NCBI GenBank assembly: GCA_003280655.1
Contig: QCEK01000010.1
Coordinates: forward strand, 1 to 52,305
Direction: 5' to 3'
Length of the DNA: 52,305 bases
Source of the DNA: Prochlorococcus sp. AG-355-O17
GTDB taxonomy: Bacteria; Cyanobacteriota; Cyanobacteriia; PCC-6307; Cyanobiaceae
Shown here: positions 1-52,305 of the stretch, one piece after another
Layout: each line of letters starts with the position of its first letter
Numbering within the stretch: the stretch's first letter is position 1
Program-made: the position numbers and the translations under genes
Notes under the pieces: model-generated
Databases searched by the model: none
Told to the model about the DNA's origin: nothing
Seen by the model: only the letters and a program-made list of their open reading frames with translations

Positions 1-1
1 G

Positions 2-667
2 CCAGTAGAGAGAATAACCTTCTCAAAGGGAAAATTAATTCGACAAGCAGTTTCTATAGACAAAAAATCTCATAAATTATTTTTTGATAAAATGCCAATT
101 ACAAGTGAATTGGAAAAAAGTTTTGAACTTGCTAAAAGTGAGTTGGGAATAACTATTCCACCTGAAGATGCTCTTGAAGGATGGACAACCGAATGGCATG
201 TAGATAATTCAAAATGGTTAGAATCTATTTATGGAAAAATCAATAATGGTATTTTATTGATAATTGATTACGCTAAAGAAGCTAAAAAATACTATAACTC
301 TAAGAATTCTGATGGGACGATAGTTTCTTATGAAAATCAAAAAATGATAAATGATGTCTTAGATTCTCCTGGGAATTGCGATTTAACATCTCATGTGTGC
401 ATAGAAATTTTAATTAATGATGCTGAGACTCTTGGATTTAAAACTCTTGGAATAACTAAACAAGGAGAGGCTTTGTTGGCACTTGGATTGGCAGAGAGAC
501 TTTATGGAATTCAGAAGGAATTTAAGGAGGATTTATCAAATGCTCTTTTAAGAAGAGAGGCATTACTTAGACTCGTTGATCCTGTATGTCTAGGTAATTT
601 TAAGTGGTTTGTCTTTAATAAGTTTAAGGAGAAGGAAATGAATATAAATTCAACCTGTTTGCGTTAA
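2..667 (+). CDS. MidA-family (DUF185) SAM-dependent methyltransferase, 5' truncated
   Basis: The frame is open to the left edge, so this is only the C-terminal ~221 residues; the first ATG at 92 is internal. The stretch with [10 protein letters not shown], then SDGT, then [15 protein letters not shown] matches the DUF185/Methyltransf_28 pattern (an acidic D-Y motif, a Tyr/Arg-rich segment, GT, then PG-D-T-H). The family includes mitochondrial MidA/NDUFAF7, an arginine methyltransferase needed for complex I assembly; in cyanobacteria the substrate is not established. The gene overlaps the convergent aroB by 4 bp at the stop codons. Confidence 0.8.
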
Positions 668-1755
668 GAAAAAAACTTTAAAAATAATGAATCCTCTATG
701 TCATCATATATATCCACTGCACCAATTTCTTTCGGTAATATAAATCTCATTTTGCCATCACGAACTTTTTTATCGCCCATAAGTATCGTTAGAACGTCTT
801 CTTTATTTATTTTGGGGATCTCGGTAGGAAGATCATAACTCTCTAAGAGAATTTGCTGTCTCTCTAATTCTTCTTTAGACCATAACCCTTTTTCAATTGC
901 TATTTTCCCCGCAATATTCATACCAATTGATATTGCCTCACCATGCAGAAATTTGCCGTATCCACATAAATTTTCAATAACGTGACCAAAAGAATGACCA
1001 TAATTCAATATTGCTCTAACACCATTTTCATGTTCGTCTTGAGAAACAACATGAGACTTTGTTTTAATTGAACTATTAATTATTTTAATTAGATATTCAT
1101 TTTTGAGATTTATAAGTTCATTTTTGTTTTTTTCAATTTCTAAGTATTCGAAAAGTTCTTTATCTCTTATTACTCCGTATTTTATTACTTCGGCCATGCC
1201 TGCACTAAATTCTCTTTTGGGCAAACTTTTTAAAGTTTCTGGATCAATAAAAACTGCTTTAGGTTGATTGAAAGCTCCAATTAAATTCTTACCTTTTGGA
1301 TGATTTACTCCAGTTTTTCCTCCCACAGATGAATCAACCATTGATAATAATGTTGTTGGAATCTGAATATATTCGATACCTCTCAGCCAAGTCGCAGCTG
1401 CAAAACCACTTACATCTCCAACAATTCCACCTCCAAGGGCAATAATTATTGAATTTCTATCTAAGCCAAATTCAAATGCTACATCATATATTTCACTTAA
1501 GGTTTTTAAGTTTTTATATGATTCTCCAGCCTTGATAAGGAACATTTTGGCCTGAAATTTATTATCTTTTAAATTATTTAAAAATTTTTCTCCATACAAA
1601 TTTGATATTTCTTCATTTGAAATCACAAGTATTTTTCTATTCTTTGTTATTCCAATTTTTAAAAGTTCTTCGCTGATATTATTCAATATCCCTGCTTCTA
1701 GAGTTACTTCGTATGACTTGTCACCTAATGGGACTAATATTTTTCTCTTATTCAC
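664..1755 (-). CDS. aroB: 3-dehydroquinate synthase
   Basis: AroB converts DAHP to 3-dehydroquinate, the second shikimate-pathway step, using NAD+ and a divalent metal in the cytosol. The 363-residue protein is full length. It has the NAD-binding [19 protein letters not shown] segment (about residues 108-126), the [20 protein letters not shown] core and the metal ligand motif GHSFGHVIE followed by [10 protein letters not shown]. Its stop overlaps the convergent methyltransferase gene. It is divergent from purK, with both promoters in the 125-bp gap 1756-1880. Confidence 0.97.
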
Positions 1756-1880
1756 AATTGATTACCTAGTTAAAATTTATAAATATTTGGTATTAAATAC
1801 TTTATATATTAGCAAAATCTAAGCTCTAGATCCTTAAAAATTCAGTTGTTAAGAATTAGAAATGGTAATAAAATCATGCT

Positions 1881-3071
1881 ATGAGTTTTAAAAAAAAAAT
1901 AAACGATATTAAGAAAAATTATTCCCTAGGAATAATTGGGGGTGGTCAACTGGCGTTGATGTTAACCGAGGCAGCCAAAAAAAGAGATTTAGAAGTATGT
2001 GTGCAAACAAAATCTTGTGATGATCCTGCGGGTTCAAAAGCAGATCATGTCATTGAAGCTGATCCTTTAAAGATAAGAGGTAATAAATCATTAATTAATG
2101 AGTGTGAAAAAATAATTTTTGAAAATGAATGGATAAAAATTGATAAATTAAATTTAATTGGCAATAACGATATTTTTGTTCCAAGCCTTAATGCAATTAA
2201 GCCATTAGTAGATAGATTTTCTCAAAAAAAATTAATAGATAGATTGAATATTCCCTGTCCAAAATGGATAAGTATTGAAGATTTTAAAAATCTCTCGGAT
2301 GAGGAAATCAAAAATTGGACTTTTCCTCTAATGGCAAAATCAAATAAAGGTGGATATGACGGTAAAGGGAACAAAAAAATAAAGACAAAAGAAGATTTAG
2401 ATTCTTTTTTAACAAAGAATAATTCTGATGAATGGTTAATAGAAGAATGGATAGAGTATGAAAAAGAACTGGCTCTTGTTGGTTCAAGAGATAGGACGGG
2501 TAAGATAAGATTCTTTCCAATAGTTGAGACGTTCCAATCAAACCATGTTTGTGATTGGGTTCTTGCACCTGGAACAAATGAATATGATTTGAACTTATTT
2601 GCAATAAATATTTTCTCCTCAATAGTCAATGAACTTAATTACGTTGGAGTTTTAGCTATTGAATTCTTCTATGGAGATAATGGTCTTTTAATTAATGAAA
2701 TAGCTCCTAGAACACATAACTCAGCTCATTTCTCTATTGAAGCTTGCACTTCAAGTCAGTTTGATCAATATGTTTGCATTTCTTCTGGGATAATGCCACC
2801 TGAAATTAAAATGAACTGTGAAGGTGCAATTATGATAAATCTACTGGGGTTAAAAAAGAATTTCCCAATCTCAATGGAAACCAGAATTAAAATGTTATCT
2901 GAAATTGAGGGGTCTAATATGCATTGTTATGGCAAATCTCGCGAAATTCTGGGAAGAAAAATGGCTCACATCACATTTTTATTAAATGGTAAAACGTATT
3001 CAGAAAGATATGATGAAGCTCAAATTTTATTAACTATGGTAAGAGACATTTGGCCATCTCCAAATGCATAA
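1881..3071 (+). CDS. purK: N5-carboxyaminoimidazole ribonucleotide synthase (PurK)
   Basis: This ATP-grasp enzyme carboxylates AIR with bicarbonate in de novo purine synthesis. The N-terminal LGIIGGGQLALMLTEAAKK motif (residues ~16-34), the GGYDGKGN ATP-grasp loop and the EIAPRTHNSAHFSIEAC active-site segment are diagnostic. At 396 residues it is the usual length. There is a weak ribosome-binding region before ATG 1881, as is usual here. The 6Sa RNA gene follows directly on the same strand, an arrangement known from other cyanobacteria. Confidence 0.96.
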   Translation: MSFKKKINDIKKNYSLGIIGGGQLALMLTEAAKKRDLEVCVQTKSCDDPAGSKADHVIEADPLKIRGNKSLINECEKIIFENEWIKIDKLNLIGNNDIFVPSLNAIKPLVDRFSQKKLIDRLNIPCPKWISIEDFKNLSDEEIKNWTFPLMAKSNKGGYDGKGNKKIKTKEDLDSFLTKNNSDEWLIEEWIEYEKELALVGSRDRTGKIRFFPIVETFQSNHVCDWVLAPGTNEYDLNLFAINIFSSIVNELNYVGVLAIEFFYGDNGLLINEIAPRTHNSAHFSIEACTSSQFDQYVCISSGIMPPEIKMNCEGAIMINLLGLKKNFPISMETRIKMLSEIEGSNMHCYGKSREILGRKMAHITFLLNGKTYSERYDEAQILLTMVRDIWPSPNA

Positions 3072-3089
3072 AAAAATAAGTTAGAGTTA

Positions 3090-3271
3090 GATTACTGGAT
3101 CTTTGGTTAAGTTCTTCTTTATGTGCTCTGATCTGACTCTCTTTCGACATGAGGAGACTGTCGTGATGCGGTAGTAAACCGATCTTGTAATCGGAAACGA
3201 AAGCCCACTTTGAATCCTCTTCTGGCATTTCCAGGTCGATGCAGCAGAGAACTGACGGGGATCCGGTGTTA
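3090..3271 (+). ncRNA. ssrS: 6Sa RNA (cyanobacterial 6S RNA)
   Basis: 6S RNA mimics an open promoter and binds RNA polymerase. The stretch is much richer in G+C than its surroundings and has no convincing frame. Its ends pair: ACTGGATC (3094-3101) with GATCCGGT (3260-3267), and GTTCT near 3111 with CAGAGAAC near 3246. The length of about 182 nt and the location just downstream of purK fit the 6Sa gene (Yfr7 of Prochlorococcus). The exact ends are estimated from the pairing. Confidence 0.85.
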
Positions 3272-3273
3272 CC

Positions 3274-3303
3274 TATCAAAATGTTTGATAACAGGCTTTT
3301 GGT
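3274..3303 (+). terminator. Stem-loop ending 6Sa RNA
   Basis: TATCAAA (3274-3280) pairs with TTTGATA (3284-3290) around a 3-nt loop, followed by GGCTTTT. The stem is AT-rich and the T-run short, so it may be only a partial terminator or a processing site. Confidence 0.45.
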
Positions 3304-3379
3304 AGGTATTTTATTTTTTTTGGAATAACCGAGCTGTTTTAATCCTCTATCAGTGTAAATAACTTGGTTGACAAAATAC

Positions 3380-3409
3380 TTGACGATCCATTGTTCATAT
3401 ATTTATATT
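3380..3409 (+). promoter_or_regulatory. Sigma-70-type promoter of DUF1651 operon 1
   Basis: TTGACG (3380-3385) and TATATT (3404-3409) are spaced by 18 bp (17 bp if TTATAT at 3403 is used). The same TTGACG/TATATT pair recurs before the second DUF1651 gene at 5829-5857, which makes chance less likely. Confidence 0.55.
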
Positions 3410-3411
3410 AA

Positions 3412-3430
3412 TAGTACACATGTATTACTA
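3412..3430. promoter_or_regulatory. LexA-like box overlapping the start site, copy 1
   Basis: AGTACACATGTATT (3413-3426) matches the proposed cyanobacterial LexA consensus RGTACNNNDGTWCB except for T in place of the second conserved C. It lies just downstream of the -10 element, where a repressor would block initiation. An equivalent box with the same deviation sits at 5861. Confidence 0.45.
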
Positions 3431-3434
3431 AGTA

Positions 3435-3734
3435 ATGACTTTAGGAGGAGCTAATGTTTGGACTAATTTTTCTTACGGTTATCGTAATGAGTCCCCAAGT
3501 GGTTGGTTGCTTAGCCCAGATCGCAGAAGATTAATTTTATTTACAAGGAATAAAAAATCCCCAAGAAATAGTATGAGAATTTTTGCTCATATATATTATG
3601 CAAATGATCTTGGTGAGCCAATGGCAATTAAATCATCCACTCAAATGTATTTGGATAATGCTTGGGATAAATGGCATGATCTTCAATTAGAAGGTTGGAC
3701 TTTTGAAGAACTTGAATTACCTGAATCAGTATGA
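3435..3734 (+). CDS. DUF1651 domain protein, copy 1
   Basis: DUF1651 proteins are short, of unknown function and found mainly in marine picocyanobacteria. The family marks are SGWLLSPDRRR (residues ~22-32), FAHIYYANDLGEPMAIK and AWDKWHDLQLEGW. Copy 2 at 5881 shares the N-terminal pattern MTxGxANVxTxF and the same promoter architecture. ATG 3435 has no Shine-Dalgarno sequence; the AGGAGGAG at 3443-3450 sits inside the gene and serves another ATG at 3454. The stop overlaps the next ATG (ATGA), so this is the first gene of a three-gene chain. Function unknown. Confidence 0.8.
   Translation: MTLGGANVWTNFSYGYRNESPSGWLLSPDRRRLILFTRNKKSPRNSMRIFAHIYYANDLGEPMAIKSSTQMYLDNAWDKWHDLQLEGWTFEELELPESV
3454..3534 (+). 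CDS. Overlapping 26-residue hydrophobic peptide in +1 frame of DUF1651 copy 1
   Basis: An ideal AGGAGG lies about 7 bases before ATG 3454. The frame runs 26 codons: it begins MFGLIF, continues with a hydrophobic stretch, then PQVVGCL and a short polar tail. A frame of identical length and offset (19 bp after the DUF1651 ATG) exists in copy 2 at 5900. Between the copies MFGLIF is identical, although the DNA differs at codon third positions that alter the DUF1651 frame. The peptide could be a single membrane helix; the VGC is partly forced by the conserved GWL of the host frame. No family recognised. Confidence 0.45.
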   Translation: MFGLIFLTVIVMSPQVVGCLAQIAED

Positions 3735-3871
3735 CTAACTTAAACCCAATCAAAAAGAAACTATCAAAAGCTGATAGAAAGATATCTACACAAGACCCAT
3801 CAAAATTATTAGCAGATTTTTTTAATGGTGTTGTCATTGAACTTGATGAAGAATATAAATATGACTCATAA
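3731..3871 (+). CDS. 46-residue hypothetical protein
   Basis: The ATG overlaps the DUF1651 stop as ATGA, so translation is probably coupled. The product begins MTNLNPIKKKLSKADRK, is Lys-rich at the N-terminus, and ends with an acidic helix-like segment containing FFNGVVIELDEE. It has no signal peptide or membrane segment, and no family is recognised. It overlaps the next gene by 11 bp. Confidence 0.55.
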   Translation: MTNLNPIKKKLSKADRKISTQDPSKLLADFFNGVVIELDEEYKYDS

Positions 3872-4010
3872 AGAATTGATAGATCAAGTTTCCGCAAATT
3901 TATTTAAGCAAAGTGGAAAGTTAGAAAGCAGAAGATCCTGGTTGGCAATGAGAAATTATCTTGAACAATTAGATAGTGAACAACTTAAATCTATGCTTAA
4001 GGACCACTGA
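3861..4010 (+). CDS. 49-residue hypothetical protein, YLxQL-QLK family
   Basis: I chose ATG 3861 over the in-frame ATG 3825 because it gives a short overlap with the upstream gene and starts with a normal MTHKELIDQ helix. The C-terminal half, RRSWLAMRNYLEQLDSEQLK, resembles the product at 17773 (IYSYLTQLNKKQLKAIA), so the two are likely paralogs. Probably a small helical cytosolic protein of unknown function. Third gene of the DUF1651 operon. Confidence 0.6.
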   Translation: MTHKELIDQVSANLFKQSGKLESRRSWLAMRNYLEQLDSEQLKSMLKDH

Positions 4011-4023
4011 TGATTTAAAAACT

Positions 4024-4137
4024 TTATTTAGTTTTTATTTTTTTCTTAATTCTTAGATAACCATAAGTTCCAAAACCAACCAAGAACATGTCCAAATAAA
4101 TATGCCAAGTAGGAAAAATCTGGTGTATTAATTCCAT
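4024..4137 (-). CDS. 37-residue small protein after the ligase-like gene
   Basis: Its ATG shares one base with the stop of the ligase-like gene (TAATG), typical of coupled genes. The product begins MELIHQIFPTWHIY, has a short hydrophobic centre (MFLVGFGTYGYL) and a Lys-rich end. A membrane association is possible. No family recognised. Confidence 0.5.
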   Translation of the reverse strand: MELIHQIFPTWHIYLDMFLVGFGTYGYLRIKKKIKTK

Positions 4138-4886
4138 TAATTTTTTATTGCCACTTGCCAATAAGGATAATCTAAATTTGATTTTTCTCTGATTAATTGT
4201 AATTTTCTAGAATTTATTTTTACTACTATTCCATCTGTTGGATATTTACTAAAAAGCTTCCCTTCTAACCATTGTTTTCTAAATAGTTCAACTTGGCTCG
4301 TAAAGTTGCATGAAATATCTTGAGGGATAGTGAAGCCTAGCTTAGCAAGACTCTTTTTGGACTCATATTGGTTTAGTGTTGAATTAAGTATTTGAAATGC
4401 GCAGAAGCTAAGACTTTCAGAAAATCCTTCTTTAGCTCTTAGAAATCCAGAAGCCATTCTCTGGGAGATATTTGGACTTTGGTTGGGTGCATATAATTCA
4501 CCTCTAACTTGAAGAACTCCTCGTAAAGGGAGATTATTGGGAATGTCTTGGACTTTAATAAGTTTACTAGTAACGTCTGCCCCTTTTCTTGAAATTGCTT
4601 TCTCCAAGGTTCCATCCCTATATTGCAAAGCAACAGCACAACCATCAATTTTTGGTTCAATTAATAATCTGGTATCTACTAATAATCCTTTCAAAAATTC
4701 ATCTATTGAATCCTTTTCTAATGAAGGTAAAACTAGTTTATTTTCCTTTTTAAAGTAATCACAATTAGGGTTTGTTCTTAATAAATTTTTTTCAAGTTGG
4801 TCGAACTGCTTATCAGAGATTAAAGCATTACCATTTCTATAATTATCGTCATACCATTCAATTCGTTCTTCTAAATAAGTCTTCAT
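4137..4886 (-). CDS. Stand-alone NAD+-dependent DNA ligase adenylation domain
   Basis: At 249 residues this is about one third of a normal LigA (~670). Residues 1-70 resemble LigA domain Ia (WYDDNYRNGNALISDKQFDQLEK, NP). The nucleotidyltransferase motifs follow: EPKIDG with the adenylated Lys at ~79, RKGADVT, RGELY (~128), DGIVVKI (~218), and the protein stops at motif V (YWQVAIKN). The OB fold, zinc finger, HhH and BRCT domains are absent. The motifs required for self-adenylation look intact, so this is unlikely to be a fresh pseudogene. It may need a partner to seal DNA. Unrelated to the ATP-dependent ligase at 37.6 kb. Confidence 0.8.
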   Translation of the reverse strand: MKTYLEERIEWYDDNYRNGNALISDKQFDQLEKNLLRTNPNCDYFKKENKLVLPSLEKDSIDEFLKGLLVDTRLLIEPKIDGCAVALQYRDGTLEKAISRKGADVTSKLIKVQDIPNNLPLRGVLQVRGELYAPNQSPNISQRMASGFLRAKEGFSESLSFCAFQILNSTLNQYESKKSLAKLGFTIPQDISCNFTSQVELFRKQWLEGKLFSKYPTDGIVVKINSRKLQLIREKSNLDYPYWQVAIKN

Positions 4887-5093
4887 TTAATACGATGGCT
4901 TAAGTTTTTGGTCTGGTATCCAACTTGGTTTATCTATAATCCATTTTTCTTTATCTTCATATTTAACAGTCCATAAAAGAAAAGAAGAAATTTCTTCTAG
5001 AGTTTTGCCAGCCAAATATCTTGTTTTTGGGCTTATTGATATAAATCCAAATAATAATATTAATAAAATAAGTTTAAACATACCTTGAATCAT
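4887..5093 (-). CDS. 68-residue membrane/secreted small protein
   Basis: The hydrophobic N-terminus (FKLILLILLFGFISIS) could be a signal anchor; the rest is Trp- and Lys-rich and ends KPSWIPDQKLKPSY. The stop abuts the start of the ligase-like gene with no gap, which suggests co-transcription. A second in-frame ATG four codons in (MFKLIL) is an equally good start. Function unknown. Confidence 0.6.
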   Translation of the reverse strand: MIQGMFKLILLILLFGFISISPKTRYLAGKTLEEISSFLLWTVKYEDKEKWIIDKPSWIPDQKLKPSY

Positions 5094-5125
5094 TTAAAAA
5101 AATCAGCGTAATTTTTGCGAACTTT

Positions 5126-5383
5126 TTAATTAATGCAATTCTTATAACCTTCAATCTTTGCTAGTTCATCAATATTCAAACCTGTTTCTTCTAGTAAAGT
5201 TTCCCCTATATCGTCCTTATTAAATTTAGTTAAAGCCCCTTTAGTAGAGTACTTAATACATTGGTTTTGGTATTTTGCTTCTTTGACAACAGGAGATAAA
5301 TAAAAACCAAACAAGATGATAAAAGCCCCATAGGTTACTACTTTTCTATGGTTTTTCCACCATTCATAAAATTTATTGGACAC
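5126..5383 (-). CDS. 85-residue single-pass membrane protein with two Cys
   Basis: A basic N-terminus (WWKNHRK) is followed by one membrane helix (TYGAFIILFGFYLSPVV) and a C-terminal domain with Cys near residues 42 and 83. The plan resembles the proteins at 12809 and 45504: one helix, then a C...C tail. Function unknown. It lies 32 bp upstream of the 68-residue gene, probably the same operon. Confidence 0.65.
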   Translation of the reverse strand: MSNKFYEWWKNHRKVVTYGAFIILFGFYLSPVVKEAKYQNQCIKYSTKGALTKFNKDDIGETLLEETGLNIDELAKIEGYKNCIN

Positions 5384-5452
5384 GAAAAATAAATGATTAT
5401 TTTCTATTTTAAATTGACTGTCAACAAATTACTTTAGAAATTTAAGGATTGG

Positions 5453-5761
5453 TTAATTTATTGTTTTTTCATAAATAGATTTAACCCAAGAATAATATCT
5501 TGATTTTCTAATCCTTTGCTCTTTCGAGACTAATCTATCCGCAGATTCTAGGGGTGATTCTCCTTTCTCAACTTTAGTTGTAATAGAAATACCAAAACCT
5601 TTTGCTTCAATTTTTGCAATGCCACCCTCTAAAAAAAATAAAAAAGACCAACCTTTGTTCCATCCTAAATAGAAGGGATTTCGATACATTGCATTCTTTT
5701 GGAGATACTCTTTAAATAATATTTTGCTTTTCAAGGAGTTACTTGTATTCACTATTACCAA
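5453..5761 (-). CDS. 102-residue hypothetical protein
   Basis: A soluble-looking protein containing YRNPFYLGWNKGW, FFLEGGIAKIEAKGFG and a basic C-terminus (KEQRIRKSRYYSWVK). I do not recognise a family. Start context is weak; an in-frame ATG at MYRNPF is an alternative. It is divergent from DUF1651 copy 2. Confidence 0.55.
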   Translation of the reverse strand: MVIVNTSNSLKSKILFKEYLQKNAMYRNPFYLGWNKGWSFLFFLEGGIAKIEAKGFGISITTKVEKGESPLESADRLVSKEQRIRKSRYYSWVKSIYEKTIN

Positions 5762-5828
5762 ATAAGAAGTTTAGGCTGATTATTTCTGGAAAGTAATTTT
5801 ACTATTTAAATAATTACCAGAGGAACAC

Positions 5829-5857
5829 TTGACGTCTGCGAGTAGTACATTTATATT
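5829..5857 (+). promoter_or_regulatory. Sigma-70-type promoter of DUF1651 copy 2
   Basis: TTGACG (5829-5834), a 17-bp spacer and TATATT (5852-5857), repeating the arrangement before copy 1. The spacer also carries an AGTACA half-site at 5844-5849. Confidence 0.6.
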
Positions 5858-5859
5858 AT

Positions 5860-5875
5860 TAGTACATCTGTATTA
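5860..5875. promoter_or_regulatory. LexA-like box overlapping the start site, copy 2
   Basis: AGTACATCTGTATT (5861-5874) has the same spacing and the same single departure (T for C) from RGTACNNNDGTWCB as the box at 3413. It lies 3 bp after the -10 element. Confidence 0.45.
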
Positions 5876-5880
5876 TCTTC

Positions 5881-6171
5881 ATGACTTCAGGAGTCGCTAA
5901 TGTTCGGACTTATTTTTATCGTGGCAGCCTTATTGACCCCCCAACTGGCTGGTTGTTTAACAAAAAAAGTGATTTATTAATTTTTTTTGAGAGTTATAAG
6001 AAATCTGTATCTAATAACTTAAAAGTATATACTCATCTTTTCTATGCAAATGAATTAGGTGAACCAGCCCAAATTAAAAATTCAAGACTTCATTCTATTG
6101 AGTGTGCTTGTGAAACATGGAATGAATTAATTTCAGGAGGTTGGCAAATTGTTACTAATAAATTCCAGTAA
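5881..6171 (+). CDS. DUF1651 domain protein, copy 2
   Basis: 96 residues, aligned without gaps to copy 1 through the N-terminus (MTSGVANVRTYF) and PTGWLF, then YTHLFYANELGEPAQIK and a C-terminal ETWNELISGGW. Function unknown. ATG 5881 lacks a Shine-Dalgarno sequence. A different small gene follows here (Cys-rich protein at 6174), so the downstream partners of the two DUF1651 copies are not conserved. Confidence 0.8.
   Translation: MTSGVANVRTYFYRGSLIDPPTGWLFNKKSDLLIFFESYKKSVSNNLKVYTHLFYANELGEPAQIKNSRLHSIECACETWNELISGGWQIVTNKFQ
5900..5980 (+). CDS. Overlapping 26-residue hydrophobic peptide in +1 frame of DUF1651 copy 2
   Basis: ATG 5900 follows AGGAG at a suitable distance. The frame is again exactly 26 codons: MFGLIF, a hydrophobic run, PQLAGCL, then a KK-containing tail. 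Relative to copy 1, TTT/TTC, CTA/CTT and TGC/TGT changes are silent here but cause W/R, N/Y and L/F in DUF1651. This is suggestive of coding constraint, although only two copies can be compared. Confidence 0.45.
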   Translation: MFGLIFIVAALLTPQLAGCLTKKVIY

Positions 6172-6173
6172 TC

Positions 6174-6371
6174 ATGATCAAGGTAAATCCGTCAAAATGG
6201 GAATATCTAAAAGAATCTACCCTAAAACGAAAACGAACAAAGATTTGTATTACTTGCAATCACTTTCGCTACAGCACTACAGAAACTTTTGCTACTATCT
6301 TGATCTGTCCAAAATACGAAAAACGCATACCACAGGGTGATCATTTTCTTAAAGGCTGTGAGTATTGGTAA
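6174..6371 (+). CDS. 65-residue Cys-rich protein, probable zinc-binding
   Basis: A basic N-terminus (LKRKRTK) is followed by CITCNHF, then a single Cys in LICPKYEKRIPQGDH and a last Cys in GCEYW, giving a C-x2-C...C...C layout consistent with a small zinc ribbon. The gene begins 2 bp after DUF1651 copy 2, so it is probably co-transcribed. The frame starting at 6149 is out of phase with this composition and was not chosen. Confidence 0.7.
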   Translation: MIKVNPSKWEYLKESTLKRKRTKICITCNHFRYSTTETFATILICPKYEKRIPQGDHFLKGCEYW

Positions 6372-6507
6372 AAAAATAGGACGATATTTTCCCCTGAAGC
6401 ATCCTAATTATTCTCTAATTAAACTTATCTTGGTAGAGATATTTAATTATGTAAACAAAGCATTATTTTATACAACTTAAAAAATTCTTTTTAAGTAATT
6501 TTGAAGC

Positions 6508-6609
6508 ATGATTCAATTCTATTTTTCAATATTTTTATTAGTTGTGCTTACATTTTTTGCACTTTTATTAGATGCACCAGAATTGGCATCTTTAATTCAA
6601 ACATTTTAG
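6508..6609 (+). CDS. 33-residue single-helix membrane peptide
   Basis: MIQFYFSIFLLVVLTFFALLL is essentially one membrane helix, followed by DAPELASLIQTF. The size and plan resemble photosystem or cytochrome b6f small subunits, but I cannot match it to any of them. No Shine-Dalgarno sequence. Isolated between two intergenic stretches. Confidence 0.4.
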   Translation: MIQFYFSIFLLVVLTFFALLLDAPELASLIQTF

Positions 6610-6691
6610 AAAATAATAAATCAGCATTTTTACTGATTTACTTTCTTAATAAGTAAGGCGTAGGTTTAACTTATTGAATAGGAGGGATCAA

Positions 6692-6733
6692 ATGATTGAC
6701 AGTCCACCAGAGGAGTTAAGTTATAAAATTTAA
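6692..6733 (+). CDS. 13-codon micro-ORF with strong ribosome-binding site
   Basis: AGGAGGG lies about 6 bases before ATG 6692, far better than most genes in this window. The peptide would be MIDSPPEELSYKI. A strong intrinsic terminator follows at 6760, so the whole unit fits in a short transcript. It could be a leader-type peptide, a translated small RNA or a remnant. Confidence 0.35.
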   Translation: MIDSPPEELSYKI

Positions 6734-6759
6734 ATCTAAATAAAACTAATGCTAAATCT

Positions 6760-6794
6760 GGAATGAATCTTCTATTTGAGATTCATTCCTTTTT
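6760..6794 (+). terminator. Strong intrinsic terminator
   Basis: GGAATGAATCT (6760-6770) pairs perfectly with AGATTCATTCC (6779-6789) and is followed by a T-run to 6794. It ends the transcript carrying the 13-codon micro-ORF. Confidence 0.8.
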
Positions 6795-6902
6795 AATTTC
6801 TTTCTAAAAAATGTAAATTATAATAATTAAATTTTAAAGTAAAAGATCTGTTCATATTAAAATGATTTGAGGACTAAGCCTCTTCTTAGAAAGTGGCTAA
6901 CT

Positions 6903-7085
6903 TTATCTGAATCCAAAACCAGTTTTTTCTTCTTCTTTTTCTTCCCATTCATTAATAATTAGTTTTAGTAAACTTTTAAGTTCTGAATTCGAAGCATTAG
7001 TATCTTTTTGAAGATTTATACAAATGTTTTTTATTTCCTCAAAAGCATTATCAATTAATATTGTTTTTTGATCTGGATTAGCCAT
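6903..7085 (-). CDS. 60-residue hypothetical acidic protein
   Basis: Helical and charged, with the repeated-charge segment EWEEKEEEK and a short GFGFR tail. No membrane segment or known family. It lies 6 bp downstream of the gene at 7092, so it is likely in the same transcript. Confidence 0.55.
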   Translation of the reverse strand: MANPDQKTILIDNAFEEIKNICINLQKDTNASNSELKSLLKLIINEWEEKEEEKTGFGFR

Positions 7086-7091
7086 AGAATT

Positions 7092-7289
7092 TTAAAATGC
7101 TCCATTACAGTTGAATCCACTGCAGTTAATAACCCTGAAAATATTCATTACAAAATTGTGGAATCTTTCATCATAAAAAAATGCCCAGGTTGTAAATATA
7201 GCAAAACCAGAAACAACAAAAGCAGCATATTGAAGCCAATGTATTCCATAGCTGTCTAATCCATTTTTATCAAAATCAGAATTACTCAA
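7092..7289 (-). CDS. 65-residue single-pass membrane protein
   Basis: One membrane helix (LQYAAFVVSGFAIFTTWAF) is preceded by a polar N-terminus and followed by a tail with two Cys (INCSGFNCNGAF). Its position between an HLIP gene and the 60-residue gene suggests a small membrane-protein operon. Function unknown. Confidence 0.6.
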   Translation of the reverse strand: MSNSDFDKNGLDSYGIHWLQYAAFVVSGFAIFTTWAFFYDERFHNFVMNIFRVINCSGFNCNGAF

Positions 7290-7386
7290 TTGCTTTTTTA
7301 CTTATAATAAAAATTTTTTTTTTAAAAGGAGAGTTTGTTTTGAACGAGAGATTTATTTTTTTTTGAAACTTTAATGTATTGATAGT

Positions 7387-7641
7387 TTAAATAAAACCAG
7401 GTATTATCCACCCAAAAAAACCGTAGTTTATTATCAAAGCAAAAAAACCAATCATAGCTAATCTTCCATTTGTTATTTCGGCATTTTTCCAAAATTTACC
7501 CATGTAGTTTTTAATTTTTTTCGAATTTTTATCTATCAAATAATTTGGTTCTAAAGGTTCTTGCAACCTTTTGATGGCGTATAAAGAAAATTGAATTGTA
7601 ATTGCGATTATAACAACTATAAAACTAGTAAGTGCATCCAT
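7387..7641 (-). CDS. hli: High-light-inducible protein (HLIP), chlorophyll a/b-binding family
   Basis: HLIPs are single-helix thylakoid proteins that bind chlorophyll and carotenoid and protect photosystems under stress. The signature is at residues ~53-65: AEITNGRLAMIGF, with the chlorophyll-ligating E and N/R of helix 1. The N-terminus has an additional hydrophobic segment (SFIVVIIAITIQFSLYAI), so this 84-residue member probably spans the membrane twice. It may lead a minus-strand operon with 7092 and 6903. Confidence 0.92.
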   Translation of the reverse strand: MDALTSFIVVIIAITIQFSLYAIKRLQEPLEPNYLIDKNSKKIKNYMGKFWKNAEITNGRLAMIGFFALIINYGFFGWIIPGFI

Positions 7642-7997
7642 TTTTCGATTTCATATGTGATCAATTAGTAGGTCAAAGAGTAAATGACATTTGTATACAT
7701 CAAATATTTCCTCATTTCTGCTTTATTGACAGAGGAAACCTTAAACTTGAATTATTAATGAATGTAACATATCTAAAAAAAATTAGTATGAATTCTTACT
7801 TTTTCTTTGGATTTCACATTTTTAAATACATTACTGTTCCATTTATGTGTCAGTTATATCCTAAGATTAGTCTTAATTGAATTACAGAATTAGCTTTAAA
7901 GTTTTTACTTTAAATTAGATAAAACATTGAAAAAAATTTTATAACGAATATATTTTCAATGTTTTTAGTTAAAAATATTTTTGATAACTAGAAATTA
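7642..7997. other. Intergenic stretch, 356 bp
   Basis: It holds the presumed hli promoter on the minus strand. A plus-strand frame here (7632-7880) has no ribosome-binding site, opens inside hli and has an unconvincing Phe/His/Cys-rich composition. I see no RNA gene or terminator. Confidence 0.4.
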
Positions 7998-8117
7998 TTA
8001 TTTTTGTTTGATTTCCGGAAGGTAGAATTTGTTGCCTAATGTGTAACCAATTGACATTAGAACGAACCCAATAAGTTGAGGTAAATGAGAATTTGCTAAA
8101 GAGATTTTTTCAATCAT
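7998..8117 (-). CDS. 39-residue small membrane protein
   Basis: The product is MIEKISLANSHLPQLIG, then FVLMSIGYTLG and a polar NKFYLPEIKQK tail. It has one short hydrophobic helix. No Shine-Dalgarno sequence and no family recognised; coding quality is supported mainly by residue composition and third-position AT bias. Confidence 0.45.
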   Translation of the reverse strand: MIEKISLANSHLPQLIGFVLMSIGYTLGNKFYLPEIKQK

Positions 8118-8168
8118 TTCTCAATCTATAAATTAATATAATAATAAAAAATTTTAAATACTGTAAGT

Positions 8169-8342
8169 CTATTTTCTTTTTGATTCTTTAATCTCCCCAG
8201 ATTTTTTTAATGAATTAACAAGTCTTTCATTTTCTGTTTTTAAATTTTCTAATGCAGATTTTGTGAATTGTTCTTTAGCCTCAAATTTCGCTGAACTTAT
8301 AACTTTTTTATTAGGGAGTTTTTTCTTCGGTTCTGACTTCAT
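8169..8342 (-). CDS. 57-residue Lys-rich helical protein
   Basis: I start at the in-frame ATG 8342 (MKSEPKKK) rather than 8354. The protein is highly basic, with predicted helix throughout. The segment TENERLVNSLKKSG closely resembles KENDFLVKNLKKAG at the end of the 41-residue product at 12150, which marks a small paralogous family. Function unknown. Confidence 0.55.
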   Translation of the reverse strand: MKSEPKKKLPNKKVISSAKFEAKEQFTKSALENLKTENERLVNSLKKSGEIKESKRK

Positions 8343-8441
8343 ATTAAACAGCAATTTAAAAAATTTTAGAAGTTTTTTTTTTTGAGTTAGGTATTATTTT
8401 TTACAATTTTCTGGTTAATAATATTTGTTTACATAGACAAA

Positions 8442-8654
8442 TTAATCTTTATCTTTTGGAAGCCTTAACCATCCAGTAGTCCATTCTGATTTTAGTTTCG
8501 CCCATGAGATTCTTTTAATATCTTTTTTATTTTTAGTAGGAAAAATATCAACCCATCTATCTTCATTTTTTCCACCATAAGCTTTAACTTGAAAATGCCT
8601 ATTACCATTAATTGTTTTTGGTGCTGTCCAACACAAAGTGGGGGGCCATTTCAT
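8442..8654 (-). CDS. Trp-rich small protein, TIGR02450 type
   Basis: 70 residues with six Trp: MKWPPTLCWTAP, NGNRHFQVKAYG, DRWVDIFP, ISWAKLKSEW and GWLRL. The W-TAP...RHF pattern matches the conserved Trp-rich TIGR02450 family found in cyanobacteria and other marine bacteria. Function unknown. Confidence 0.8.
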   Translation of the reverse strand: MKWPPTLCWTAPKTINGNRHFQVKAYGGKNEDRWVDIFPTKNKKDIKRISWAKLKSEWTTGWLRLPKDKD

Positions 8655-8678
8655 TAGAAATTTTTAAAAGTTAAAAAA

Positions 8679-8765
8679 CTAAAGGTTGCTTTGCCCAGTT
8701 AACACTAAACCATAATATGCAATCGTACCAAGGATAAGTACGATTCCTAGTATTCTAATAATCAT
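8679..8765 (-). CDS. 28-residue single-helix membrane peptide
   Basis: The sequence MIIRILGIVLILGTIAYYGL followed by VLTGQSNL is one membrane helix with a short tail. It resembles photosynthetic small subunits in size, but not any I know. It lies 25 bp downstream of an intergenic boundary and has no clear ribosome-binding site. Confidence 0.45.
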   Translation of the reverse strand: MIIRILGIVLILGTIAYYGLVLTGQSNL

Positions 8766-8834
8766 GCTTTAATTTTTTAAATTCAAATAATATTAAAGAA
8801 GTTTTATAAATTTGAGTTGAATATTTAATATTTT

Positions 8835-9044
8835 CTAACTTTTCCTTTTTTTATTTCTAACTATGGAGTGGCAAGATTCAGGATGCCATTCATTCTGTAT
8901 TCTACCAATAAAATCATAAATAAATGAATCGGGACATCCAGTTTCTTTTTGAAGTTCTGAAAGTTCTTCTTTAATGAATTCATATACACTCGTTATTAGC
9001 CCTAAATTTTCTTCTTGGGAGGGAGCCCATTTTTTATTGTCCAT
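8835..9044 (-). CDS. 69-residue hypothetical protein
   Basis: I use the in-frame ATG 9044 (MDNKKWAPSQEE), which leaves a short overlap with the upstream gene, rather than 9071. Helical, with two Cys (GCPDSFIYDFIGRIQNEWHPESC) and a basic tail. It has some likeness to the plan of the 6903 product (a helix ending IxNEW). Function unknown. Confidence 0.6.
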   Translation of the reverse strand: MDNKKWAPSQEENLGLITSVYEFIKEELSELQKETGCPDSFIYDFIGRIQNEWHPESCHSIVRNKKRKS

Positions 9045-9225
9045 TAATATTTTTTTTATTATTTTCCACAATATCGTAATAGGTTATGTCTCCATAATCA
9101 GCATCTGAACAACATAAATCTCCATATAGTTCCTCTAACAAATCGTACGCATCTGAATACTCAGCAAAACTTTGAGCTGTTAGTTCGTCATCTTTCCCAT
9201 CAATTCTAATAATTTTGTAAGTCAT
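9034..9225 (-). CDS. 63-residue conserved hypothetical protein
   Basis: MTYKIIRIDGKDDELTAQSF begins a compact acidic protein with the motif DAYDLLEELYGDLCCSDADY, which I associate with a small family common in cyanobacteria; function unknown. It overlaps the next gene by 11 bp. Confidence 0.7.
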   Translation of the reverse strand: MTYKIIRIDGKDDELTAQSFAEYSDAYDLLEELYGDLCCSDADYGDITYYDIVENNKKNINGQ

Positions 9226-9284
9226 ATTTTACATAGATGCAAGAATATTTTTTGATTCATTAGGTCATCTTATAAATAAAAATC

Positions 9285-9491
9285 TTATTTAGGAGTATTA
9301 GTTGGGTAAAGCTTCTGAATTTTATTTTTCTGAATTTCTATTTTTCTTCTTTCATATTTTTTTGCCATTATTTTTCTGATAAATAATTGTGGGATAAGCC
9401 AAACTAACGCAATAGCTATAGCCATGAAAGCAGGATTTCTCCACGTTAACCTAATAATCTCTTGTATAAATTCTTGACTGAAAATTTCCAT
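9285..9491 (-). CDS. 68-residue single-pass membrane protein
   Basis: One membrane helix (FMAIAIALVWLIPQLFI) is followed by a strongly basic tail (RKIMAKKYERRKIEIQKNK), indicating a cytosolic C-terminus. Family unknown. Confidence 0.6.
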   Translation of the reverse strand: MEIFSQEFIQEIIRLTWRNPAFMAIAIALVWLIPQLFIRKIMAKKYERRKIEIQKNKIQKLYPTNTPK

Positions 9492-9664
9492 ACTTTAAAT
9501 TTTGATGATAAAAATATCTTTGCTTTCTTTTATAAATTCTTTTAAATTTCATTATCTATCATAACCTTAAAAAATCTAATAAGGAATTTTATAAATTTTT
9601 TCTTTTTCTAGTTCGTTTCCTTTTATATTTGGATTTAGATTAATTTTTTATTTTTAGTTTAGAG

Positions 9665-10330
9665 ATGTCGACTTTTTTAATTACAGGATCAAATAGGGGT
9701 ATTGGATTAGAACTATGTAGGCAAATTCATAACAGGGGAGATAATGTAATTGCAACGTGTAGGAAAGCTTCAAAAGAACTTAGAGATTTAGGAGTGAGAA
9801 TTGAAGAGAATATAGAAATTTCTTCTGATGAGTCGATAACAAATTTGTGTAAAAAACTATCTGGAGTTAATTTAGATTGCTTAATTCATAATGCAGGAAT
9901 TTATGAATTTAATTCTTTTGAAAACTTAGATAAAAAAAGTATTTTGAGGCAATTTGAAGTCAATGCATTGAGCCCAATATGTATGACTCAATCACTTAAA
10001 CATCTTTTAAAAAGATCTTCTAAAGTTGCTTTTATCACAAGTAGAATGGGATCTATTGAAGATAATACATCTGGAAGTTCTTATGGTTACAGGATGTCTA
10101 AAGTCGCTTTGTCCATGGCAGCAAAATCACTTTCAATAGATTTATCAAGAGAAGATATTTATGTAGCTATTTTGCACCCTGGGTTAGTGAGTACAAGAAT
10201 GACTGGCTTTACAAGAAATGGAATTAGTCCTGAAGAATCAGCAAATGGCCTTTTAAAACGTATAGATTCTTTAAATAAAAATAACTCGGGTATGTTTTGG
10301 CATGCTAACGGAGAAGTTTTGCCTTGGTAA
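9665..10330 (+). CDS. Short-chain dehydrogenase/reductase (C-factor-like)
   Basis: 221 residues with the Rossmann motif TGSNRGIGLEL (7-17), NAGIYEF, and the catalytic YGYRMSK (Tyr-x3-Lys) near residue 140 after SSY. The C-terminal HPGLVSTRMTG is typical of the C-factor/sniffer subgroup. NAD(P)-dependent oxidoreductase; substrate unknown. It is one of the few full-size enzymes in this accessory stretch. Confidence 0.88.
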   Translation: MSTFLITGSNRGIGLELCRQIHNRGDNVIATCRKASKELRDLGVRIEENIEISSDESITNLCKKLSGVNLDCLIHNAGIYEFNSFENLDKKSILRQFEVNALSPICMTQSLKHLLKRSSKVAFITSRMGSIEDNTSGSSYGYRMSKVALSMAAKSLSIDLSREDIYVAILHPGLVSTRMTGFTRNGISPEESANGLLKRIDSLNKNNSGMFWHANGEVLPW

Positions 10331-10451
10331 AATCTGTATTTTTATTTTTAAGAGATTTATATCGTTAATTTGTTAAAAAACTTTTAAATTTTTAACGAAT
10401 TTCTTTCCTTGTTAAATTCTTTTAGTTATCTTTAAAAAAAATATTAGTAAA

Positions 10452-10586
10452 GGAGGTGATTCATTGTCGTATCTACCGAAAAATGCGGTTATTAAAGGGG
10501 CCGTGAATTCAGTATCTTCATCACATTCATCGGTCTCTTTTTCTTTGATTAAGAAAAAAGGTTTTATAATCAACAGATTTATATAA
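10452..10586 (+). CDS. Candidate 40-codon TTG-start ORF with full anti-SD match, or a small RNA
   Basis: AAAGGAGGTGAT at about 10449-10460 is complementary to the whole 3' tail of 16S rRNA. TTG 10464 follows at a good distance and opens 40 codons beginning (M)SYLPKNAVIKGAVNSVSSSH. The frame uses codons rare in this genome (TCG, CCG, GCG, GGG, GCC), and the segment is GC-richer than its surroundings, which also fits a structured RNA. Its stop lies inside a 22-bp palindrome and a terminator follows at 10605. Coding status is uncertain. Confidence 0.35.
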   Translation, partial: GGDSLSYLPKNAVIKGAVNSVSSSHSSVSFSLIKKKGFIINRFI

Positions 10587-10593
10587 ATCTGTT
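10572..10593. repeat. 22-bp perfect inverted repeat
   Basis: AACAGATTT (10572-10580), a 4-bp ATAT centre and AAATCTGTT (10585-10593). In RNA this would be a second hairpin just before the terminator at 10605. Confidence 0.6.
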
Positions 10594-10604
10594 ACTTAAC
10601 ATTT

Positions 10605-10640
10605 AAAAGCTCTGCATCTCGTGAAGTTGTAGAGCTTTTT
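10605..10640. terminator. Bidirectional intrinsic terminator
   Basis: AAAAGCTCTGCA (10605-10616) pairs with TGTAGAGCTTTTT (10629 onward), with T-runs on both strands. It separates the plus-strand unit at 10452 from the minus-strand micro-operon ending at 10673. Confidence 0.8.
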
Positions 10641-10672
10641 TTATGAGCTTAAATAATCTTTCAAAATTTACT

Positions 10673-10774
10673 CTATCTTTTTTGGCCAAAGTAAATTAAG
10701 GCTAAAAAAGATACAGTGCTTACTAAAGCGATTAAGTACCATCCAGTTGATGAGTTGCTAACTACTTCTGTCAT
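10673..10774 (-). CDS. 33-residue single-helix membrane peptide, micro-operon gene 4
   Basis: MTEVVSNSSTGW leads into one helix (YLIALVSTVSFLALIYF) and a basic GQKR end. It starts at the base after the stop of the 29-residue gene. Function unknown; the size and topology resemble small photosynthetic-complex subunits. Confidence 0.55.
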   Translation of the reverse strand: MTEVVSNSSTGWYLIALVSTVSFLALIYFGQKR

Positions 10775-10864
10775 TTATTTTGATTTATCGGAGGAATTGA
10801 TTATTTGAGTGAAAATCACAATTGATATCATTAAAAAAACTAAAAGTATGTAAGTTACGTTCAT
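10775..10864 (-). CDS. 29-residue single-helix membrane peptide, micro-operon gene 3
   Basis: MNVTYILLVFLMISIVIFTQI is a membrane helix followed by INSSDKSK. It is exactly abutted on both sides by neighbouring frames, which is the main evidence that it is coding. A GGAGG lies just inside its end, ahead of the next ATG. Confidence 0.55.
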   Translation of the reverse strand: MNVTYILLVFLMISIVIFTQIINSSDKSK

Positions 10865-11119
10865 TTATAGAAAAATGCTAATTATCAAAAAGATTATTCC
10901 TAGAACTACCGTAACAATTGCTCCATCTACTAATAAGTCTTTCCATGTATAACTTTTAAGCATCCTTATTTTATCTTCTTCACTCATAAGGTTCTTCAAC
11001 CAGGTCCAATCTAAAAGCTGCGTCAATGCAACACCAAAAATTAAATGCCCAATCAAAATACCAATCAGATCAATTCTAGAAATATCTTTAGTGAGATTTG
11101 TAATAATAAAAAAGTCCAC
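10865..11119 (-). CDS. 84-residue two-helix membrane protein, micro-operon gene 2
   Basis: Two hydrophobic segments (LIGILIGHLIFGVALTQLL and IVTVVLGIIFLIISIFL) flank a charged loop with TWLKNLMSEEDKIRMLKSY. The start overlaps the last base of the upstream gene. Family unknown; likely thylakoid or plasma membrane. Confidence 0.65.
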   Translation of the reverse strand: MDFFIITNLTKDISRIDLIGILIGHLIFGVALTQLLDWTWLKNLMSEEDKIRMLKSYTWKDLLVDGAIVTVVLGIIFLIISIFL

Positions 11120-11346
11120 TAGCTCTTGTCTTTATTAGATAAGGCACCACCTTCTTCTTTGTATTTTTCCCAAGCTTCGCTTATTTTTGCTTTAGAGAAA
11201 TTTTGTTTTCCCTCAGAGAATTTATTTTTGAGGTTATTTAAACTATTACTCAGATCTTTTTTTGTTGGTTCATCAAGAAAGTTTGATGTTAATTTCCATA
11301 AATACCAGCTACTAGCTAGTAGAAGAATTAATCCGAGTAATTGCAT
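11119..11346 (-). CDS. 75-residue membrane-anchored protein, micro-operon gene 1
   Basis: An N-terminal helix (MQLLGLILLLASSWYLWKL) anchors a polar, Lys/Asn-rich helical domain that could form an amphipathic or coiled-coil segment. First gene of a four-gene chain (11346 to 10673) with gaps of zero or -1 bp. Function unknown. Confidence 0.65.
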   Translation of the reverse strand: MQLLGLILLLASSWYLWKLTSNFLDEPTKKDLSNSLNNLKNKFSEGKQNFSKAKISEAWEKYKEEGGALSNKDKS

Positions 11347-11438
11347 ATTAGTTTTTTACCATCCTACAACTTTTCAAATGGTTTCGATAAATTAATTTAT
11401 TTAATAACTGCAGAAATCTTTTTTGACCTAAATAAAAA

Positions 11439-11594
11439 TTAAAATTTTAACCAGTGAAAAAATATTCTATCCAGCAGCCATATAGTTAAACCACCTTCCA
11501 GGAATGCTAACCAATACATCCCATAATCGGAAAATCCCATTTGTTCTTTTACTGTTTTAATTAATTTTTTGTGAGCTTGAATAAGATCTTTCAT
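11439..11594 (-). CDS. 51-residue membrane protein
   Basis: Starts MKDLIQAHKKLIKTVKEQMG, then a helix containing YWLAFLEGGLTIWLLDRIFF. The Lys-rich amphipathic N-terminus precedes one membrane segment. The segment LAFLEGG recalls FFLEGG in the product at 5453, but this may be chance. Function unknown. Confidence 0.6.
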   Translation of the reverse strand: MKDLIQAHKKLIKTVKEQMGFSDYGMYWLAFLEGGLTIWLLDRIFFHWLKF

Positions 11595-11609
11595 GAGCAA
11601 TCAATTTTT

Positions 11610-11861
11610 CTAAACCTGCTGAATTTCTTTAATTAAAAAACCCTTCCCGTAGCAAGATAGACATGTTTTAGTCTCATCTAGTGAAATTCTTAGAAAACCT
11701 GCTCCATTACATCTAAAGCAATTTACTTTTGTGTTTGAATAGATTTTTGATTTAATTTTAGCAGCACGATTTAAATAAGAAACAGTTTCTTTACGGCCGT
11801 TTGCTCTGGCAGCTTTGTTTAAAAGCTTTTTGTAGTTGACTTTAAGTTCTTGGATATTCAT
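11610..11861 (-). CDS. Small DnaJ-type zinc-finger protein
   Basis: 83 residues: a basic helical N-terminal half, then two CxxCxGxG-type motifs, CFRCNGAGF (~48-56) and CLSCYGKGF (~67-75), forming one four-Cys zinc site of the DnaJ central domain kind. There is no J domain. Similar stand-alone proteins in plants and cyanobacteria act as chaperone or disulfide-related factors in photosystem assembly; here that is inference. Confidence 0.75.
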   Translation of the reverse strand: MNIQELKVNYKKLLNKAARANGRKETVSYLNRAAKIKSKIYSNTKVNCFRCNGAGFLRISLDETKTCLSCYGKGFLIKEIQQV

Positions 11862-12062
11862 CTTTTGAAAGAAAATAGGATCAAATACAGGAAAATAATT
11901 GTTTATATAATTAAAAAACTAGGAATTTTCCGTTTATATTTCTCATCTGATCTCTTACTAATATTAAAATAATATAACTAGGATTCGATTTATATGTTTG
12001 GTTTAAAGAGTATTAATTTGTATATATAATAGAAATTTTATATTTGGCAAATTAAATATTTT

Positions 12063-12074
12063 GGATGATCATCC
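12063..12074. repeat. 12-bp perfect palindrome
   Basis: GGATGATCATCC lies in a short intergenic space, flanked by TTTT and CAAAA. It may be an operator, but nothing ties it to a regulator. Confidence 0.3.
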
Positions 12075-12149
12075 CAAAAATCATTATTTCGACCTAGAAA
12101 GGTATCTTGTAAATTTTGCTGTTTAAAGAAATTATTTAGCTCTAATAAA

Positions 12150-12275
12150 TCATCCAGCCTTTTTGAGGTTTTTAACTAAAAAATCATTTTCCTTAGTAAG
12201 AACTTTAAGCTTAGATTTTTCCAACTCTTTTTTGATTTCTGGATTTAAATCCTTTTTGGTCTCGTTTAGATTCAT
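12150..12275 (-). CDS. 41-residue Lys-rich helical protein
   Basis: Starts MNLNETKKDLNPEIKKELEK and ends LTKENDFLVKNLKKAG. The end matches the C-terminal part of the 57-residue product at 8169 (TENERLVNSLKKSG), supporting this frame over the two longer overlapping frames in the region. Function unknown. Confidence 0.5.
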   Translation of the reverse strand: MNLNETKKDLNPEIKKELEKSKLKVLTKENDFLVKNLKKAG

Positions 12276-12808
12276 AAGATTTGTTCTTAAAATTATTCAA
12301 AAGACAGTTGAAATCATAATGATCCCAAAAAAAATTTGTGGATATTTTTTTCTTAAACAAAAATAATATTTTTTTTTGCACATAGAAATTCAAATTTAAT
12401 CAACATATTGTGGAAAACCCTGTTGAAAAACGCTTAAAAAGTGGATAACTCTTCGGGAGCATTATCAAAACAAGCTTTTCTGGAAAACTTTTTAAGTATT
12501 AATACTTCATCAAAAAAAATAAAATATAGTTTAAAAAGTAACATAATCTCTTGTTATAACAGTGGGATCATTACTTTTTAAAAAAGATAAATTTTCTATA
12601 CCAGAAGCTCATGTTGATAAAAAATTTAAAAATTTTTTTCTTCATGATGTATCAAATTGAAAATTAAAATGAAGAAAAATCAATCAAAACTTGAAATTTT
12701 TAATTTATGCCATAGCTGAGTATAAATTGTTTAATTCGGTTTTCTCTATGCAAATATTTCTCAAACATAAACTTAATCAAATAAATTGAATAAAGTTAAT
12801 TATTCAAA
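12276..12808. other. Gene-poor stretch, 533 bp, with DnaA-like boxes
   Basis: Holds a cluster of DnaA-box-like nonamers (separate entry). A GTG-start frame 12562-12660 could encode 32 residues (begins MGSLLFKKDKFSIPE) but has no ribosome-binding site or relative that I can name. The rest is AT-rich with no hairpin I would call a terminator. The promoter of the 12809 gene must lie at its right end. Confidence 0.4.
12409..12487 (-). promoter_or_regulatory. Cluster of four DnaA-box-like nonamers
   Basis: Reading the plus strand: TGTGGAAAA (12409), TGTTGAAAA (12421), AGTGGATAA (12440) and TCTGGAAAA (12479), all in the same orientation. The first is a perfect complement of TTTTCCACA, the DnaA box of other cyanobacteria; the others differ by one or two bases. 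No dnaA or dnaN gene is present, so this is not obviously the origin. Confidence 0.4.
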
Positions 12809-13045
12809 ATGTCAGAAGAAAAAAAGGATTCAAAAAAATGTTCTGGAAAGAAAAACATTATGTTTGCCTATGGTTTTATACAACTTGGTTCTAGTTTCGT
12901 ATCTGCTGTAGCTTTAGCTGCAATCGCTTTTGGATTCTGTTCAGTAAAAAAGGAATCTAAACTCTTCAATAAATGTGTTGCAGAAATAATTGAAGATGGT
13001 GGTACCAATTCTGAGGCTGTAAGGTATTGCAACGGGGGCAATTAA
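12809..13045 (+). CDS. 78-residue membrane protein with C-terminal CNGG motif
   Basis: A Lys-rich N-terminus with one Cys (DSKKCSGKK) is followed by one membrane helix (SSFVSAVALAAIAFGFC) and then FNKCVAEIIED and a C-terminal RYCNGGN. The pair of Cys after the helix plus CNGG recurs in the product at 45504. Probably exported with a disulfide; function unknown. Confidence 0.7.
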   Translation: MSEEKKDSKKCSGKKNIMFAYGFIQLGSSFVSAVALAAIAFGFCSVKKESKLFNKCVAEIIEDGGTNSEAVRYCNGGN

Positions 13046-13066
13046 AATCCCTCTAAAATTAATTAA

Positions 13067-13309
13067 ATGGATTCAACCTGTGATTTGATTATTGACTCTT
13101 TAAAAGAGGAGCCAATTGGAGAAACTGATCATTTTATTTGGTTCATAACAGATATTGGCATTGTTGCCCTATTTAAAAAAGAGGAAAACTTTGAAACTTA
13201 TAGTTCGAATGTTGAAATTGAGGCAAATAAAATTGCTTTAGATATAACTAAAGAAGAAAAAGAGTACCTCAAAATAAAAGATAGACAGCTTTTCTTGTTT
13301 TATTCATAA
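13067..13309 (+). CDS. 80-residue hypothetical protein
   Basis: Soluble, acidic, with alternating strand-like and helical segments (FIWFITDIGIVALFKKEENFE). It begins 21 bp after the CNGG protein gene, possibly co-transcribed. No family recognised. Confidence 0.6.
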   Translation: MDSTCDLIIDSLKEEPIGETDHFIWFITDIGIVALFKKEENFETYSSNVEIEANKIALDITKEEKEYLKIKDRQLFLFYS

Positions 13310-13329
13310 TCTAGGATTTAGTTCTTGAT

Positions 13330-13521
13330 TTAGTAAGATGACTCAAGGTTAAAGTTAGGTTCTTTAATATTATTCTCGCTAATTAATTCGTAGGTTAGCT
13401 CTTTATTTAAGGCATTTATATATGATGTATAAAGTTTTCCCCAAACAAATTCAAATTCATCTTTACTTAAATTCTTGAAAAGAATTTCTCCTTTGAAGTA
13501 AATGTGATAAGAATCATTCAT
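13330..13521 (-). CDS. 63-residue hypothetical protein
   Basis: MNDSYHIYFKGEILFKNLSKDEFEFVWGKL resembles a small alpha/beta protein with a conserved-looking FxWxxLY element. Convergent with the gene at 13067. No family recognised. Confidence 0.6.
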   Translation of the reverse strand: MNDSYHIYFKGEILFKNLSKDEFEFVWGKLYTSYINALNKELTYELISENNIKEPNFNLESSY

Positions 13522-13617
13522 TAGGGAAAATTAATCTAATCCTTTTTAACGCAGTCAAATATGTATGTAGTATTAGGTGCTACTAAAAAGAAATTTATAT
13601 TTGGAATTCAAATACTT

Positions 13618-13929
13618 TTAGACCATCCTTGTGTTCATTTTTTGTTTTTTGAATAATCCGACTGTCTCATCAAGATCCATACACGGCTGAATGCTTATAT
13701 CCATTAACCTTCTCCATGGATGCCATTGCTTCCAAATTGTCTCAAGAGAATCTGCACTCACTACAGAATGTCCAATCCCATTTTGAACCATAAAAATCCA
13801 AGAATGAACCTCATAGTTTTCAGGTCTGTTTTGGGGCCCACCTGACTCGTACCAATTAATTAGCATTTCTGCCCCTTCTTCTTGATCCTCGCCATCTGTA
13901 AATTCGTAAGAAATCAAATACCTTTGCAT
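13618..13929 (-). CDS. DUF3303-like protein
   Basis: 103 residues. The pattern MQRYLISYEFTDG, WYESGGPQNRPENYEVHSWIF, SVVSADSLETIWKQWHPW and a C-terminal ISIQPCMDLDETVGLF resembles DUF3303 (ferredoxin-like ABM fold), where an acidic pair near the end follows P-V/C-x-D. Family assignment is from pattern memory only. Function unknown. Confidence 0.65.
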   Translation of the reverse strand: MQRYLISYEFTDGEDQEEGAEMLINWYESGGPQNRPENYEVHSWIFMVQNGIGHSVVSADSLETIWKQWHPWRRLMDISIQPCMDLDETVGLFKKQKMNTRMV

Positions 13930-14030
13930 ATAGATTATTATTAAAATCTCTAAACTATTTTAACTCTAGATTTAAATATTGCCTCCGAATTTAATTAATG
14001 CTATTAAGTTTATAGAAGTGATTGTTTTAA

Positions 14031-14135
14031 ATGACAGAAAGATTTGGGAAAATTAAAAAAAATATTTTGACTAATTTATCTTTTATAAATAAGACAATCT
14101 TGAAGTATTTTCAAAACCATGATCTGTTCGTATAG
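14031..14135 (+). CDS. Doubtful 34-residue basic peptide
   Basis: MTERFGKIKKNILTNLSFIN begins a Lys/Asn/Phe-rich frame with no ribosome-binding site. Listed because the surrounding 13930-14212 is otherwise empty. It could equally be chance. Confidence 0.25.
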   Translation: MTERFGKIKKNILTNLSFINKTILKYFQNHDLFV

Positions 14136-14212
14136 CTCCAGTTAACAGATAAAATTTGATACTTTTTAAAATACCTTAAATTAGTTACCATATTTGTATT
14201 GTATAGATACCA

Positions 14213-14596
14213 ATGATAAATAAAAAGGATCAAAGAGATCCAATTGATAATTTAGAGTATGAAAAAGTTCTAGAAGAAGAAATAATTAATTCGTACGAAA
14301 GTAAATTTCAGAAAGATACTGAAGAAGATAGTAAAAAGATTAAATTTTACAGACTTAAAAGAACTCCATTAGAAATACTAAATAGGTCATTTTTCTTTTT
14401 CTTTATTGGAAGTTTTCTTTTCTCTTTGTTTTTAGCTTATTCAGAAAGTAAGTTGTGGTTCATACTTTATGTAATAAGTGCATTATCTTGTGTTTTCTAT
14501 ACTCCTAATAGAAAGGCACTTAAAGAATTAATAGCAGCTTGGCCAAATATAGAGGATCTCATTAAAGGGAGGAGTATGTGGAGAAAAGGTAAGTAA
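14213..14596 (+). CDS. 127-residue two-helix membrane protein
   Basis: A charged N-terminal ~60 residues precede two adjacent membrane helices (FFFFFIGSFLFSLFLAY and LWFILYVISALSCVFY), then a tail with WPNIEDLIKGRSMWRKGK. Upstream TTGTATTGTATAGAT may carry the -10. Followed within 8 bp by a small gene. Function unknown. Confidence 0.65.
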   Translation: MINKKDQRDPIDNLEYEKVLEEEIINSYESKFQKDTEEDSKKIKFYRLKRTPLEILNRSFFFFFIGSFLFSLFLAYSESKLWFILYVISALSCVFYTPNRKALKELIAAWPNIEDLIKGRSMWRKGK

Positions 14597-14603
14597 ATAG
14601 ATT

Positions 14604-14696
14604 ATGAAACCGTTAAGTTCATTTAAAAAATGGTTATTAAATATCCTTGTACCATACATTGAGGGCACCAACAAGAAAAAAGAGGATAAAAAATGA
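14604..14696 (+). CDS. 30-residue basic peptide
   Basis: MKPLSSFKKWLLNILVPYIE is a short amphipathic stretch followed by a Lys-rich end. The stop overlaps the next ATG (ATGA), which supports both frames. Likely in one transcript with 14213. Confidence 0.45.
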   Translation: MKPLSSFKKWLLNILVPYIEGTNKKKEDKK

Positions 14697-14830
14697 GTTT
14701 AATAAAGGTTGGAATTATTGTTGAAATTTTTTTGTTTGTGGGAGTTTTTTTATGGGTTAGGAAACTAACAAGTAATAAAGGTAGACAACCATCTTTATCA
14801 AAAAAAACAATAAAAAATCTCAAATTTTAG
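14693..14830 (+). CDS. 45-residue single-pass membrane protein
   Basis: MSLIKVGIIVEIFLFVGVFL is a membrane helix, followed by a basic tail (RKLTSNKGRQ). The ATGA overlap with the preceding gene implies coupling. Function unknown. Confidence 0.5.
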   Translation: MSLIKVGIIVEIFLFVGVFLWVRKLTSNKGRQPSLSKKTIKNLKF

Positions 14831-14951
14831 AATTTTGATCACAAAATAAGGAATCTTTATAAAAAGATCAAATTTATGGGAAAATTCTTTACTTTTTCCT
14901 CTCACTTTGTATGTGAAATCGTTTAGAACATTTACATTGTTCTTAAAAAAT

Positions 14952-15305
14952 ATGGTTTCCTCTATTCAAGGTCTTGCTCCAATAACCAATCCATTAAACA
15001 GTGTCTTAATAGAAAAGAAACTAATAAACGTTGATCAGAAGTTTATTCAACTTGTTTCTTTGGCAGAAGGGTTACCTCGTACAGAAGTTATTGAAAGTGG
15101 AAGGAATTATTGGAAAGGTGTTTGTAGAAGCTTGATTTTTAGATTTCCTGACGATCTTGAAATTTTAAAGCTTGATGTAAGAAGTTATGTTGATAGATCA
15201 AAAGGAATTATTCAGATAAGATCTGCAGCAAGATTAGGGCAATCAGATTTAGGCGTTAATCTAAGAAGAGTGGAATACTTGTTTAATCAATTAGAAAAAT
15301 TTTAA
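14952..15305 (+). CDS. DUF1499 family protein
   Basis: ATG 14952 (MVSSIQGLAPITNPLNS) is preferred to 14907 because the extra 15 residues look like untranslated sequence. The C-terminal IQIRSAARLGQSDLGVNLRRVEYLF is the DUF1499 signature (RSxSRxGxSDxGxNxxR). Small family found in proteobacteria, cyanobacteria and plastids; function unknown. Confidence 0.82.
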   Translation: MVSSIQGLAPITNPLNSVLIEKKLINVDQKFIQLVSLAEGLPRTEVIESGRNYWKGVCRSLIFRFPDDLEILKLDVRSYVDRSKGIIQIRSAARLGQSDLGVNLRRVEYLFNQLEKF

Positions 15306-15382
15306 TTAATCTATTTTTTATAAATTTAAGGTTCTTTTTACTAAATAGGTGTGCTTTAATTCATAAGAATATTTGAAATGCC

Positions 15383-15514
15383 ATGGTAAAGATAATCTTA
15401 GTTGGAATCATTGTCGCGCTTGTATATTCTCAACCTGACCTTCGTCTTACAGTCGCTGATTGGTTAAAAGCAGCTTCTGATTTTCTTATTGAATCAGTAC
15501 AAGTAAAACCATAA
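15383..15514 (+). CDS. 43-residue single-helix protein
   Basis: A hydrophobic N-terminus (MVKIILVGIIVALVYS) is followed by QPDLRLTVADWLKAASDFL, an amphipathic helix. Could be a signal-anchored or secreted peptide. No known family. Confidence 0.5.
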   Translation: MVKIILVGIIVALVYSQPDLRLTVADWLKAASDFLIESVQVKP

Positions 15515-15697
15515 ATTAATTTTTAATGAAGCATTAAAAAAGACCTAAGACAGTAATCATTTGTTTAAGGCATACAGCAACGAAAATAAATATTATTATC
15601 CTGCTTAATATATATTTCACTTAAACAAATAAATAGTTTTAGGAACATAATAGAAAATTTTTTTGAAATTTTTGAATAGTTAACGATAATAAGGGAT

Positions 15698-16753
15698 ATG
15701 AAGCTTAGATTATTTGAGTTCTATTTTATTAAAGACTATTTAAGGCCTTGGTTTGGTCTTATTTATTCTTTGTTCTTTCTGTTTTTTTTAGGCGCAATTG
15801 GCTATCGAATAACAGAGGGATGGGAATGGAGTGATTGCTTATGGATGGTTCTAATCACAATAACCACTATTGGTTTTGGAGAAGTTCAACCATTAAGTCC
15901 TGAAGGCAGGATCGTAACTGTTTTAGTAATCGTTGGCGGATTGATCTTTATTCAATTTACTTTTCAAAAAGCTGTTAGATTATTCGAATCCGGCTATTTT
16001 CAAAGAGTAAACGAATTACGTTTTAAAAGACTTCTTAGAAAAATGGAAAATCATGTAATTTTGTGTGGATATGGGAGGGTAGGTCAGGAAATATCTAACC
16101 AAATAAAGACGCAAAATATTCCAATTATTGTGGTTGAGAGCGATGAAGATAGAAAAAAGATTGCTGAAGAAAATGGTTTAGAAGTGCTTTGTGCTGATGC
16201 GACTCTTGATGAGACTTTAAAATTGGCAGGATTAGAAAAATGCAAAAGTTTGGTCGTAACTTTACCTAATGATGCTGCTAATTTATATGTAGTTTTAAGC
16301 GCTAAAGGAATAAGAAGTTCTATAAGAGTAATTGCAAGAGCTGGAACTGAAGAAGCTGCAAGTAAGTTGAGATTGGCTGGTGCAAGTATAGTTGTAAGCC
16401 CTTATATTGCAGCAGGAAGAGCAATGGCATCAATGGCATTAAGACCAATAGCTATTGACTTTCTAGATTTATTAGCAGGAAGTGAATGTGAGATTGAAGA
16501 ATTTGAATTAAGTAATGATATTAGTCTTTTTGAAACAGCAGAGAAAAGATCACTTTCGGAACTTGGAATAGGTAAAAAAAGCGGTGCAAAAATTTTAGCT
16601 ATTAAAGAAAATGAAAAGTTGTTTACTAATCCTGGCGGTAATTTTATACTTCAGCCAGGTCAGGTATTAATAGCATTTGGGAGTAAAGAACAGCTAAATA
16701 TTTTGAATGGTTTGTTGGGTAATCTTGTTGTAGCAGTAGAACTATTAAAATAG
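15698..16753 (+). CDS. Voltage-independent K+ channel with RCK (TrkA-N/TrkA-C) domains
   Basis: 351 residues. Two membrane helices flank a pore loop with TITTIGFGE (about residues 54-62) as the selectivity filter. Then come an RCK Rossmann domain with VILCGYGRVGQEI (~116-128) and acidic V-V-E-S-D, and a TrkA-C domain to the end. The plan matches MthK-type channels gated by cytosolic ligands. No partner gene is nearby. Confidence 0.88.
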   Translation: MKLRLFEFYFIKDYLRPWFGLIYSLFFLFFLGAIGYRITEGWEWSDCLWMVLITITTIGFGEVQPLSPEGRIVTVLVIVGGLIFIQFTFQKAVRLFESGYFQRVNELRFKRLLRKMENHVILCGYGRVGQEISNQIKTQNIPIIVVESDEDRKKIAEENGLEVLCADATLDETLKLAGLEKCKSLVVTLPNDAANLYVVLSAKGIRSSIRVIARAGTEEAASKLRLAGASIVVSPYIAAGRAMASMALRPIAIDFLDLLAGSECEIEEFELSNDISLFETAEKRSLSELGIGKKSGAKILAIKENEKLFTNPGGNFILQPGQVLIAFGSKEQLNILNGLLGNLVVAVELLK

Positions 16754-16807
16754 ATAGATAGAGATTAAGAATTAATAGCTAAATTAGTTGTGAGTGAAAT
16801 AAATCAA

Positions 16808-17161
16808 ATGAAAATATTTAAATTTCTATTTGTAATTCCTGTAATAACTTTAATAATTATTTTTCAAACCTCTTTGCAAAATAGATATCTAATGGCTTCT
16901 GAAATTAGAGATGGAGAAACAATTTTTAGAAATGTTTGTGCAGGCTGCCATGTAAGAGGTGGATCAGTCGTTCTTAAAGGATCCAAATCATTAAAACTTT
17001 CCGACCTTGAAAAAAGAGGAATATCTGATGTAAATTCAATAACAAAAATTGCTAATGAAGGGATTGGTTTTATGAAAGGTTATAAAAATAAATTAAAGGA
17101 TGGTGAGGATAAAGTTCTTGCACAATGGATTATTCAAAATGCAGAAAAGGGTTGGGAGTAA
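16808..17161 (+). CDS. Small monohaem c-type cytochrome (c6-like)
   Basis: I place the start at ATG 16808 (MKIFKFLF); a GTG at 16790 also reads in frame. An N-terminal signal/anchor (FLFVIPVITLIIIFQTSL) precedes the haem motif CAGCH near residue 50, and a Met in GIGFMKGYK is the probable sixth ligand. The mature part is ~85 residues, the size of cytochrome c6, with a C-terminal AQWIIQNAEKGW helix typical of the family. Likely a lumenal or periplasmic electron carrier; whether it replaces or supplements PetJ cannot be told. Confidence 0.85.
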   Translation: MKIFKFLFVIPVITLIIIFQTSLQNRYLMASEIRDGETIFRNVCAGCHVRGGSVVLKGSKSLKLSDLEKRGISDVNSITKIANEGIGFMKGYKNKLKDGEDKVLAQWIIQNAEKGWE

Positions 17162-17278
17162 ATGAAAAGCGTACTTATTGCATCTTTTTTATTTCTATTA
17201 GCTGAATTTTCTTTTGCTGAGGAATTAACTAATTACACAATTACATCTGATTCTCAAATATATTTAAGAAATATTTAA
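17162..17278 (+). CDS. 38-residue secreted peptide
   Basis: ATG 17162 directly follows the cytochrome stop. The first ~19 residues, MKSVLIASFLFLLAEFSFA, read as a signal peptide with an A-x-A-like site, leaving EELTNYTITSDSQIYLRNI. Co-transcription with the cytochrome and shared export suggest a related periplasmic role, which is inference. Confidence 0.5.
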   Translation: MKSVLIASFLFLLAEFSFAEELTNYTITSDSQIYLRNI

Positions 17279-17301
17279 ATTTAGTTTTTAATAAAATAAT
17301 T

Positions 17302-17556
17302 TTAAATAGAAAGTTTATCTAGAGGTAAAATATTTTGGACAATGGTTGTGTCATGATAGTCTTCATTCTCTAATGTTTTAAAAAATCTCCTAGATTGAGG
17401 TGATTTGAGAGAATCATTATAATTTTTGATTAATACCGAATCATCCAAAAGAGATATATTTTCTCTTTTAAAACTTTCTTTATAAGAATATTTGAGTTGC
17501 TCCGTATTTTTTGCTTGATTTGATCTTTTGGTAGAGGGTAAATTATTTAAACTCAT
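17302..17556 (-). CDS. 84-residue hypothetical protein
   Basis: A polar, Ser/Lys/Asn-rich protein with probable low order in the first half, and RRFFKTLENEDYHDTTIVQN in the second. No family recognised. Convergent with the cytochrome pair. Confidence 0.5.
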   Translation of the reverse strand: MSLNNLPSTKRSNQAKNTEQLKYSYKESFKRENISLLDDSVLIKNYNDSLKSPQSRRFFKTLENEDYHDTTIVQNILPLDKLSI

Positions 17557-17772
17557 TTCTTATTGTTATTTTTGATTTAATGTCTTCGATATTCCAAGCG
17601 TAAAAATAGAAGACATATAAAATTTAAGATTATTAGATTAAGAAGTTATTAAGCAGAAAATAAATTTGTTTAAAAAACTTCTAAACTTCTAAACTAAATA
17701 TTTTTCTAATAGTCAAAGTTTATTTAATAAGAATTTAACTTAGGGTTAACAATAGACACTTAAAAAGTAAAT

Positions 17773-17925
17773 ATGAATAAGATTCAACTTGTTAATTACA
17801 TTACTTTTTCAATTATTGAAAGTAAAAGAGTTGAAGACAGATTATGTAGAAAAGAAATTTATAGCTATCTTACCCAATTAAATAAAAAACAATTAAAAGC
17901 AATTGCAAGTGAATTTATCATTTAA
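17773..17925 (+). CDS. 50-residue YLxQL-QLK family protein
   Basis: MNKIQLVNYITFSIIESKRV begins a small helical protein whose second half IYSYLTQLNKKQLKAIA resembles the 49-residue product at 3861. Likely paralogs. It ends 7 bp before the lipoprotein gene. Confidence 0.55.
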   Translation: MNKIQLVNYITFSIIESKRVEDRLCRKEIYSYLTQLNKKQLKAIASEFII

Positions 17926-17932
17926 AAAAAAT

Positions 17933-18334
17933 ATGAAAAAGTTACTGGTTGTATTTATTCTTATTCTTACTTCTTGCAGTACAAAAGATGAATTATCCAT
18001 TACCCAAGATGAATTATCCATTACAAAAGATGAAATTTCGATTACGAAAGGTAAATCATCCATTAATGATGAAAAAAAATTATTTTATGTAACTAAAGAA
18101 ACTGCTGTTCGTCTTTGTGGAGGTAAATCCAGAATAATTGAAAGTGAAAATGAAGAAATAATCAAAATAGAAGTAAAGGATTTTTCAAATGTTGAAAAAG
18201 AAAAATTTGTTCAATTTACTCTTGTTGAGACAGATAGAAAAGGTGGTAAATATAGAATTGTTAATTGTATTCCAAATAAAGATCCTAAAAAATCGGTAAT
18301 TAAAACAATCAAGACTAATTACAAGTTAAATTAG
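17933..18334 (+). CDS. Lipoprotein with tandem 7-residue repeats
   Basis: ATG 17933 gives a proper lipoprotein signal: MKKLLVVFILILTSC with the lipobox Cys at 15; the in-frame ATG 17903 only adds residues ahead of it. Three near-perfect repeats DELSITQ/DELSITK/DEISITK follow, then a degenerate fourth. The C-terminal ~85 residues form a mixed domain with two Cys. Probably a periplasmic lipid-anchored protein; function unknown. Confidence 0.7.
   Translation: MKKLLVVFILILTSCSTKDELSITQDELSITKDEISITKGKSSINDEKKLFYVTKETAVRLCGGKSRIIESENEEIIKIEVKDFSNVEKEKFVQFTLVETDRKGGKYRIVNCIPNKDPKKSVIKTIKTNYKLN
17987..18067 (+). repeat. 21-bp tandem repeat inside lipoprotein gene
   Basis: Units 17987-18007, 18008-18028 and 18029-18049 start GATGAA and share the ATTAC core; a fourth, degenerate unit runs to about 18067. 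The period keeps frame. Confidence 0.85.
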
Positions 18335-18430
18335 TCTTAGGTCAACTAGATCAAATGAAAATATTTAAATGAGATTTAAAGCTGCTTTAAACTAAATAAT
18401 CTATAAAAAAGAAAAGAAATAATTTTTATT

Positions 18431-18598
18431 ATGCATCCAAGCAAAGTAGTCAAAGATCCAAAAATTAACGATACTTATTACGATCCAGATGTTGATAAGC
18501 TTTATCAATATGTAAAAATGGGCAACTTTCCGCCAGAATGGGTAGTGACAAATATAGATGAAGATGACGATTATTATTACGCTTCGATGGGATATTAG
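18431..18598 (+). CDS. 55-residue acidic, Tyr-rich protein
   Basis: MHPSKVVKDPKINDTYYDPD, then LYQYVKMGNFPPEWV, then an acidic Tyr-rich end (DEDDDYYYASMGY). The unusual composition and the clean frame support coding. Function unknown. Confidence 0.55.
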   Translation: MHPSKVVKDPKINDTYYDPDVDKLYQYVKMGNFPPEWVVTNIDEDDDYYYASMGY

Positions 18599-18629
18599 CT
18601 TTGATATCTATTATTAAATTCACTTAATG

Positions 18630-18669
18630 TGTCTCTTTAAAATTTTGTGTGAGGAAGATTAAAGAGACA
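18630..18669. terminator. Perfect 11-bp hairpin before phoB
   Basis: TGTCTCTTTAA (18630-18640) pairs with TTAAAGAGACA (18659-18669) around an 18-nt loop. There is no T-run after it on the plus strand, so it may be a processing or regulatory hairpin rather than a terminator. Confidence 0.35.
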
Positions 18670-18815
18670 ATCTAAATATAAATAAGAGGGTTTAAGGGAA
18701 AATTAAAAAGGGAATAAGATTAAATGAAAAAAAATAATAATTCAATGTAAATTAATTATGAAATAATTAGATCAAATAATTTTGATTATATAAAATAAAA
18801 TTGTTGGAACTTTAA

Positions 18816-19544
18816 ATGGCTATTAAAGATCATAAAAGTTTGCAAGATTCTAAAATTCTTCTTGTAGAAGATGACAAGAGTATTAGGCTGACAGTCAGTG
18901 AGACATTGAATAGCGAAGGTTTTAAAGTATTAAGTTTCAAAGATGGTTTAAATGCTTTAGATTTTATTACTCATGATTCTAAAAATGATGTTGACCTAAT
19001 AATTCTCGATTTAATGTTGCCAGGGTTAAATGGATTAGAGTTATGTAGAAAAATAAGAAATGAAGAAAATTATACACCCATACTAATTTTGAGTGCTAAA
19101 GATAATGAATCAGACAGGGTTCTTGGTTTAGAGGTTGGTGCAGATGATTATTTAACAAAACCTTTTGGTTTAAATGAATTAATTGCTAGATCAAGAGCCT
19201 TAATAAGAAGATATAAACGTAATAAAAAAAATATAGAAAAATCACAAACTGTCATCGAGTTTAATCACATAAAAATGTTTTTAGAAGAATGTAGGGTAAC
19301 TTCTTTTGATAGAGAAATAACATTATCTCCAAAAGAATTTAAATTATTAGAGTTATTTATGAAAAATCCAAAAAGGGTATGGTCAAGAGATTTAATACTT
19401 GAAAAAATATGGGAAATTGACTTTATTGGTGATACTAAAACTGTAGATGTTCATGTTAGGTGGCTCAGAGAGAAATTAGAAGAAAATCCCTCAGCTCCAA
19501 AGTTTCTTAAAACTGTAAGAGGTTTTGGATATAAGTTTGGATGA
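18816..19544 (+). CDS. phoB: Phosphate response regulator PhoB (OmpR family)
   Basis: 242 residues. The receiver domain has the acidic pair LVEDDKS (~16-22), the phospho-acceptor Asp near 65 in ILDLMLPG, the conserved Ser/Thr-Ala (LSAKD) and Lys in LTKPFG. A winged-helix DNA-binding domain ends with VDVHVRWLREKLEENP and TVRGFGYKF. The downstream phoR start overlaps its stop by 4 bp. Its position at the head of the pst/porin locus identifies it as PhoB rather than another OmpR regulator. Confidence 0.93.
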   Translation: MAIKDHKSLQDSKILLVEDDKSIRLTVSETLNSEGFKVLSFKDGLNALDFITHDSKNDVDLIILDLMLPGLNGLELCRKIRNEENYTPILILSAKDNESDRVLGLEVGADDYLTKPFGLNELIARSRALIRRYKRNKKNIEKSQTVIEFNHIKMFLEECRVTSFDREITLSPKEFKLLELFMKNPKRVWSRDLILEKIWEIDFIGDTKTVDVHVRWLREKLEENPSAPKFLKTVRGFGYKFG

Positions 19545-20701
19545 AAATGAAAACACTACAAGAAGTATTATTATTTTTACATCAGAAGTGGAAAATAAAA
19601 GTCAAGCATTTTTCTCAATCAAAAGAAAAAAAATTTGAAGTTGATAAAAATAAGTATAAAAGAACTATTGATTTCCCATTTGACAAAATTAGACCTCAAG
19701 AAATGTTGTCTTGGTTGGATTATTCATCACAAGGATGGATGATTTTGTCATCTGATCTAACAATAAAATTTATCAATCAGAAAGGTTTATCTCTCATTAA
19801 GTTTATTAAATATAAAGATGTTATTGGAAAAGCAATTAATGATATTAATGAGCTCGAAGTACTAAGAAATAAGATTATATATTCAAGAAAAAAAGATTTC
19901 CCAACCAGCCTAGATTGCACTATTTCGGGGGAACCCATTTCTGTAAATATTGTTAGAGCAAGGAAAAAAAATTATTTAATATTGTTGGAGAGTAAATTAT
20001 CAATTGAATCCATAAAAAAAAGACAAAATCAATTAATCAATGATGTATCTCATGAACTGAAAACACCTCTTACATCTCTTATCTTAATTGGGGAAAGACT
20101 GGAAGCAGTAGTTTCAAAAAAAGATAGATATCTTGTTAAAAGACTTAAGAAAGAATCTAAAAGATTAAGAAAAATGGTCGAAGAAACTTTAGAACTTTCT
20201 AAGCTAGAAAGTAGCGAGGCTTTTAATAAAAATAAAAAAATATCTATTTCAGATCTAGTGATGGAATCTTGGCAAACCTTAAAACCACTTGCAGAAAAAA
20301 AAGATATAAAAATAAATCTACTGATACCAACAAAATATTTTATATCTGCAGATATTGAAAATTTAAAAAGAGCTTTTATAAATATTTTGGATAATGCTAT
20401 TCGTTATTCCCCAGCTAATGAAGAAATTCAAATTGAAATTTTTAAAAGAGATAGCTCGGTTGTTATGAGAGTTAGAGATAAAGGTATTGGATTAGAAGAA
20501 AATGAATTTAATGATATTTTTTCTCGTTTTTATAGAGGTGATCTATCAAGGACTAAATATAAGAAAAGTGGTAGTGGTTTAGGTCTTTCAATAACAAAAA
20601 AAATAATTAATAATAATAAAGGTTTTATAAAGGCTTCTAATCATAAGGATGGTGGAGCGATTATTGAAACTATCTTTCCGTGTCTTAATACAGATTTATA
20701 G
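19541..20701 (+). CDS. phoR: Phosphate sensor histidine kinase PhoR
   Basis: 386 residues. There is no clear membrane helix; a PAS-like domain (~50-140) is followed by HisKA with the phospho-acceptor His near 171 in NDVSHELKTPLTSL, then HATPase with NILDNAIRYS, VRDKGIGLEE and SGSGLGLSI. Overlaps phoB by 4 bp (ATGA), so the pair is made together. PhoR phosphorylates PhoB when phosphate is low. Confidence 0.92.
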   Translation: MKMKTLQEVLLFLHQKWKIKVKHFSQSKEKKFEVDKNKYKRTIDFPFDKIRPQEMLSWLDYSSQGWMILSSDLTIKFINQKGLSLIKFIKYKDVIGKAINDINELEVLRNKIIYSRKKDFPTSLDCTISGEPISVNIVRARKKNYLILLESKLSIESIKKRQNQLINDVSHELKTPLTSLILIGERLEAVVSKKDRYLVKRLKKESKRLRKMVEETLELSKLESSEAFNKNKKISISDLVMESWQTLKPLAEKKDIKINLLIPTKYFISADIENLKRAFINILDNAIRYSPANEEIQIEIFKRDSSVVMRVRDKGIGLEENEFNDIFSRFYRGDLSRTKYKKSGSGLGLSITKKIINNNKGFIKASNHKDGGAIIETIFPCLNTDL

Positions 20702-20708
20702 GGAAAAT

Positions 20709-21035
20709 TTAAAAAATATTAGGACATGATTTTTCTGCAATAAATTTTTTTAAATTTAAAACCCCATCTCTCGTAAAAAGAATGCTTCCTTCTTTGGAGT
20801 CATCTGCCCAATAAGAATCTCTTTTACCAATAGCTAGCCAAAGCCTATCAGGTAATGTTGGCATGTACATACTCTCGAAAGCAGAGGTTCCAATGTCATT
20901 TTCTTCTTTCATATCTTTGCATGCTTCAATCATTAGTGTAGGACGATTTAAATAATACCTAACACCCTGCCAATAATATTTTGTTTCAGCTTTGACTGGG
21001 GCGATGAAGAATATAATAAATAGAATGTATTTCAT
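20709..21035 (-). CDS. 108-residue exported protein of the phosphate locus
   Basis: Signal peptide MKYILFIIFFIAPVKA, cleaved before ETKYYW. The mature part has two Cys (EACKDM, EKSCPNIF) and a central WLAIGKRDSYWADD. It sits between phoR and the esterase gene, convergent with phoR. Function unknown; a phosphate-starvation role is inference from location. Confidence 0.7.
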   Translation of the reverse strand: MKYILFIIFFIAPVKAETKYYWQGVRYYLNRPTLMIEACKDMKEENDIGTSAFESMYMPTLPDRLWLAIGKRDSYWADDSKEGSILFTRDGVLNLKKFIAEKSCPNIF

Positions 21036-21071
21036 GAATGAAATTTATTTAATTATAAGAATTGCCAAAAA

Positions 21072-21104
21072 AAAGCCACCTTTTACAAAAGGTGGCTTTT
21101 TTTA
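21072..21104. terminator. Bidirectional intrinsic terminator
   Basis: AAAGCCACCTTTT (21072-21084) pairs with AAAAGGTGGCTTT (21087-21099), with A and T runs on either side. On the minus strand it follows the esterase gene, separating it from the gene at 20709. Confidence 0.88.
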
Positions 21105-21110
21105 GTTTTA

Positions 21111-23393
21111 CTAGATTTTTCCAATATTTAGGAAAAGAGTTTCTCCAGTTGATTTCTTTCCAGTCCCATCATTGTCAGTTGAAATCCATGCTTGACCGTC
21201 GCTTGTTATTGCTAAACCTTCAACCTTCTCGAGGATAAAACCACCAGTAGATTTCATAACTGGTTTTAGATCAGTAACTAACTCTTTTTCAACTAAGGGA
21301 TAAAGTCTTGGAGGAATATTAGATTGAAGACCTTCGAAAATAACATCATCTAAATCTATCTTATATATAGCTTTCAATTTTGCTTTCTTACCATAGAAAC
21401 TATCTCTTTCGATTACGTATAACGCCCCGTCATGGTAAGTCAATTCTGAAATTCCAACTCCCCCTTTTTTGATCCTATCTAATTGATAATTTACGGCCCC
21501 CCACTGTTTAGTTTTTAAATTATAGGAAAGGATCTTAGTAGTATTGAAAGTATCATCACCCCAAGGCTTCTGTTGAGCAATATAAAGAATATCTCCGTTT
21601 CTTGTTATGCCTTCAAATCCAGGATTTTTAGCATAATTAAGATACGAGGCTGGCGGAGTTATCTTCTCTAGAATTTCACCATCTGAGCTTACATGGTAGA
21701 TAGCAGGAGGATGTTTATCAAGCTTTTTCTTGATTCCTTCAGTAGAAATGTAGAATCCACCATTACCATCAGTTGTAATACCCTCTTGATCCATAAATAA
21801 TGCAGTCTTGCCATCTAGCTTTATATCAATAGCTCTTTCCAATAGTGCTGGCGAGGATGAAGGATCAATAACATAAATTCTTGGCTGAGTTTTAAATGTT
21901 CCATCATTTACAGCATAAATTTTTCCGTCATCACCAGCCACCATTCCACTAATTGCCCCCCAAGAAACAAAATCAAGTCCGTTTTCATTTGTTAAATGTG
22001 GGTAAGAAGCTGGTGCATCTTGGAGTTGATAGATAGTTACATGAGAGGAAAGTCCAGGTTCTTTTTTGTTGTAGTCTTTTTCATTAGCTGATGCGATTAG
22101 ACCTCTATCAGGAATAGCAACAAATCCTTCTGGTCCAATGCCTGATGGAAGTAATTGAGTAAGCAAAGGTTGATTTAGTTCTGTGATATCGTAAACAGCT
22201 ACTATCCCAGCTCGTTCAGCACCAACAAATAAATAGGGCGTTCCATTAATTTTTGAATATGTAACTGACTCAGGTTCTACTCCCTTTTTACCTGCTCTCC
22301 CATCTTGGAAATGACCTATTTGTGCTATTGCTCTTTCTAGTCTATTTGCATCTTCATAAACTACTGTTCCATCTTTTTTAAAAATAGTCCAGGATCTTGA
22401 ACCACCTCTTTTTGCCTGATTTGGATCAATATGCTTGTAATCGCCTTCATTTGCTGTTGCGAAATGGTCATTATCAATCCAAGTAAGACCATCGGGTTCT
22501 CTTCTTACATTCTTTAGTTTGCTCTTAAATTTATGTGCTCCATCTTTCTTTGTATCCATTCCTGCCATTTGTTTTACAACTCCTGCCGAGAAATGTGATA
22601 TTACATTTCCATCTTTATCAATTACTGCAAGATGGTTGTTTTCTTGAAGAGAGACAACTGTTTCACCAAGATCATTAATAGCAACGAATTCTGGTTCGGG
22701 ATCGAAAGGAGCTATTTTGGATAAGCCTGTTAAATCAACTTTTTTAATTGAGTTACATTGTATTTTTCCTCTTTTGTTTAACTTCACAAGAGAAACATAA
22801 CCTGGAGGATTAATTTGAATGCCATTGTCATCAATTTGAGGGATAAATCCATTTTTATATTCTTCATCCCTCTCATTCTCGATAGCGACAGCTAGAAATG
22901 TTCCGTCTGGAGAGACAAAAACGCTATCAGGCTGTCCACCTAAATCACATTCTTTTACTGCTTTTCTTGTTTCTAAATTATATTGAACTATTGCTCCTGA
23001 AGGATTTGTATAACTTTCAGATGTATTCGAACCTATATAAGCATTGTTTCCAAGTGCTGCAATTCCAGTTGGTTCTGCCTCAAGTTCAACAACTCCCAAT
23101 GCTTTAGGTTTGGCAGGGTCTGAGATATCAACTAAACCTACTACTCCTAGATCGCTATCTGTATACATCAAAGTCTTTCCATCTTCTGAAGCCGTAACAA
23201 CCTCTGAAGAAGTTTTGGTTGTAGATTTTGATCCGTCTGGTAAATTGTCACTTACATTAAAAGAAGAAATTCTGTTGAAGTTTTTTTCATTTGCCCAATA
23301 TTTTGTATTCCAATTTGCAAATCCGCTACTTGTAGAGGAGGCGAAGATTGCAAGTAATGCTGAAAAACTTGCAGCAGCTAGGGTTTTTTTCAT
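21111..23393 (-). CDS. Exported phytase-like esterase/phosphatase (PhoA-like in Prochlorococcus)
   Basis: 760 residues with a signal peptide ending ASSTSSGFA. The N-terminal half reads as a YVTN/choice-of-anchor beta-propeller (VTASEDGKTLMYTD, GQPDSVFVSPDGTFLAVA). The C-terminal half carries the phytase-like esterase pattern (MDQEGITTDGNGGFYISTE, GFEGITRNGDILYIAQQ, EGLAITSDGQAWISTDN). It has no classical PhoA Ser-102 motif. The equivalent gene in Prochlorococcus phosphate loci has been called phoA; it presumably releases phosphate from organic phosphorus outside the cell. Transcription ends at the 21072 hairpin. Confidence 0.82.
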   Translation of the reverse strand: MKKTLAAASFSALLAIFASSTSSGFANWNTKYWANEKNFNRISSFNVSDNLPDGSKSTTKTSSEVVTASEDGKTLMYTDSDLGVVGLVDISDPAKPKALGVVELEAEPTGIAALGNNAYIGSNTSESYTNPSGAIVQYNLETRKAVKECDLGGQPDSVFVSPDGTFLAVAIENERDEEYKNGFIPQIDDNGIQINPPGYVSLVKLNKRGKIQCNSIKKVDLTGLSKIAPFDPEPEFVAINDLGETVVSLQENNHLAVIDKDGNVISHFSAGVVKQMAGMDTKKDGAHKFKSKLKNVRREPDGLTWIDNDHFATANEGDYKHIDPNQAKRGGSRSWTIFKKDGTVVYEDANRLERAIAQIGHFQDGRAGKKGVEPESVTYSKINGTPYLFVGAERAGIVAVYDITELNQPLLTQLLPSGIGPEGFVAIPDRGLIASANEKDYNKKEPGLSSHVTIYQLQDAPASYPHLTNENGLDFVSWGAISGMVAGDDGKIYAVNDGTFKTQPRIYVIDPSSSPALLERAIDIKLDGKTALFMDQEGITTDGNGGFYISTEGIKKKLDKHPPAIYHVSSDGEILEKITPPASYLNYAKNPGFEGITRNGDILYIAQQKPWGDDTFNTTKILSYNLKTKQWGAVNYQLDRIKKGGVGISELTYHDGALYVIERDSFYGKKAKLKAIYKIDLDDVIFEGLQSNIPPRLYPLVEKELVTDLKPVMKSTGGFILEKVEGLAITSDGQAWISTDNDGTGKKSTGETLFLNIGKI

Positions 23394-23499
23394 TTAGTGC
23401 ATAAGGAAACACTTTCATATTCCCTTTAAAAAGTTAAGAAAAAAAAATAGATTTATTAAGAACAATTTAAGGTTTATAAAAAGGTAAGCAAAAAAAAAA

Positions 23500-23524
23500 G
23501 GACCTCTAAATTAGAGGTCCTTTT
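23500..23524. terminator. Intrinsic terminator of the porin gene
   Basis: GGACCTCTAA (23500-23509) pairs with TTAGAGGTCC (23511-23520). A run of A to its left gives T residues on the minus strand, where the porin transcript ends; TTTT follows on the plus strand too. Confidence 0.85.
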
Positions 23525-23540
23525 AATGAGGTTGATTTCT

Positions 23541-24845
23541 TTAGAACTTGAAACCAATTTCTGCACCGATACCAGTAGTATCATCTCCACCATTTTCTCC
23601 TTCAACTATAAATGCAAAAGGAGTGAAACTCATACCATCATTAAATTTGTAGGTATAAGAAAGATCATAGGCATATAATTCCTCATCCCCATCAGTTATT
23701 GCACCGTTGGTACCCATACCTACTGTGATTTCACCAGGGCCAAGATCAGAACTTAGTCCAACTGCAAATTGAGTTGTATCATTTCCTGTATCTGGGTCAC
23801 CAAATTCGTATCCACCACTAATTGTTGGAAAACCATCAGGAGAATAAGAAGCATTTATACCCCAGTAGGTTGCTACATCTACATCAGCGTAAGCGAGAGC
23901 AAGACCATAATTGTCTCCACTATAAGCAACGTTTAGAGCATAGATATCTTCACCTTCTGCTGTGAACATACCTCTAGTTGTTTCTCCATCATCAGCTGAA
24001 ATACCGAGTCCAAATGAGAAACCATTATCAAGATCATAACCAGCACTAATTGACTGATCACCACCAACAGCAATAGAGTTTCCTGTTCCACAATCACTTA
24101 AAGCGTCAACAGTGTTTCCATAATCACATGCTCCAGTAAATTGCTTACTTGCATCCATTGAATCACCAACAGATACAGACCAACCTCCAGCTGGGAATGT
24201 GTAGTTTATGTCAGAAACTCTAAGTCTATCTCCAAAATCTTTACCAAAGTCTGTTACTGCGAGGAAACTGTCTGTATCAGGTGTATTTCCTGTTTCAATT
24301 TCCACGTTTAACTTGTCTTCACCAGTAAAACTTGTGTTTAGATCGATCTCCCAGAAATATGAAGCCATAACAGCTTCATCGTCTACACCATCAGTACCAC
24401 CAATCTGGAATTTAGCTTTTCCTTTCATAGTTGTTGTTTCGGTGAAAGAACCAGCTTCAATGCCGTTAACACGTGCTTCGAGGCCATCGACTCTTCCTTT
24501 CATAATTGCCAACTCTGAACCAAGCTCGTCACTTAATCTGTCTATTTGGGCTCCGTTCATTAAGCCTTCACCACCAGCAATTAAGTTGTTTAATTCAGCA
24601 GCAGCTTCTAAACGAGTAACTGATTTACCATTGAATATTGGACTATTTGTTAGATCCTTTAATGAATCGTAAGCCCAATCTCCTGGGAATAGAGTATCTG
24701 ATTTAAAATCACCTAAAGATACTAAATTGCTAGAGTTTGAATAATCACTAAGATCTGTTGAATTGATCTCAGCTGCATTTACTGCAAAACCTGACGCCAA
24801 AGAAATGATGGCAGGAGCAGCAATTATTTTTTGAAAAAGTTTCAT
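23541..24845 (-). CDS. phoE: Outer-membrane porin, SomA/PhoE type
   Basis: I use ATG 24845 (MKLFQKIIAAPAII), which gives a clean signal peptide ending VNAAE. An S-layer-homology domain follows (LFPGDWAYDSLKDL...SVTRLEAAAELNNLI, ~50-90), a short coiled coil (SDELGSELAIMKGRVDGLEARV) and a beta-barrel rich in GGD/GTD turns, ending in Phe (IGFKF). The porin paralog next to pstS in Prochlorococcus is called PhoE; it should let phosphate cross the outer membrane. An 11-bp-spaced TTAA pair lies upstream. Confidence 0.88.
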   Translation of the reverse strand: MKLFQKIIAAPAIISLASGFAVNAAEINSTDLSDYSNSSNLVSLGDFKSDTLFPGDWAYDSLKDLTNSPIFNGKSVTRLEAAAELNNLIAGGEGLMNGAQIDRLSDELGSELAIMKGRVDGLEARVNGIEAGSFTETTTMKGKAKFQIGGTDGVDDEAVMASYFWEIDLNTSFTGEDKLNVEIETGNTPDTDSFLAVTDFGKDFGDRLRVSDINYTFPAGGWSVSVGDSMDASKQFTGACDYGNTVDALSDCGTGNSIAVGGDQSISAGYDLDNGFSFGLGISADDGETTRGMFTAEGEDIYALNVAYSGDNYGLALAYADVDVATYWGINASYSPDGFPTISGGYEFGDPDTGNDTTQFAVGLSSDLGPGEITVGMGTNGAITDGDEELYAYDLSYTYKFNDGMSFTPFAFIVEGENGGDDTTGIGAEIGFKF

Positions 24846-24935
24846 AAACCTCAACACGTAAAAATGGATATAAATCCAAATTCATAACAACGAATCAAGG
24901 TTAAGAAATGAGTAAGAAATAGAGTTAATAAGGAA

Positions 24936-24966
24936 TTTTTAAACAGAACTTAAACTTCTCTTTAAA
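24936..24966 (-). promoter_or_regulatory. Candidate Pho box of the porin gene
   Basis: On the minus strand TTAA cores occur at 24962, 24950 and 24939, spaced 12 and 11 bp (GTTTAAGTTCT then GTTTAAAAATT). This fits direct repeats with one helical turn spacing, less perfectly than at pstS. Confidence 0.4.
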
Positions 24967-25081
24967 TAAATAAAAAAAAACTTCTTAAATTTTGATTTTT
25001 TTATCAAAAATCCTAAAAATAAATATTTATTCATCTTCAAATATTTTCAAAACTAAATAAAAAATGTCCAGATAATATTTA

Positions 25082-25110
25082 GTTTAAATTTGGGTTAAGA
25101 ACTAATTAAC
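25082..25110 (+). promoter_or_regulatory. Candidate Pho box of pstS
   Basis: TTAA cores start at 25084, 25095 and 25106, exactly 11 bp apart (GTTTAAATTTG, GGTTAAGAACT, AATTAACTAAA). Known cyanobacterial Pho boxes are 8-bp repeats with a TTAA core separated by 3 bp, i.e. the same period. Confidence 0.55.
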
Positions 25111-25195
25111 TAAAAGATAAGCTTTTAATTAATTAGTATTTGTGTATGGATTCAGTGCTATATATATGGAGTCTTTTTATTCAATCATGACACCC

Positions 25196-26182
25196 ATGAA
25201 CATAGCAAAGAAAGCTTTGGTTTTCACTTCTACAGTAGCCATCGCTGCTGGTACAAGTGTTCCTGGCACAAGCGTTTCTGCTAAAACAAGATTAAGTGGT
25301 GCTGGTGCATCATTTCCTGCCAAAATTTATACTCGTTGGTTCAAAGATTTAGCATCTTCAGGCGGTCCAAGAGTTAATTACCAAGCTGTTGGTTCAGGCT
25401 CTGGTAGAAAAGCATTTATTGACCAGACTGTAAACTTTGGTGCTTCTGATGATCCTATGAAGGCTAAAGATATAGCAAAGGTAACAAGAGGATTAGTTCA
25501 GATTCCTATGGTTGGAGGAACTATTGCTTTTGGATATAACTATGATTGCGATTTGAAACTTACTCAAGAACAAGCAGTACAAGTTGCTATGGGTATGATC
25601 AAGAATTGGAAAGAAGTTGGTTGTAAACCTGGGAAATTAACTTGGGCACATCGTTCTGACGGATCAGGTACAACTAAAGCTTTTACAAACTCTATGGAAG
25701 CTTTTTCAAAAACTTGGACTTTAGGTACAGGTAAGTCTGTAAAATGGCCTTCAGGTGTTGGTGCAAAAGGTAATTCGGGTGTGGCAGGTGTCATCCAGAA
25801 TACTCCAGGCGCAATTGGTTATGTTAACCAGTCCTACATTAAGGGAAATGTTAAAGCTGCTGCACTCCAAAATCTTTCAGGTGAGTTTCTAAAACCATCT
25901 GTAGAAGCAGGAGCAAAAGCTCTTAATGGTATTACTTTAGATGAAAATCTTGCTGGTAAGAACCCTAATCCAACGGCAAAAGGAGCGTACCCTATCGCTT
26001 CATTGACATGGATACTTGCCTATGAAGAAGGTAATGGTAGAAACACTAAAGCAATCAAAAAAGCCTTTAATACATTGTTAAGTGATGAGTATCAAGACAA
26101 AGCTCCATCACTAGGATTTGTTCCTTTGAAAGGCGAAATTCTTGAGAAATCAAGAGCTGCGGTAAAAAGAATCGGTAAATAA
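25196..26182 (+). CDS. pstS: Phosphate ABC transporter, periplasmic binding protein PstS
   Basis: Start chosen at ATG 25196 (MNIAKKALVFTSTVAIAAG), giving a signal peptide ending SVSA; upstream in-frame ATGs at 25187 and 25142 add no signal character. Phosphate-binding motifs are GAGASFPAKIY, GSGSGRKAFI, FGASDDPM and HRSDGSGTT, as in all PstS. The binding protein delivers phosphate to PstCAB, encoded 4.4 kb away. Full length at 328 residues. Confidence 0.95.
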   Translation: MNIAKKALVFTSTVAIAAGTSVPGTSVSAKTRLSGAGASFPAKIYTRWFKDLASSGGPRVNYQAVGSGSGRKAFIDQTVNFGASDDPMKAKDIAKVTRGLVQIPMVGGTIAFGYNYDCDLKLTQEQAVQVAMGMIKNWKEVGCKPGKLTWAHRSDGSGTTKAFTNSMEAFSKTWTLGTGKSVKWPSGVGAKGNSGVAGVIQNTPGAIGYVNQSYIKGNVKAAALQNLSGEFLKPSVEAGAKALNGITLDENLAGKNPNPTAKGAYPIASLTWILAYEEGNGRNTKAIKKAFNTLLSDEYQDKAPSLGFVPLKGEILEKSRAAVKRIGK

Positions 26183-26200
26183 ATCCTAAGACAAACATTT

Positions 26201-26230
26201 AAAAGGGGGAATTTATTTCCTCCTTTTTTT
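26201..26230. terminator. Intrinsic terminator of pstS
   Basis: AAAAGGGGGAA (26201-26211) pairs with TTCCTCCTTTT (26217-26227), with one G-T wobble, and T residues follow. It overlaps the end of the convergent chrA gene. Confidence 0.75.
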
Positions 26231-27455
26231 ATGCAAAAAAATATTTTGATAAACCTAATATTAAAGAAAAGAAAATAAGTATATATGTTGGAACTAATTT
26301 AAAAAAAGATAATAGTGTGGAGATTAAAACTATAAAAATAGAGCTAATTAAAAAGAATTTTGATGAAAAACTATCTTCAATTAAATTAAAGCCAGAGAAA
26401 ATAACTGCTCCAGGAATTGTATTGATCACTCCTTCGATAAAGTAATTAATTGATTTAATTCTGTTTTTTATAAAGCCTTTTCCAAAAACAAAAATCAATA
26501 TAAAACTTGGTAAAAAAATTGCAAAAGTTGATATAAATGAATACTTTAAAGCTTCATTTATTCCTCCGATCGAAAACCCTGCTTTATATCCAATAAAACT
26601 TGTAATTAATAAGACAGGCCCAGGTGTTATTTGGCTAATCATTATTCCATCTATAAATTCATTATTTGTTAACCATCCTTGCGAGATAACATAATCACTC
26701 ATAAGAGGAATGATTACTAATCCACCTCCAAAAATAAAAAGTCCCGATTTAAAGAAGAAAAAAAACAGATTAAGGTAATCTACTAAAAACTTTGAGGTTA
26801 TAGACTCTCTTAAAAAATTATAAAACTTTGATATATCTAAAAAGACCGAGCTAATCAAAAATGAGGTTGTTGAAAATATAGATAAAGGGACCAAGCTATA
26901 AAAAATATTTTTGAATTTCTTTAAAAATATATTTATCAATCCTGCAATACTAAGAATTGTTATGAGTGGAAATTGAATACTATTATATTTAGCAAATATA
27001 AGTAGAAATAATATTGAGCTGGAGAATAATATTCGATCAAACTTTAATCTTTTTTTTAATAGAACTAATGAGAATGAAAAAATTATCCCTGCAATAATAG
27101 GCGGATTAAAATAAATTAAATCTGTTAAGAATTTTGATCCAGAACCAATTTGCCAAAAAAAACTAAGAGCTAATACTGAAATGAATCCTGGGATAATGAA
27201 ACTTATACCTGATATCAATCCACCAAGATAACCATTGATTTTAAGACCTATATATATTGCCAATTGAGTAGATATTGGTCCTGGAAGTATTTGACATAAT
27301 CCAATACCTTTTTCAAAAGATTGATTTGATATCAATTTTTTATTATTTATAAGTTCATCTTCGAATAAGGAAATATGAGCATAGGGTCCTCCAAAACTTA
27401 AAATACCAATTTTTAGGAAAGTTTTTGCAAGTTCAATTAAGGATATTTTTGCCAT
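26229..27455 (-). CDS. chrA: ChrA-family chromate/anion transporter
   Basis: 408 residues, about 10-12 hydrophobic segments in two homologous halves. The duplicated CHR signatures are [15 protein letters not shown] with [10 protein letters not shown] (N half) and [16 protein letters not shown] with [10 protein letters not shown] (C half). The family exports chromate or related oxyanions in proton-linked fashion. Located next to arsJ in Prochlorococcus phosphate loci; here it may handle an oxyanion that enters with phosphate or arsenate. It ends inside the pstS terminator. Confidence 0.9.
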
Positions 27456-27485
27456 TAAAATATTCTAATTCCTAAAAATTAGTCT

Positions 27486-28745
27486 TTATGGAGCTGATAA
27501 GCTTTGTTTGATTGATGGTAATTTAAGACTCGAAATCCAAGATAAGAATATTAAAAGTGATGAAAAATAAAGACAATATTGAAGACCAATACTCGGATTT
27601 CTCCCAATCATAAATAGTAAGCCAGATAGTAATGTTCCAACTAGTCTTCCAGCAGCATTTGCCATGTAATAGAAGCCAACATTTAAACTGACTTTTTCAT
27701 TATCAGAGTAGGCCAAAATCATATAAGAATGTGTAGAGGAATTCATTGCAAAAACAAATCCAAAAATAGTAAGTCCTAAAATTATTGCTATTGATGGAGA
27801 ACTTTCTCTCCATAATGCGACTCCTATCAAAGATGGTATTACCATTAATACGGCACTCCAAAATTGGATAGCTTTACGATCTGGACTTTCTTTCTGGCTC
27901 CATATCATTCTAATTGCTGGAGCAGAAGCCTGAACAATTCCATAACCTATTACCCAGGCCCCAAGAAATAATCCTATTTCCATGTAGTCCCAACCAAATG
28001 CCATATCTAGGAATACTGGAAGAGCTACAACAAACCAAACATCTCTTGCTCCAAAAAGAAAGAATCTTGCTGCAGAAAGAATATTTATGGCATTTGATTT
28101 TGAAAAAAGATCATTAAAAGCTGGTTTGGTTTTCATCTTGCCAATTTCTCCAGGTAAAATTAATGTCAATAAAAAGGCTAAGCAGAGTCCAAAACCCATA
28201 ATTCCTACAGCATTATTGAATCCAAATAACTTATATAAAAGTCCACCCAAGAAAAAACCAACTCCCTTAAGAGCATTTTTAGATCCAGTTAAAATAGCAA
28301 CCCATTTAAAAAGTTGTTTTTGGCCAGTATCATTGCCATCATTTGTCTCTGGGACTACTGTCTTAACAGCACTTTTAGCACTCATTTTGTTTAAATCTTT
28401 TGCTATTCCACTAACTGCTTGAGCAACCATAACGTATGCGACACTAAAAATTACCGGCCAATCTTCCTTAACTGGAATAAGCATAAAAAGAGCGATGATT
28501 TGCAGGATAGTCCCAATCCATAAAGTAAGCCTTAATCCATATCTTGCTCCTATCCAGCCACCATAAAGATTAGTAATTATTCCAAAAAACTCATAAAAAA
28601 GGAAAAGTAAAGCAATTTGTAGAGTTGTGTAACCTAGCTCATGAAAGTGACCAACAACTAATAATCTTAATGCGCCGTCAGTAAGCGTGAACGCCCAATA
28701 GTTTGCTGTTACAACACTATATTGTTGAATATTAGATAACTTCAT
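27486..28745 (-). CDS. arsJ: Organoarsenical efflux permease ArsJ (MFS)
   Basis: 419 residues with ~12 membrane helices. The start VTANYWAFTLTDGALRLLVV and FLFYEFFGIITNLYGGWIGARYG are distinctive of ArsJ, the MFS permease that exports 1-arseno-3-phosphoglycerate. The gap gene 11 bp upstream makes that substrate, which fixes the assignment. Previously such genes were called only mfs in phosphate loci. Confidence 0.9.
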   Translation of the reverse strand: MKLSNIQQYSVVTANYWAFTLTDGALRLLVVGHFHELGYTTLQIALLFLFYEFFGIITNLYGGWIGARYGLRLTLWIGTILQIIALFMLIPVKEDWPVIFSVAYVMVAQAVSGIAKDLNKMSAKSAVKTVVPETNDGNDTGQKQLFKWVAILTGSKNALKGVGFFLGGLLYKLFGFNNAVGIMGFGLCLAFLLTLILPGEIGKMKTKPAFNDLFSKSNAINILSAARFFLFGARDVWFVVALPVFLDMAFGWDYMEIGLFLGAWVIGYGIVQASAPAIRMIWSQKESPDRKAIQFWSAVLMVIPSLIGVALWRESSPSIAIILGLTIFGFVFAMNSSTHSYMILAYSDNEKVSLNVGFYYMANAAGRLVGTLLSGLLFMIGRNPSIGLQYCLYFSSLLIFLSWISSLKLPSIKQSLSAP

Positions 28746-28756
28746 AAAGACATAAA

Positions 28757-29782
28757 TTAAATCTCTTTTTTGATTACATATTCAGTAAGATCTGCAAGTC
28801 TGCAGCTGTAACCCCACTCGTTGTCATACCAAGCGTATATCTTTAATAAATTTGAATTAACAACCATCGTTGATAAACTATCAACTATTGAACTTCTAGA
28901 GTCATTTACATAATCTGCAGAAACTAAAGGTCTTTCTTCGTAGCCAAGAATTCCTTTTAAATAAGTTTCTGAAGCTTCCTTTAGTGCCATATTCACTTGT
29001 TCAGTTGTCACTTCTTTATTTAATTCAAAAACTGCATCTGTTAAAGAACCATTAAGTAGAGGAACTCTTACTGCATGTCCATTTAATTTTCCTTTTAATT
29101 CTGGAAAGATCTCAGCGATAGCTTTAGCAGATCCAGTGGTAGTAGGTATTAAACTTTGCATACATCCTCTTGCTCTCCTAAGATCACTTTTATAAAAATC
29201 TACAGGAACTTGAGTGTTCGTTACATCGTGAATAGTTGTAATAGCACCGTGTTTAATAGAAAAATTTTCATTAATTACCTTTACTATCGGAGCTAAACAA
29301 TTTGTAGTGCAGGATGCTGCAGTTACTAATTTGTGTTTGGTAGGGTCATAAAGACTTTGATTTATACCGTAAACAATATTCAGTGATTCAGCTTCTGCAA
29401 CAATTCCTTTGACTGGACAAGCTACTATTACTCTTTTCATCCCAAGAGTATCAAAATAGGGATTTAGTTTGTCTGGCTTTTTATTCTTTCCTGTACATTC
29501 CAAAATAATATCTACAGAAGATTTTTCCCAAGGAACATCAAGGTAATTTTTAAAAGATGTGTAGGTTAATTTCTTTCCATCAATTATTATTTCTTCTTCT
29601 TTAACCTTTATATCTTTCACCCATCTACCATGGACTGAATCGAATTCGAGTAAATGGGCAGCAGCATTCGAATCTCCTGCTATCTCATTTATATGAGTTA
29701 TTTCTATATCAGCTCTGTCCCATAAAGCTCTGAAAACTAATCTGCCAATTCTTCCAAAACCATTAATTCCAATTTTCATCAC
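28757..29782 (-). CDS. gap: Glyceraldehyde-3-phosphate dehydrogenase, ArsJ-associated
   Basis: 341 residues with the NAD-binding [15 protein letters not shown], the catalytic Cys in [11 protein letters not shown] and His in HDVTNTQ-like context, and the C-terminal [12 protein letters not shown]. In the arsJ pair, the enzyme uses arsenate in place of phosphate to form 1-arseno-3-phosphoglycerate. It is 11 bp from arsJ and divergent from arsR, with the shared operator between them. A separate housekeeping Gap is expected elsewhere in the genome. Confidence 0.93.
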
Positions 29783-29805
29783 TGTTGAAATTTTCTATAA
29801 TGATT

Positions 29806-29829
29806 ATACATCAAAATATTTTGATGTAT
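29806..29829. promoter_or_regulatory. ArsR/SmtB operator: perfect 24-bp palindrome
   Basis: Half-site ATACATCAAAAT followed by its exact reverse complement, with no mismatch. It lies between the divergent gap and arsR starts, the expected position for an ArsR-family 12+12 operator controlling both directions. Confidence 0.8.
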
Positions 29830-29897
29830 CAAGATTTTGTTTTTAATGCAATCTTTTTTATTTAAGCTATATTTAAAAGAATTTAATGTCCTAAAAA

Positions 29898-30218
29898 GTG
29901 TTAAAAGAGATTAGCAAAGTAAAAAAAGAAAATATATCTAAGTTGATGGTTTCATTTTCTGATACTTTTAGGCTAGAAATAATTGACCTAATGATGGATG
30001 GAGAAGTTTGTGTTTGCGATATTATGAAATTAACTAAGTTATCTCAATCAAGAATTTCATATCACATAAAAATTTTGAAGGAAGCTGGTCTTATCTCAGA
30101 CAGACAAGAAGGTAGATGGATGTACTACAGCCTAAATAAAGAATCTCTATTTTTGATCAAGGAATGGATAACTTCTTTGATGGACTATTCCTCAAATAGA
30201 AAACGTTGCTGCGAATAA
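29898..30218 (+). CDS. arsR: ArsR-family repressor
   Basis: 106 residues from a GTG start. Winged helix with the recognition helix LSQSRISYHIKILKEAGLISDRQEGRWMYYSL. The metalloid motif is EVCVCDIM (two Cys separated by one residue, as in ELCVCDL of As(III)-sensing ArsR), plus a CC pair at the end. It should release the gap-arsJ operator when arsenite binds. An ATG at 29946 is in frame but would cut into helix 1. Confidence 0.92.
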   Translation: MLKEISKVKKENISKLMVSFSDTFRLEIIDLMMDGEVCVCDIMKLTKLSQSRISYHIKILKEAGLISDRQEGRWMYYSLNKESLFLIKEWITSLMDYSSNRKRCCE

Positions 30219-30236
30219 ATTTTATTTTAGATTTTA

Positions 30237-30443
30237 TTAATTAACTTCTGATTCCCTGTCATAAGTCATTCCTGATTGTTCCATCCACTCAGCTTTAGTT
30301 TTGCAATTTTGTTTGTGATTAAAGATATGAAAACCTTCAATAATAATCATTATGGATAGAAGCAAAACAGGAATAAAATATACAGGGGAAGATATTACCT
30401 CTTTATATTTGATTTGAGCAATGAATTCCCTGTATTTAAACAT
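30237..30443 (-). CDS. 68-residue single-pass membrane protein
   Basis: One helix (VYFIPVLLLSIMIIIEGFHIF) between a polar N-terminus and a tail NHKQNCKTKAEWMEQSGM. It lies between arsR and pstC, convergent with arsR. Function unknown. Confidence 0.6.
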   Translation of the reverse strand: MFKYREFIAQIKYKEVISSPVYFIPVLLLSIMIIIEGFHIFNHKQNCKTKAEWMEQSGMTYDRESEVN

Positions 30444-30480
30444 CCCCTCAGTTTCTATTCAATAAATATTATTCACCTAT

Positions 30481-30574
30481 GGTTAAGTAAAGTTAAAGAA
30501 AAAATATTTTAAGATGTTAAGTTTAAGGATGTTAACTTTTCATGACTTTCATATACCTTTAACCCCTCTTAAAG
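30481..30574 (+). promoter_or_regulatory. Candidate PhoB-site region of pstCAB
   Basis: Imperfect tandem repeats TTTAAGATGTTAAG (30508-30521) and TTTAAGGATGTTAAC (30522-30536), more TTAA cores at 30483 and 30493, and an inverted CTTTAA-N6-TTAAAG (30557-30574). The phasing is looser than at pstS. Confidence 0.4.
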
Positions 30575-30621
30575 TCTTTTCCAATATTTAGTAGTAAATT
30601 TATAGAAATATTCTTTTTTTA

Positions 30622-31569
30622 ATGGAAGAGAAATTAACTCTTTTCAAGAATCGTAAAAGATTCGGACTTGAAAAAAATATAGATTTAATCTTTAAAAATA
30701 CAACCCTAACCTTGTCTAGTTTGGTTGGAATAGTACTTTTTGGAATTATTTTAGTAGTCTTTTTTCAGTCATTTGAATCATTTTCAAGATATGGCTTGAA
30801 GTTTCTTGTGACATCTGAATGGAATCCAGTAAAAGATGAATATGGAGCTTTTACAGCAATATATGGGACATTAGTTACTTCTCTTCTTTCATTATTGATT
30901 ACTATCCCTTTAGGTGTTGGAACTGCGATATTTATTACAGAGGATTTTGTTCCGAAATTTGTCAGAGAAATAGTAGGTTCATTTGTTGAATTACTAGCAG
31001 CTATACCATCTGTCGTATTGGGATTATGGGCGATATTTGTTATGGAACCTTTCTTTAGAGAGTTTTTTGTTTTTTTACATAAATTCTTTGGTTGGATTTC
31101 TTTATTTAGTTCGGAGCCTGCAGGTCGGAATTCACTTTTGGCGATAATAATTTTAGTGGTAATGCTTTTACCAATAGTGACCTCGATAGCTAGAGATAGT
31201 CTGAATCAAGTTCCCAAAAAGCTTAGGAATGCTTCCTATGGAATTGGTGCAAGTAGATGGAAAACTATATTTTCGGTAATTTTGCCTGCTGCATTATCAG
31301 GAATTATGGCAGGAGTTCTATTGGCGTTAGGCAGGGCAATGGGTGAAACCATGGCTGTAACGATGATTATTGGAAATTCTAATGCATTTAGTTGGTCACT
31401 ATTATCTCCTGGATATACCATCTCTTCTATGCTTGCAAACCAGTTTGGTGAAGCCGATGGAAGTCAGGTCTCATCACTTTTTTATGCGGCTTTTGTACTA
31501 ATGATCCTATCTTTAGTGGTTAATATCTTTGCTCAATGGCTAGTTAAGAAATTTAGTCTCAAATATTAG
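30622..31569 (+). CDS. pstC: Phosphate ABC transporter permease PstC
   Basis: 315 residues, six helices. The permease loop GIGASRWKTIFSVILPAALSG (EAA motif) and GRAMGETMAVTMIIGNS are typical of PstC. Part of the inner-membrane channel with PstA. First gene of pstCAB. Confidence 0.95.
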   Translation: MEEKLTLFKNRKRFGLEKNIDLIFKNTTLTLSSLVGIVLFGIILVVFFQSFESFSRYGLKFLVTSEWNPVKDEYGAFTAIYGTLVTSLLSLLITIPLGVGTAIFITEDFVPKFVREIVGSFVELLAAIPSVVLGLWAIFVMEPFFREFFVFLHKFFGWISLFSSEPAGRNSLLAIIILVVMLLPIVTSIARDSLNQVPKKLRNASYGIGASRWKTIFSVILPAALSGIMAGVLLALGRAMGETMAVTMIIGNSNAFSWSLLSPGYTISSMLANQFGEADGSQVSSLFYAAFVLMILSLVVNIFAQWLVKKFSLKY

Positions 31570-32469
31570 ATGATTATGAATTCTCTTTATTACCAGAAAA
31601 AACTATCACGAAATGTAGGAGATAAATTTTTTACTTCTTTATCAGTTTTTTGTGCACTCATTGCAATTCTTCCTTTGATTTTTGTGGTTACATATATTCT
31701 TATTAAAGGGGGAGCTCAAATCACACCAGAATTATTTACTTTAGAACCAAATCCCCCTGGAGATGATTTAGATGCAGGAGGTATTAATCCTGCATTAATT
31801 GGGACACTAGTAATTACAACTATTGCTTCAATTATTTCCATACCAGTAGGTGTTGGCGGTGGCATATATCTAGCTGAATATTCAAACGGAGGACCTTTTT
31901 CAAAATTTATTAGATTCGGAGTTAATGTTTTAGCTGGTGTTCCTTCAATAATTGCCGGTGTATTTATTTATGCCTTAATCGTTTCAACAAAAATTTTATT
32001 TGGCAGTATGTACAGTGGTTTAGCAGGAGGTATGGCTCTTTCAATATTGATGTTGCCTACAGTTATAAAAACTACTGATGAAGGTTTAAAGTTAGTACCA
32101 AATGAATTAAGGTATGCTTCTCTAGGCATAGGAGCAAGTATGTATACAACAATATTAAAAATAACTTTACCCACAGCATTTAGATCTATTGCTACTGGGG
32201 TTGTGCTTGGAATCGCAAGGGCTGCAGGCGAAACAGCACCTTTGATATTTACTGCTTTATTTTCTTACTACTACATAGTAGGTTTTGAAGATTTGTTTTA
32301 CGAGATGGGCTCATTAGCTGTCTTGATATATAATTTTGCCCTTGAACCTTATGATGCACAGAATAAACTAGCCTGGGCGGCTTCCTTTATTCTTGTCATA
32401 TCAATACTAACAGTTAATATCTTTTCAAGGATATTGGCCGCTTTTACTGAGAAAACTAAGAGGGTATGA
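31570..32469 (+). CDS. pstA: Phosphate ABC transporter permease PstA
   Basis: 299 residues, six helices, EAA loop [21 protein letters not shown] and [14 protein letters not shown]. Starts at the base after the pstC stop; its first codons read MIMNSLYY with a second possible ATG. Confidence 0.95.
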
Positions 32470-32470
32470 A

Positions 32471-33280
32471 ATGATTAAAAACACTAATAAGTCGCAAAAG
32501 AAAAACATTTTATCTCTTGAGGATGTTTCTATTAGTTATGGCACTTTTGAAGCGGTAAAAAATGTTTTTTTAAATTTTAAAGCAGGAGATATAACTTCAC
32601 TCATTGGCCCTTCGGGTTGTGGTAAATCAACCGTTCTTAGAGCTTTGAATAGAATGAACGATTTAATCCCTAATTGTTCGTTAAAAGGGACAGTCCTGTT
32701 TGATGGAACTAATATTTACGACAAAAGAGTAGATCCAGTTGAAGTTAGAAGAAGAATCGGAATGGTTTTTCAGCAGCCTAATCCTTTTCCAAAATCTATC
32801 TACGAAAATATTGCATTCGGAGCAAGAATCAATGGCTTTACTGGAGATATGGATGAATTAGTGGAAAGTTCCTTGAGAAAAGCTGCTGTATGGAGTGAAT
32901 GTAAGGATAAATTAAATGATAGTGGTTACTCTTTATCTGGCGGACAACAACAGAGATTATGTATCGCTAGAACTATTGCAATTGAACCTGAAATAATTCT
33001 AATGGATGAGCCATGCTCAGCTTTGGATCCTATATCTACCTTGAAAATAGAAGAGACGATGCATGAACTAAAGAAGAATTACACAATAATTATCGTTACT
33101 CATAATATGCAACAGGCATTAAGAGTTAGTGATATGACTGCATTTTTTAATGCTATTGAATATGAAGATGGTGATGGAGGGAAAGTCGGCTATCTTGCCG
33201 AATTTGATTCGACAAAGAAAATTTTTAACTCTCCAAAAGAAAAAACTACTCAGGAATACATATCTGGTAAATTTGGTTGA
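32471..33280 (+). CDS. pstB: Phosphate ABC transporter ATPase PstB
   Basis: 269 residues with Walker [10 protein letters not shown] (~45-53), Q-loop [16 protein letters not shown], signature [13 protein letters not shown] and Walker [13 protein letters not shown]. Powers PstCA. One base after pstA. No phoU gene follows, as usual in Prochlorococcus. Confidence 0.96.
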
Positions 33281-33386
33281 GGTTAAATTTTTACCTTTAA
33301 AAGAATGATTTTTAGCTTTAAGACAGATAGGGGTAGACAAACAGTATAAATACCTATATAGTTGTTTCGAATTAGTAAATCTATCT

Positions 33387-33476
33387 TTGAAAAACTACCC
33401 TTTTCTACCTTTCTTGATTTTTGCAGGGGCTCTCATAACAACTGCAACAATAGGATTACCTGTATTTACTTCTTAA
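33387..33476 (+). CDS. 29-residue hydrophobic peptide, TTG start
   Basis: (M)KNYPFLPFLIFAGALITT then ATIGLPVFTS is a single membrane helix. No ATG or Shine-Dalgarno sequence; the case rests on composition. Lies 107 bp downstream of pstB. Confidence 0.35.
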   Translation: MKNYPFLPFLIFAGALITTATIGLPVFTS

Positions 33477-33505
33477 TTTAAAAGTTTTTTGTAGAGGGTA
33501 ATCTT

Positions 33506-33619
33506 ATGATTTCAATAATACATAAAGAATTAATTGGAAGTCCTCATAAAACCTTAATAAAGGGAAATTTATTTGACTTTATAAAAAAAAAGAGAGAATA
33601 TGAATTTGTGTGGGAGTGA
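33506..33619 (+). CDS. 37-residue basic peptide
   Basis: GAGGG lies about 9 bases before ATG. MISIIHKELIGSPHKTLIKG leads to a Lys-rich helix and WE end. Soluble; function unknown. Confidence 0.45.
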   Translation: MISIIHKELIGSPHKTLIKGNLFDFIKKKREYEFVWE

Positions 33620-33672
33620 AAAATCTGTATTAAAACCATTTTTAAAAGTGGTTAATTTCTAATTTATTTATC

Positions 33673-33819
33673 ATGGATAAAACTAAAGAACAGTTAGAAA
33701 AATTAAGAGAAGTGGCAGAAGCATCTCTTACAAAAACGGATGAACTTCAAAAAGTCCTTGCTCAAATAGAAGCTTTAATGTCTAGAGAAGAATCACAAAC
33801 ATTATCAAAGAAGAAATAA
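33673..33819 (+). CDS. 48-residue helical protein
   Basis: MDKTKEQLEKLREVAEASL then a continuous amphipathic helix with heptad-like Leu spacing, ending Lys-rich. Could dimerise as a coiled coil. No family recognised. Confidence 0.55.
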   Translation: MDKTKEQLEKLREVAEASLTKTDELQKVLAQIEALMSREESQTLSKKK

Positions 33820-33839
33820 TCACTTAAAAAATAATTTTA

Positions 33840-33967
33840 GGTTTTGTACTTTTAATTACACCTCTACAACTTCATTGTAGTTATTAATTGGGTACGCAGA
33901 ACCCGTTCCAAAGTTTTCTGTTAGGTCTCGAGGTCTTACCTTCTTTAAGTAAAAGACCTCTTTAATT
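33840..33967 (+). ncRNA. Candidate small RNA with strong terminator
   Basis: The segment contains a GC-richer core (GGGTACGCAGAACCCGTTCC, 33890-33909, with GGGT/ACCC pairing) and ends with GAGGTCTT (33930-33937) pairing with AAGACCTC (33953-33960), then TTT. No frame across it has a start and plausible composition. The 5' end is unknown. Confidence 0.45.
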
Positions 33968-34002
33968 TGCTTATTTTTATTATATTTTTATAACCTGCTT
34001 AT

Positions 34003-34305
34003 TTAATTGATTACTTTATATATTTCTTTCAAGCAGACATTTACATCGAAAGATTCAGTATTTACAACCTCTAATCCAGTTTTTTCTGTAACTTCAACAG
34101 TGGCATTGCATTCGTCTTGTTTAAGAGCCATGTAACTTGGCTTTTTATCTTCTATATCTAATTCAATACTTGATTCAGTATCTTCCTTATATTGCTCCAT
34201 TACGAGTGTAAGTGCCTGTATCTCAACAGAAAAATTATCATTTGCTTTTGCCCCAAATGGAATGAAAAGAAATGGAAATAAAATCAAGGCTATTAATTTT
34301 TTCAT
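34003..34305 (-). CDS. 100-residue exported protein
   Basis: Signal peptide MKKLIALILFPFLFIPFGAKA, then an acidic mature part with two Cys (QDECNAT, VNVCLKE). Same plan as the 20709 and 46353 products: signal peptide and a Cys pair. Convergent with the candidate RNA. Function unknown. Confidence 0.65.
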   Translation of the reverse strand: MKKLIALILFPFLFIPFGAKANDNFSVEIQALTLVMEQYKEDTESSIELDIEDKKPSYMALKQDECNATVEVTEKTGLEVVNTESFDVNVCLKEIYKVIN

Positions 34306-34390
34306 TTCTATAAAATATGTTTATTTTTTTTATAACGTGGATTGTCTACTAAAGAAAGGGTCATTAGCTGTATAAATTTTTTATTATCTA

Positions 34391-34406
34391 TTTCTACTAG
34401 TAGAAA
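34391..34406. repeat. 16-bp perfect palindrome
   Basis: TTTCTACTAGTAGAAA in the 207-bp space between the exported-protein gene and pdeM. It may be an operator for 34003; the other direction shows no gene start. Confidence 0.3.
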
Positions 34407-34512
34407 TTAATTAATACACACAAAATAATAGATAAATAAAATAAGCGAGACTTTTAAGTATAAATTGGTATATCTAAATGAAAAATTTAAGTCACTTCAA
34501 TAGGATTTTTTT

Positions 34513-35163
34513 TTAAGATTTTATTTCGATAATTTCTTCTTCAGAAATAATTGCCCATTTTTGAAATGACTTTTTGCACGGATATCCTCCTGTTAAGTCT
34601 CCAAATGCAGGTAAAAATAAAGTATTTTTATTTTTATCCATTGCAAAGCACCTAAATGATAATTTATCTCCATTGTTCTTTATATAGATTTTTGGATGAT
34701 AATGTCCACAAACATTCAAGGCTTTATTGTTTTCTAAATTAACTGGTTCATGACTAAAAGTAATATTTTTAGTTTTTCTAATGTCAAAAATTTTAATATT
34801 TTTAATATTGCAACCTACATCGTGATTTCCTAGGACTAGTTCAACGTTAGTTTTAAGTAGTTCAGGAAGATCCTCAACTTTTTTTTTAAGAGTTTTATCT
34901 ATTGAATATTTGCTGTGGAATAAATCTCCTAATATTATTAACTTTTCAGGACTATATTTTTTTACTATTTTTTTTATTCTTGCAAAATTGTTTTTATCTG
35001 AATTATTAGTAAGGGGTATACCATTTTGCTGAAAATACTCAGCTTTCCCAAGATGAATATCGGATATTAACAACTCTTTTGTTTCTGGTAGAAATAACGC
35101 TCTTGAAGGAAGCATCTCTATCAATGTATCTTCCCAAGAAAATTTAAAAGAACTTTTTTTCAT
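34513..35163 (-). CDS. pdeM: Ligase-associated metallophosphoesterase (PdeM)
   Basis: 216 residues with calcineurin-like motifs in order: ISDIHLGK (~32-39), LGDLFHSK, LGNHDVG and CGHYHPK, all metal-binding residues present. Last gene of the repair cassette, its start abutting the helicase stop. In the LHR-ligase-MPE-exonuclease cassette it is thought to process DNA ends. Confidence 0.92.
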   Translation of the reverse strand: MKKSSFKFSWEDTLIEMLPSRALFLPETKELLISDIHLGKAEYFQQNGIPLTNNSDKNNFARIKKIVKKYSPEKLIILGDLFHSKYSIDKTLKKKVEDLPELLKTNVELVLGNHDVGCNIKNIKIFDIRKTKNITFSHEPVNLENNKALNVCGHYHPKIYIKNNGDKLSFRCFAMDKNKNTLFLPAFGDLTGGYPCKKSFQKWAIISEEEIIEIKS

Positions 35164-37650
35164 TTAATCACTATATTTTTTTATAAGTTTTTCTACTCTT
35201 TTTTCTATTGGTTCATTGCTTAAAGTATTTTTAAGTCTTTCAACTAGTAAAGGGAAAGCCAAAGGGGTTGGAGTTTTTATCTCATTTAGTATCATTTTTA
35301 AATTTTTTAATCTTTCTAATGATCTAGATATTCTTCTATTTTCTAATTGATATTCTTTAACTTCTTGATGCGATTGTTTTATCAAAAGGTGGCCTTCTTC
35401 ATATTTAGTAAAGACATCGTAGAAAAGACTTGAACTTATTTGAAGTTGTGAAGAAGTTTTTGTTTTGGTTGGATTATTTTGATTTACTAGTCCACTTATT
35501 TGGGCAATATTTTTAAATCTACGTTTTGTTAATTCTGAAAAATTAATTGCATTTTCTAGATCTTCTTCTAATTTTTTGTTATTCAAAAAGTAATCAGCTT
35601 CTTTTTTTATTATGGAATAATCATAATCTTCTGCAGTAGTTAAGCTGAATCCAAAATCGTTAGCAGTAATACTAAATGTAGATTGTTTTAATTTTGCCAA
35701 TCTCAAAGCCCATAAAAATGCAATTCCTTCATTTACAAATTTGCCGTCAAGTGTAAAAACAAAAAGATTTGATAAATCCTTGGTTTTATATATTTCTATA
35801 AGGAATTCATCGATCTTTGGAATATTTGAAAGAACTTTTTGTTTCTTCAATATTGGGCGTAATGAATTGAGTTCAGGATTTAAGTAATCATAATTTTCTA
35901 GTTCGTTGCATATATCTATTTCTTTTCTCAAACTCTCACAAAGTAGATCAGAAATTGCCATTTGACCTCCAACCCATGCAGGAATTAGAGAACTTTTTTT
36001 TGTTGATTTTTTAACATATAAAATCATATCTCTGATTCTTATAAATTGAAGCATTTTACCAGCAAAGTAAAAGGTATCTCCAGGATTTAATTTTGAGGCA
36101 AAATTCTCTTCTAAATTTCCCAAGGATTTCCCTTTCATATATTTGACATTCACAAATTTGTCACTTGTAATTGTCCCAATATTGAACTTATGCATTCTTA
36201 TTAAAGATTTGTCTTTTACAAAATATTTAAAGTTTTCATTATTATTTTGTGATTCTTCTTTAACTATCTTTTTATATTTTGGGTATGCTTTAAGACATTT
36301 TCCTCCATACTCTAAAAAGTCAAGACACCAATTCCAATCATGATCATTTAAGTTTCTATAACTCCAACAACTTTTAATTCTTTCTTTCTCAATTCTCGGA
36401 TCAAAGCCATTTCCGCATGCCAAACTTATTAGATGTTGAAGAAGCACATCATAAGATAATTCAGGAAGTCTAATTTCCTCAGATATACCACTTTTTATTA
36501 TTCTTCTCATTGCACTGATCTCTAATAATTCTAAAGAATTAGTAGGCATAAAAATTATTTTTGATTTTCCACCAGGTCTATGAGCACTTCTTCCCGCTCT
36601 TTGGATCAGTCTAGCTAAATTCTTTGCACTACCAATTTGAACTATTTGATCTACAGGTTGGAAGTCAACTCCCAAATCTAACGAGCTGGTGCAGACTACC
36701 CATTTTATTAATCCGTCTTTAACCCCTTCTTCAACTCTTTTTCTATCTTCTTTATCCAGGGAACCGTGATGAAGTGCAATTTTGTCTTCCATCTCTGGGA
36801 GAAAAAATTTTAAACATTGATACCATCTTTCAGATTGATTTCTCGTATTGGTGAATAATAAGGTGCTTTTATTTTTATCTAGGATTTTTAATAGTGAAGA
36901 ATGGCTTCTAATCCCAAGATGCCCGCTCCATGGAAAGGTAGTTTCCTCCTCTGGTAAAACACTTATAATTTCGATCTCTTTTTGAATATTTGTACTTATA
37001 ATTTTGGGTTTAATAGCGCTCATCCCAACTATTGCTCTTGCTGCTTCTTCAATATTTCCAATAGTTGCAGACATTGCCCAAATTTGTAAATTTTTTATAT
37101 TACCTCTTAGCCAACTTAAAGATAACTCGCACTGGTTTCCTCTTTTACTACCCATCAATTCATGCCATTCGTCAATAATTATTGATGACAACTCCTTGAA
37201 CAGATTATTAGATTCTTTATTAGAAAGTAAAAGAGATAAAGACTCTGGAGTGGTAATAAGAATATTAGGTGGTTTAGCTAGTTGCTTTTTCTTTTCATAT
37301 TGGGTTGTATCGCCGTTCCTAATTTCAACAGTGATTTCTTTATTAAAATGCAAAGCTGCTAATTGTATGGAATTTTTTAGATCTCTACTTAGTGCTTTTA
37401 AAGGGGTTATTAATAATATATTCACACTTTTATTATTTTTGGGATCTTCTATCTTTGATAGAGGGCCCATTAATGCAGCATAAGTTTTGCCGCATCCAGT
37501 AGGAACTTGAATTATGCCACTTTCTCCATTTAAAAATGCTTCCCAAGATTCGATCTGATAGGGTAGTGGCTCCCATCCATTTGTGGAGAAAAACTTTTTA
37601 ATTTTAGAAATTAAATTATTTTGCTTATTATTTTTCGTAATATTTTTCAT
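35164..37650 (-). CDS. Ligase-associated Lhr-type DEXH helicase
   Basis: 828 residues. Walker A VPTGCGKT (~48-55), DEWH box in IIDEWHEL, motif III SATIG, motif VI QRAGRSAHRPGG, then the Lhr winged-helix/domain 4 region. Mycobacterial Lhr is a 3'-5' ssDNA translocase that unwinds RNA-DNA hybrids; this is the shorter, ligase-associated branch. Start overlaps the ligase stop by 4 bp. Confidence 0.93.
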   Translation of the reverse strand: MKNITKNNKQNNLISKIKKFFSTNGWEPLPYQIESWEAFLNGESGIIQVPTGCGKTYAALMGPLSKIEDPKNNKSVNILLITPLKALSRDLKNSIQLAALHFNKEITVEIRNGDTTQYEKKKQLAKPPNILITTPESLSLLLSNKESNNLFKELSSIIIDEWHELMGSKRGNQCELSLSWLRGNIKNLQIWAMSATIGNIEEAARAIVGMSAIKPKIISTNIQKEIEIISVLPEEETTFPWSGHLGIRSHSSLLKILDKNKSTLLFTNTRNQSERWYQCLKFFLPEMEDKIALHHGSLDKEDRKRVEEGVKDGLIKWVVCTSSLDLGVDFQPVDQIVQIGSAKNLARLIQRAGRSAHRPGGKSKIIFMPTNSLELLEISAMRRIIKSGISEEIRLPELSYDVLLQHLISLACGNGFDPRIEKERIKSCWSYRNLNDHDWNWCLDFLEYGGKCLKAYPKYKKIVKEESQNNNENFKYFVKDKSLIRMHKFNIGTITSDKFVNVKYMKGKSLGNLEENFASKLNPGDTFYFAGKMLQFIRIRDMILYVKKSTKKSSLIPAWVGGQMAISDLLCESLRKEIDICNELENYDYLNPELNSLRPILKKQKVLSNIPKIDEFLIEIYKTKDLSNLFVFTLDGKFVNEGIAFLWALRLAKLKQSTFSITANDFGFSLTTAEDYDYSIIKKEADYFLNNKKLEEDLENAINFSELTKRRFKNIAQISGLVNQNNPTKTKTSSQLQISSSLFYDVFTKYEEGHLLIKQSHQEVKEYQLENRRISRSLERLKNLKMILNEIKTPTPLAFPLLVERLKNTLSNEPIEKRVEKLIKKYSD

Positions 37651-39287
37651 GATATTTTTTTCATTAGTTCATAAGCATTCTCTAGGCTATCTGCATCATT
37701 AATTTTTTTATCTTTTCTCCATTTTGTTATTCTTGGAAATCGTACTGCTATGCCTGACTTATGACGTTTAGAAATTTGTATTTTCTCAAAAGATATTTCG
37801 AATACCATTTCTGGTTTTAAAGATCGAACAGGACCAAATTTTTCTATTGTATTTTTTCTTATCCATTTATCTAGCTCTTTAATCTCAATATTCGTTAAAC
37901 CAGAATATGCACTTGCAAATTTAATTAATTCTTTGTCTTTCCATAATGCAAAACTGTAATCTGTATACAGGCCAGCTCTTCTACCGCTACCGCCCTTAGC
38001 GTAAATCAGAACAGCATCCAGTTGCATAGGATCAACTTTATATTTCCACCAAATACCTTTCTTTCTACCAGAGGAGTAAATAGAAGTCTTTTTCTTAATT
38101 ATCAATCCTTCAGTATTATTTTCTCGAGATTTTTCTTTAAAAGTTAAAGCATCAGGCCAATCTTTAGGAAAGATCAAATCACATATTTTGAAAATATCAG
38201 AGACATTATTCTCAATTTTAATTTGCCATTTTGAAAAATATTTTTCTAACTCAATTCTTCTATTTTCTAATTTAAATTCTCTTATATCTCTTCCATTAAT
38301 CTCTAAAAGATCATAAGCAATAAAAATAATTGGATATTTTATTTGGATTGATCTAGTTGGAGATTTTCTGTTTATTCTTTTTTGTAGTAAAGAAAAATCA
38401 AAGGCAATTTGTTCTTTAAAATTCCAAACTAATAATTCCCCATCAAGAACAAAATCATCTTTTATATTCGACATTTTCTCTACTAATTCTGGGAAAGATT
38501 CATTTACTAATTCTTGCCCTCTTGTCCATAATGAAACGTTGCCTGATCTTTTAATTAATTGCATCCTTATACCGTCGTATTTCCATTCAAATTGAAAATC
38601 ATTTATTGAATTTTTGAAGATTTTATCTTCAATAGTATTTGCTAGAAGAAATGGAAATGGTTTGGAATTTAACTCTTGAAGATTGATATTCTTGTTAATT
38701 AAAAATTCATATGAATCAATTGAAGGTTTAAAATCACCCATCAACCTATGAGAAATAATCTCTTCATCAATATTAATTAGTTTTGAAATTGATTTTGTAA
38801 TTAATCCTATAGAGACTCCTACTCTAAAAGTTCCTGTAAGAATTTTATTAAAAATTAAATGGTTTTCTTCAGGTAATGTTTCCCAAAGATTTTTAATTTC
38901 TAAATTTTTCTCCTCCTCATTAAGTTTTGATAATGCAGGTATTGTTTGGCTTAGTAATTCATTGAGACTTATATTTGATAATTTCTTTTTTCTAGAATTA
39001 GTTTTATTTTTAAGTAATAAAGTTATTACCTCAGCAGAATCACCAACTTTTAAATAACATGTATCAATTAACCATTGAGGGTATTCATATATTTGAGAAA
39101 AAAGATTTTTTAAATATCTTCCACTAATAAATCTCTTATTACTTTTTCCAGTTAGTAAATATATTGCCCATGAATTATCTATTGGGTCATTAGATAAAAA
39201 ATAATTCTTTAAAACTTCAATTTTATTATTTGTACTATTAATTGAATCTAGATCGCCAAATAATTCTGAAAACTTTTTTAAGCTCAT
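37647..39287 (-). CDS. ATP-dependent DNA ligase (cassette type)
   Basis: 546 residues: an N-terminal DNA-binding domain (~1-200), adenylation domain with KYDG (Lys ~227, in EWKYDGIRMQL), DGELLVW, EGLIIKK and WWKYK, and a C-terminal OB fold. This is the LigB/ligase-I-like group, distinct from LigA. The 2-bp gap to the exonuclease gene shows one transcript. Confidence 0.93.
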   Translation of the reverse strand: MSLKKFSELFGDLDSINSTNNKIEVLKNYFLSNDPIDNSWAIYLLTGKSNKRFISGRYLKNLFSQIYEYPQWLIDTCYLKVGDSAEVITLLLKNKTNSRKKKLSNISLNELLSQTIPALSKLNEEEKNLEIKNLWETLPEENHLIFNKILTGTFRVGVSIGLITKSISKLINIDEEIISHRLMGDFKPSIDSYEFLINKNINLQELNSKPFPFLLANTIEDKIFKNSINDFQFEWKYDGIRMQLIKRSGNVSLWTRGQELVNESFPELVEKMSNIKDDFVLDGELLVWNFKEQIAFDFSLLQKRINRKSPTRSIQIKYPIIFIAYDLLEINGRDIREFKLENRRIELEKYFSKWQIKIENNVSDIFKICDLIFPKDWPDALTFKEKSRENNTEGLIIKKKTSIYSSGRKKGIWWKYKVDPMQLDAVLIYAKGGSGRRAGLYTDYSFALWKDKELIKFASAYSGLTNIEIKELDKWIRKNTIEKFGPVRSLKPEMVFEISFEKIQISKRHKSGIAVRFPRITKWRKDKKINDADSLENAYELMKKIS

Positions 39288-39289
39288 AT

Positions 39290-40276
39290 TTATTTACCGA
39301 ATAAAAGGACATTTATTGATTCCTTTTCAACTAAATATTTACTTAAGGCTTCACTATCTCCATGATGAAAAAATACATTTTTTGCTTCAGACTTTTTTAC
39401 TACTTCCAGAATTCCATCCCAATCCGCATGATCAGAGATTGCGAATCCTTTATCATATCCTGATCTTTTTCTTAGAGCTCTTATTGACATCCAACCACTC
39501 GCGAAAGCTGTTTGAATGTTTTTGAAATTTTTTAAATAAGATCCCTTACTTAAAGACGGCGGTAATAATATTAGACTTCCTTTAAGTTCATCTATCTTTT
39601 TTTTATTTTCAATTTTTATAGTTTCTTTAATATCAATTCCAAGTTCCCTATAACTATTGTTCATTTTGTGAATGCTGCCATGGGAATAAATATTGCCTTT
39701 AAAATTTGTTTGACTAATTTCGTTTAACAATCTCTGAGCTTTTCCAAGTGAATAGCAGAAAAGTAAAGAAGTTTTTTCTGGTGAATTAATTATCCATTTT
39801 GAAATATCATTTGCTATTTTATTTGATTCATCCCATTTAAATATTGGCAAACCAAAAGTACATTCGCTTATTAAATAATCAGTTTTTACTATTTCATATT
39901 GTTTGCAAGTCTGGTCTTTTTGAAGCTTAAAGTCACCTGAAATTAGCCATTTTTCTTCAGCAAAAATAAACCTTATTTGACTAGATCCAAGGATGTGACC
40001 GGATGGATGAAAAGAAATATTAATGCCATTAATCTTAAATTCTTCTCCATATTCAAAAGTCTTAATTTTGATATTATCTCCAACTCTTTCTTTAAGAAGT
40101 ATCGCAGTTTCCTTAGTAGAAATGTATTCTTCACAGCCAAATGTAAAGTGATCAAAATGAGCATGAGTTATTAATGCCTTTTTTACTGGCTTGCTTGGAT
40201 CAATCCAAATATCAGCAAGTTCACAATAAAGATTTCCATCTTTATATCTAATTAAATATTCTTGTTTAGTTCTCAA
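39290..40276 (-). CDS. Ligase-associated exonuclease, metallo-beta-lactamase/beta-CASP
   Basis: 328 residues. The metal site is HAHFDH (~38-43), with HPSGHILGS, ISGDF and a C-terminal SDHADWDG plus FHHGD. Family of CPSF-73/SNM1-type nucleases. First gene of the four-gene cassette. Confidence 0.92.
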   Translation of the reverse strand: MRTKQEYLIRYKDGNLYCELADIWIDPSKPVKKALITHAHFDHFTFGCEEYISTKETAILLKERVGDNIKIKTFEYGEEFKINGINISFHPSGHILGSSQIRFIFAEEKWLISGDFKLQKDQTCKQYEIVKTDYLISECTFGLPIFKWDESNKIANDISKWIINSPEKTSLLFCYSLGKAQRLLNEISQTNFKGNIYSHGSIHKMNNSYRELGIDIKETIKIENKKKIDELKGSLILLPPSLSKGSYLKNFKNIQTAFASGWMSIRALRKRSGYDKGFAISDHADWDGILEVVKKSEAKNVFFHHGDSEALSKYLVEKESINVLLFGK

Positions 40277-40311
40277 AACTACATCTCTTACAATGAAGTT
40301 AATTTAGCTAA

Positions 40312-40725
40312 TTATGCCCAAGCTTGTTTCGATAAAGCTATAGCTGAAATTGTTAGTAAAGCAATAACTACAAATTTGTTACTCCAATTAATCATGAATG
40401 AACTAATTTTGTTGAAAGAAACTCTATTAGATGGCACAATCTTTTTTTTATTCATAATGTGATGATTTTCATTATTTTCTAAGTTATTTAAATTTTTAAT
40501 CTCATTTATTAATTTAGATTCGCAAGTTGAGAGTTTTTCTACTTGATTAAATAATTCAATATCTTCTGGCCTTAATAAAGAATTTAATTCTTTAATTTGT
40601 CTTTCGTTTTTCATAAGAAATTCATTAACTATCTCATCTGTCCCTAACCCCTTCTTTATATTTAAAAGAATATCATCTCTTTCCCAGGATTTTTCAAGAG
40701 AATTCAAAATTTTACTTATGCTCAT
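40312..40725 (-). CDS. 137-residue protein with C-terminal membrane helix
   Basis: An acidic helical N-terminal ~100 residues, including a possible coiled coil (NQVEKLSTCESKLINEIKNL), then one helix near the end (KFVVIALLTISAIAL). Upstream of the repair cassette by 35 bp and in the same direction; possibly co-transcribed. Function unknown. Confidence 0.65.
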   Translation of the reverse strand: MSISKILNSLEKSWERDDILLNIKKGLGTDEIVNEFLMKNERQIKELNSLLRPEDIELFNQVEKLSTCESKLINEIKNLNNLENNENHHIMNKKKIVPSNRVSFNKISSFMINWSNKFVVIALLTISAIALSKQAWA

Positions 40726-40809
40726 TTTAAGTATTTTTACTTATGATAAATTATTATTTTTTTCTTCTGTGGCTTATTCCTTTAAGTAATTAAAAAAAAT
40801 TATTTTTAT

Positions 40810-41091
40810 TTAAGATTTACGAATAAGTCTGTTAGCAAAATATTTTATCTTTACCTTTTCTACAATTTTTTTAGAACTACTTGTAGTTTTAACTTTATTT
40901 AAATTAATCACTTCATCTGACACATTTTTGCCCGTTTCAAAATAACTTTTAATTTTTTCTAATTCTTCTTTATTTAATCTTTTCGTTGCACCTTTTGCAT
41001 TGATTCCAAGTTTCTTGCAGGCTAATAATATTCTACTACTTTCGACATTAAGATCTTTGGCAATACTGAAAATAGGAGTGTTGATAGACAT
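40810..41091 (-). CDS. Stand-alone IF-2 N-terminal domain protein
   Basis: 93 residues. PIFSIAKDLNVESSRILLACKKLGINAKGATKRLNKEE is an IF2_N-type three-helix domain (normally at the start of InfB); the C-terminal half is Lys/Ser-rich and ends RLIRKS. No GTPase domain. May bind RNA or the ribosome; role unknown. Confidence 0.78.
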   Translation of the reverse strand: MSINTPIFSIAKDLNVESSRILLACKKLGINAKGATKRLNKEELEKIKSYFETGKNVSDEVINLNKVKTTSSSKKIVEKVKIKYFANRLIRKS

Positions 41092-41188
41092 TATTTTCTT
41101 TACTATGAAATTTATATTTTATAGTATATTTATAAGTTAGAAATTAAATATATTTTTAATTATTATTAATTTTAAAAACTTTTTTTAA

Positions 41189-42508
41189 TTAGGCTACTTC
41201 ATCTTCAAAATTATTTAAATCATTAAACTTCTTCTTCATGGTTGGATTATTTCTAGTTAATTTCTTTACTGTCAAATCTTGAGATTTGCTGTCAGCAGAT
41301 AAAAGATGTTTTTTTGAGAGAACTAAAGCCTCTTTAGTTTTTTGTAAATGGGTTATTGATTTATCAATTTCTGAAATTGCATCATTAAATCTATCCTGGG
41401 CAAGCGAAACATTTTTACCAACTGCATTTTTGAATTGCTCTAGAGTAGTTTCAAAATTAGTTATGTCATAATTCTCACGTTTCATTAAATCAATTTGTGA
41501 TTTGTATTTTAAGGTTTCCATAGATGCATTTCTTAGCAGAGAAATAATGGGCAAGAAAAATTGAGGTCTTATGACATACATTTTTGGGAATCTATGAGAA
41601 ACATCTACTATGCCAGAATTATATAGTTCACTATCTGGTTCTAGGAGGGATACGAGAACTGCATATTCACAAGATTTTTGTCTTCTATCTTTATCTAATT
41701 CTTTTAGAAAATCTTCGTTTTTTCTTTTATTAGTTCCATTTAAACTTTCATTCTTCATCTCAAACATTATGGATACGACTTCTGTTTTGTTTTCATCAAA
41801 TTCTCTAAATATATAGTCACCTTTACTTCCTGAAGTGGCATCATTATCCTTTTCGAAATATGAGTTCTTAAATGCGGAGGCACGATTCAGATTGAATTGA
41901 GTTTCGCAATGGATTTCTAATGTTTCTCCTATCATCTTTGTAGATAATTTAGATTTCATTTCTCTTAACTCCTGAATAGTTAGATCCCTTTCGCTTATTT
42001 TGCTTTTAAACTTTTCTTCTATTAATTTTTCATTAATTGAATATTCAAGCTTCATCTTTTCAATGGAATTTGTTAATGATGAGTTTTCTTTTTCTAAATT
42101 TGTAACAGCTTCACTAATTTTGTTTTTTAAAGATAATTCTGAAATTAAAGACTGGTTTTTAATTTCGTCTTTCAACTTGATTAATTCATTATTCAATGAA
42201 TTAATTTTATTTGTTGCTTGATTTTTTAAATCATTAAGGGCATTTGTTTTCTTTTCTTCTGCTATTTTTAATTTAGATTCAAGAGTTTGGATCTCAGACT
42301 CTTTAATCCGATTCTGTTGTATTAACTGTATTTTTAACTCACGTTTTAAAATTTCCAAAGCTTTTTTATTATCTTCTTCAGCCAAGATAAGTCTTTCTTT
42401 TATTTGTTTATTAAATTCTTCGTCTTTTATTTGAAGAAGTATTTCTTCAAAGCTGCTAGGATCAATTCGGAAAGTTTTGCCGCATGAAGGACATTTAATA
42501 TCTTTCAT
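41189..42508 (-). CDS. DUF2130 protein: zinc ribbon, long coiled coil, nuclease-like domain
   Basis: 439 residues. CPSCGKTF at 5-12 is half of a zinc ribbon with no second pair seen. Residues ~25-190 are a charged coiled coil. The DUF2130 domain follows with GSKGDYIFREF then a strand-ending FEMKNES, a D...ExK layout like the PD-(D/E)XK nuclease core, and RRQKSCEYAVLVSLLE. A DNA-repair role is possible given location; not established. Confidence 0.82.
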   Translation of the reverse strand: MKDIKCPSCGKTFRIDPSSFEEILLQIKDEEFNKQIKERLILAEEDNKKALEILKRELKIQLIQQNRIKESEIQTLESKLKIAEEKKTNALNDLKNQATNKINSLNNELIKLKDEIKNQSLISELSLKNKISEAVTNLEKENSSLTNSIEKMKLEYSINEKLIEEKFKSKISERDLTIQELREMKSKLSTKMIGETLEIHCETQFNLNRASAFKNSYFEKDNDATSGSKGDYIFREFDENKTEVVSIMFEMKNESLNGTNKRKNEDFLKELDKDRRQKSCEYAVLVSLLEPDSELYNSGIVDVSHRFPKMYVIRPQFFLPIISLLRNASMETLKYKSQIDLMKRENYDITNFETTLEQFKNAVGKNVSLAQDRFNDAISEIDKSITHLQKTKEALVLSKKHLLSADSKSQDLTVKKLTRNNPTMKKKFNDLNNFEDEVA

Positions 42509-42639
42509 TTTTTAATTACAAAATTAATATTAGAAAGGATTTAATATTCGAATTATGTAAAAAGAATATTATTCTTGACTAAGAATAAACAATGAACCAA
42601 TATTATGCATTAAGAAATAAAGTAATTACTCAATAAAAG

Positions 42640-43008
42640 TTATATTAATCCTGATTCCTTAAGAATGTTTATTTTATTTGCTAATTCAATATCTGCAGAA
42701 GATATTGAGCGATCTAACTTTTTGTGAGAAGAAACTGTGTAACCACTATCATCAACAAATTCATCTTCCGTATCTTTGTAAGGGGCATTGTCATTTTGGA
42801 ATTCTTTAAAATTGTCCGATTTGTATATATTTGACTTGCTGAGATTACTATATCCAAAATTGGCTATTCCTCTGGCATCTAATGCTTCCTCAACTAATAT
42901 TCCAACTACTTTAGATCTACTTATAGATTCACTCTTAGATATTTCATCAATGATTTCAAGGACTCTTTTTCTAGGGAGGTATCCTATTCTTTTAACTTTA
43001 TTTTCCAT
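42640..43008 (-). CDS. Ribbon-helix-helix-like DNA-binding protein
   Basis: 122 residues. KVKRIGYLPRKRVLEIIDEI followed by SISRSKVVGILVEEALDARG is the strand-helix-turn-helix order of MetJ/Arc (CopG-like) repressors. The C-terminal half is acidic and low-complexity. No toxin gene is adjacent. Target unknown. Confidence 0.65.
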   Translation of the reverse strand: MENKVKRIGYLPRKRVLEIIDEISKSESISRSKVVGILVEEALDARGIANFGYSNLSKSNIYKSDNFKEFQNDNAPYKDTEDEFVDDSGYTVSSHKKLDRSISSADIELANKINILKESGLI

Positions 43009-43236
43009 GAGTCTCTATGAATGCCAATATTGTAACACTTCTGTCAAATTAAACAGATATTGATTAACAGTGCTTTGTGTGAATTTAAATAATAGGATTA
43101 AAGTATAATTATTTAAGAACACTTGTAGAAATTTATTTCTCAAATAATCATGAGGATAATTTTTTGTGCTTTTTCTAGTTCCTCTCTTTGATTGGGTCGA
43201 ATTTCTGAAATTTTCTTAATTTAAATTCTAAATATC

Positions 43237-43440
43237 ATGAAAGATAAACTATATGACAATGCTGATAGCTTCGCAATGTCATTTGATGAGGAATGGAAAA
43301 ATATTGATTGTGATGATTTGCGATTAAAGATAGATAAGGTATTTAAACTTTTATCAGACCACCCTTTTTTAATCTCTAATCCTGAAGATGCAAGAAAAAT
43401 GGCAGAATTTAGAATATTTTCATTAAAAAAATTTCAATAA
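43237..43440 (+). CDS. 67-residue hypothetical protein
   Basis: Acidic N-terminal half (ADSFAMSFDEEWKNIDCDDL), then helices (LLSDHPFLISNPEDARKMAEF). Soluble; no family recognised. Confidence 0.6.
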   Translation: MKDKLYDNADSFAMSFDEEWKNIDCDDLRLKIDKVFKLLSDHPFLISNPEDARKMAEFRIFSLKKFQ

Positions 43441-43493
43441 TTATAAGTTTTATTGAAATTAACTATTTTACCTGTATCTTCACTACTCGAGAT

Positions 43494-43667
43494 TTACATA
43501 GTTGGCGAATTGAAAAACCCTCTACTATACAAGAATAATATGATTCCGATTATTGGACCTATTCCAAAAACAAAAAGTACTAATTTTGCAGAATTTTTTG
43601 TTTGTCCTAATTTTTGATCTTTTAAATTTGAATTAGTTTGATTTCTTTTTGATTTTTTCTTTTTCAT
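43494..43667 (-). CDS. 57-residue single-pass membrane protein
   Basis: A very basic N-terminus (MKKKKSKRNQTNSN) precedes one helix (LVLFVFGIGPIIGIILFLY) and a short SRGFFNSPTM end, suggesting N-in topology. Unknown family. Confidence 0.55.
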   Translation of the reverse strand: MKKKKSKRNQTNSNLKDQKLGQTKNSAKLVLFVFGIGPIIGIILFLYSRGFFNSPTM

Positions 43668-43775
43668 GAAGGCTATATTACTACAAAGCGACTTTAAAAG
43701 ATTTTGATATGTTTTTGAGGTTGAAATAATTTTTCAATTTAAAGAAACTAATACGGGAATCAAAAAAGACAGTAT

Positions 43776-43783
43776 TGTATAAT
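43776..43783 (+). promoter_or_regulatory. Extended -10 element (TG-TATAAT)
   Basis: TTGTATAATG with a perfect TATAAT at 43778-43783, 21 bp upstream of the gene at 43804. No convincing -35. Confidence 0.5.
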
Positions 43784-43803
43784 GTTAAGAATATAAAGAA
43801 AGT

Positions 43804-44001
43804 ATGAGTGCAGCAAAGAGAGAAGAAGTATGTTCTCACCTTAGATATATAAGGTTAGAGCTTAGAGAGATGCACCAAATGCTTATCAAGGAAGATTTGT
43901 TGCCAGATCTTAATGAAGCTAAGGAAGTTCATGCTCAACTTGATGCTTTATTGGATTTATTATCAGAAAAAAGAGTAAAGAAGATAAAAAGCCAGTTTTG
44001 A
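43804..44001 (+). CDS. 65-residue HLxYxR family helical protein, copy 1
   Basis: CSHLRYIRLELREMHQMLIK, DLNEAKEVHAQLDALLDLL and a basic tail. It matches the 45251 product residue pattern for pattern (HLKYLRQDLKKMHLEV; MDKLLKLI), so these are paralogs. Two-helix hairpin likely; function unknown. Confidence 0.65.
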   Translation: MSAAKREEVCSHLRYIRLELREMHQMLIKEDLLPDLNEAKEVHAQLDALLDLLSEKRVKKIKSQF

Positions 44002-44023
44002 AATTTTGGTTAATTTTAATATA

Positions 44024-44218
44024 TTAAAGATACTTTGTAGCTGATTCTATTTTTTTTCGATTGTCATGCATATGTTCTAATTCATTGTATATTTCTTTAA
44101 TTTGGATTTGTATTAGATCGGTTGAATTTATATTGCTTAGCGCATCTAATGCTGATAGAAGGCTTTCTTTGGCTTCAATTAAATGTCTACATTCTTTGCT
44201 ACCTGCTTCGTATGACAT
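44024..44218 (-). CDS. 64-residue helical protein
   Basis: HLIEAKESLLSALDALSNIN and IKEIYNELEHMHDNRKKIE suggest a two-helix bundle. Shares a general plan with, but no clear alignment to, the 43804 protein. Function unknown. Confidence 0.6.
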   Translation of the reverse strand: MSYEAGSKECRHLIEAKESLLSALDALSNINSTDLIQIQIKEIYNELEHMHDNRKKIESATKYL

Positions 44219-44361
44219 AGTATTTTTATAAAAACAAAATTATCCCAAATATATTAAATATTCTTCCGTATTGCTTGATACTCTTATTAAATAAACGCTT
44301 ATTATTGTAATTTTCAATACATATTAAGAAATTATTTTTACTAATATTTAATAAAAAACTT

Positions 44362-44544
44362 ATGCAAGAAAACTCTAAAGATTATAAATTCTGCATCAAG
44401 TTAGCTTTAGATAATGCAAAAGAAAGAATTAATCTATTAGATAATTCTGATAAAAAGAGTGTCCTAGAAGAATATAAGGAATGGATTAATGATGGTTTAA
44501 ATAAGCATAATGTTTTACTTCTAAGAGATGATCCGATCATCTAA
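44362..44544 (+). CDS. 60-residue hypothetical protein
   Basis: FCIKLALDNAKERINLLDNSD followed by KKSVLEEYKEWINDGL; acidic, helical, soluble. No family recognised. Confidence 0.55.
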   Translation: MQENSKDYKFCIKLALDNAKERINLLDNSDKKSVLEEYKEWINDGLNKHNVLLLRDDPII

Positions 44545-44564
44545 TGTTATGAAAAAAATATTTT

Positions 44565-44660
44565 TTAATTCTTTGTATTCGAAGTAACTTTTAATAAAAA
44601 ATAAAGACTCATTATAAAAATAATTGACAAGATAACAGTTAATGAAGAAAAATTATCCAT
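44565..44660 (-). CDS. 31-residue single-helix membrane peptide
   Basis: MDNFSSLTVILSIIFIMSLY then FLLKVTSNTKN: one helix with a basic end. No ribosome-binding site; composition-based call. Confidence 0.4.
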   Translation of the reverse strand: MDNFSSLTVILSIIFIMSLYFLLKVTSNTKN

Positions 44661-44721
44661 ACCTACATAATGTTTAAAAAATTAGATTAACTATAGCAGT
44701 TGAATTAAATATGTATTGCAT

Positions 44722-44850
44722 TCAGTTTTCATTGAAAAGAGAAAAAATAAATTTATTCAAATGTTCTTTTTCTAAAAATATTTTTTTTTTATTATAGGTT
44801 TTTAATTTTTTAAAAATTAAATCAACTAAATATTCTGATTTTGTAGTCAT
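44722..44850 (-). CDS. 42-residue hypothetical protein after lipoprotein gene
   Basis: MTTKSEYLVDLIFKKLKTYN leads to a Lys/Phe-rich helix and SLFNEN. The ATG is 3 bp after the lipoprotein stop, which supports the call. Function unknown. Confidence 0.45.
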   Translation of the reverse strand: MTTKSEYLVDLIFKKLKTYNKKKIFLEKEHLNKFIFSLFNEN

Positions 44851-44853
44851 ATA

Positions 44854-45210
44854 TTAAATTTCTTTTTCTAATAAGTAAATTCTCTCTTCACCTATTTTAT
44901 CAGGCTTTGTTATTTTACATCCTTTATCTTTTTCCATATTACAATCTTTTGTGGCAGGAACAGATTTCCAGGTACAAATTTTTTCTTGGAAATCTTCCTT
45001 TAGAATTTTCCATCCATCATCTAAGTAGTCTGTAATTCCATCCTCTCCACAGGAAAACTTTATTTCCATTCTTTTCTTTTCTGGATGAGGAATCTCCTTA
45101 ATATTTTTTTCCAAATTTTTTATGGGATACTCTTTATTAATTGATGTCCTACAAGAACTCAAGAAAATTGAAATTAGAATTATTTGTGAAAAAATTTTTA
45201 TTATGTACAT
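44854..45210 (-). CDS. 118-residue lipoprotein
   Basis: Signal IIKIFSQIILISIFLSSC with lipobox Cys near 20, followed by RTSINKEY and a mature domain with five Cys (FSCGEDG, KICTW, KDCNMEKDKGCK). Disulfide-stabilised periplasmic protein is likely. Function unknown. Confidence 0.7.
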   Translation of the reverse strand: MYIIKIFSQIILISIFLSSCRTSINKEYPIKNLEKNIKEIPHPEKKRMEIKFSCGEDGITDYLDDGWKILKEDFQEKICTWKSVPATKDCNMEKDKGCKITKPDKIGEERIYLLEKEI

Positions 45211-45250
45211 TGTATTTAACTTTTGATAATTCCAAATAATAGTTTATTGT

Positions 45251-45421
45251 TTATTCTATTAATTTTAAGAGTTTGTCCATTTTATTCATCAAATCTTTTA
45301 CATCATCTGGCTTTGGTAATATTAATTCTTCTGTAACTTCCAAATGCATTTTCTTTAAATCTTGCCTCAAATATTTTAAATGCATTTTTACGTTTTCCTT
45401 CTTTTGATTTATATCAGTCAT
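45251..45421 (-). CDS. 56-residue HLxYxR family helical protein, copy 2
   Basis: MTDINQKKENVKMHLKYLRQ, then DLKKMHLEV, PKPDDVKDLMNKMDKLLKLIE. Alignable over ~45 residues with the 43804 product. Function unknown. Confidence 0.6.
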   Translation of the reverse strand: MTDINQKKENVKMHLKYLRQDLKKMHLEVTEELILPKPDDVKDLMNKMDKLLKLIE

Positions 45422-45503
45422 AGGATTAAAATTTAAACTTTATTAAACTTAAAGTTACTATTATAAGTTTGATCTGGTTATTAGTAGAAAATAATATAAA
45501 GAT

Positions 45504-45941
45504 TTAATTTCTTAAATTCTCTATTTCAAAGATTTCTTCGCCACCATTACAAAAATTTGTGGATAGCATTTTTATCTCCTTATTGTTAATTTCAATTGTA
45601 TTTTTATTTTTAATAATATAACTTTTGGCAATAGCTTCGCAATCTAATTTGTTTTTAGCATGTTTAATAACCGGATAAAAATATGCCAATGTAGTAAATA
45701 TAAACAAAAATGTTATTAATGATTTTTTATCATTTTTAATAAATTCTTTAGATATTTTTTTTACTTTTAATATTTTTACTAGTAATTTATCTGGTAACCC
45801 TATTTGAACAAATAATAACTCTACCCACCATGGAAGATCATTATCTTTTTTTTTCTTTAAGTTTTCAGAAGTATTCATTTTCTTGGATTCATAGTTTTGG
45901 TTTCCAACCTCTTTAAGATTAGTTGTTTCTTTTTTACTCAT
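45504..45941 (-). CDS. 145-residue membrane protein with CNGG-type tail
   Basis: A polar, Lys/Asn-rich N-terminus, a short hydrophobic surface (WWVELLFVQIGLP), one helix (SLITFLFIFTTLAYFYPVI), then LDCEAIAKSYI and FCNGGEEIFEIE. The two Cys after the helix and CNGG match the 12809 protein; the helix end YPVIKHAKN resembles SPVVKEAKY at 5126. Confidence 0.65.
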   Translation of the reverse strand: MSKKETTNLKEVGNQNYESKKMNTSENLKKKKDNDLPWWVELLFVQIGLPDKLLVKILKVKKISKEFIKNDKKSLITFLFIFTTLAYFYPVIKHAKNKLDCEAIAKSYIIKNKNTIEINNKEIKMLSTNFCNGGEEIFEIENLRN

Positions 45942-46069
45942 ATCATCGAATGATTTATTTGGAATGTAGAGGTTTTATTTTGATTTGGAAACTATATTTT
46001 TATTTTATAAGTTTTAATTTAATTTATCTATGAATTTGAGTATTGTTAATCTGTAATAAGAAATTTTAA

Positions 46070-46339
46070 ATGGCAAAAAAAAGAAGGAAGTTAAATAAAG
46101 ATTTTGAGAAAAAAATATATTCATCAAAAAAAAATGTCGAATTAGTACTGGCAAAAATCTATGACATCGATGATGAAGACATACAAAAAGAATATATGAG
46201 CGCTTTTAATAAAGTGGTTTACCTATATGGTGAATTAAAAGAAGATTACGAAAGACTAGGATTTTCTGAGAATTCTGAAGAACTTCTTGCAAATTATAAA
46301 AATGCTTTTAATCTTTTTGAATCAGAATTTGAAATTTAA
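46070..46339 (+). CDS. 89-residue helical protein
   Basis: Basic start (MAKKRRKLNKDFEKK) then acidic helices (YDIDDEDIQKEYMSAF, GELKEDYERLGFSENSEELL). Soluble; no family recognised. Confidence 0.6.
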   Translation: MAKKRRKLNKDFEKKIYSSKKNVELVLAKIYDIDDEDIQKEYMSAFNKVVYLYGELKEDYERLGFSENSEELLANYKNAFNLFESEFEI

Positions 46340-46352
46340 ATTCATTTTCTAA

Positions 46353-46559
46353 TTACTTTTGGTAAGTTTTTACAGGTATTTCAATTAGCTTTCCTTCTTG
46401 GAGATCAGATCTTTTCTCTTGTAATTTTTTGATACATAAAGATGACCTTTTTTCTTTTGCGCAAAATCTTTTTATTTGGTAGTCAGTAAGTGAAAATGAT
46501 TCATTACTAAATGAAAAAAAGGCTAATAAAAACATAAAAAAATTTAATGCGAATTTCAT
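46353..46559 (-). CDS. 68-residue exported protein
   Basis: Signal peptide MKFALNFFMFLLAFFSF..SFS, then a basic mature domain with two Cys (RFCAKEKRSSLCIKKL). Mature part ~45 residues, probably one disulfide. Function unknown. Confidence 0.65.
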   Translation of the reverse strand: MKFALNFFMFLLAFFSFSNESFSLTDYQIKRFCAKEKRSSLCIKKLQEKRSDLQEGKLIEIPVKTYQK

Positions 46560-46600
46560 TTGTTTTCTCCTGACTATGGTCTAATTTCTCTTTAATTTAA

Positions 46601-46879
46601 TTATTTTCTATTATAAATATCTATAATTTGTTTTAATTCATCTTTGCTTAAGTCTGTTGAAATAAAAACTTCTTGGGCTGTTTTACCCTTTCTTGCTATT
46701 GCTTTATATCCGTTTATAGTTTTCACTGACAATCTAATAATTAATTTAGAGGATCTTCCTCTAGCTCTTGAAATAACAGCTGGAGTTATCGTCTTGATAT
46801 TAATATCCAGTGCTAACTTTTGTAGTATTGGAATTAGTCCTTCTATATTTGTACTATGATTTAAAACTAACCTTCCCAA
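46601..46879 (-). CDS. DUF2103 family protein
   Basis: 92 residues. MGRLVLNHSTNIEGLIPILQKL, TITPAVISRARGRSSKLIIR and YKAIARKGKTAQEVFI match DUF2103, described as a predicted metal-binding family conserved in cyanobacteria. Divergent from petN, 117 bp away. Confidence 0.85.
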   Translation of the reverse strand: MGRLVLNHSTNIEGLIPILQKLALDINIKTITPAVISRARGRSSKLIIRLSVKTINGYKAIARKGKTAQEVFISTDLSKDELKQIIDIYNRK

Positions 46880-46996
46880 TTTTAAATTTTTTATCTATTC
46901 TATTGAGAAAATTTTGTTTCTGAGAAATTAACTTTAGCTTTAAAATGATTGAAACTTTTAAAGTTCTGTTATATTTATATAAGCAATTTAAATTAA

Positions 46997-47098
46997 ATGA
47001 TCTTTCAAATAGGCTGGGCAGCATTGGCTGCAATTTTTACTTTTTCTATTGCCATGGTTGTTTGGGGAAGAAACGGTGATGGTTCCATTGATATATGA
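46997..47098 (+). CDS. petN: Cytochrome b6f complex subunit VIII (PetN)
   Basis: 33 residues: [20 protein letters not shown] followed by [13 protein letters not shown]. PetN is a single-helix subunit needed for assembly of the b6f complex in the thylakoid; the sequence is nearly invariant. The stop overlaps the next ATG. Confidence 0.95.
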
Positions 47099-47235
47099 TT
47101 TCATTTTTAACTTATGAAGCATATTTAAGTGAATTTCTTATCCTTACTTCGTTCGTTTTACTAATATTCATATCAATCGCTGTAATTTATATATCCTATG
47201 TCTCTTGGAAAGATAAAAAAAGATTAAAAAGATAG
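47095..47235 (+). CDS. 46-residue single-pass membrane protein overlapping petN
   Basis: ATGA overlap with the petN stop indicates coupled translation. [20 protein letters not shown], a continuous helix ([16 protein letters not shown]), and a basic tail WKDKKRLKR. Its coupling to petN hints at the photosynthetic membrane. Unknown family. Confidence 0.6.
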
Positions 47236-47238
47236 ATA

Positions 47239-47895
47239 TTATTGTTTTTGGTCTTTTTTCTTATCCTTAATTCTGAGCTCTTCAATTAATTCTTTTGCTT
47301 GTTCCATTTTTGATATGCTGCTTTTGTAAATTCCAATATCTTTTTCTGCTTTAATAGCTGATAAGCTTAACTTCTCAAAAATATCAGAGGTCATCTTATT
47401 TTTATCTGATTCATTTTTCTCTTTGAAATCTTTGGAGTCTGAAATTAATATATATATTCCTAAATTCAAAATCCTTGAAGGATAAAGTTTAGAATTATTT
47501 TTTTCTATTAATAATTTTAAAATATCTTTAGATGATTTATCCTTGAATTCTTTTTGAGACTTTTTGGATATTTCATTAATTTCCTTCGCCTCAAAATTTG
47601 TAGAACTGCATAAAGATTCAAAAAGTTGATCCAAGTGTTTTTCAGGTTGATATCCTCTCATTAACTCTTTGTATGTTTCGGTAAGACCTACACAAAAGAG
47701 ATAATCTTGCGTAAATTCATTTTGATGGTTTAAAAGATTAAGTTCGACAAGCATTTCATCAACTATTCTTTTATATAAACCTGGAATGACATAAGGGAAT
47801 TTTTCATGAAATAACTTTTTGCTATCTGAAACAGTCAATTTTTCTTTCAATTTTTTATATGTAAACCTTAATAAGGTTAGCGTATGTTGACTCAA
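47239..47895 (-). CDS. thf1: Thf1/Psb29 photosystem II biogenesis protein
   Basis: 218 residues. [51 protein letters not shown] and a C-terminal coiled coil ([17 protein letters not shown]) match Thf1/Psb29. In Synechocystis Psb29 works with the FtsH2/FtsH3 protease in PSII repair; ftsH lies 0.6 kb away here. Convergent with petN pair, divergent from clpP. Confidence 0.9.
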
Positions 47896-47930
47896 TATCG
47901 TTAATATCTAATAAACAGAAAAATATTATT

Positions 47931-48518
47931 ATGATCCCTTTAGTTTTAGAAGAATCAGGCGGTAGTGAAAGAGTCTTTGATATTTATTCGAGACTATTAA
48001 GAGAGAGAATAATTTTTTTGGGAGAACAAGTTACTAGTGAAACTGCTAATAGAATCGTTGCTCAATTATTGTTCCTCGAGGCAGAGGATCCAGATAAGGA
48101 CATTTATATGTATATAAATTCACCTGGCGGATCGGTATATGACGGATTGGGTATCTTTGACACAATGCAACATGTAAATCCTGACATTCATACAGTATGT
48201 GTTGGCTTAGCAGCTAGTATGGGTGCATTTTTGCTTGCGGCAGGTACTAAAGGTAAAAGAAGCAGCCTAAGACATTCAAGAATAATGATTCATCAACCAC
48301 TTGGAGGTGCTAGAGGGCAAGCCAGTGATATAAGAATTCAAGCAGATGAAATTTTGTTCTTAAAAGAACGACTTAATACTGAATTATCAGAAAGAACTGG
48401 TAAGGATTATGAAACTATTAAAGAAGATACTGATAGAGATTTTTATATGTCCCCAAACGAAGCAGTTGAGTACGGTTTAATTGATTTGGTGTTAGATAAA
48501 AAACCAATAAAAGCTTAG
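47931..48518 (+). CDS. clpP: ATP-dependent Clp protease proteolytic subunit
   Basis: 195 residues with catalytic Ser in [16 protein letters not shown], His in [12 protein letters not shown] and Asp in [13 protein letters not shown]. Full-length serine protease ring subunit. Its end overlaps the convergent ftsH end by 4 bp. The start is 35 bp from divergent thf1. Confidence 0.96.
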
Positions 48519-50446
48519 CTTAATAATTGAGGTGTTCTCTCTTTCTCAGGAATTTTAGTGAATTTGGAAAGAATACTTACAAATTCATCACCATCTAATG
48601 TTTCCTTTTCGATTAATAGGTCAACTATCTTATCCATAGCCTCTCTATTTTTGCTTACTATATCGTAGGTTTCTTTATAACATTCCTTAACCATTACTCT
48701 TACACTTTCATCAATTTGTTTAGAGATTGAATCAGAAACTTCACTTCTAGTCATTAAATCTCTACCAACAAATACTTCTTGATTACCACTTTCTAAGGCT
48801 ATCGGACCTAAATTACTCATTCCAAATCTAGTAACCATTTGGCGGGCCATTGAAGCAACTTGTTGAAAGTCACCTCCCGCCCCTGTTGTAATCTCACCTT
48901 CTCCAAAAACAACATCTTCAGCAGCTCTTCCTCCTAAAGCACCCATTATCCTCGCTTTTAATTGCGCCCTGCTAACAAGTGTTTGTTCATCGTCTGGGGT
49001 AAACCAAGTTAATCCTTTAGCTTGACCTCTTGGAATGACGGTTACCTTTTGAACAGGATCATGTGCTTTAACAAGTGAACCTATGAGAGCATGACCAACT
49101 TCATGATATGCAATTAATCTCTTGCTTCTACCGTCTGTTAATGGAGAACCTTCCATTCCTGCGACAATCCTGTCTACAGAGTCATCAATTTCTGAGATAC
49201 TTATAGAATCTTTTCTCCTTCTGGCAGTTAATATAGCAGCCTCATTTAATAAATTTGCTAAATCTGCTCCCGTAAATCCTGGTGTTCTTCTCGCAATGCT
49301 TTCAAGCGTTAAATCCTCTTGAAGTTTCTTATTCCTAGAATGAACTTCCAGTATTGATAGTCTTCCCTTGATATCAGGTGCATCTACAGTTACCTGCCTA
49401 TCAAATCTGCCTGGTCTCATTAGAGCTGAATCTAAAACATCGGGCCTGTTTGTGGCTGCAATTATTATTATGCCACTATTACCTTCGAAGCCATCCATTT
49501 CAGTAAGTAATTGATTGAGAGTTTGTTCTCTCTCATCATTACCTCCACCAATACCTGCACCTCTTTGCCTTCCGACAGCATCTATTTCATCAATAAAAAT
49601 TAAACAAGGACTATTCTCCTTAGCTCTTTTGAAAAGGTCTCTAACTCTACTAGCGCCAACACCAACAAACATTTCAACAAATTCAGAACCTGATAATGAG
49701 AAAAATGGCACTCCAGCTTCACCTGCGATTGCTTTAGCTAAAAGGGTTTTACCAGTACCAGGAGGTCCTACCAATAGAACTCCTTTGGGAATCCTTGCAC
49801 CTACAGAGGTAAACTTTTCTGGTTTTTTCAGAAAAGTTACAACTTCTTGCAAGTCCTGTTTAGCTTCATTAACCCCTGCAACATCATCAAATACAACCCC
49901 TGTTTCAGCTTCCATTGCAAATCTCGCCTTTGTTTTCCCAAACTGCATTGCTTGGCCAGGACCTCCGGGCATACCATTTGACCTCCTCGCTAACAAAATT
50001 AAACCTCCAATTAAGATAGCCGGGAAGAGTAAATTACCTAAAATTCCTAATGCAGGAGGAGCTGTTTTTACTGGATGAACATCAAAACTGATTCCCTCAT
50101 TTTTTAAAATATTTATAAGTTCTGGTGTTAAGCCAGGAAGATCTACACGCAACCTTTGAACTTTATTATCTAAATCCGAATCTATTGTCTCTATAACTGC
50201 ATTTCTGCCTCCCTCGAAAATATCAACAGATGTAACCCTTCCAGAATTAATGTAATCTAAAAATCTGCCGTAACTAACTCTTGCTACCGCTGAATTTCTT
50301 GGTGCAACAGTAGTGCCATTAGATTTAAGCGTGTCAACGTTGCTTGAAGATAAAAATTGGTAGGAAAGTGCTATTACTAAAAGTATAGGTAAAGCCCATA
50401 AAATTAATGTTTTAAATTTTTGATTCATTAATTTGTTGAAAGTCAA
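48515..50446 (-). CDS. ftsH: ATP-dependent zinc metalloprotease FtsH
   Basis: 643 residues; ATG 50428 ([14 protein letters not shown]) is an alternative start. Two helices flank a periplasmic/lumenal domain (~25-125). AAA domain: Walker A GPPGTGKT, Walker [12 protein letters not shown] ending RPGRFDR. Zinc site HEVGH near residue 437. The FtsH2-type thylakoid protease removes damaged D1. Confidence 0.96.
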
Positions 50447-50535
50447 TTCTAGGATTCTAAACTGAATCAGTGCATTTCGTTGATATTTTCTCTAATTTTA
50501 TGCTTATACTACCCTTTAATGTATATAATTTATTA

Positions 50536-50745
50536 ATGAAATTTGAGATCAACGATAAGGTTAAGTTAATTGCGCCAGTTTCTTACTTGAAGACCTCAGA
50601 TAATATGCCGATGTTAAGACCACCTGATCTAGTGGCAATTGATGAAATTGGAGAAATCCTTTCAATTAAATCTCCAGATACTGTTGAAGTAAAGTTTAGA
50701 AGAGGTTCGTTTTTAATAGATATTAATAAGATTGAAAAAAACTAA
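50536..50745 (+). CDS. sipA: NblS-interacting protein SipA (DUF3148)
   Basis: Start ATG 50536 (MKFEINDKVKLIAPVSYLKT); an upstream in-frame ATG at 50470 lies in the ftsH promoter side and adds an improbable N-terminus. 69 residues with SDNMPMLRPPDLVAIDEIGE and VKFRRGSFLIDI typical of SipA, a small beta protein that stimulates the sensor kinase NblS. Divergent from ftsH. Confidence 0.85.
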   Translation: MKFEINDKVKLIAPVSYLKTSDNMPMLRPPDLVAIDEIGEILSIKSPDTVEVKFRRGSFLIDINKIEKN

Positions 50746-50746
50746 T

Positions 50747-51964
50747 CTAAAAGTTTTTCTTCCACCTATTAGAAATTTCTAGACATATATTTTTACTTCC
50801 TGAAATACTCAGAAAAGGTTTTGAAAAATACTTATTAGTTAATTTCAAAATATCTAACGAAGAAATTTCCTCTATTTTTGAATTTAAATCTTTCTCAGAA
50901 ATTGGTGAAATACCATAACTAACTAACTGTATCTTTCTCTGCAAAATTTCATCTAGTGATTGATTACCTAATAAAGTAGAGCCTTTTAGTTTTTCTTTTG
51001 CTAAAAATATTTCAGCATTAGTCAACGGATTTAAAAGTAAATTTTTCCATAGTGTTGATAAGAGTTCAAAAGCAAAAAGTGCTTGATCATTAGATACGGA
51101 TAAATAAATTAAAAATGGGGCATTCCCACTCCTGATAGGATAATAAACACCTAAATCATAAGTGATACCATGTTTTTCTCTAAAAAGTTTAAATAAAGCA
51201 GCGCTCATTCCATAAGATAAATATGACTCCAAAACCTTAAGAGGAAAATATTCACTACTTCTTCGAGAGCAAGTTTGGTCCCCCATCATTATTATTGTTT
51301 GATTTGAATCATTATTAATGAAGTCATATCTATTCGTAGTATTTAAATTATGATTTAAAGGATCTGATTTTTCTTTTAAGATTTTTTTTTCAAATGTTCC
51401 AAAATTTTCTCCATTTATTTCGAAATTATTTGAAATTAAATACTTTTCTCTATTTTTAAAATTTTTAAATTCAAGCAAAACATCTTCATAGGTAATCTTT
51501 GAGACATTATTAGCATTGCCTATTGTATTAGATGCATAAGGATGATTTGAGTAAACAATTCTTTTCCAGTTTTCAAAACAGATATTGAATGGATTCTCTT
51601 TATCTTTTTTAATGTGATCAATAGAAGATTTTTTTACTTTTTTAAATTCAGTTTCCGAGAGGATTGGCTTATTAATAATTAAATCTAATAAAGGTAATAA
51701 TTTGCTGAAATGTTCATTTAGGGATTTAATACTTATAGAAATACCATCTTCAAATATTTCTTGATTTAATTCTGCTCCATAGGATTCAATATATTCAGAG
51801 AGAGTGAAATTGTTAAAACCTTCACATCCTCTGGTAAGTAATGAACAAAGGATCTTGTTTATCCCTTTTTTGCCAGTGCTATCCATATTACTCCCCCCTT
51901 TAATCCAAATTAAAGCAGTTGAAAAATTTCTTTTTTTATTATTTAAAAAATATCTTTTTAACAT
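50747..51964 (-). CDS. M16-family peptidase-like protein lacking the zinc motif
   Basis: 405 residues in the M16 double-domain plan: N domain with TRGCEGFNNFTLSEYIESYGAELN, linker, C domain with FREKHGITYDLGVYYP. The HxxEH active-site motif expected near residue 40 reads as NKILCS, so this is the inactive partner. Its start overlaps the upstream M16 gene by 7 bp. Confidence 0.85.
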   Translation of the reverse strand: MLKRYFLNNKKRNFSTALIWIKGGSNMDSTGKKGINKILCSLLTRGCEGFNNFTLSEYIESYGAELNQEIFEDGISISIKSLNEHFSKLLPLLDLIINKPILSETEFKKVKKSSIDHIKKDKENPFNICFENWKRIVYSNHPYASNTIGNANNVSKITYEDVLLEFKNFKNREKYLISNNFEINGENFGTFEKKILKEKSDPLNHNLNTTNRYDFINNDSNQTIIMMGDQTCSRRSSEYFPLKVLESYLSYGMSAALFKLFREKHGITYDLGVYYPIRSGNAPFLIYLSVSNDQALFAFELLSTLWKNLLLNPLTNAEIFLAKEKLKGSTLLGNQSLDEILQRKIQLVSYGISPISEKDLNSKIEEISSLDILKLTNKYFSKPFLSISGSKNICLEISNRWKKNF

Positions 51965-52305
51965 TTACCAGGGGATGCAACTAATGTAAATTTCTCTCCA
52001 CGGATATATTCTGTGATCTCTTTGAAGTTATCCAAGTCATTCCAATATTTTAAATGACTCTCTAAATTATTTATTGAAGATTTTCTCCCCCAAAGAAGTT
52101 CATTTCCAAAGAATGAAGAGAGTTGTGTAGATGTCTCTAAATTGAAGATATAATTACTTTTAACGATATTTATTGCTTTTTTAATTTCATCCAAAGCCAA
52201 TACTTTACAATTTGAGATCTCATTTATTGTTTTATTAATTTGCTTTTCTACTAAACCAATATCTTTGGGCTCACAACTTGCTTCCATTATAAATAATCCT
52301 CCTAA
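51958..52305 (-). CDS. M16-family peptidase, C-terminal part (runs off right edge)
   Basis: The frame stays open to the window's end through GGLFIMEASCEPKDIG, a typical M16 C-domain strand, then a helix pair and YIRGEKFTLVASPGKC. Probably the active partner of the pair; its HxxEH motif lies outside the window. Overlaps the downstream gene. Confidence 0.8.
   Translation of the reverse strand, partial: LGGLFIMEASCEPKDIGLVEKQINKTINEISNCKVLALDEIKKAINIVKSNYIFNLETSTQLSSFFGNELLWGRKSSINNLESHLKYWNDLDNFKEITEYIRGEKFTLVASPGKC

Follow-up and report, generated by a model that had tools for sequence, protein, structure and literature searches.

Two DUF1651 genes of Prochlorococcus sp. AG-355-O17, here called copies A and B, held within their 5' ends a second frame of 26 codons on the same strand. 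From its conservation among homologues we consider it likely (probability roughly 0.78) that this frame is a genuine overprinted gene that encodes a hydrophobic microprotein under LexA control, with a start whose use precludes initiation at the DUF1651 ATG. Across 121 A and 97 B sequences, a substitution test finds the small frame conserved beyond chance, and comparison of homologues shows selection on the peptide frame, a conserved Shine-Dalgarno sequence, promoter and LexA-type box, and frames that are separable. Judged by these alignments, B is the clearest case of overprinting, A has both frames constrained, and in the paralogue D the peptide is decaying; the hidden peptide appears to be protected by evolution, and in one copy this protection exceeds that of the DUF1651 stretch it overlaps. 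Features of the window, by which we mean the whole 52,305-nt stretch of DNA analysed, are listed in Table 1.

Table 1. Positions in the window of the two DUF1651 copies, their inner frames and the signals around them
Feature	Position	Strand	Remark
Copy A promoter	3380-3385 (-35), 3404-3409 (-10)	+	TTGACG, 18-nt spacer, TATATT
Copy A LexA-like box	3413-3426	+	AGTACACATGTATT; over the expected transcription start; score 18.3
DUF1651 copy A	3435-3734	+	99 aa; Pfam domain only from residue 23; ATG without Shine-Dalgarno
Copy A Shine-Dalgarno	3443-3448	+	AGGAGG; positioned for inner ATG
Copy A inner +1 ORF	3454-3534	+	MFGLIFLTVIVMSPQVVGCLAQIAED; 26 codons
46-aa ORF	3731-3871	+	overlaps the DUF1651-A stop by ATGA
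Copy B promoter	5829-5834 (-35), 5852-5857 (-10)	+	TTGACG, 17-nt spacer, TATATT
Copy B LexA-like box	5861-5874	+	AGTACATCTGTATT; second-best site of the window; score 15.7
DUF1651 copy B	5881-6171	+	96 aa; domain from residue 23; ATG without Shine-Dalgarno
Copy B Shine-Dalgarno	5889-5893	+	AGGAG; for inner ATG
Copy B inner +1 ORF	5900-5980	+	MFGLIFIVAALLTPQLAGCLTKKVIY; 26 codons; frame under the clearest selection

Two proposed start sites in one 5' region

Re-reading of the sequence agreed with the sequence-only reading that the +1 frame opens 19 nt inside the DUF1651 ATG (3435 and 5881) and closes after 26 codons in both copies, and that three base differences between the copies change W/R, N/Y and L/F in DUF1651 and are silent in the small frame. 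The equal length is weak evidence, because the common stop is largely dictated by the DUF1651 residues Leu-Ile (TTA-A), and the GC(L) of the inner ORF is forced by the GWL of DUF1651, as that reading had cautioned. Hydropathy of inner-peptide residues 2-12 was 2.85-3.04, which fits a predicted short hydrophobic single-span character. A lipoprotein reading (LAGC or VVGC before residue 20) was set aside, as Tyr stands there in most C-type copies and residue 19 drifts between C, Y and F among copies.

The ribosome-binding sequence had been assigned to the inner ATG and not to that of DUF1651, and AGGAGG or AGGAG indeed lay 5-6 nt before the inner ATG. Among 279 distinct homologue sequences of four paralogue types (A 126, B 102, C 33, D 18), a Shine-Dalgarno sequence preceded the inner ATG in 126/126 A, 101/102 B, 33/33 C and 11/18 D copies and the DUF1651 ATG in 0/279, giving the inner ORF the initiation signals of its own that are expected of an overlapping gene. 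The DUF1651 ATG, too, is maintained, with 1 change where A, B and C would be expected to have 24.8, 13.6 and 15.4, and therefore both starts matter. With a strong Shine-Dalgarno sequence 7-8 nt 3' of a start codon that lacks one, and starts that must exclude each other, the inner ORF could be translated merely to regulate DUF1651, as a leader-like ORF occupying the start region whose amino-acid sequence is irrelevant. We regard this as very unlikely: residues 2-13 are under amino-acid-level selection in B and C, peptide-silent sites drift neutrally in B, and the constrained part is the hydrophobic N-terminus and not the C-terminus. Stalling peptides are read at the C-terminus, and an arrest-type leader peptide is disfavoured by the N-terminal position of the constraint.

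Both window genes are members of the DUF1651 family (Pfam PF07864; 39.5 and 52.2 bits against a cut-off of 22, residues 23-89 and 23-93), reported as a marine cyanobacterial family that is partly phage-induced (PMC5490813). The inner ORF lies mostly over an extension of ~22 residues outside the Pfam domain, and residues 1-17 of copy A had a pLDDT under 50 in a structure model. The DUF1651 model had a mean pLDDT of 73 and the order beta-beta-beta-beta-alpha-beta; its Foldseek matches were weak (best PDB E 0.39, with PC4 and Pur-alpha among the top; best viral E 0.054), and VIA-align gave no row at Z 5 or above. Because the structural matches are weak, we assign DUF1651 no function.

Selection on the two frames

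Changes silent in DUF1651 and altering the peptide (SN) were separated from those altering DUF1651 and silent in the peptide (NS), and observed counts are given over expectations built on the synonymous spectrum of the same genes. Tree sets held 121 A, 97 B, 31 C and 23 D sequences, D combining 16 of the 18 D rows with seven GCL-type rows first labelled C (without the GCL type, D 16 and C 25). Excluded were all rows of loci L137, L140 and L141, too-short or duplicate rows, L005 and L262 from the D set and, for internal stops, two B rows (codons 55 and 75) and one C row (codon 88). A search pattern that included a piece of the inner ORF had fetched 30 of the 126 A and 28 of the 102 B rows, and the DUF1651-A protein search 70 A and 69 B rows; DUF1651 profiles were the main source of 32/33 C and 17/18 D rows.

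In inner codons 2-13, SN changes were depleted in A (15/52.1, 0.29), B (12/40.6, 0.30) and C (12/35.9, 0.33; 6/25.1, 0.24, in the 25 rows without the GCL type) and stood at 25/30.6 (0.82) in D, or 32/46.3 (0.69) with the seven intermediate GCL-type rows. This depletion was matched neither in D nor in downstream windows of the same genes, where SN was about 1.0, and the ratios indicate that the second frame is under purifying selection in addition to that on the host frame, as an overlapping gene would be. It fell mainly on inner codons 1-13 and weakly on those up to 20, with no clear constraint in codons 21-26 (SN 1.14 in A, 0.62 in B, 1.07 in C). One downstream control window in B was also low, the lowest 12-codon downstream SN ratios being 0.77 in A, 0.47 in B and 0.78 in C.

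The sequence-only reading expected silent changes to favour the +1 frame. This was borne out in B, where that frame clearly dominated: NS changes ran at the neutral rate (1.01; Fisher SN:NS against control P = 2.7e-13), and codons 2-8 combined an SN of 2/22.2 with a neutral NS of 36/27.1. The same test in C gave P = 6.3e-10. The expectation failed in A, where both frames were constrained and DUF1651 more so than the peptide (inner codons 2-13, NS 4/68.0 against SN 15/52.1; Fisher P = 1). When rows were limited to loci from the DUF1651-A protein search, B gave SN 7/25.4 and NS 32/32.2 (P = 1.5e-8, n = 64) and the depletion persisted in A (SN 5/14.7, n = 67). Since DUF1651 peptides had fetched many of the A rows, the A set leans toward DUF1651 constraint. 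An RNA element or operator, and plain DNA- or RNA-level constraint in general, was rejected for B because peptide-silent sites change there at the neutral rate; in A nearly all sites are conserved, which leaves room for nucleotide-level constraint.

The small frame might also be a coincidental by-product of a conserved DUF1651 N-terminus, NVW[ST]NFSYG, in T-ending codons, since NVWSNFSYG so encoded reads MFGLIFLM, the stop is forced by Leu-Ile, and the DUF1651 frame dominates in A and D. We find this extremely improbable, given a threefold depletion that A, B and C share and D lacks, despite an expectation taken from the genes' own synonymous spectrum, and given that the DUF1651 N-terminus varies in B (VRTYFYRG, VWTNFYSG, VRTCF and others) while MFGLIFIV is retained.

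In B, peptide constraint was strongest N-terminally and DUF1651 constraint rose toward GWL, a pattern that would also suit programmed -1 frameshifting, in which ribosomes from the inner ATG slip into the DUF1651 frame and make a membrane-anchored DUF1651 fusion. Slippage-prone runs occur in B (ACCCCCCAA, and seven A before SGLL in 79/102 copies), and natural indels join the frames at two loci, in L140 within the C run and in L137 within the A run. A slippery site conserved across the family was, however, not found: the runs are present in the B consensus only, being absent from those of A and C, and are variable there, the C run often being interrupted (e.g. GACACCCC in 12/102). Codons 15-20 of B and C were constrained in both frames together, which is unexpected from a single shift point, and the DUF1651 ATG is conserved. 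The DUF1651 frame 5' of the domain, moreover, had 0 stops in the B tree set against about 8 expected, the dropped B rows having theirs at codons 55 and 75. On this evidence we consider frameshifting unlikely.

Loss of the small frame beside an open DUF1651 frame had been named in advance as evidence against the small frame, and such copies exist, in part of D and in 3/126 A. The peptide is absent with DUF1651 open in the D orthologues L302 and L005, the latter being the fifth DUF1651 gene of the window's own genome, and in the three A copies (two ACG starts, one early stop). Conversely, the B copies L137, L158 and L198 keep the small frame with the DUF1651 frame broken and its start codon changed; the peptide frame of L137 is fused at its tail, and L158 and L198 have TTG, which can act as a start codon, at the DUF1651 start. 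Because the frames are lost separately, the claim holds per paralogue and does not extend to all DUF1651 genes that share this N-terminus. Most sequences are from single-cell genomes, and some of the rare broken copies may therefore reflect misassembly. In the window's own genome, the three other DUF1651 genes had no match to the peptide profile and no similar N-terminus. Thus the conserved hydrophobic small frame, its own ribosome-binding site and the LexA-type boxes of the earlier reading stood, whereas the preference for the small frame did so only per paralogue.

LexA-type boxes and a proposed mechanism

The LexA-like boxes of the two copies, already pointed out in the earlier reading, outscored every other site in the window, and each stands just 3' of a promoter. 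They scored 18.3 (A) and 15.7 (B) against 19.0 for the genome's own recA and 18.4 for its own lexA, on a matrix of 11 boxes picked from the table of PMC3091678, with recA and lexA boxes of relatives included and weaker-looking entries omitted. The predicted sites are thus promoter boxes like the recA and lexA boxes of the same genome, as is looked for in a LexA regulon. A copy-A-type promoter was present in 122/126 A copies (loose pattern) and a copy-B-type promoter in 101/102 B copies. The distance from -10 to the first ATG was mostly 23-25 nt, giving a leader of ~35 nt to the inner ATG from the inferred transcription start.

The inner ORF shares with TisB and DinQ of Escherichia coli a LexA-type promoter box, a length below 30 residues and strong hydrophobicity. 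DinQ is described as an inner-membrane peptide of 27 aa, controlled by LexA and subject to antisense regulation (PMC3567139). Control of TisB is reported to involve a structured leader, a sequestered ribosome-binding site and a standby site (PMC7708055). The inner ORF differs in its short predicted leader, with the Shine-Dalgarno sequence right before it, and at ~35 nt from the inferred start this leader would leave no room for a standby site lying 100 nt upstream. Unlike them, the inner ORF overlaps another gene out of frame, and the likeness to TisB and DinQ is offered as an analogy only. The textbook example of an out-of-frame gene nested on the same strand is ComS, which lies within srfAB in Bacillus subtilis, and the inner ORF is likewise predicted to encode a short functional peptide in another frame of a longer gene; here, by contrast, a LexA-type promoter and one start region serve both frames, and which of them is protected varies among paralogues.

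We infer that a LexA-repressed sigma-70-type promoter yields an mRNA with a short leader, on which the Shine-Dalgarno sequence would recruit ribosomes to the second ATG to make a hydrophobic peptide of ~20-26 residues, probably with one membrane span. Some ribosomes may instead begin 19 nt farther upstream, at the first ATG, which lacks a Shine-Dalgarno sequence, and the DUF1651 so made would have an N-terminal extension of ~22 unstructured residues; because the starts are too close for two ribosomes, each transcript would give one product or the other at a time. Labour may be split among paralogues, with B making mainly the peptide (in the overlap), A and C both products, and D DUF1651. Under SOS or phage stress, the membrane is where the peptide would probably act. 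More tentatively, and with considerable doubt, the hidden peptide and not DUF1651 might be a main reason for these SOS-type, phage-induced genes, being released by LexA to arrest or de-energise damaged or phage-infected cells, with the frames split so that B is left to the peptide and D to the DUF1651 protein. Were that so, sub-functionalisation would have taken place between reading frames and not between domains.

Distribution and significance

Among 200 genomes drawn from the family, strong matches were confined to the genus of the window, and the inner peptide was found solely overlapping DUF1651 and solely in that genus. One genus member of 99% completeness (G210) gave no match, and no free-standing copy of the peptide occurred in the window's own genome at E up to 10. 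The weak rows from family genomes were a D-type copy in G022 at 0.0037 and others at 0.005 or worse. The copy A protein had no match in 50,697 phage records; one viral-collection contig (L318), which may be host DNA, held an A-type copy with an intact peptide frame.

Few photosynthetic cells on Earth are as abundant as Prochlorococcus, and to our knowledge no membrane peptide has been described for its SOS or phage response. PMM0684 of strain MED4 is a DUF1651 gene of this kind and is reported as phage-induced, and PMM0819 of MED4 presumably also belongs among the phage-induced genes with the peptide frame. If the reading is true, genes already listed as phage-induced would hold an overlooked peptide family, and transcript changes attributed to DUF1651 may reflect two products. 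An antisense RNA of PMM0684 is reported to be co-induced in phage infection, its role being considered by the authors protective rather than degradative (PMC2518516). The four paralogues, with selection on both frames, mainly one or mainly the other, would form a natural experiment on overprinting, whose origin and decay are traceable within one genus because the paralogues differ in the selected frame. The overlap had no description, mostly at the level of titles, among the matches listed in the open literature for DUF1651, for PMM0684, PMM0819, PMM0685 and PMM0686 (with PMED4_07401), or for cyanobacterial and Prochlorococcus overlapping genes.

To judge from its overlap with the stop of DUF1651-A, the 46-aa ORF downstream of copy A is likely translationally coupled to that gene in the same operon, and a comparable neighbour was also present at loci L097, L114 and L318.

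The DUF1651 loci and their control signals

Both DUF1651 copies in the window, A and B (two of four paralogue types, A to D), contained a +1-frame ORF of 26 codons that opened 19 nt inside the gene, as the sequence-only reading had described. We put the probability that this inner ORF is an overlapping gene at about 0.9, and the substitution data make the small frame a well-supported candidate; both a nested overlapping gene and an SOS-controlled membrane peptide are kinds already known. In both copies the Pfam domain of DUF1651 started at residue 23, which places most of the inner ORF over an N-terminal extension. AlphaFold modelled residues 1-17 of A with pLDDT below 50, followed by an ordered beta-beta-beta-beta-alpha-beta domain.

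Features of the two DUF1651 loci and LexA-type sites in the window
Feature	Position	Strand	Remarks
ORF, which we take to be purK	1881-3071		
6S RNA	3089-3273		Rfam
LexA-like box of A	3413		immediately 3' of the -10
DUF1651 gene A	3435-3734		downstream of the 1881-3071 ORF and 6S RNA; promoter TTGACG-18-TATATT
Inner ORF of A	3454-3534		
Two tiny ORFs	3731-4010	+	46 aa and some 55-61 aa long; follow A closely or with overlap; no Pfam match
249-aa ORF	4137-4886	-	between A and B; sole Pfam match NAD-dependent DNA ligase adenylation domain
Second, weaker LexA-like box	5844-5857	+	AGTACATTTATATT; score 8.8; overlaps the -10 of B
LexA-like box of B	5861		immediately 3' of the -10
DUF1651 gene B	5881-6171		downstream of the 1881-3071 ORF and 6S RNA; promoter TTGACG-17-TATATT
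Inner ORF of B	5900-5980		
Yfr11-like small RNA	6673-6793	+	downstream of B; 43.8 against the Rfam cut-off of 44 bits
Third-best LexA-type site	40115	+	AGTAGAAATGTATT; score 13.0

The two tiny ORFs recurred downstream of the A-type copies at loci L114 and L318, an arrangement like that of a small operon. The identity of the purK ORF also fits the MED4 gene order in PMC1242208.

A host-protein profile search located the subfamily in 239 of the 266 genomes searched in the genus. The fetched loci yielded 279 distinct members, which were assigned to types by their best pairwise score (126 A, 102 B, 33 C and 18 D); seeds read from DNA gave the same assignment. Promoters of the type seen at A and B (loose pattern) preceded 122/126 A, 101/102 B, 22/33 C and 3/18 D genes. 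With a LexA matrix built from 11 boxes that we picked from a table in PMC3091678, the boxes immediately 3' of the -10 in A and B were the top two LexA-type sites of the window, scoring close to the genome's own recA (AGTACAGATGTACT) and lexA (GGTACAAATGTATT) boxes, values that are high partly by construction. By the same matrix, a box with a score of 8 or more, whichever its strand, lay within 60 nt upstream of 126/126 A, 101/102 B, 33/33 C and 18/18 D genes. LexA control of the copies is very probable, and copy B may have two operators, since its second box lies over the -10.

The distance from the -10 to the DUF1651 ATG was mostly 23-25 nt, which would leave DUF1651 a leader of about 16-18 nt and the peptide one of about 35 nt. 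No Shine-Dalgarno motif preceded the DUF1651 ATG (0/279); it belonged instead to the inner ATG, as proposed earlier, in 126/126 A, 101/102 B, 33/33 C and 11/18 D members. As predicted elements of the sequence, the initiation signals of the inner frame and the LexA-type boxes are established.

Substitutions in the overlap

Changes in the ungapped overlap were counted by parsimony on a tree for each type (121 A, 97 B, 31 C and 23 D sequences; D falls to 16 without the GCL-type rows, seven sequences first labelled C and also counted with D) and classed by their effect on each frame. Expected counts came from the synonymous spectrum of the downstream stretch that codes for DUF1651 only. In inner codons 2-13, DUF1651-silent, peptide-altering changes numbered 15 against 52.1 expected in A (0.29), 12 against 40.6 in B (0.30), 12 against 35.9 in C (0.33; 6 against 25.1 without GCL-type rows) and 32 against 46.3 in D (0.69; 25 against 30.6, or 0.82, without them). 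DUF1651-altering, peptide-silent changes stood at 4/68.0 (0.06) in A, 51/50.7 (1.01) in B, 26/49.5 (0.53) in C and 15/57.3 (0.26) in D, the downstream control for DUF1651-altering changes being 0.16 to 0.35. Hence copy B would be read for the peptide, with the DUF1651 N-terminus free; A and C would be read for both frames, the DUF1651 frame being under the tighter constraint in A; and D would chiefly serve DUF1651.

Comparing the two change classes with the downstream control by Fisher tests, which are independent of the spectrum, gave P = 2.7e-13 for B, 6.3e-10 for C and 1 for A; for D it was 0.074, or 0.51 once the GCL-type rows were dropped. When the rows were restricted to those that the DUF1651-A protein search had fetched, B (n=64) gave 7/25.4 and 32/32.2 (P = 1.5e-8) and A (n=67) gave 5/14.7 and 0/20.2. 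The expectation that substitutions favour the small frame was thus borne out in B (0.30 vs 1.01) and failed in A, where that frame is visible only as missing DUF1651-silent changes, a lack consistent with selection on it. For B and C, the substitution patterns demonstrate amino-acid selection on the predicted inner frame. Among 12-codon windows further downstream, the lowest ratio was 0.77 in A, 0.47 in B and 0.78 in C, so a moderately low control window adjoins the B overlap. Constraint on the peptide faded along its length, codons 21-26 giving 1.14 (A), 0.62 (B) and 1.07 (C).

Separation and distribution of the frames

Comparison of homologous sequences showed that either putative coding frame can be kept without the other. 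In three B copies, L137, L158 and L198, the DUF1651 start codon was changed to CTG, TTG and TTG, respectively, and a frameshift or an internal stop broke the DUF1651 frame, yet the inner ATG remained and the peptide differed from the B consensus at 1 to 4 residues; L204 had lost the DUF1651 ATG alone (ATA). Conversely, the small frame did not accompany every intact DUF1651 gene, D orthologues in the window's own genome (L005) and in genome G210 (L302) having DUF1651 without the inner ORF, and in A the inner start was ACG in two copies and an early stop occurred in one, with DUF1651 99 aa long in all three. Homopolymer-run indels joined the peptide tail to DUF1651 in L137 (A-run) and the inner frame to DUF1651 in L140 (C-run), which may reflect a functional fusion protein or assembly errors. 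In L141 a deletion ran through the inner ORF and DUF1651 contained a stop, and in the D-type copy of G022, presumably MIT9515, the inner frame began MYGPISLT and read past the usual stop.

The inner ATG was present in 124/126 A, 100/102 B, 30/33 C and 13/18 D members, and the frame was open for exactly 26 codons in 124/126, 98/102, 33/33 and 15/18, tallies that lean upward because some A and B rows had been fetched with a pattern from the inner ORF. A peptide profile built from ten inner peptides matched both window copies and nothing further in the own genome. Among 200 family genomes it gave strong matches in 24 of the window's genus (best E per genome at most 7.7e-15), none in G210 of the same genus, and none better than E 0.005 outside the genus.

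Proposed role and phage response in MED4

In the mechanism we propose, LexA would bind the boxes and the inner frame would be translated into what is probably a membrane peptide, which would span the membrane (hydropathy of residues 2-12, 2.85 to 3.04). The two starts would compete, a ribosome bound at one having to block the other, and the peptide might serve SOS or phage stress. The likeness to TisB/DinQ is one of analogy, the peptide not being classed as a member, and a growth-slowing role of that sort seems rather unlikely.

Genome G015, which we take to be MED4, has 6S RNA at 652620-652804 and Cyano-1 RNA at 654509-654576, and the DUF1651 gene immediately after the 6S RNA carries the inner ORF (MFGLIFLMAVVLIHPMAGYLTRKAAF). 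These positions agree with yfr7 (652625-652844, between purK and PMM0684) and yfr3 (654511-654604) in PMC1242208, so that gene is PMM0684. The copy near 774.5 kb is the most likely candidate for PMM0819: among six DUF1651 matches it lies nearest to about 778 kb, the place interpolated from gene numbers in the same paper, and it adjoins hli-like ORFs (Pfam support weak). According to PMC5490813, PMM0684 and PMM0819 are both induced when P-SSP7 infects the cells, and DUF1651 occurs only in marine cyanobacteria and a single coliphage; PMC2518516 describes PMM0684-0686 as phage-induced, with a co-induced antisense RNA at PMM0684. Since the peptide profile matched 3/6 MED4 DUF1651 copies, the finding that both induced genes (2/2) are peptide-type copies is no more than suggestive.

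One A-type copy (L318) lay near the end of a 42-kb viral-collection contig (IMGVR_UViG_2716884731_000001), with the peptide frame intact, a LexA-like box and the downstream ORFs; this contig may be an island, a phage-like element or host DNA.
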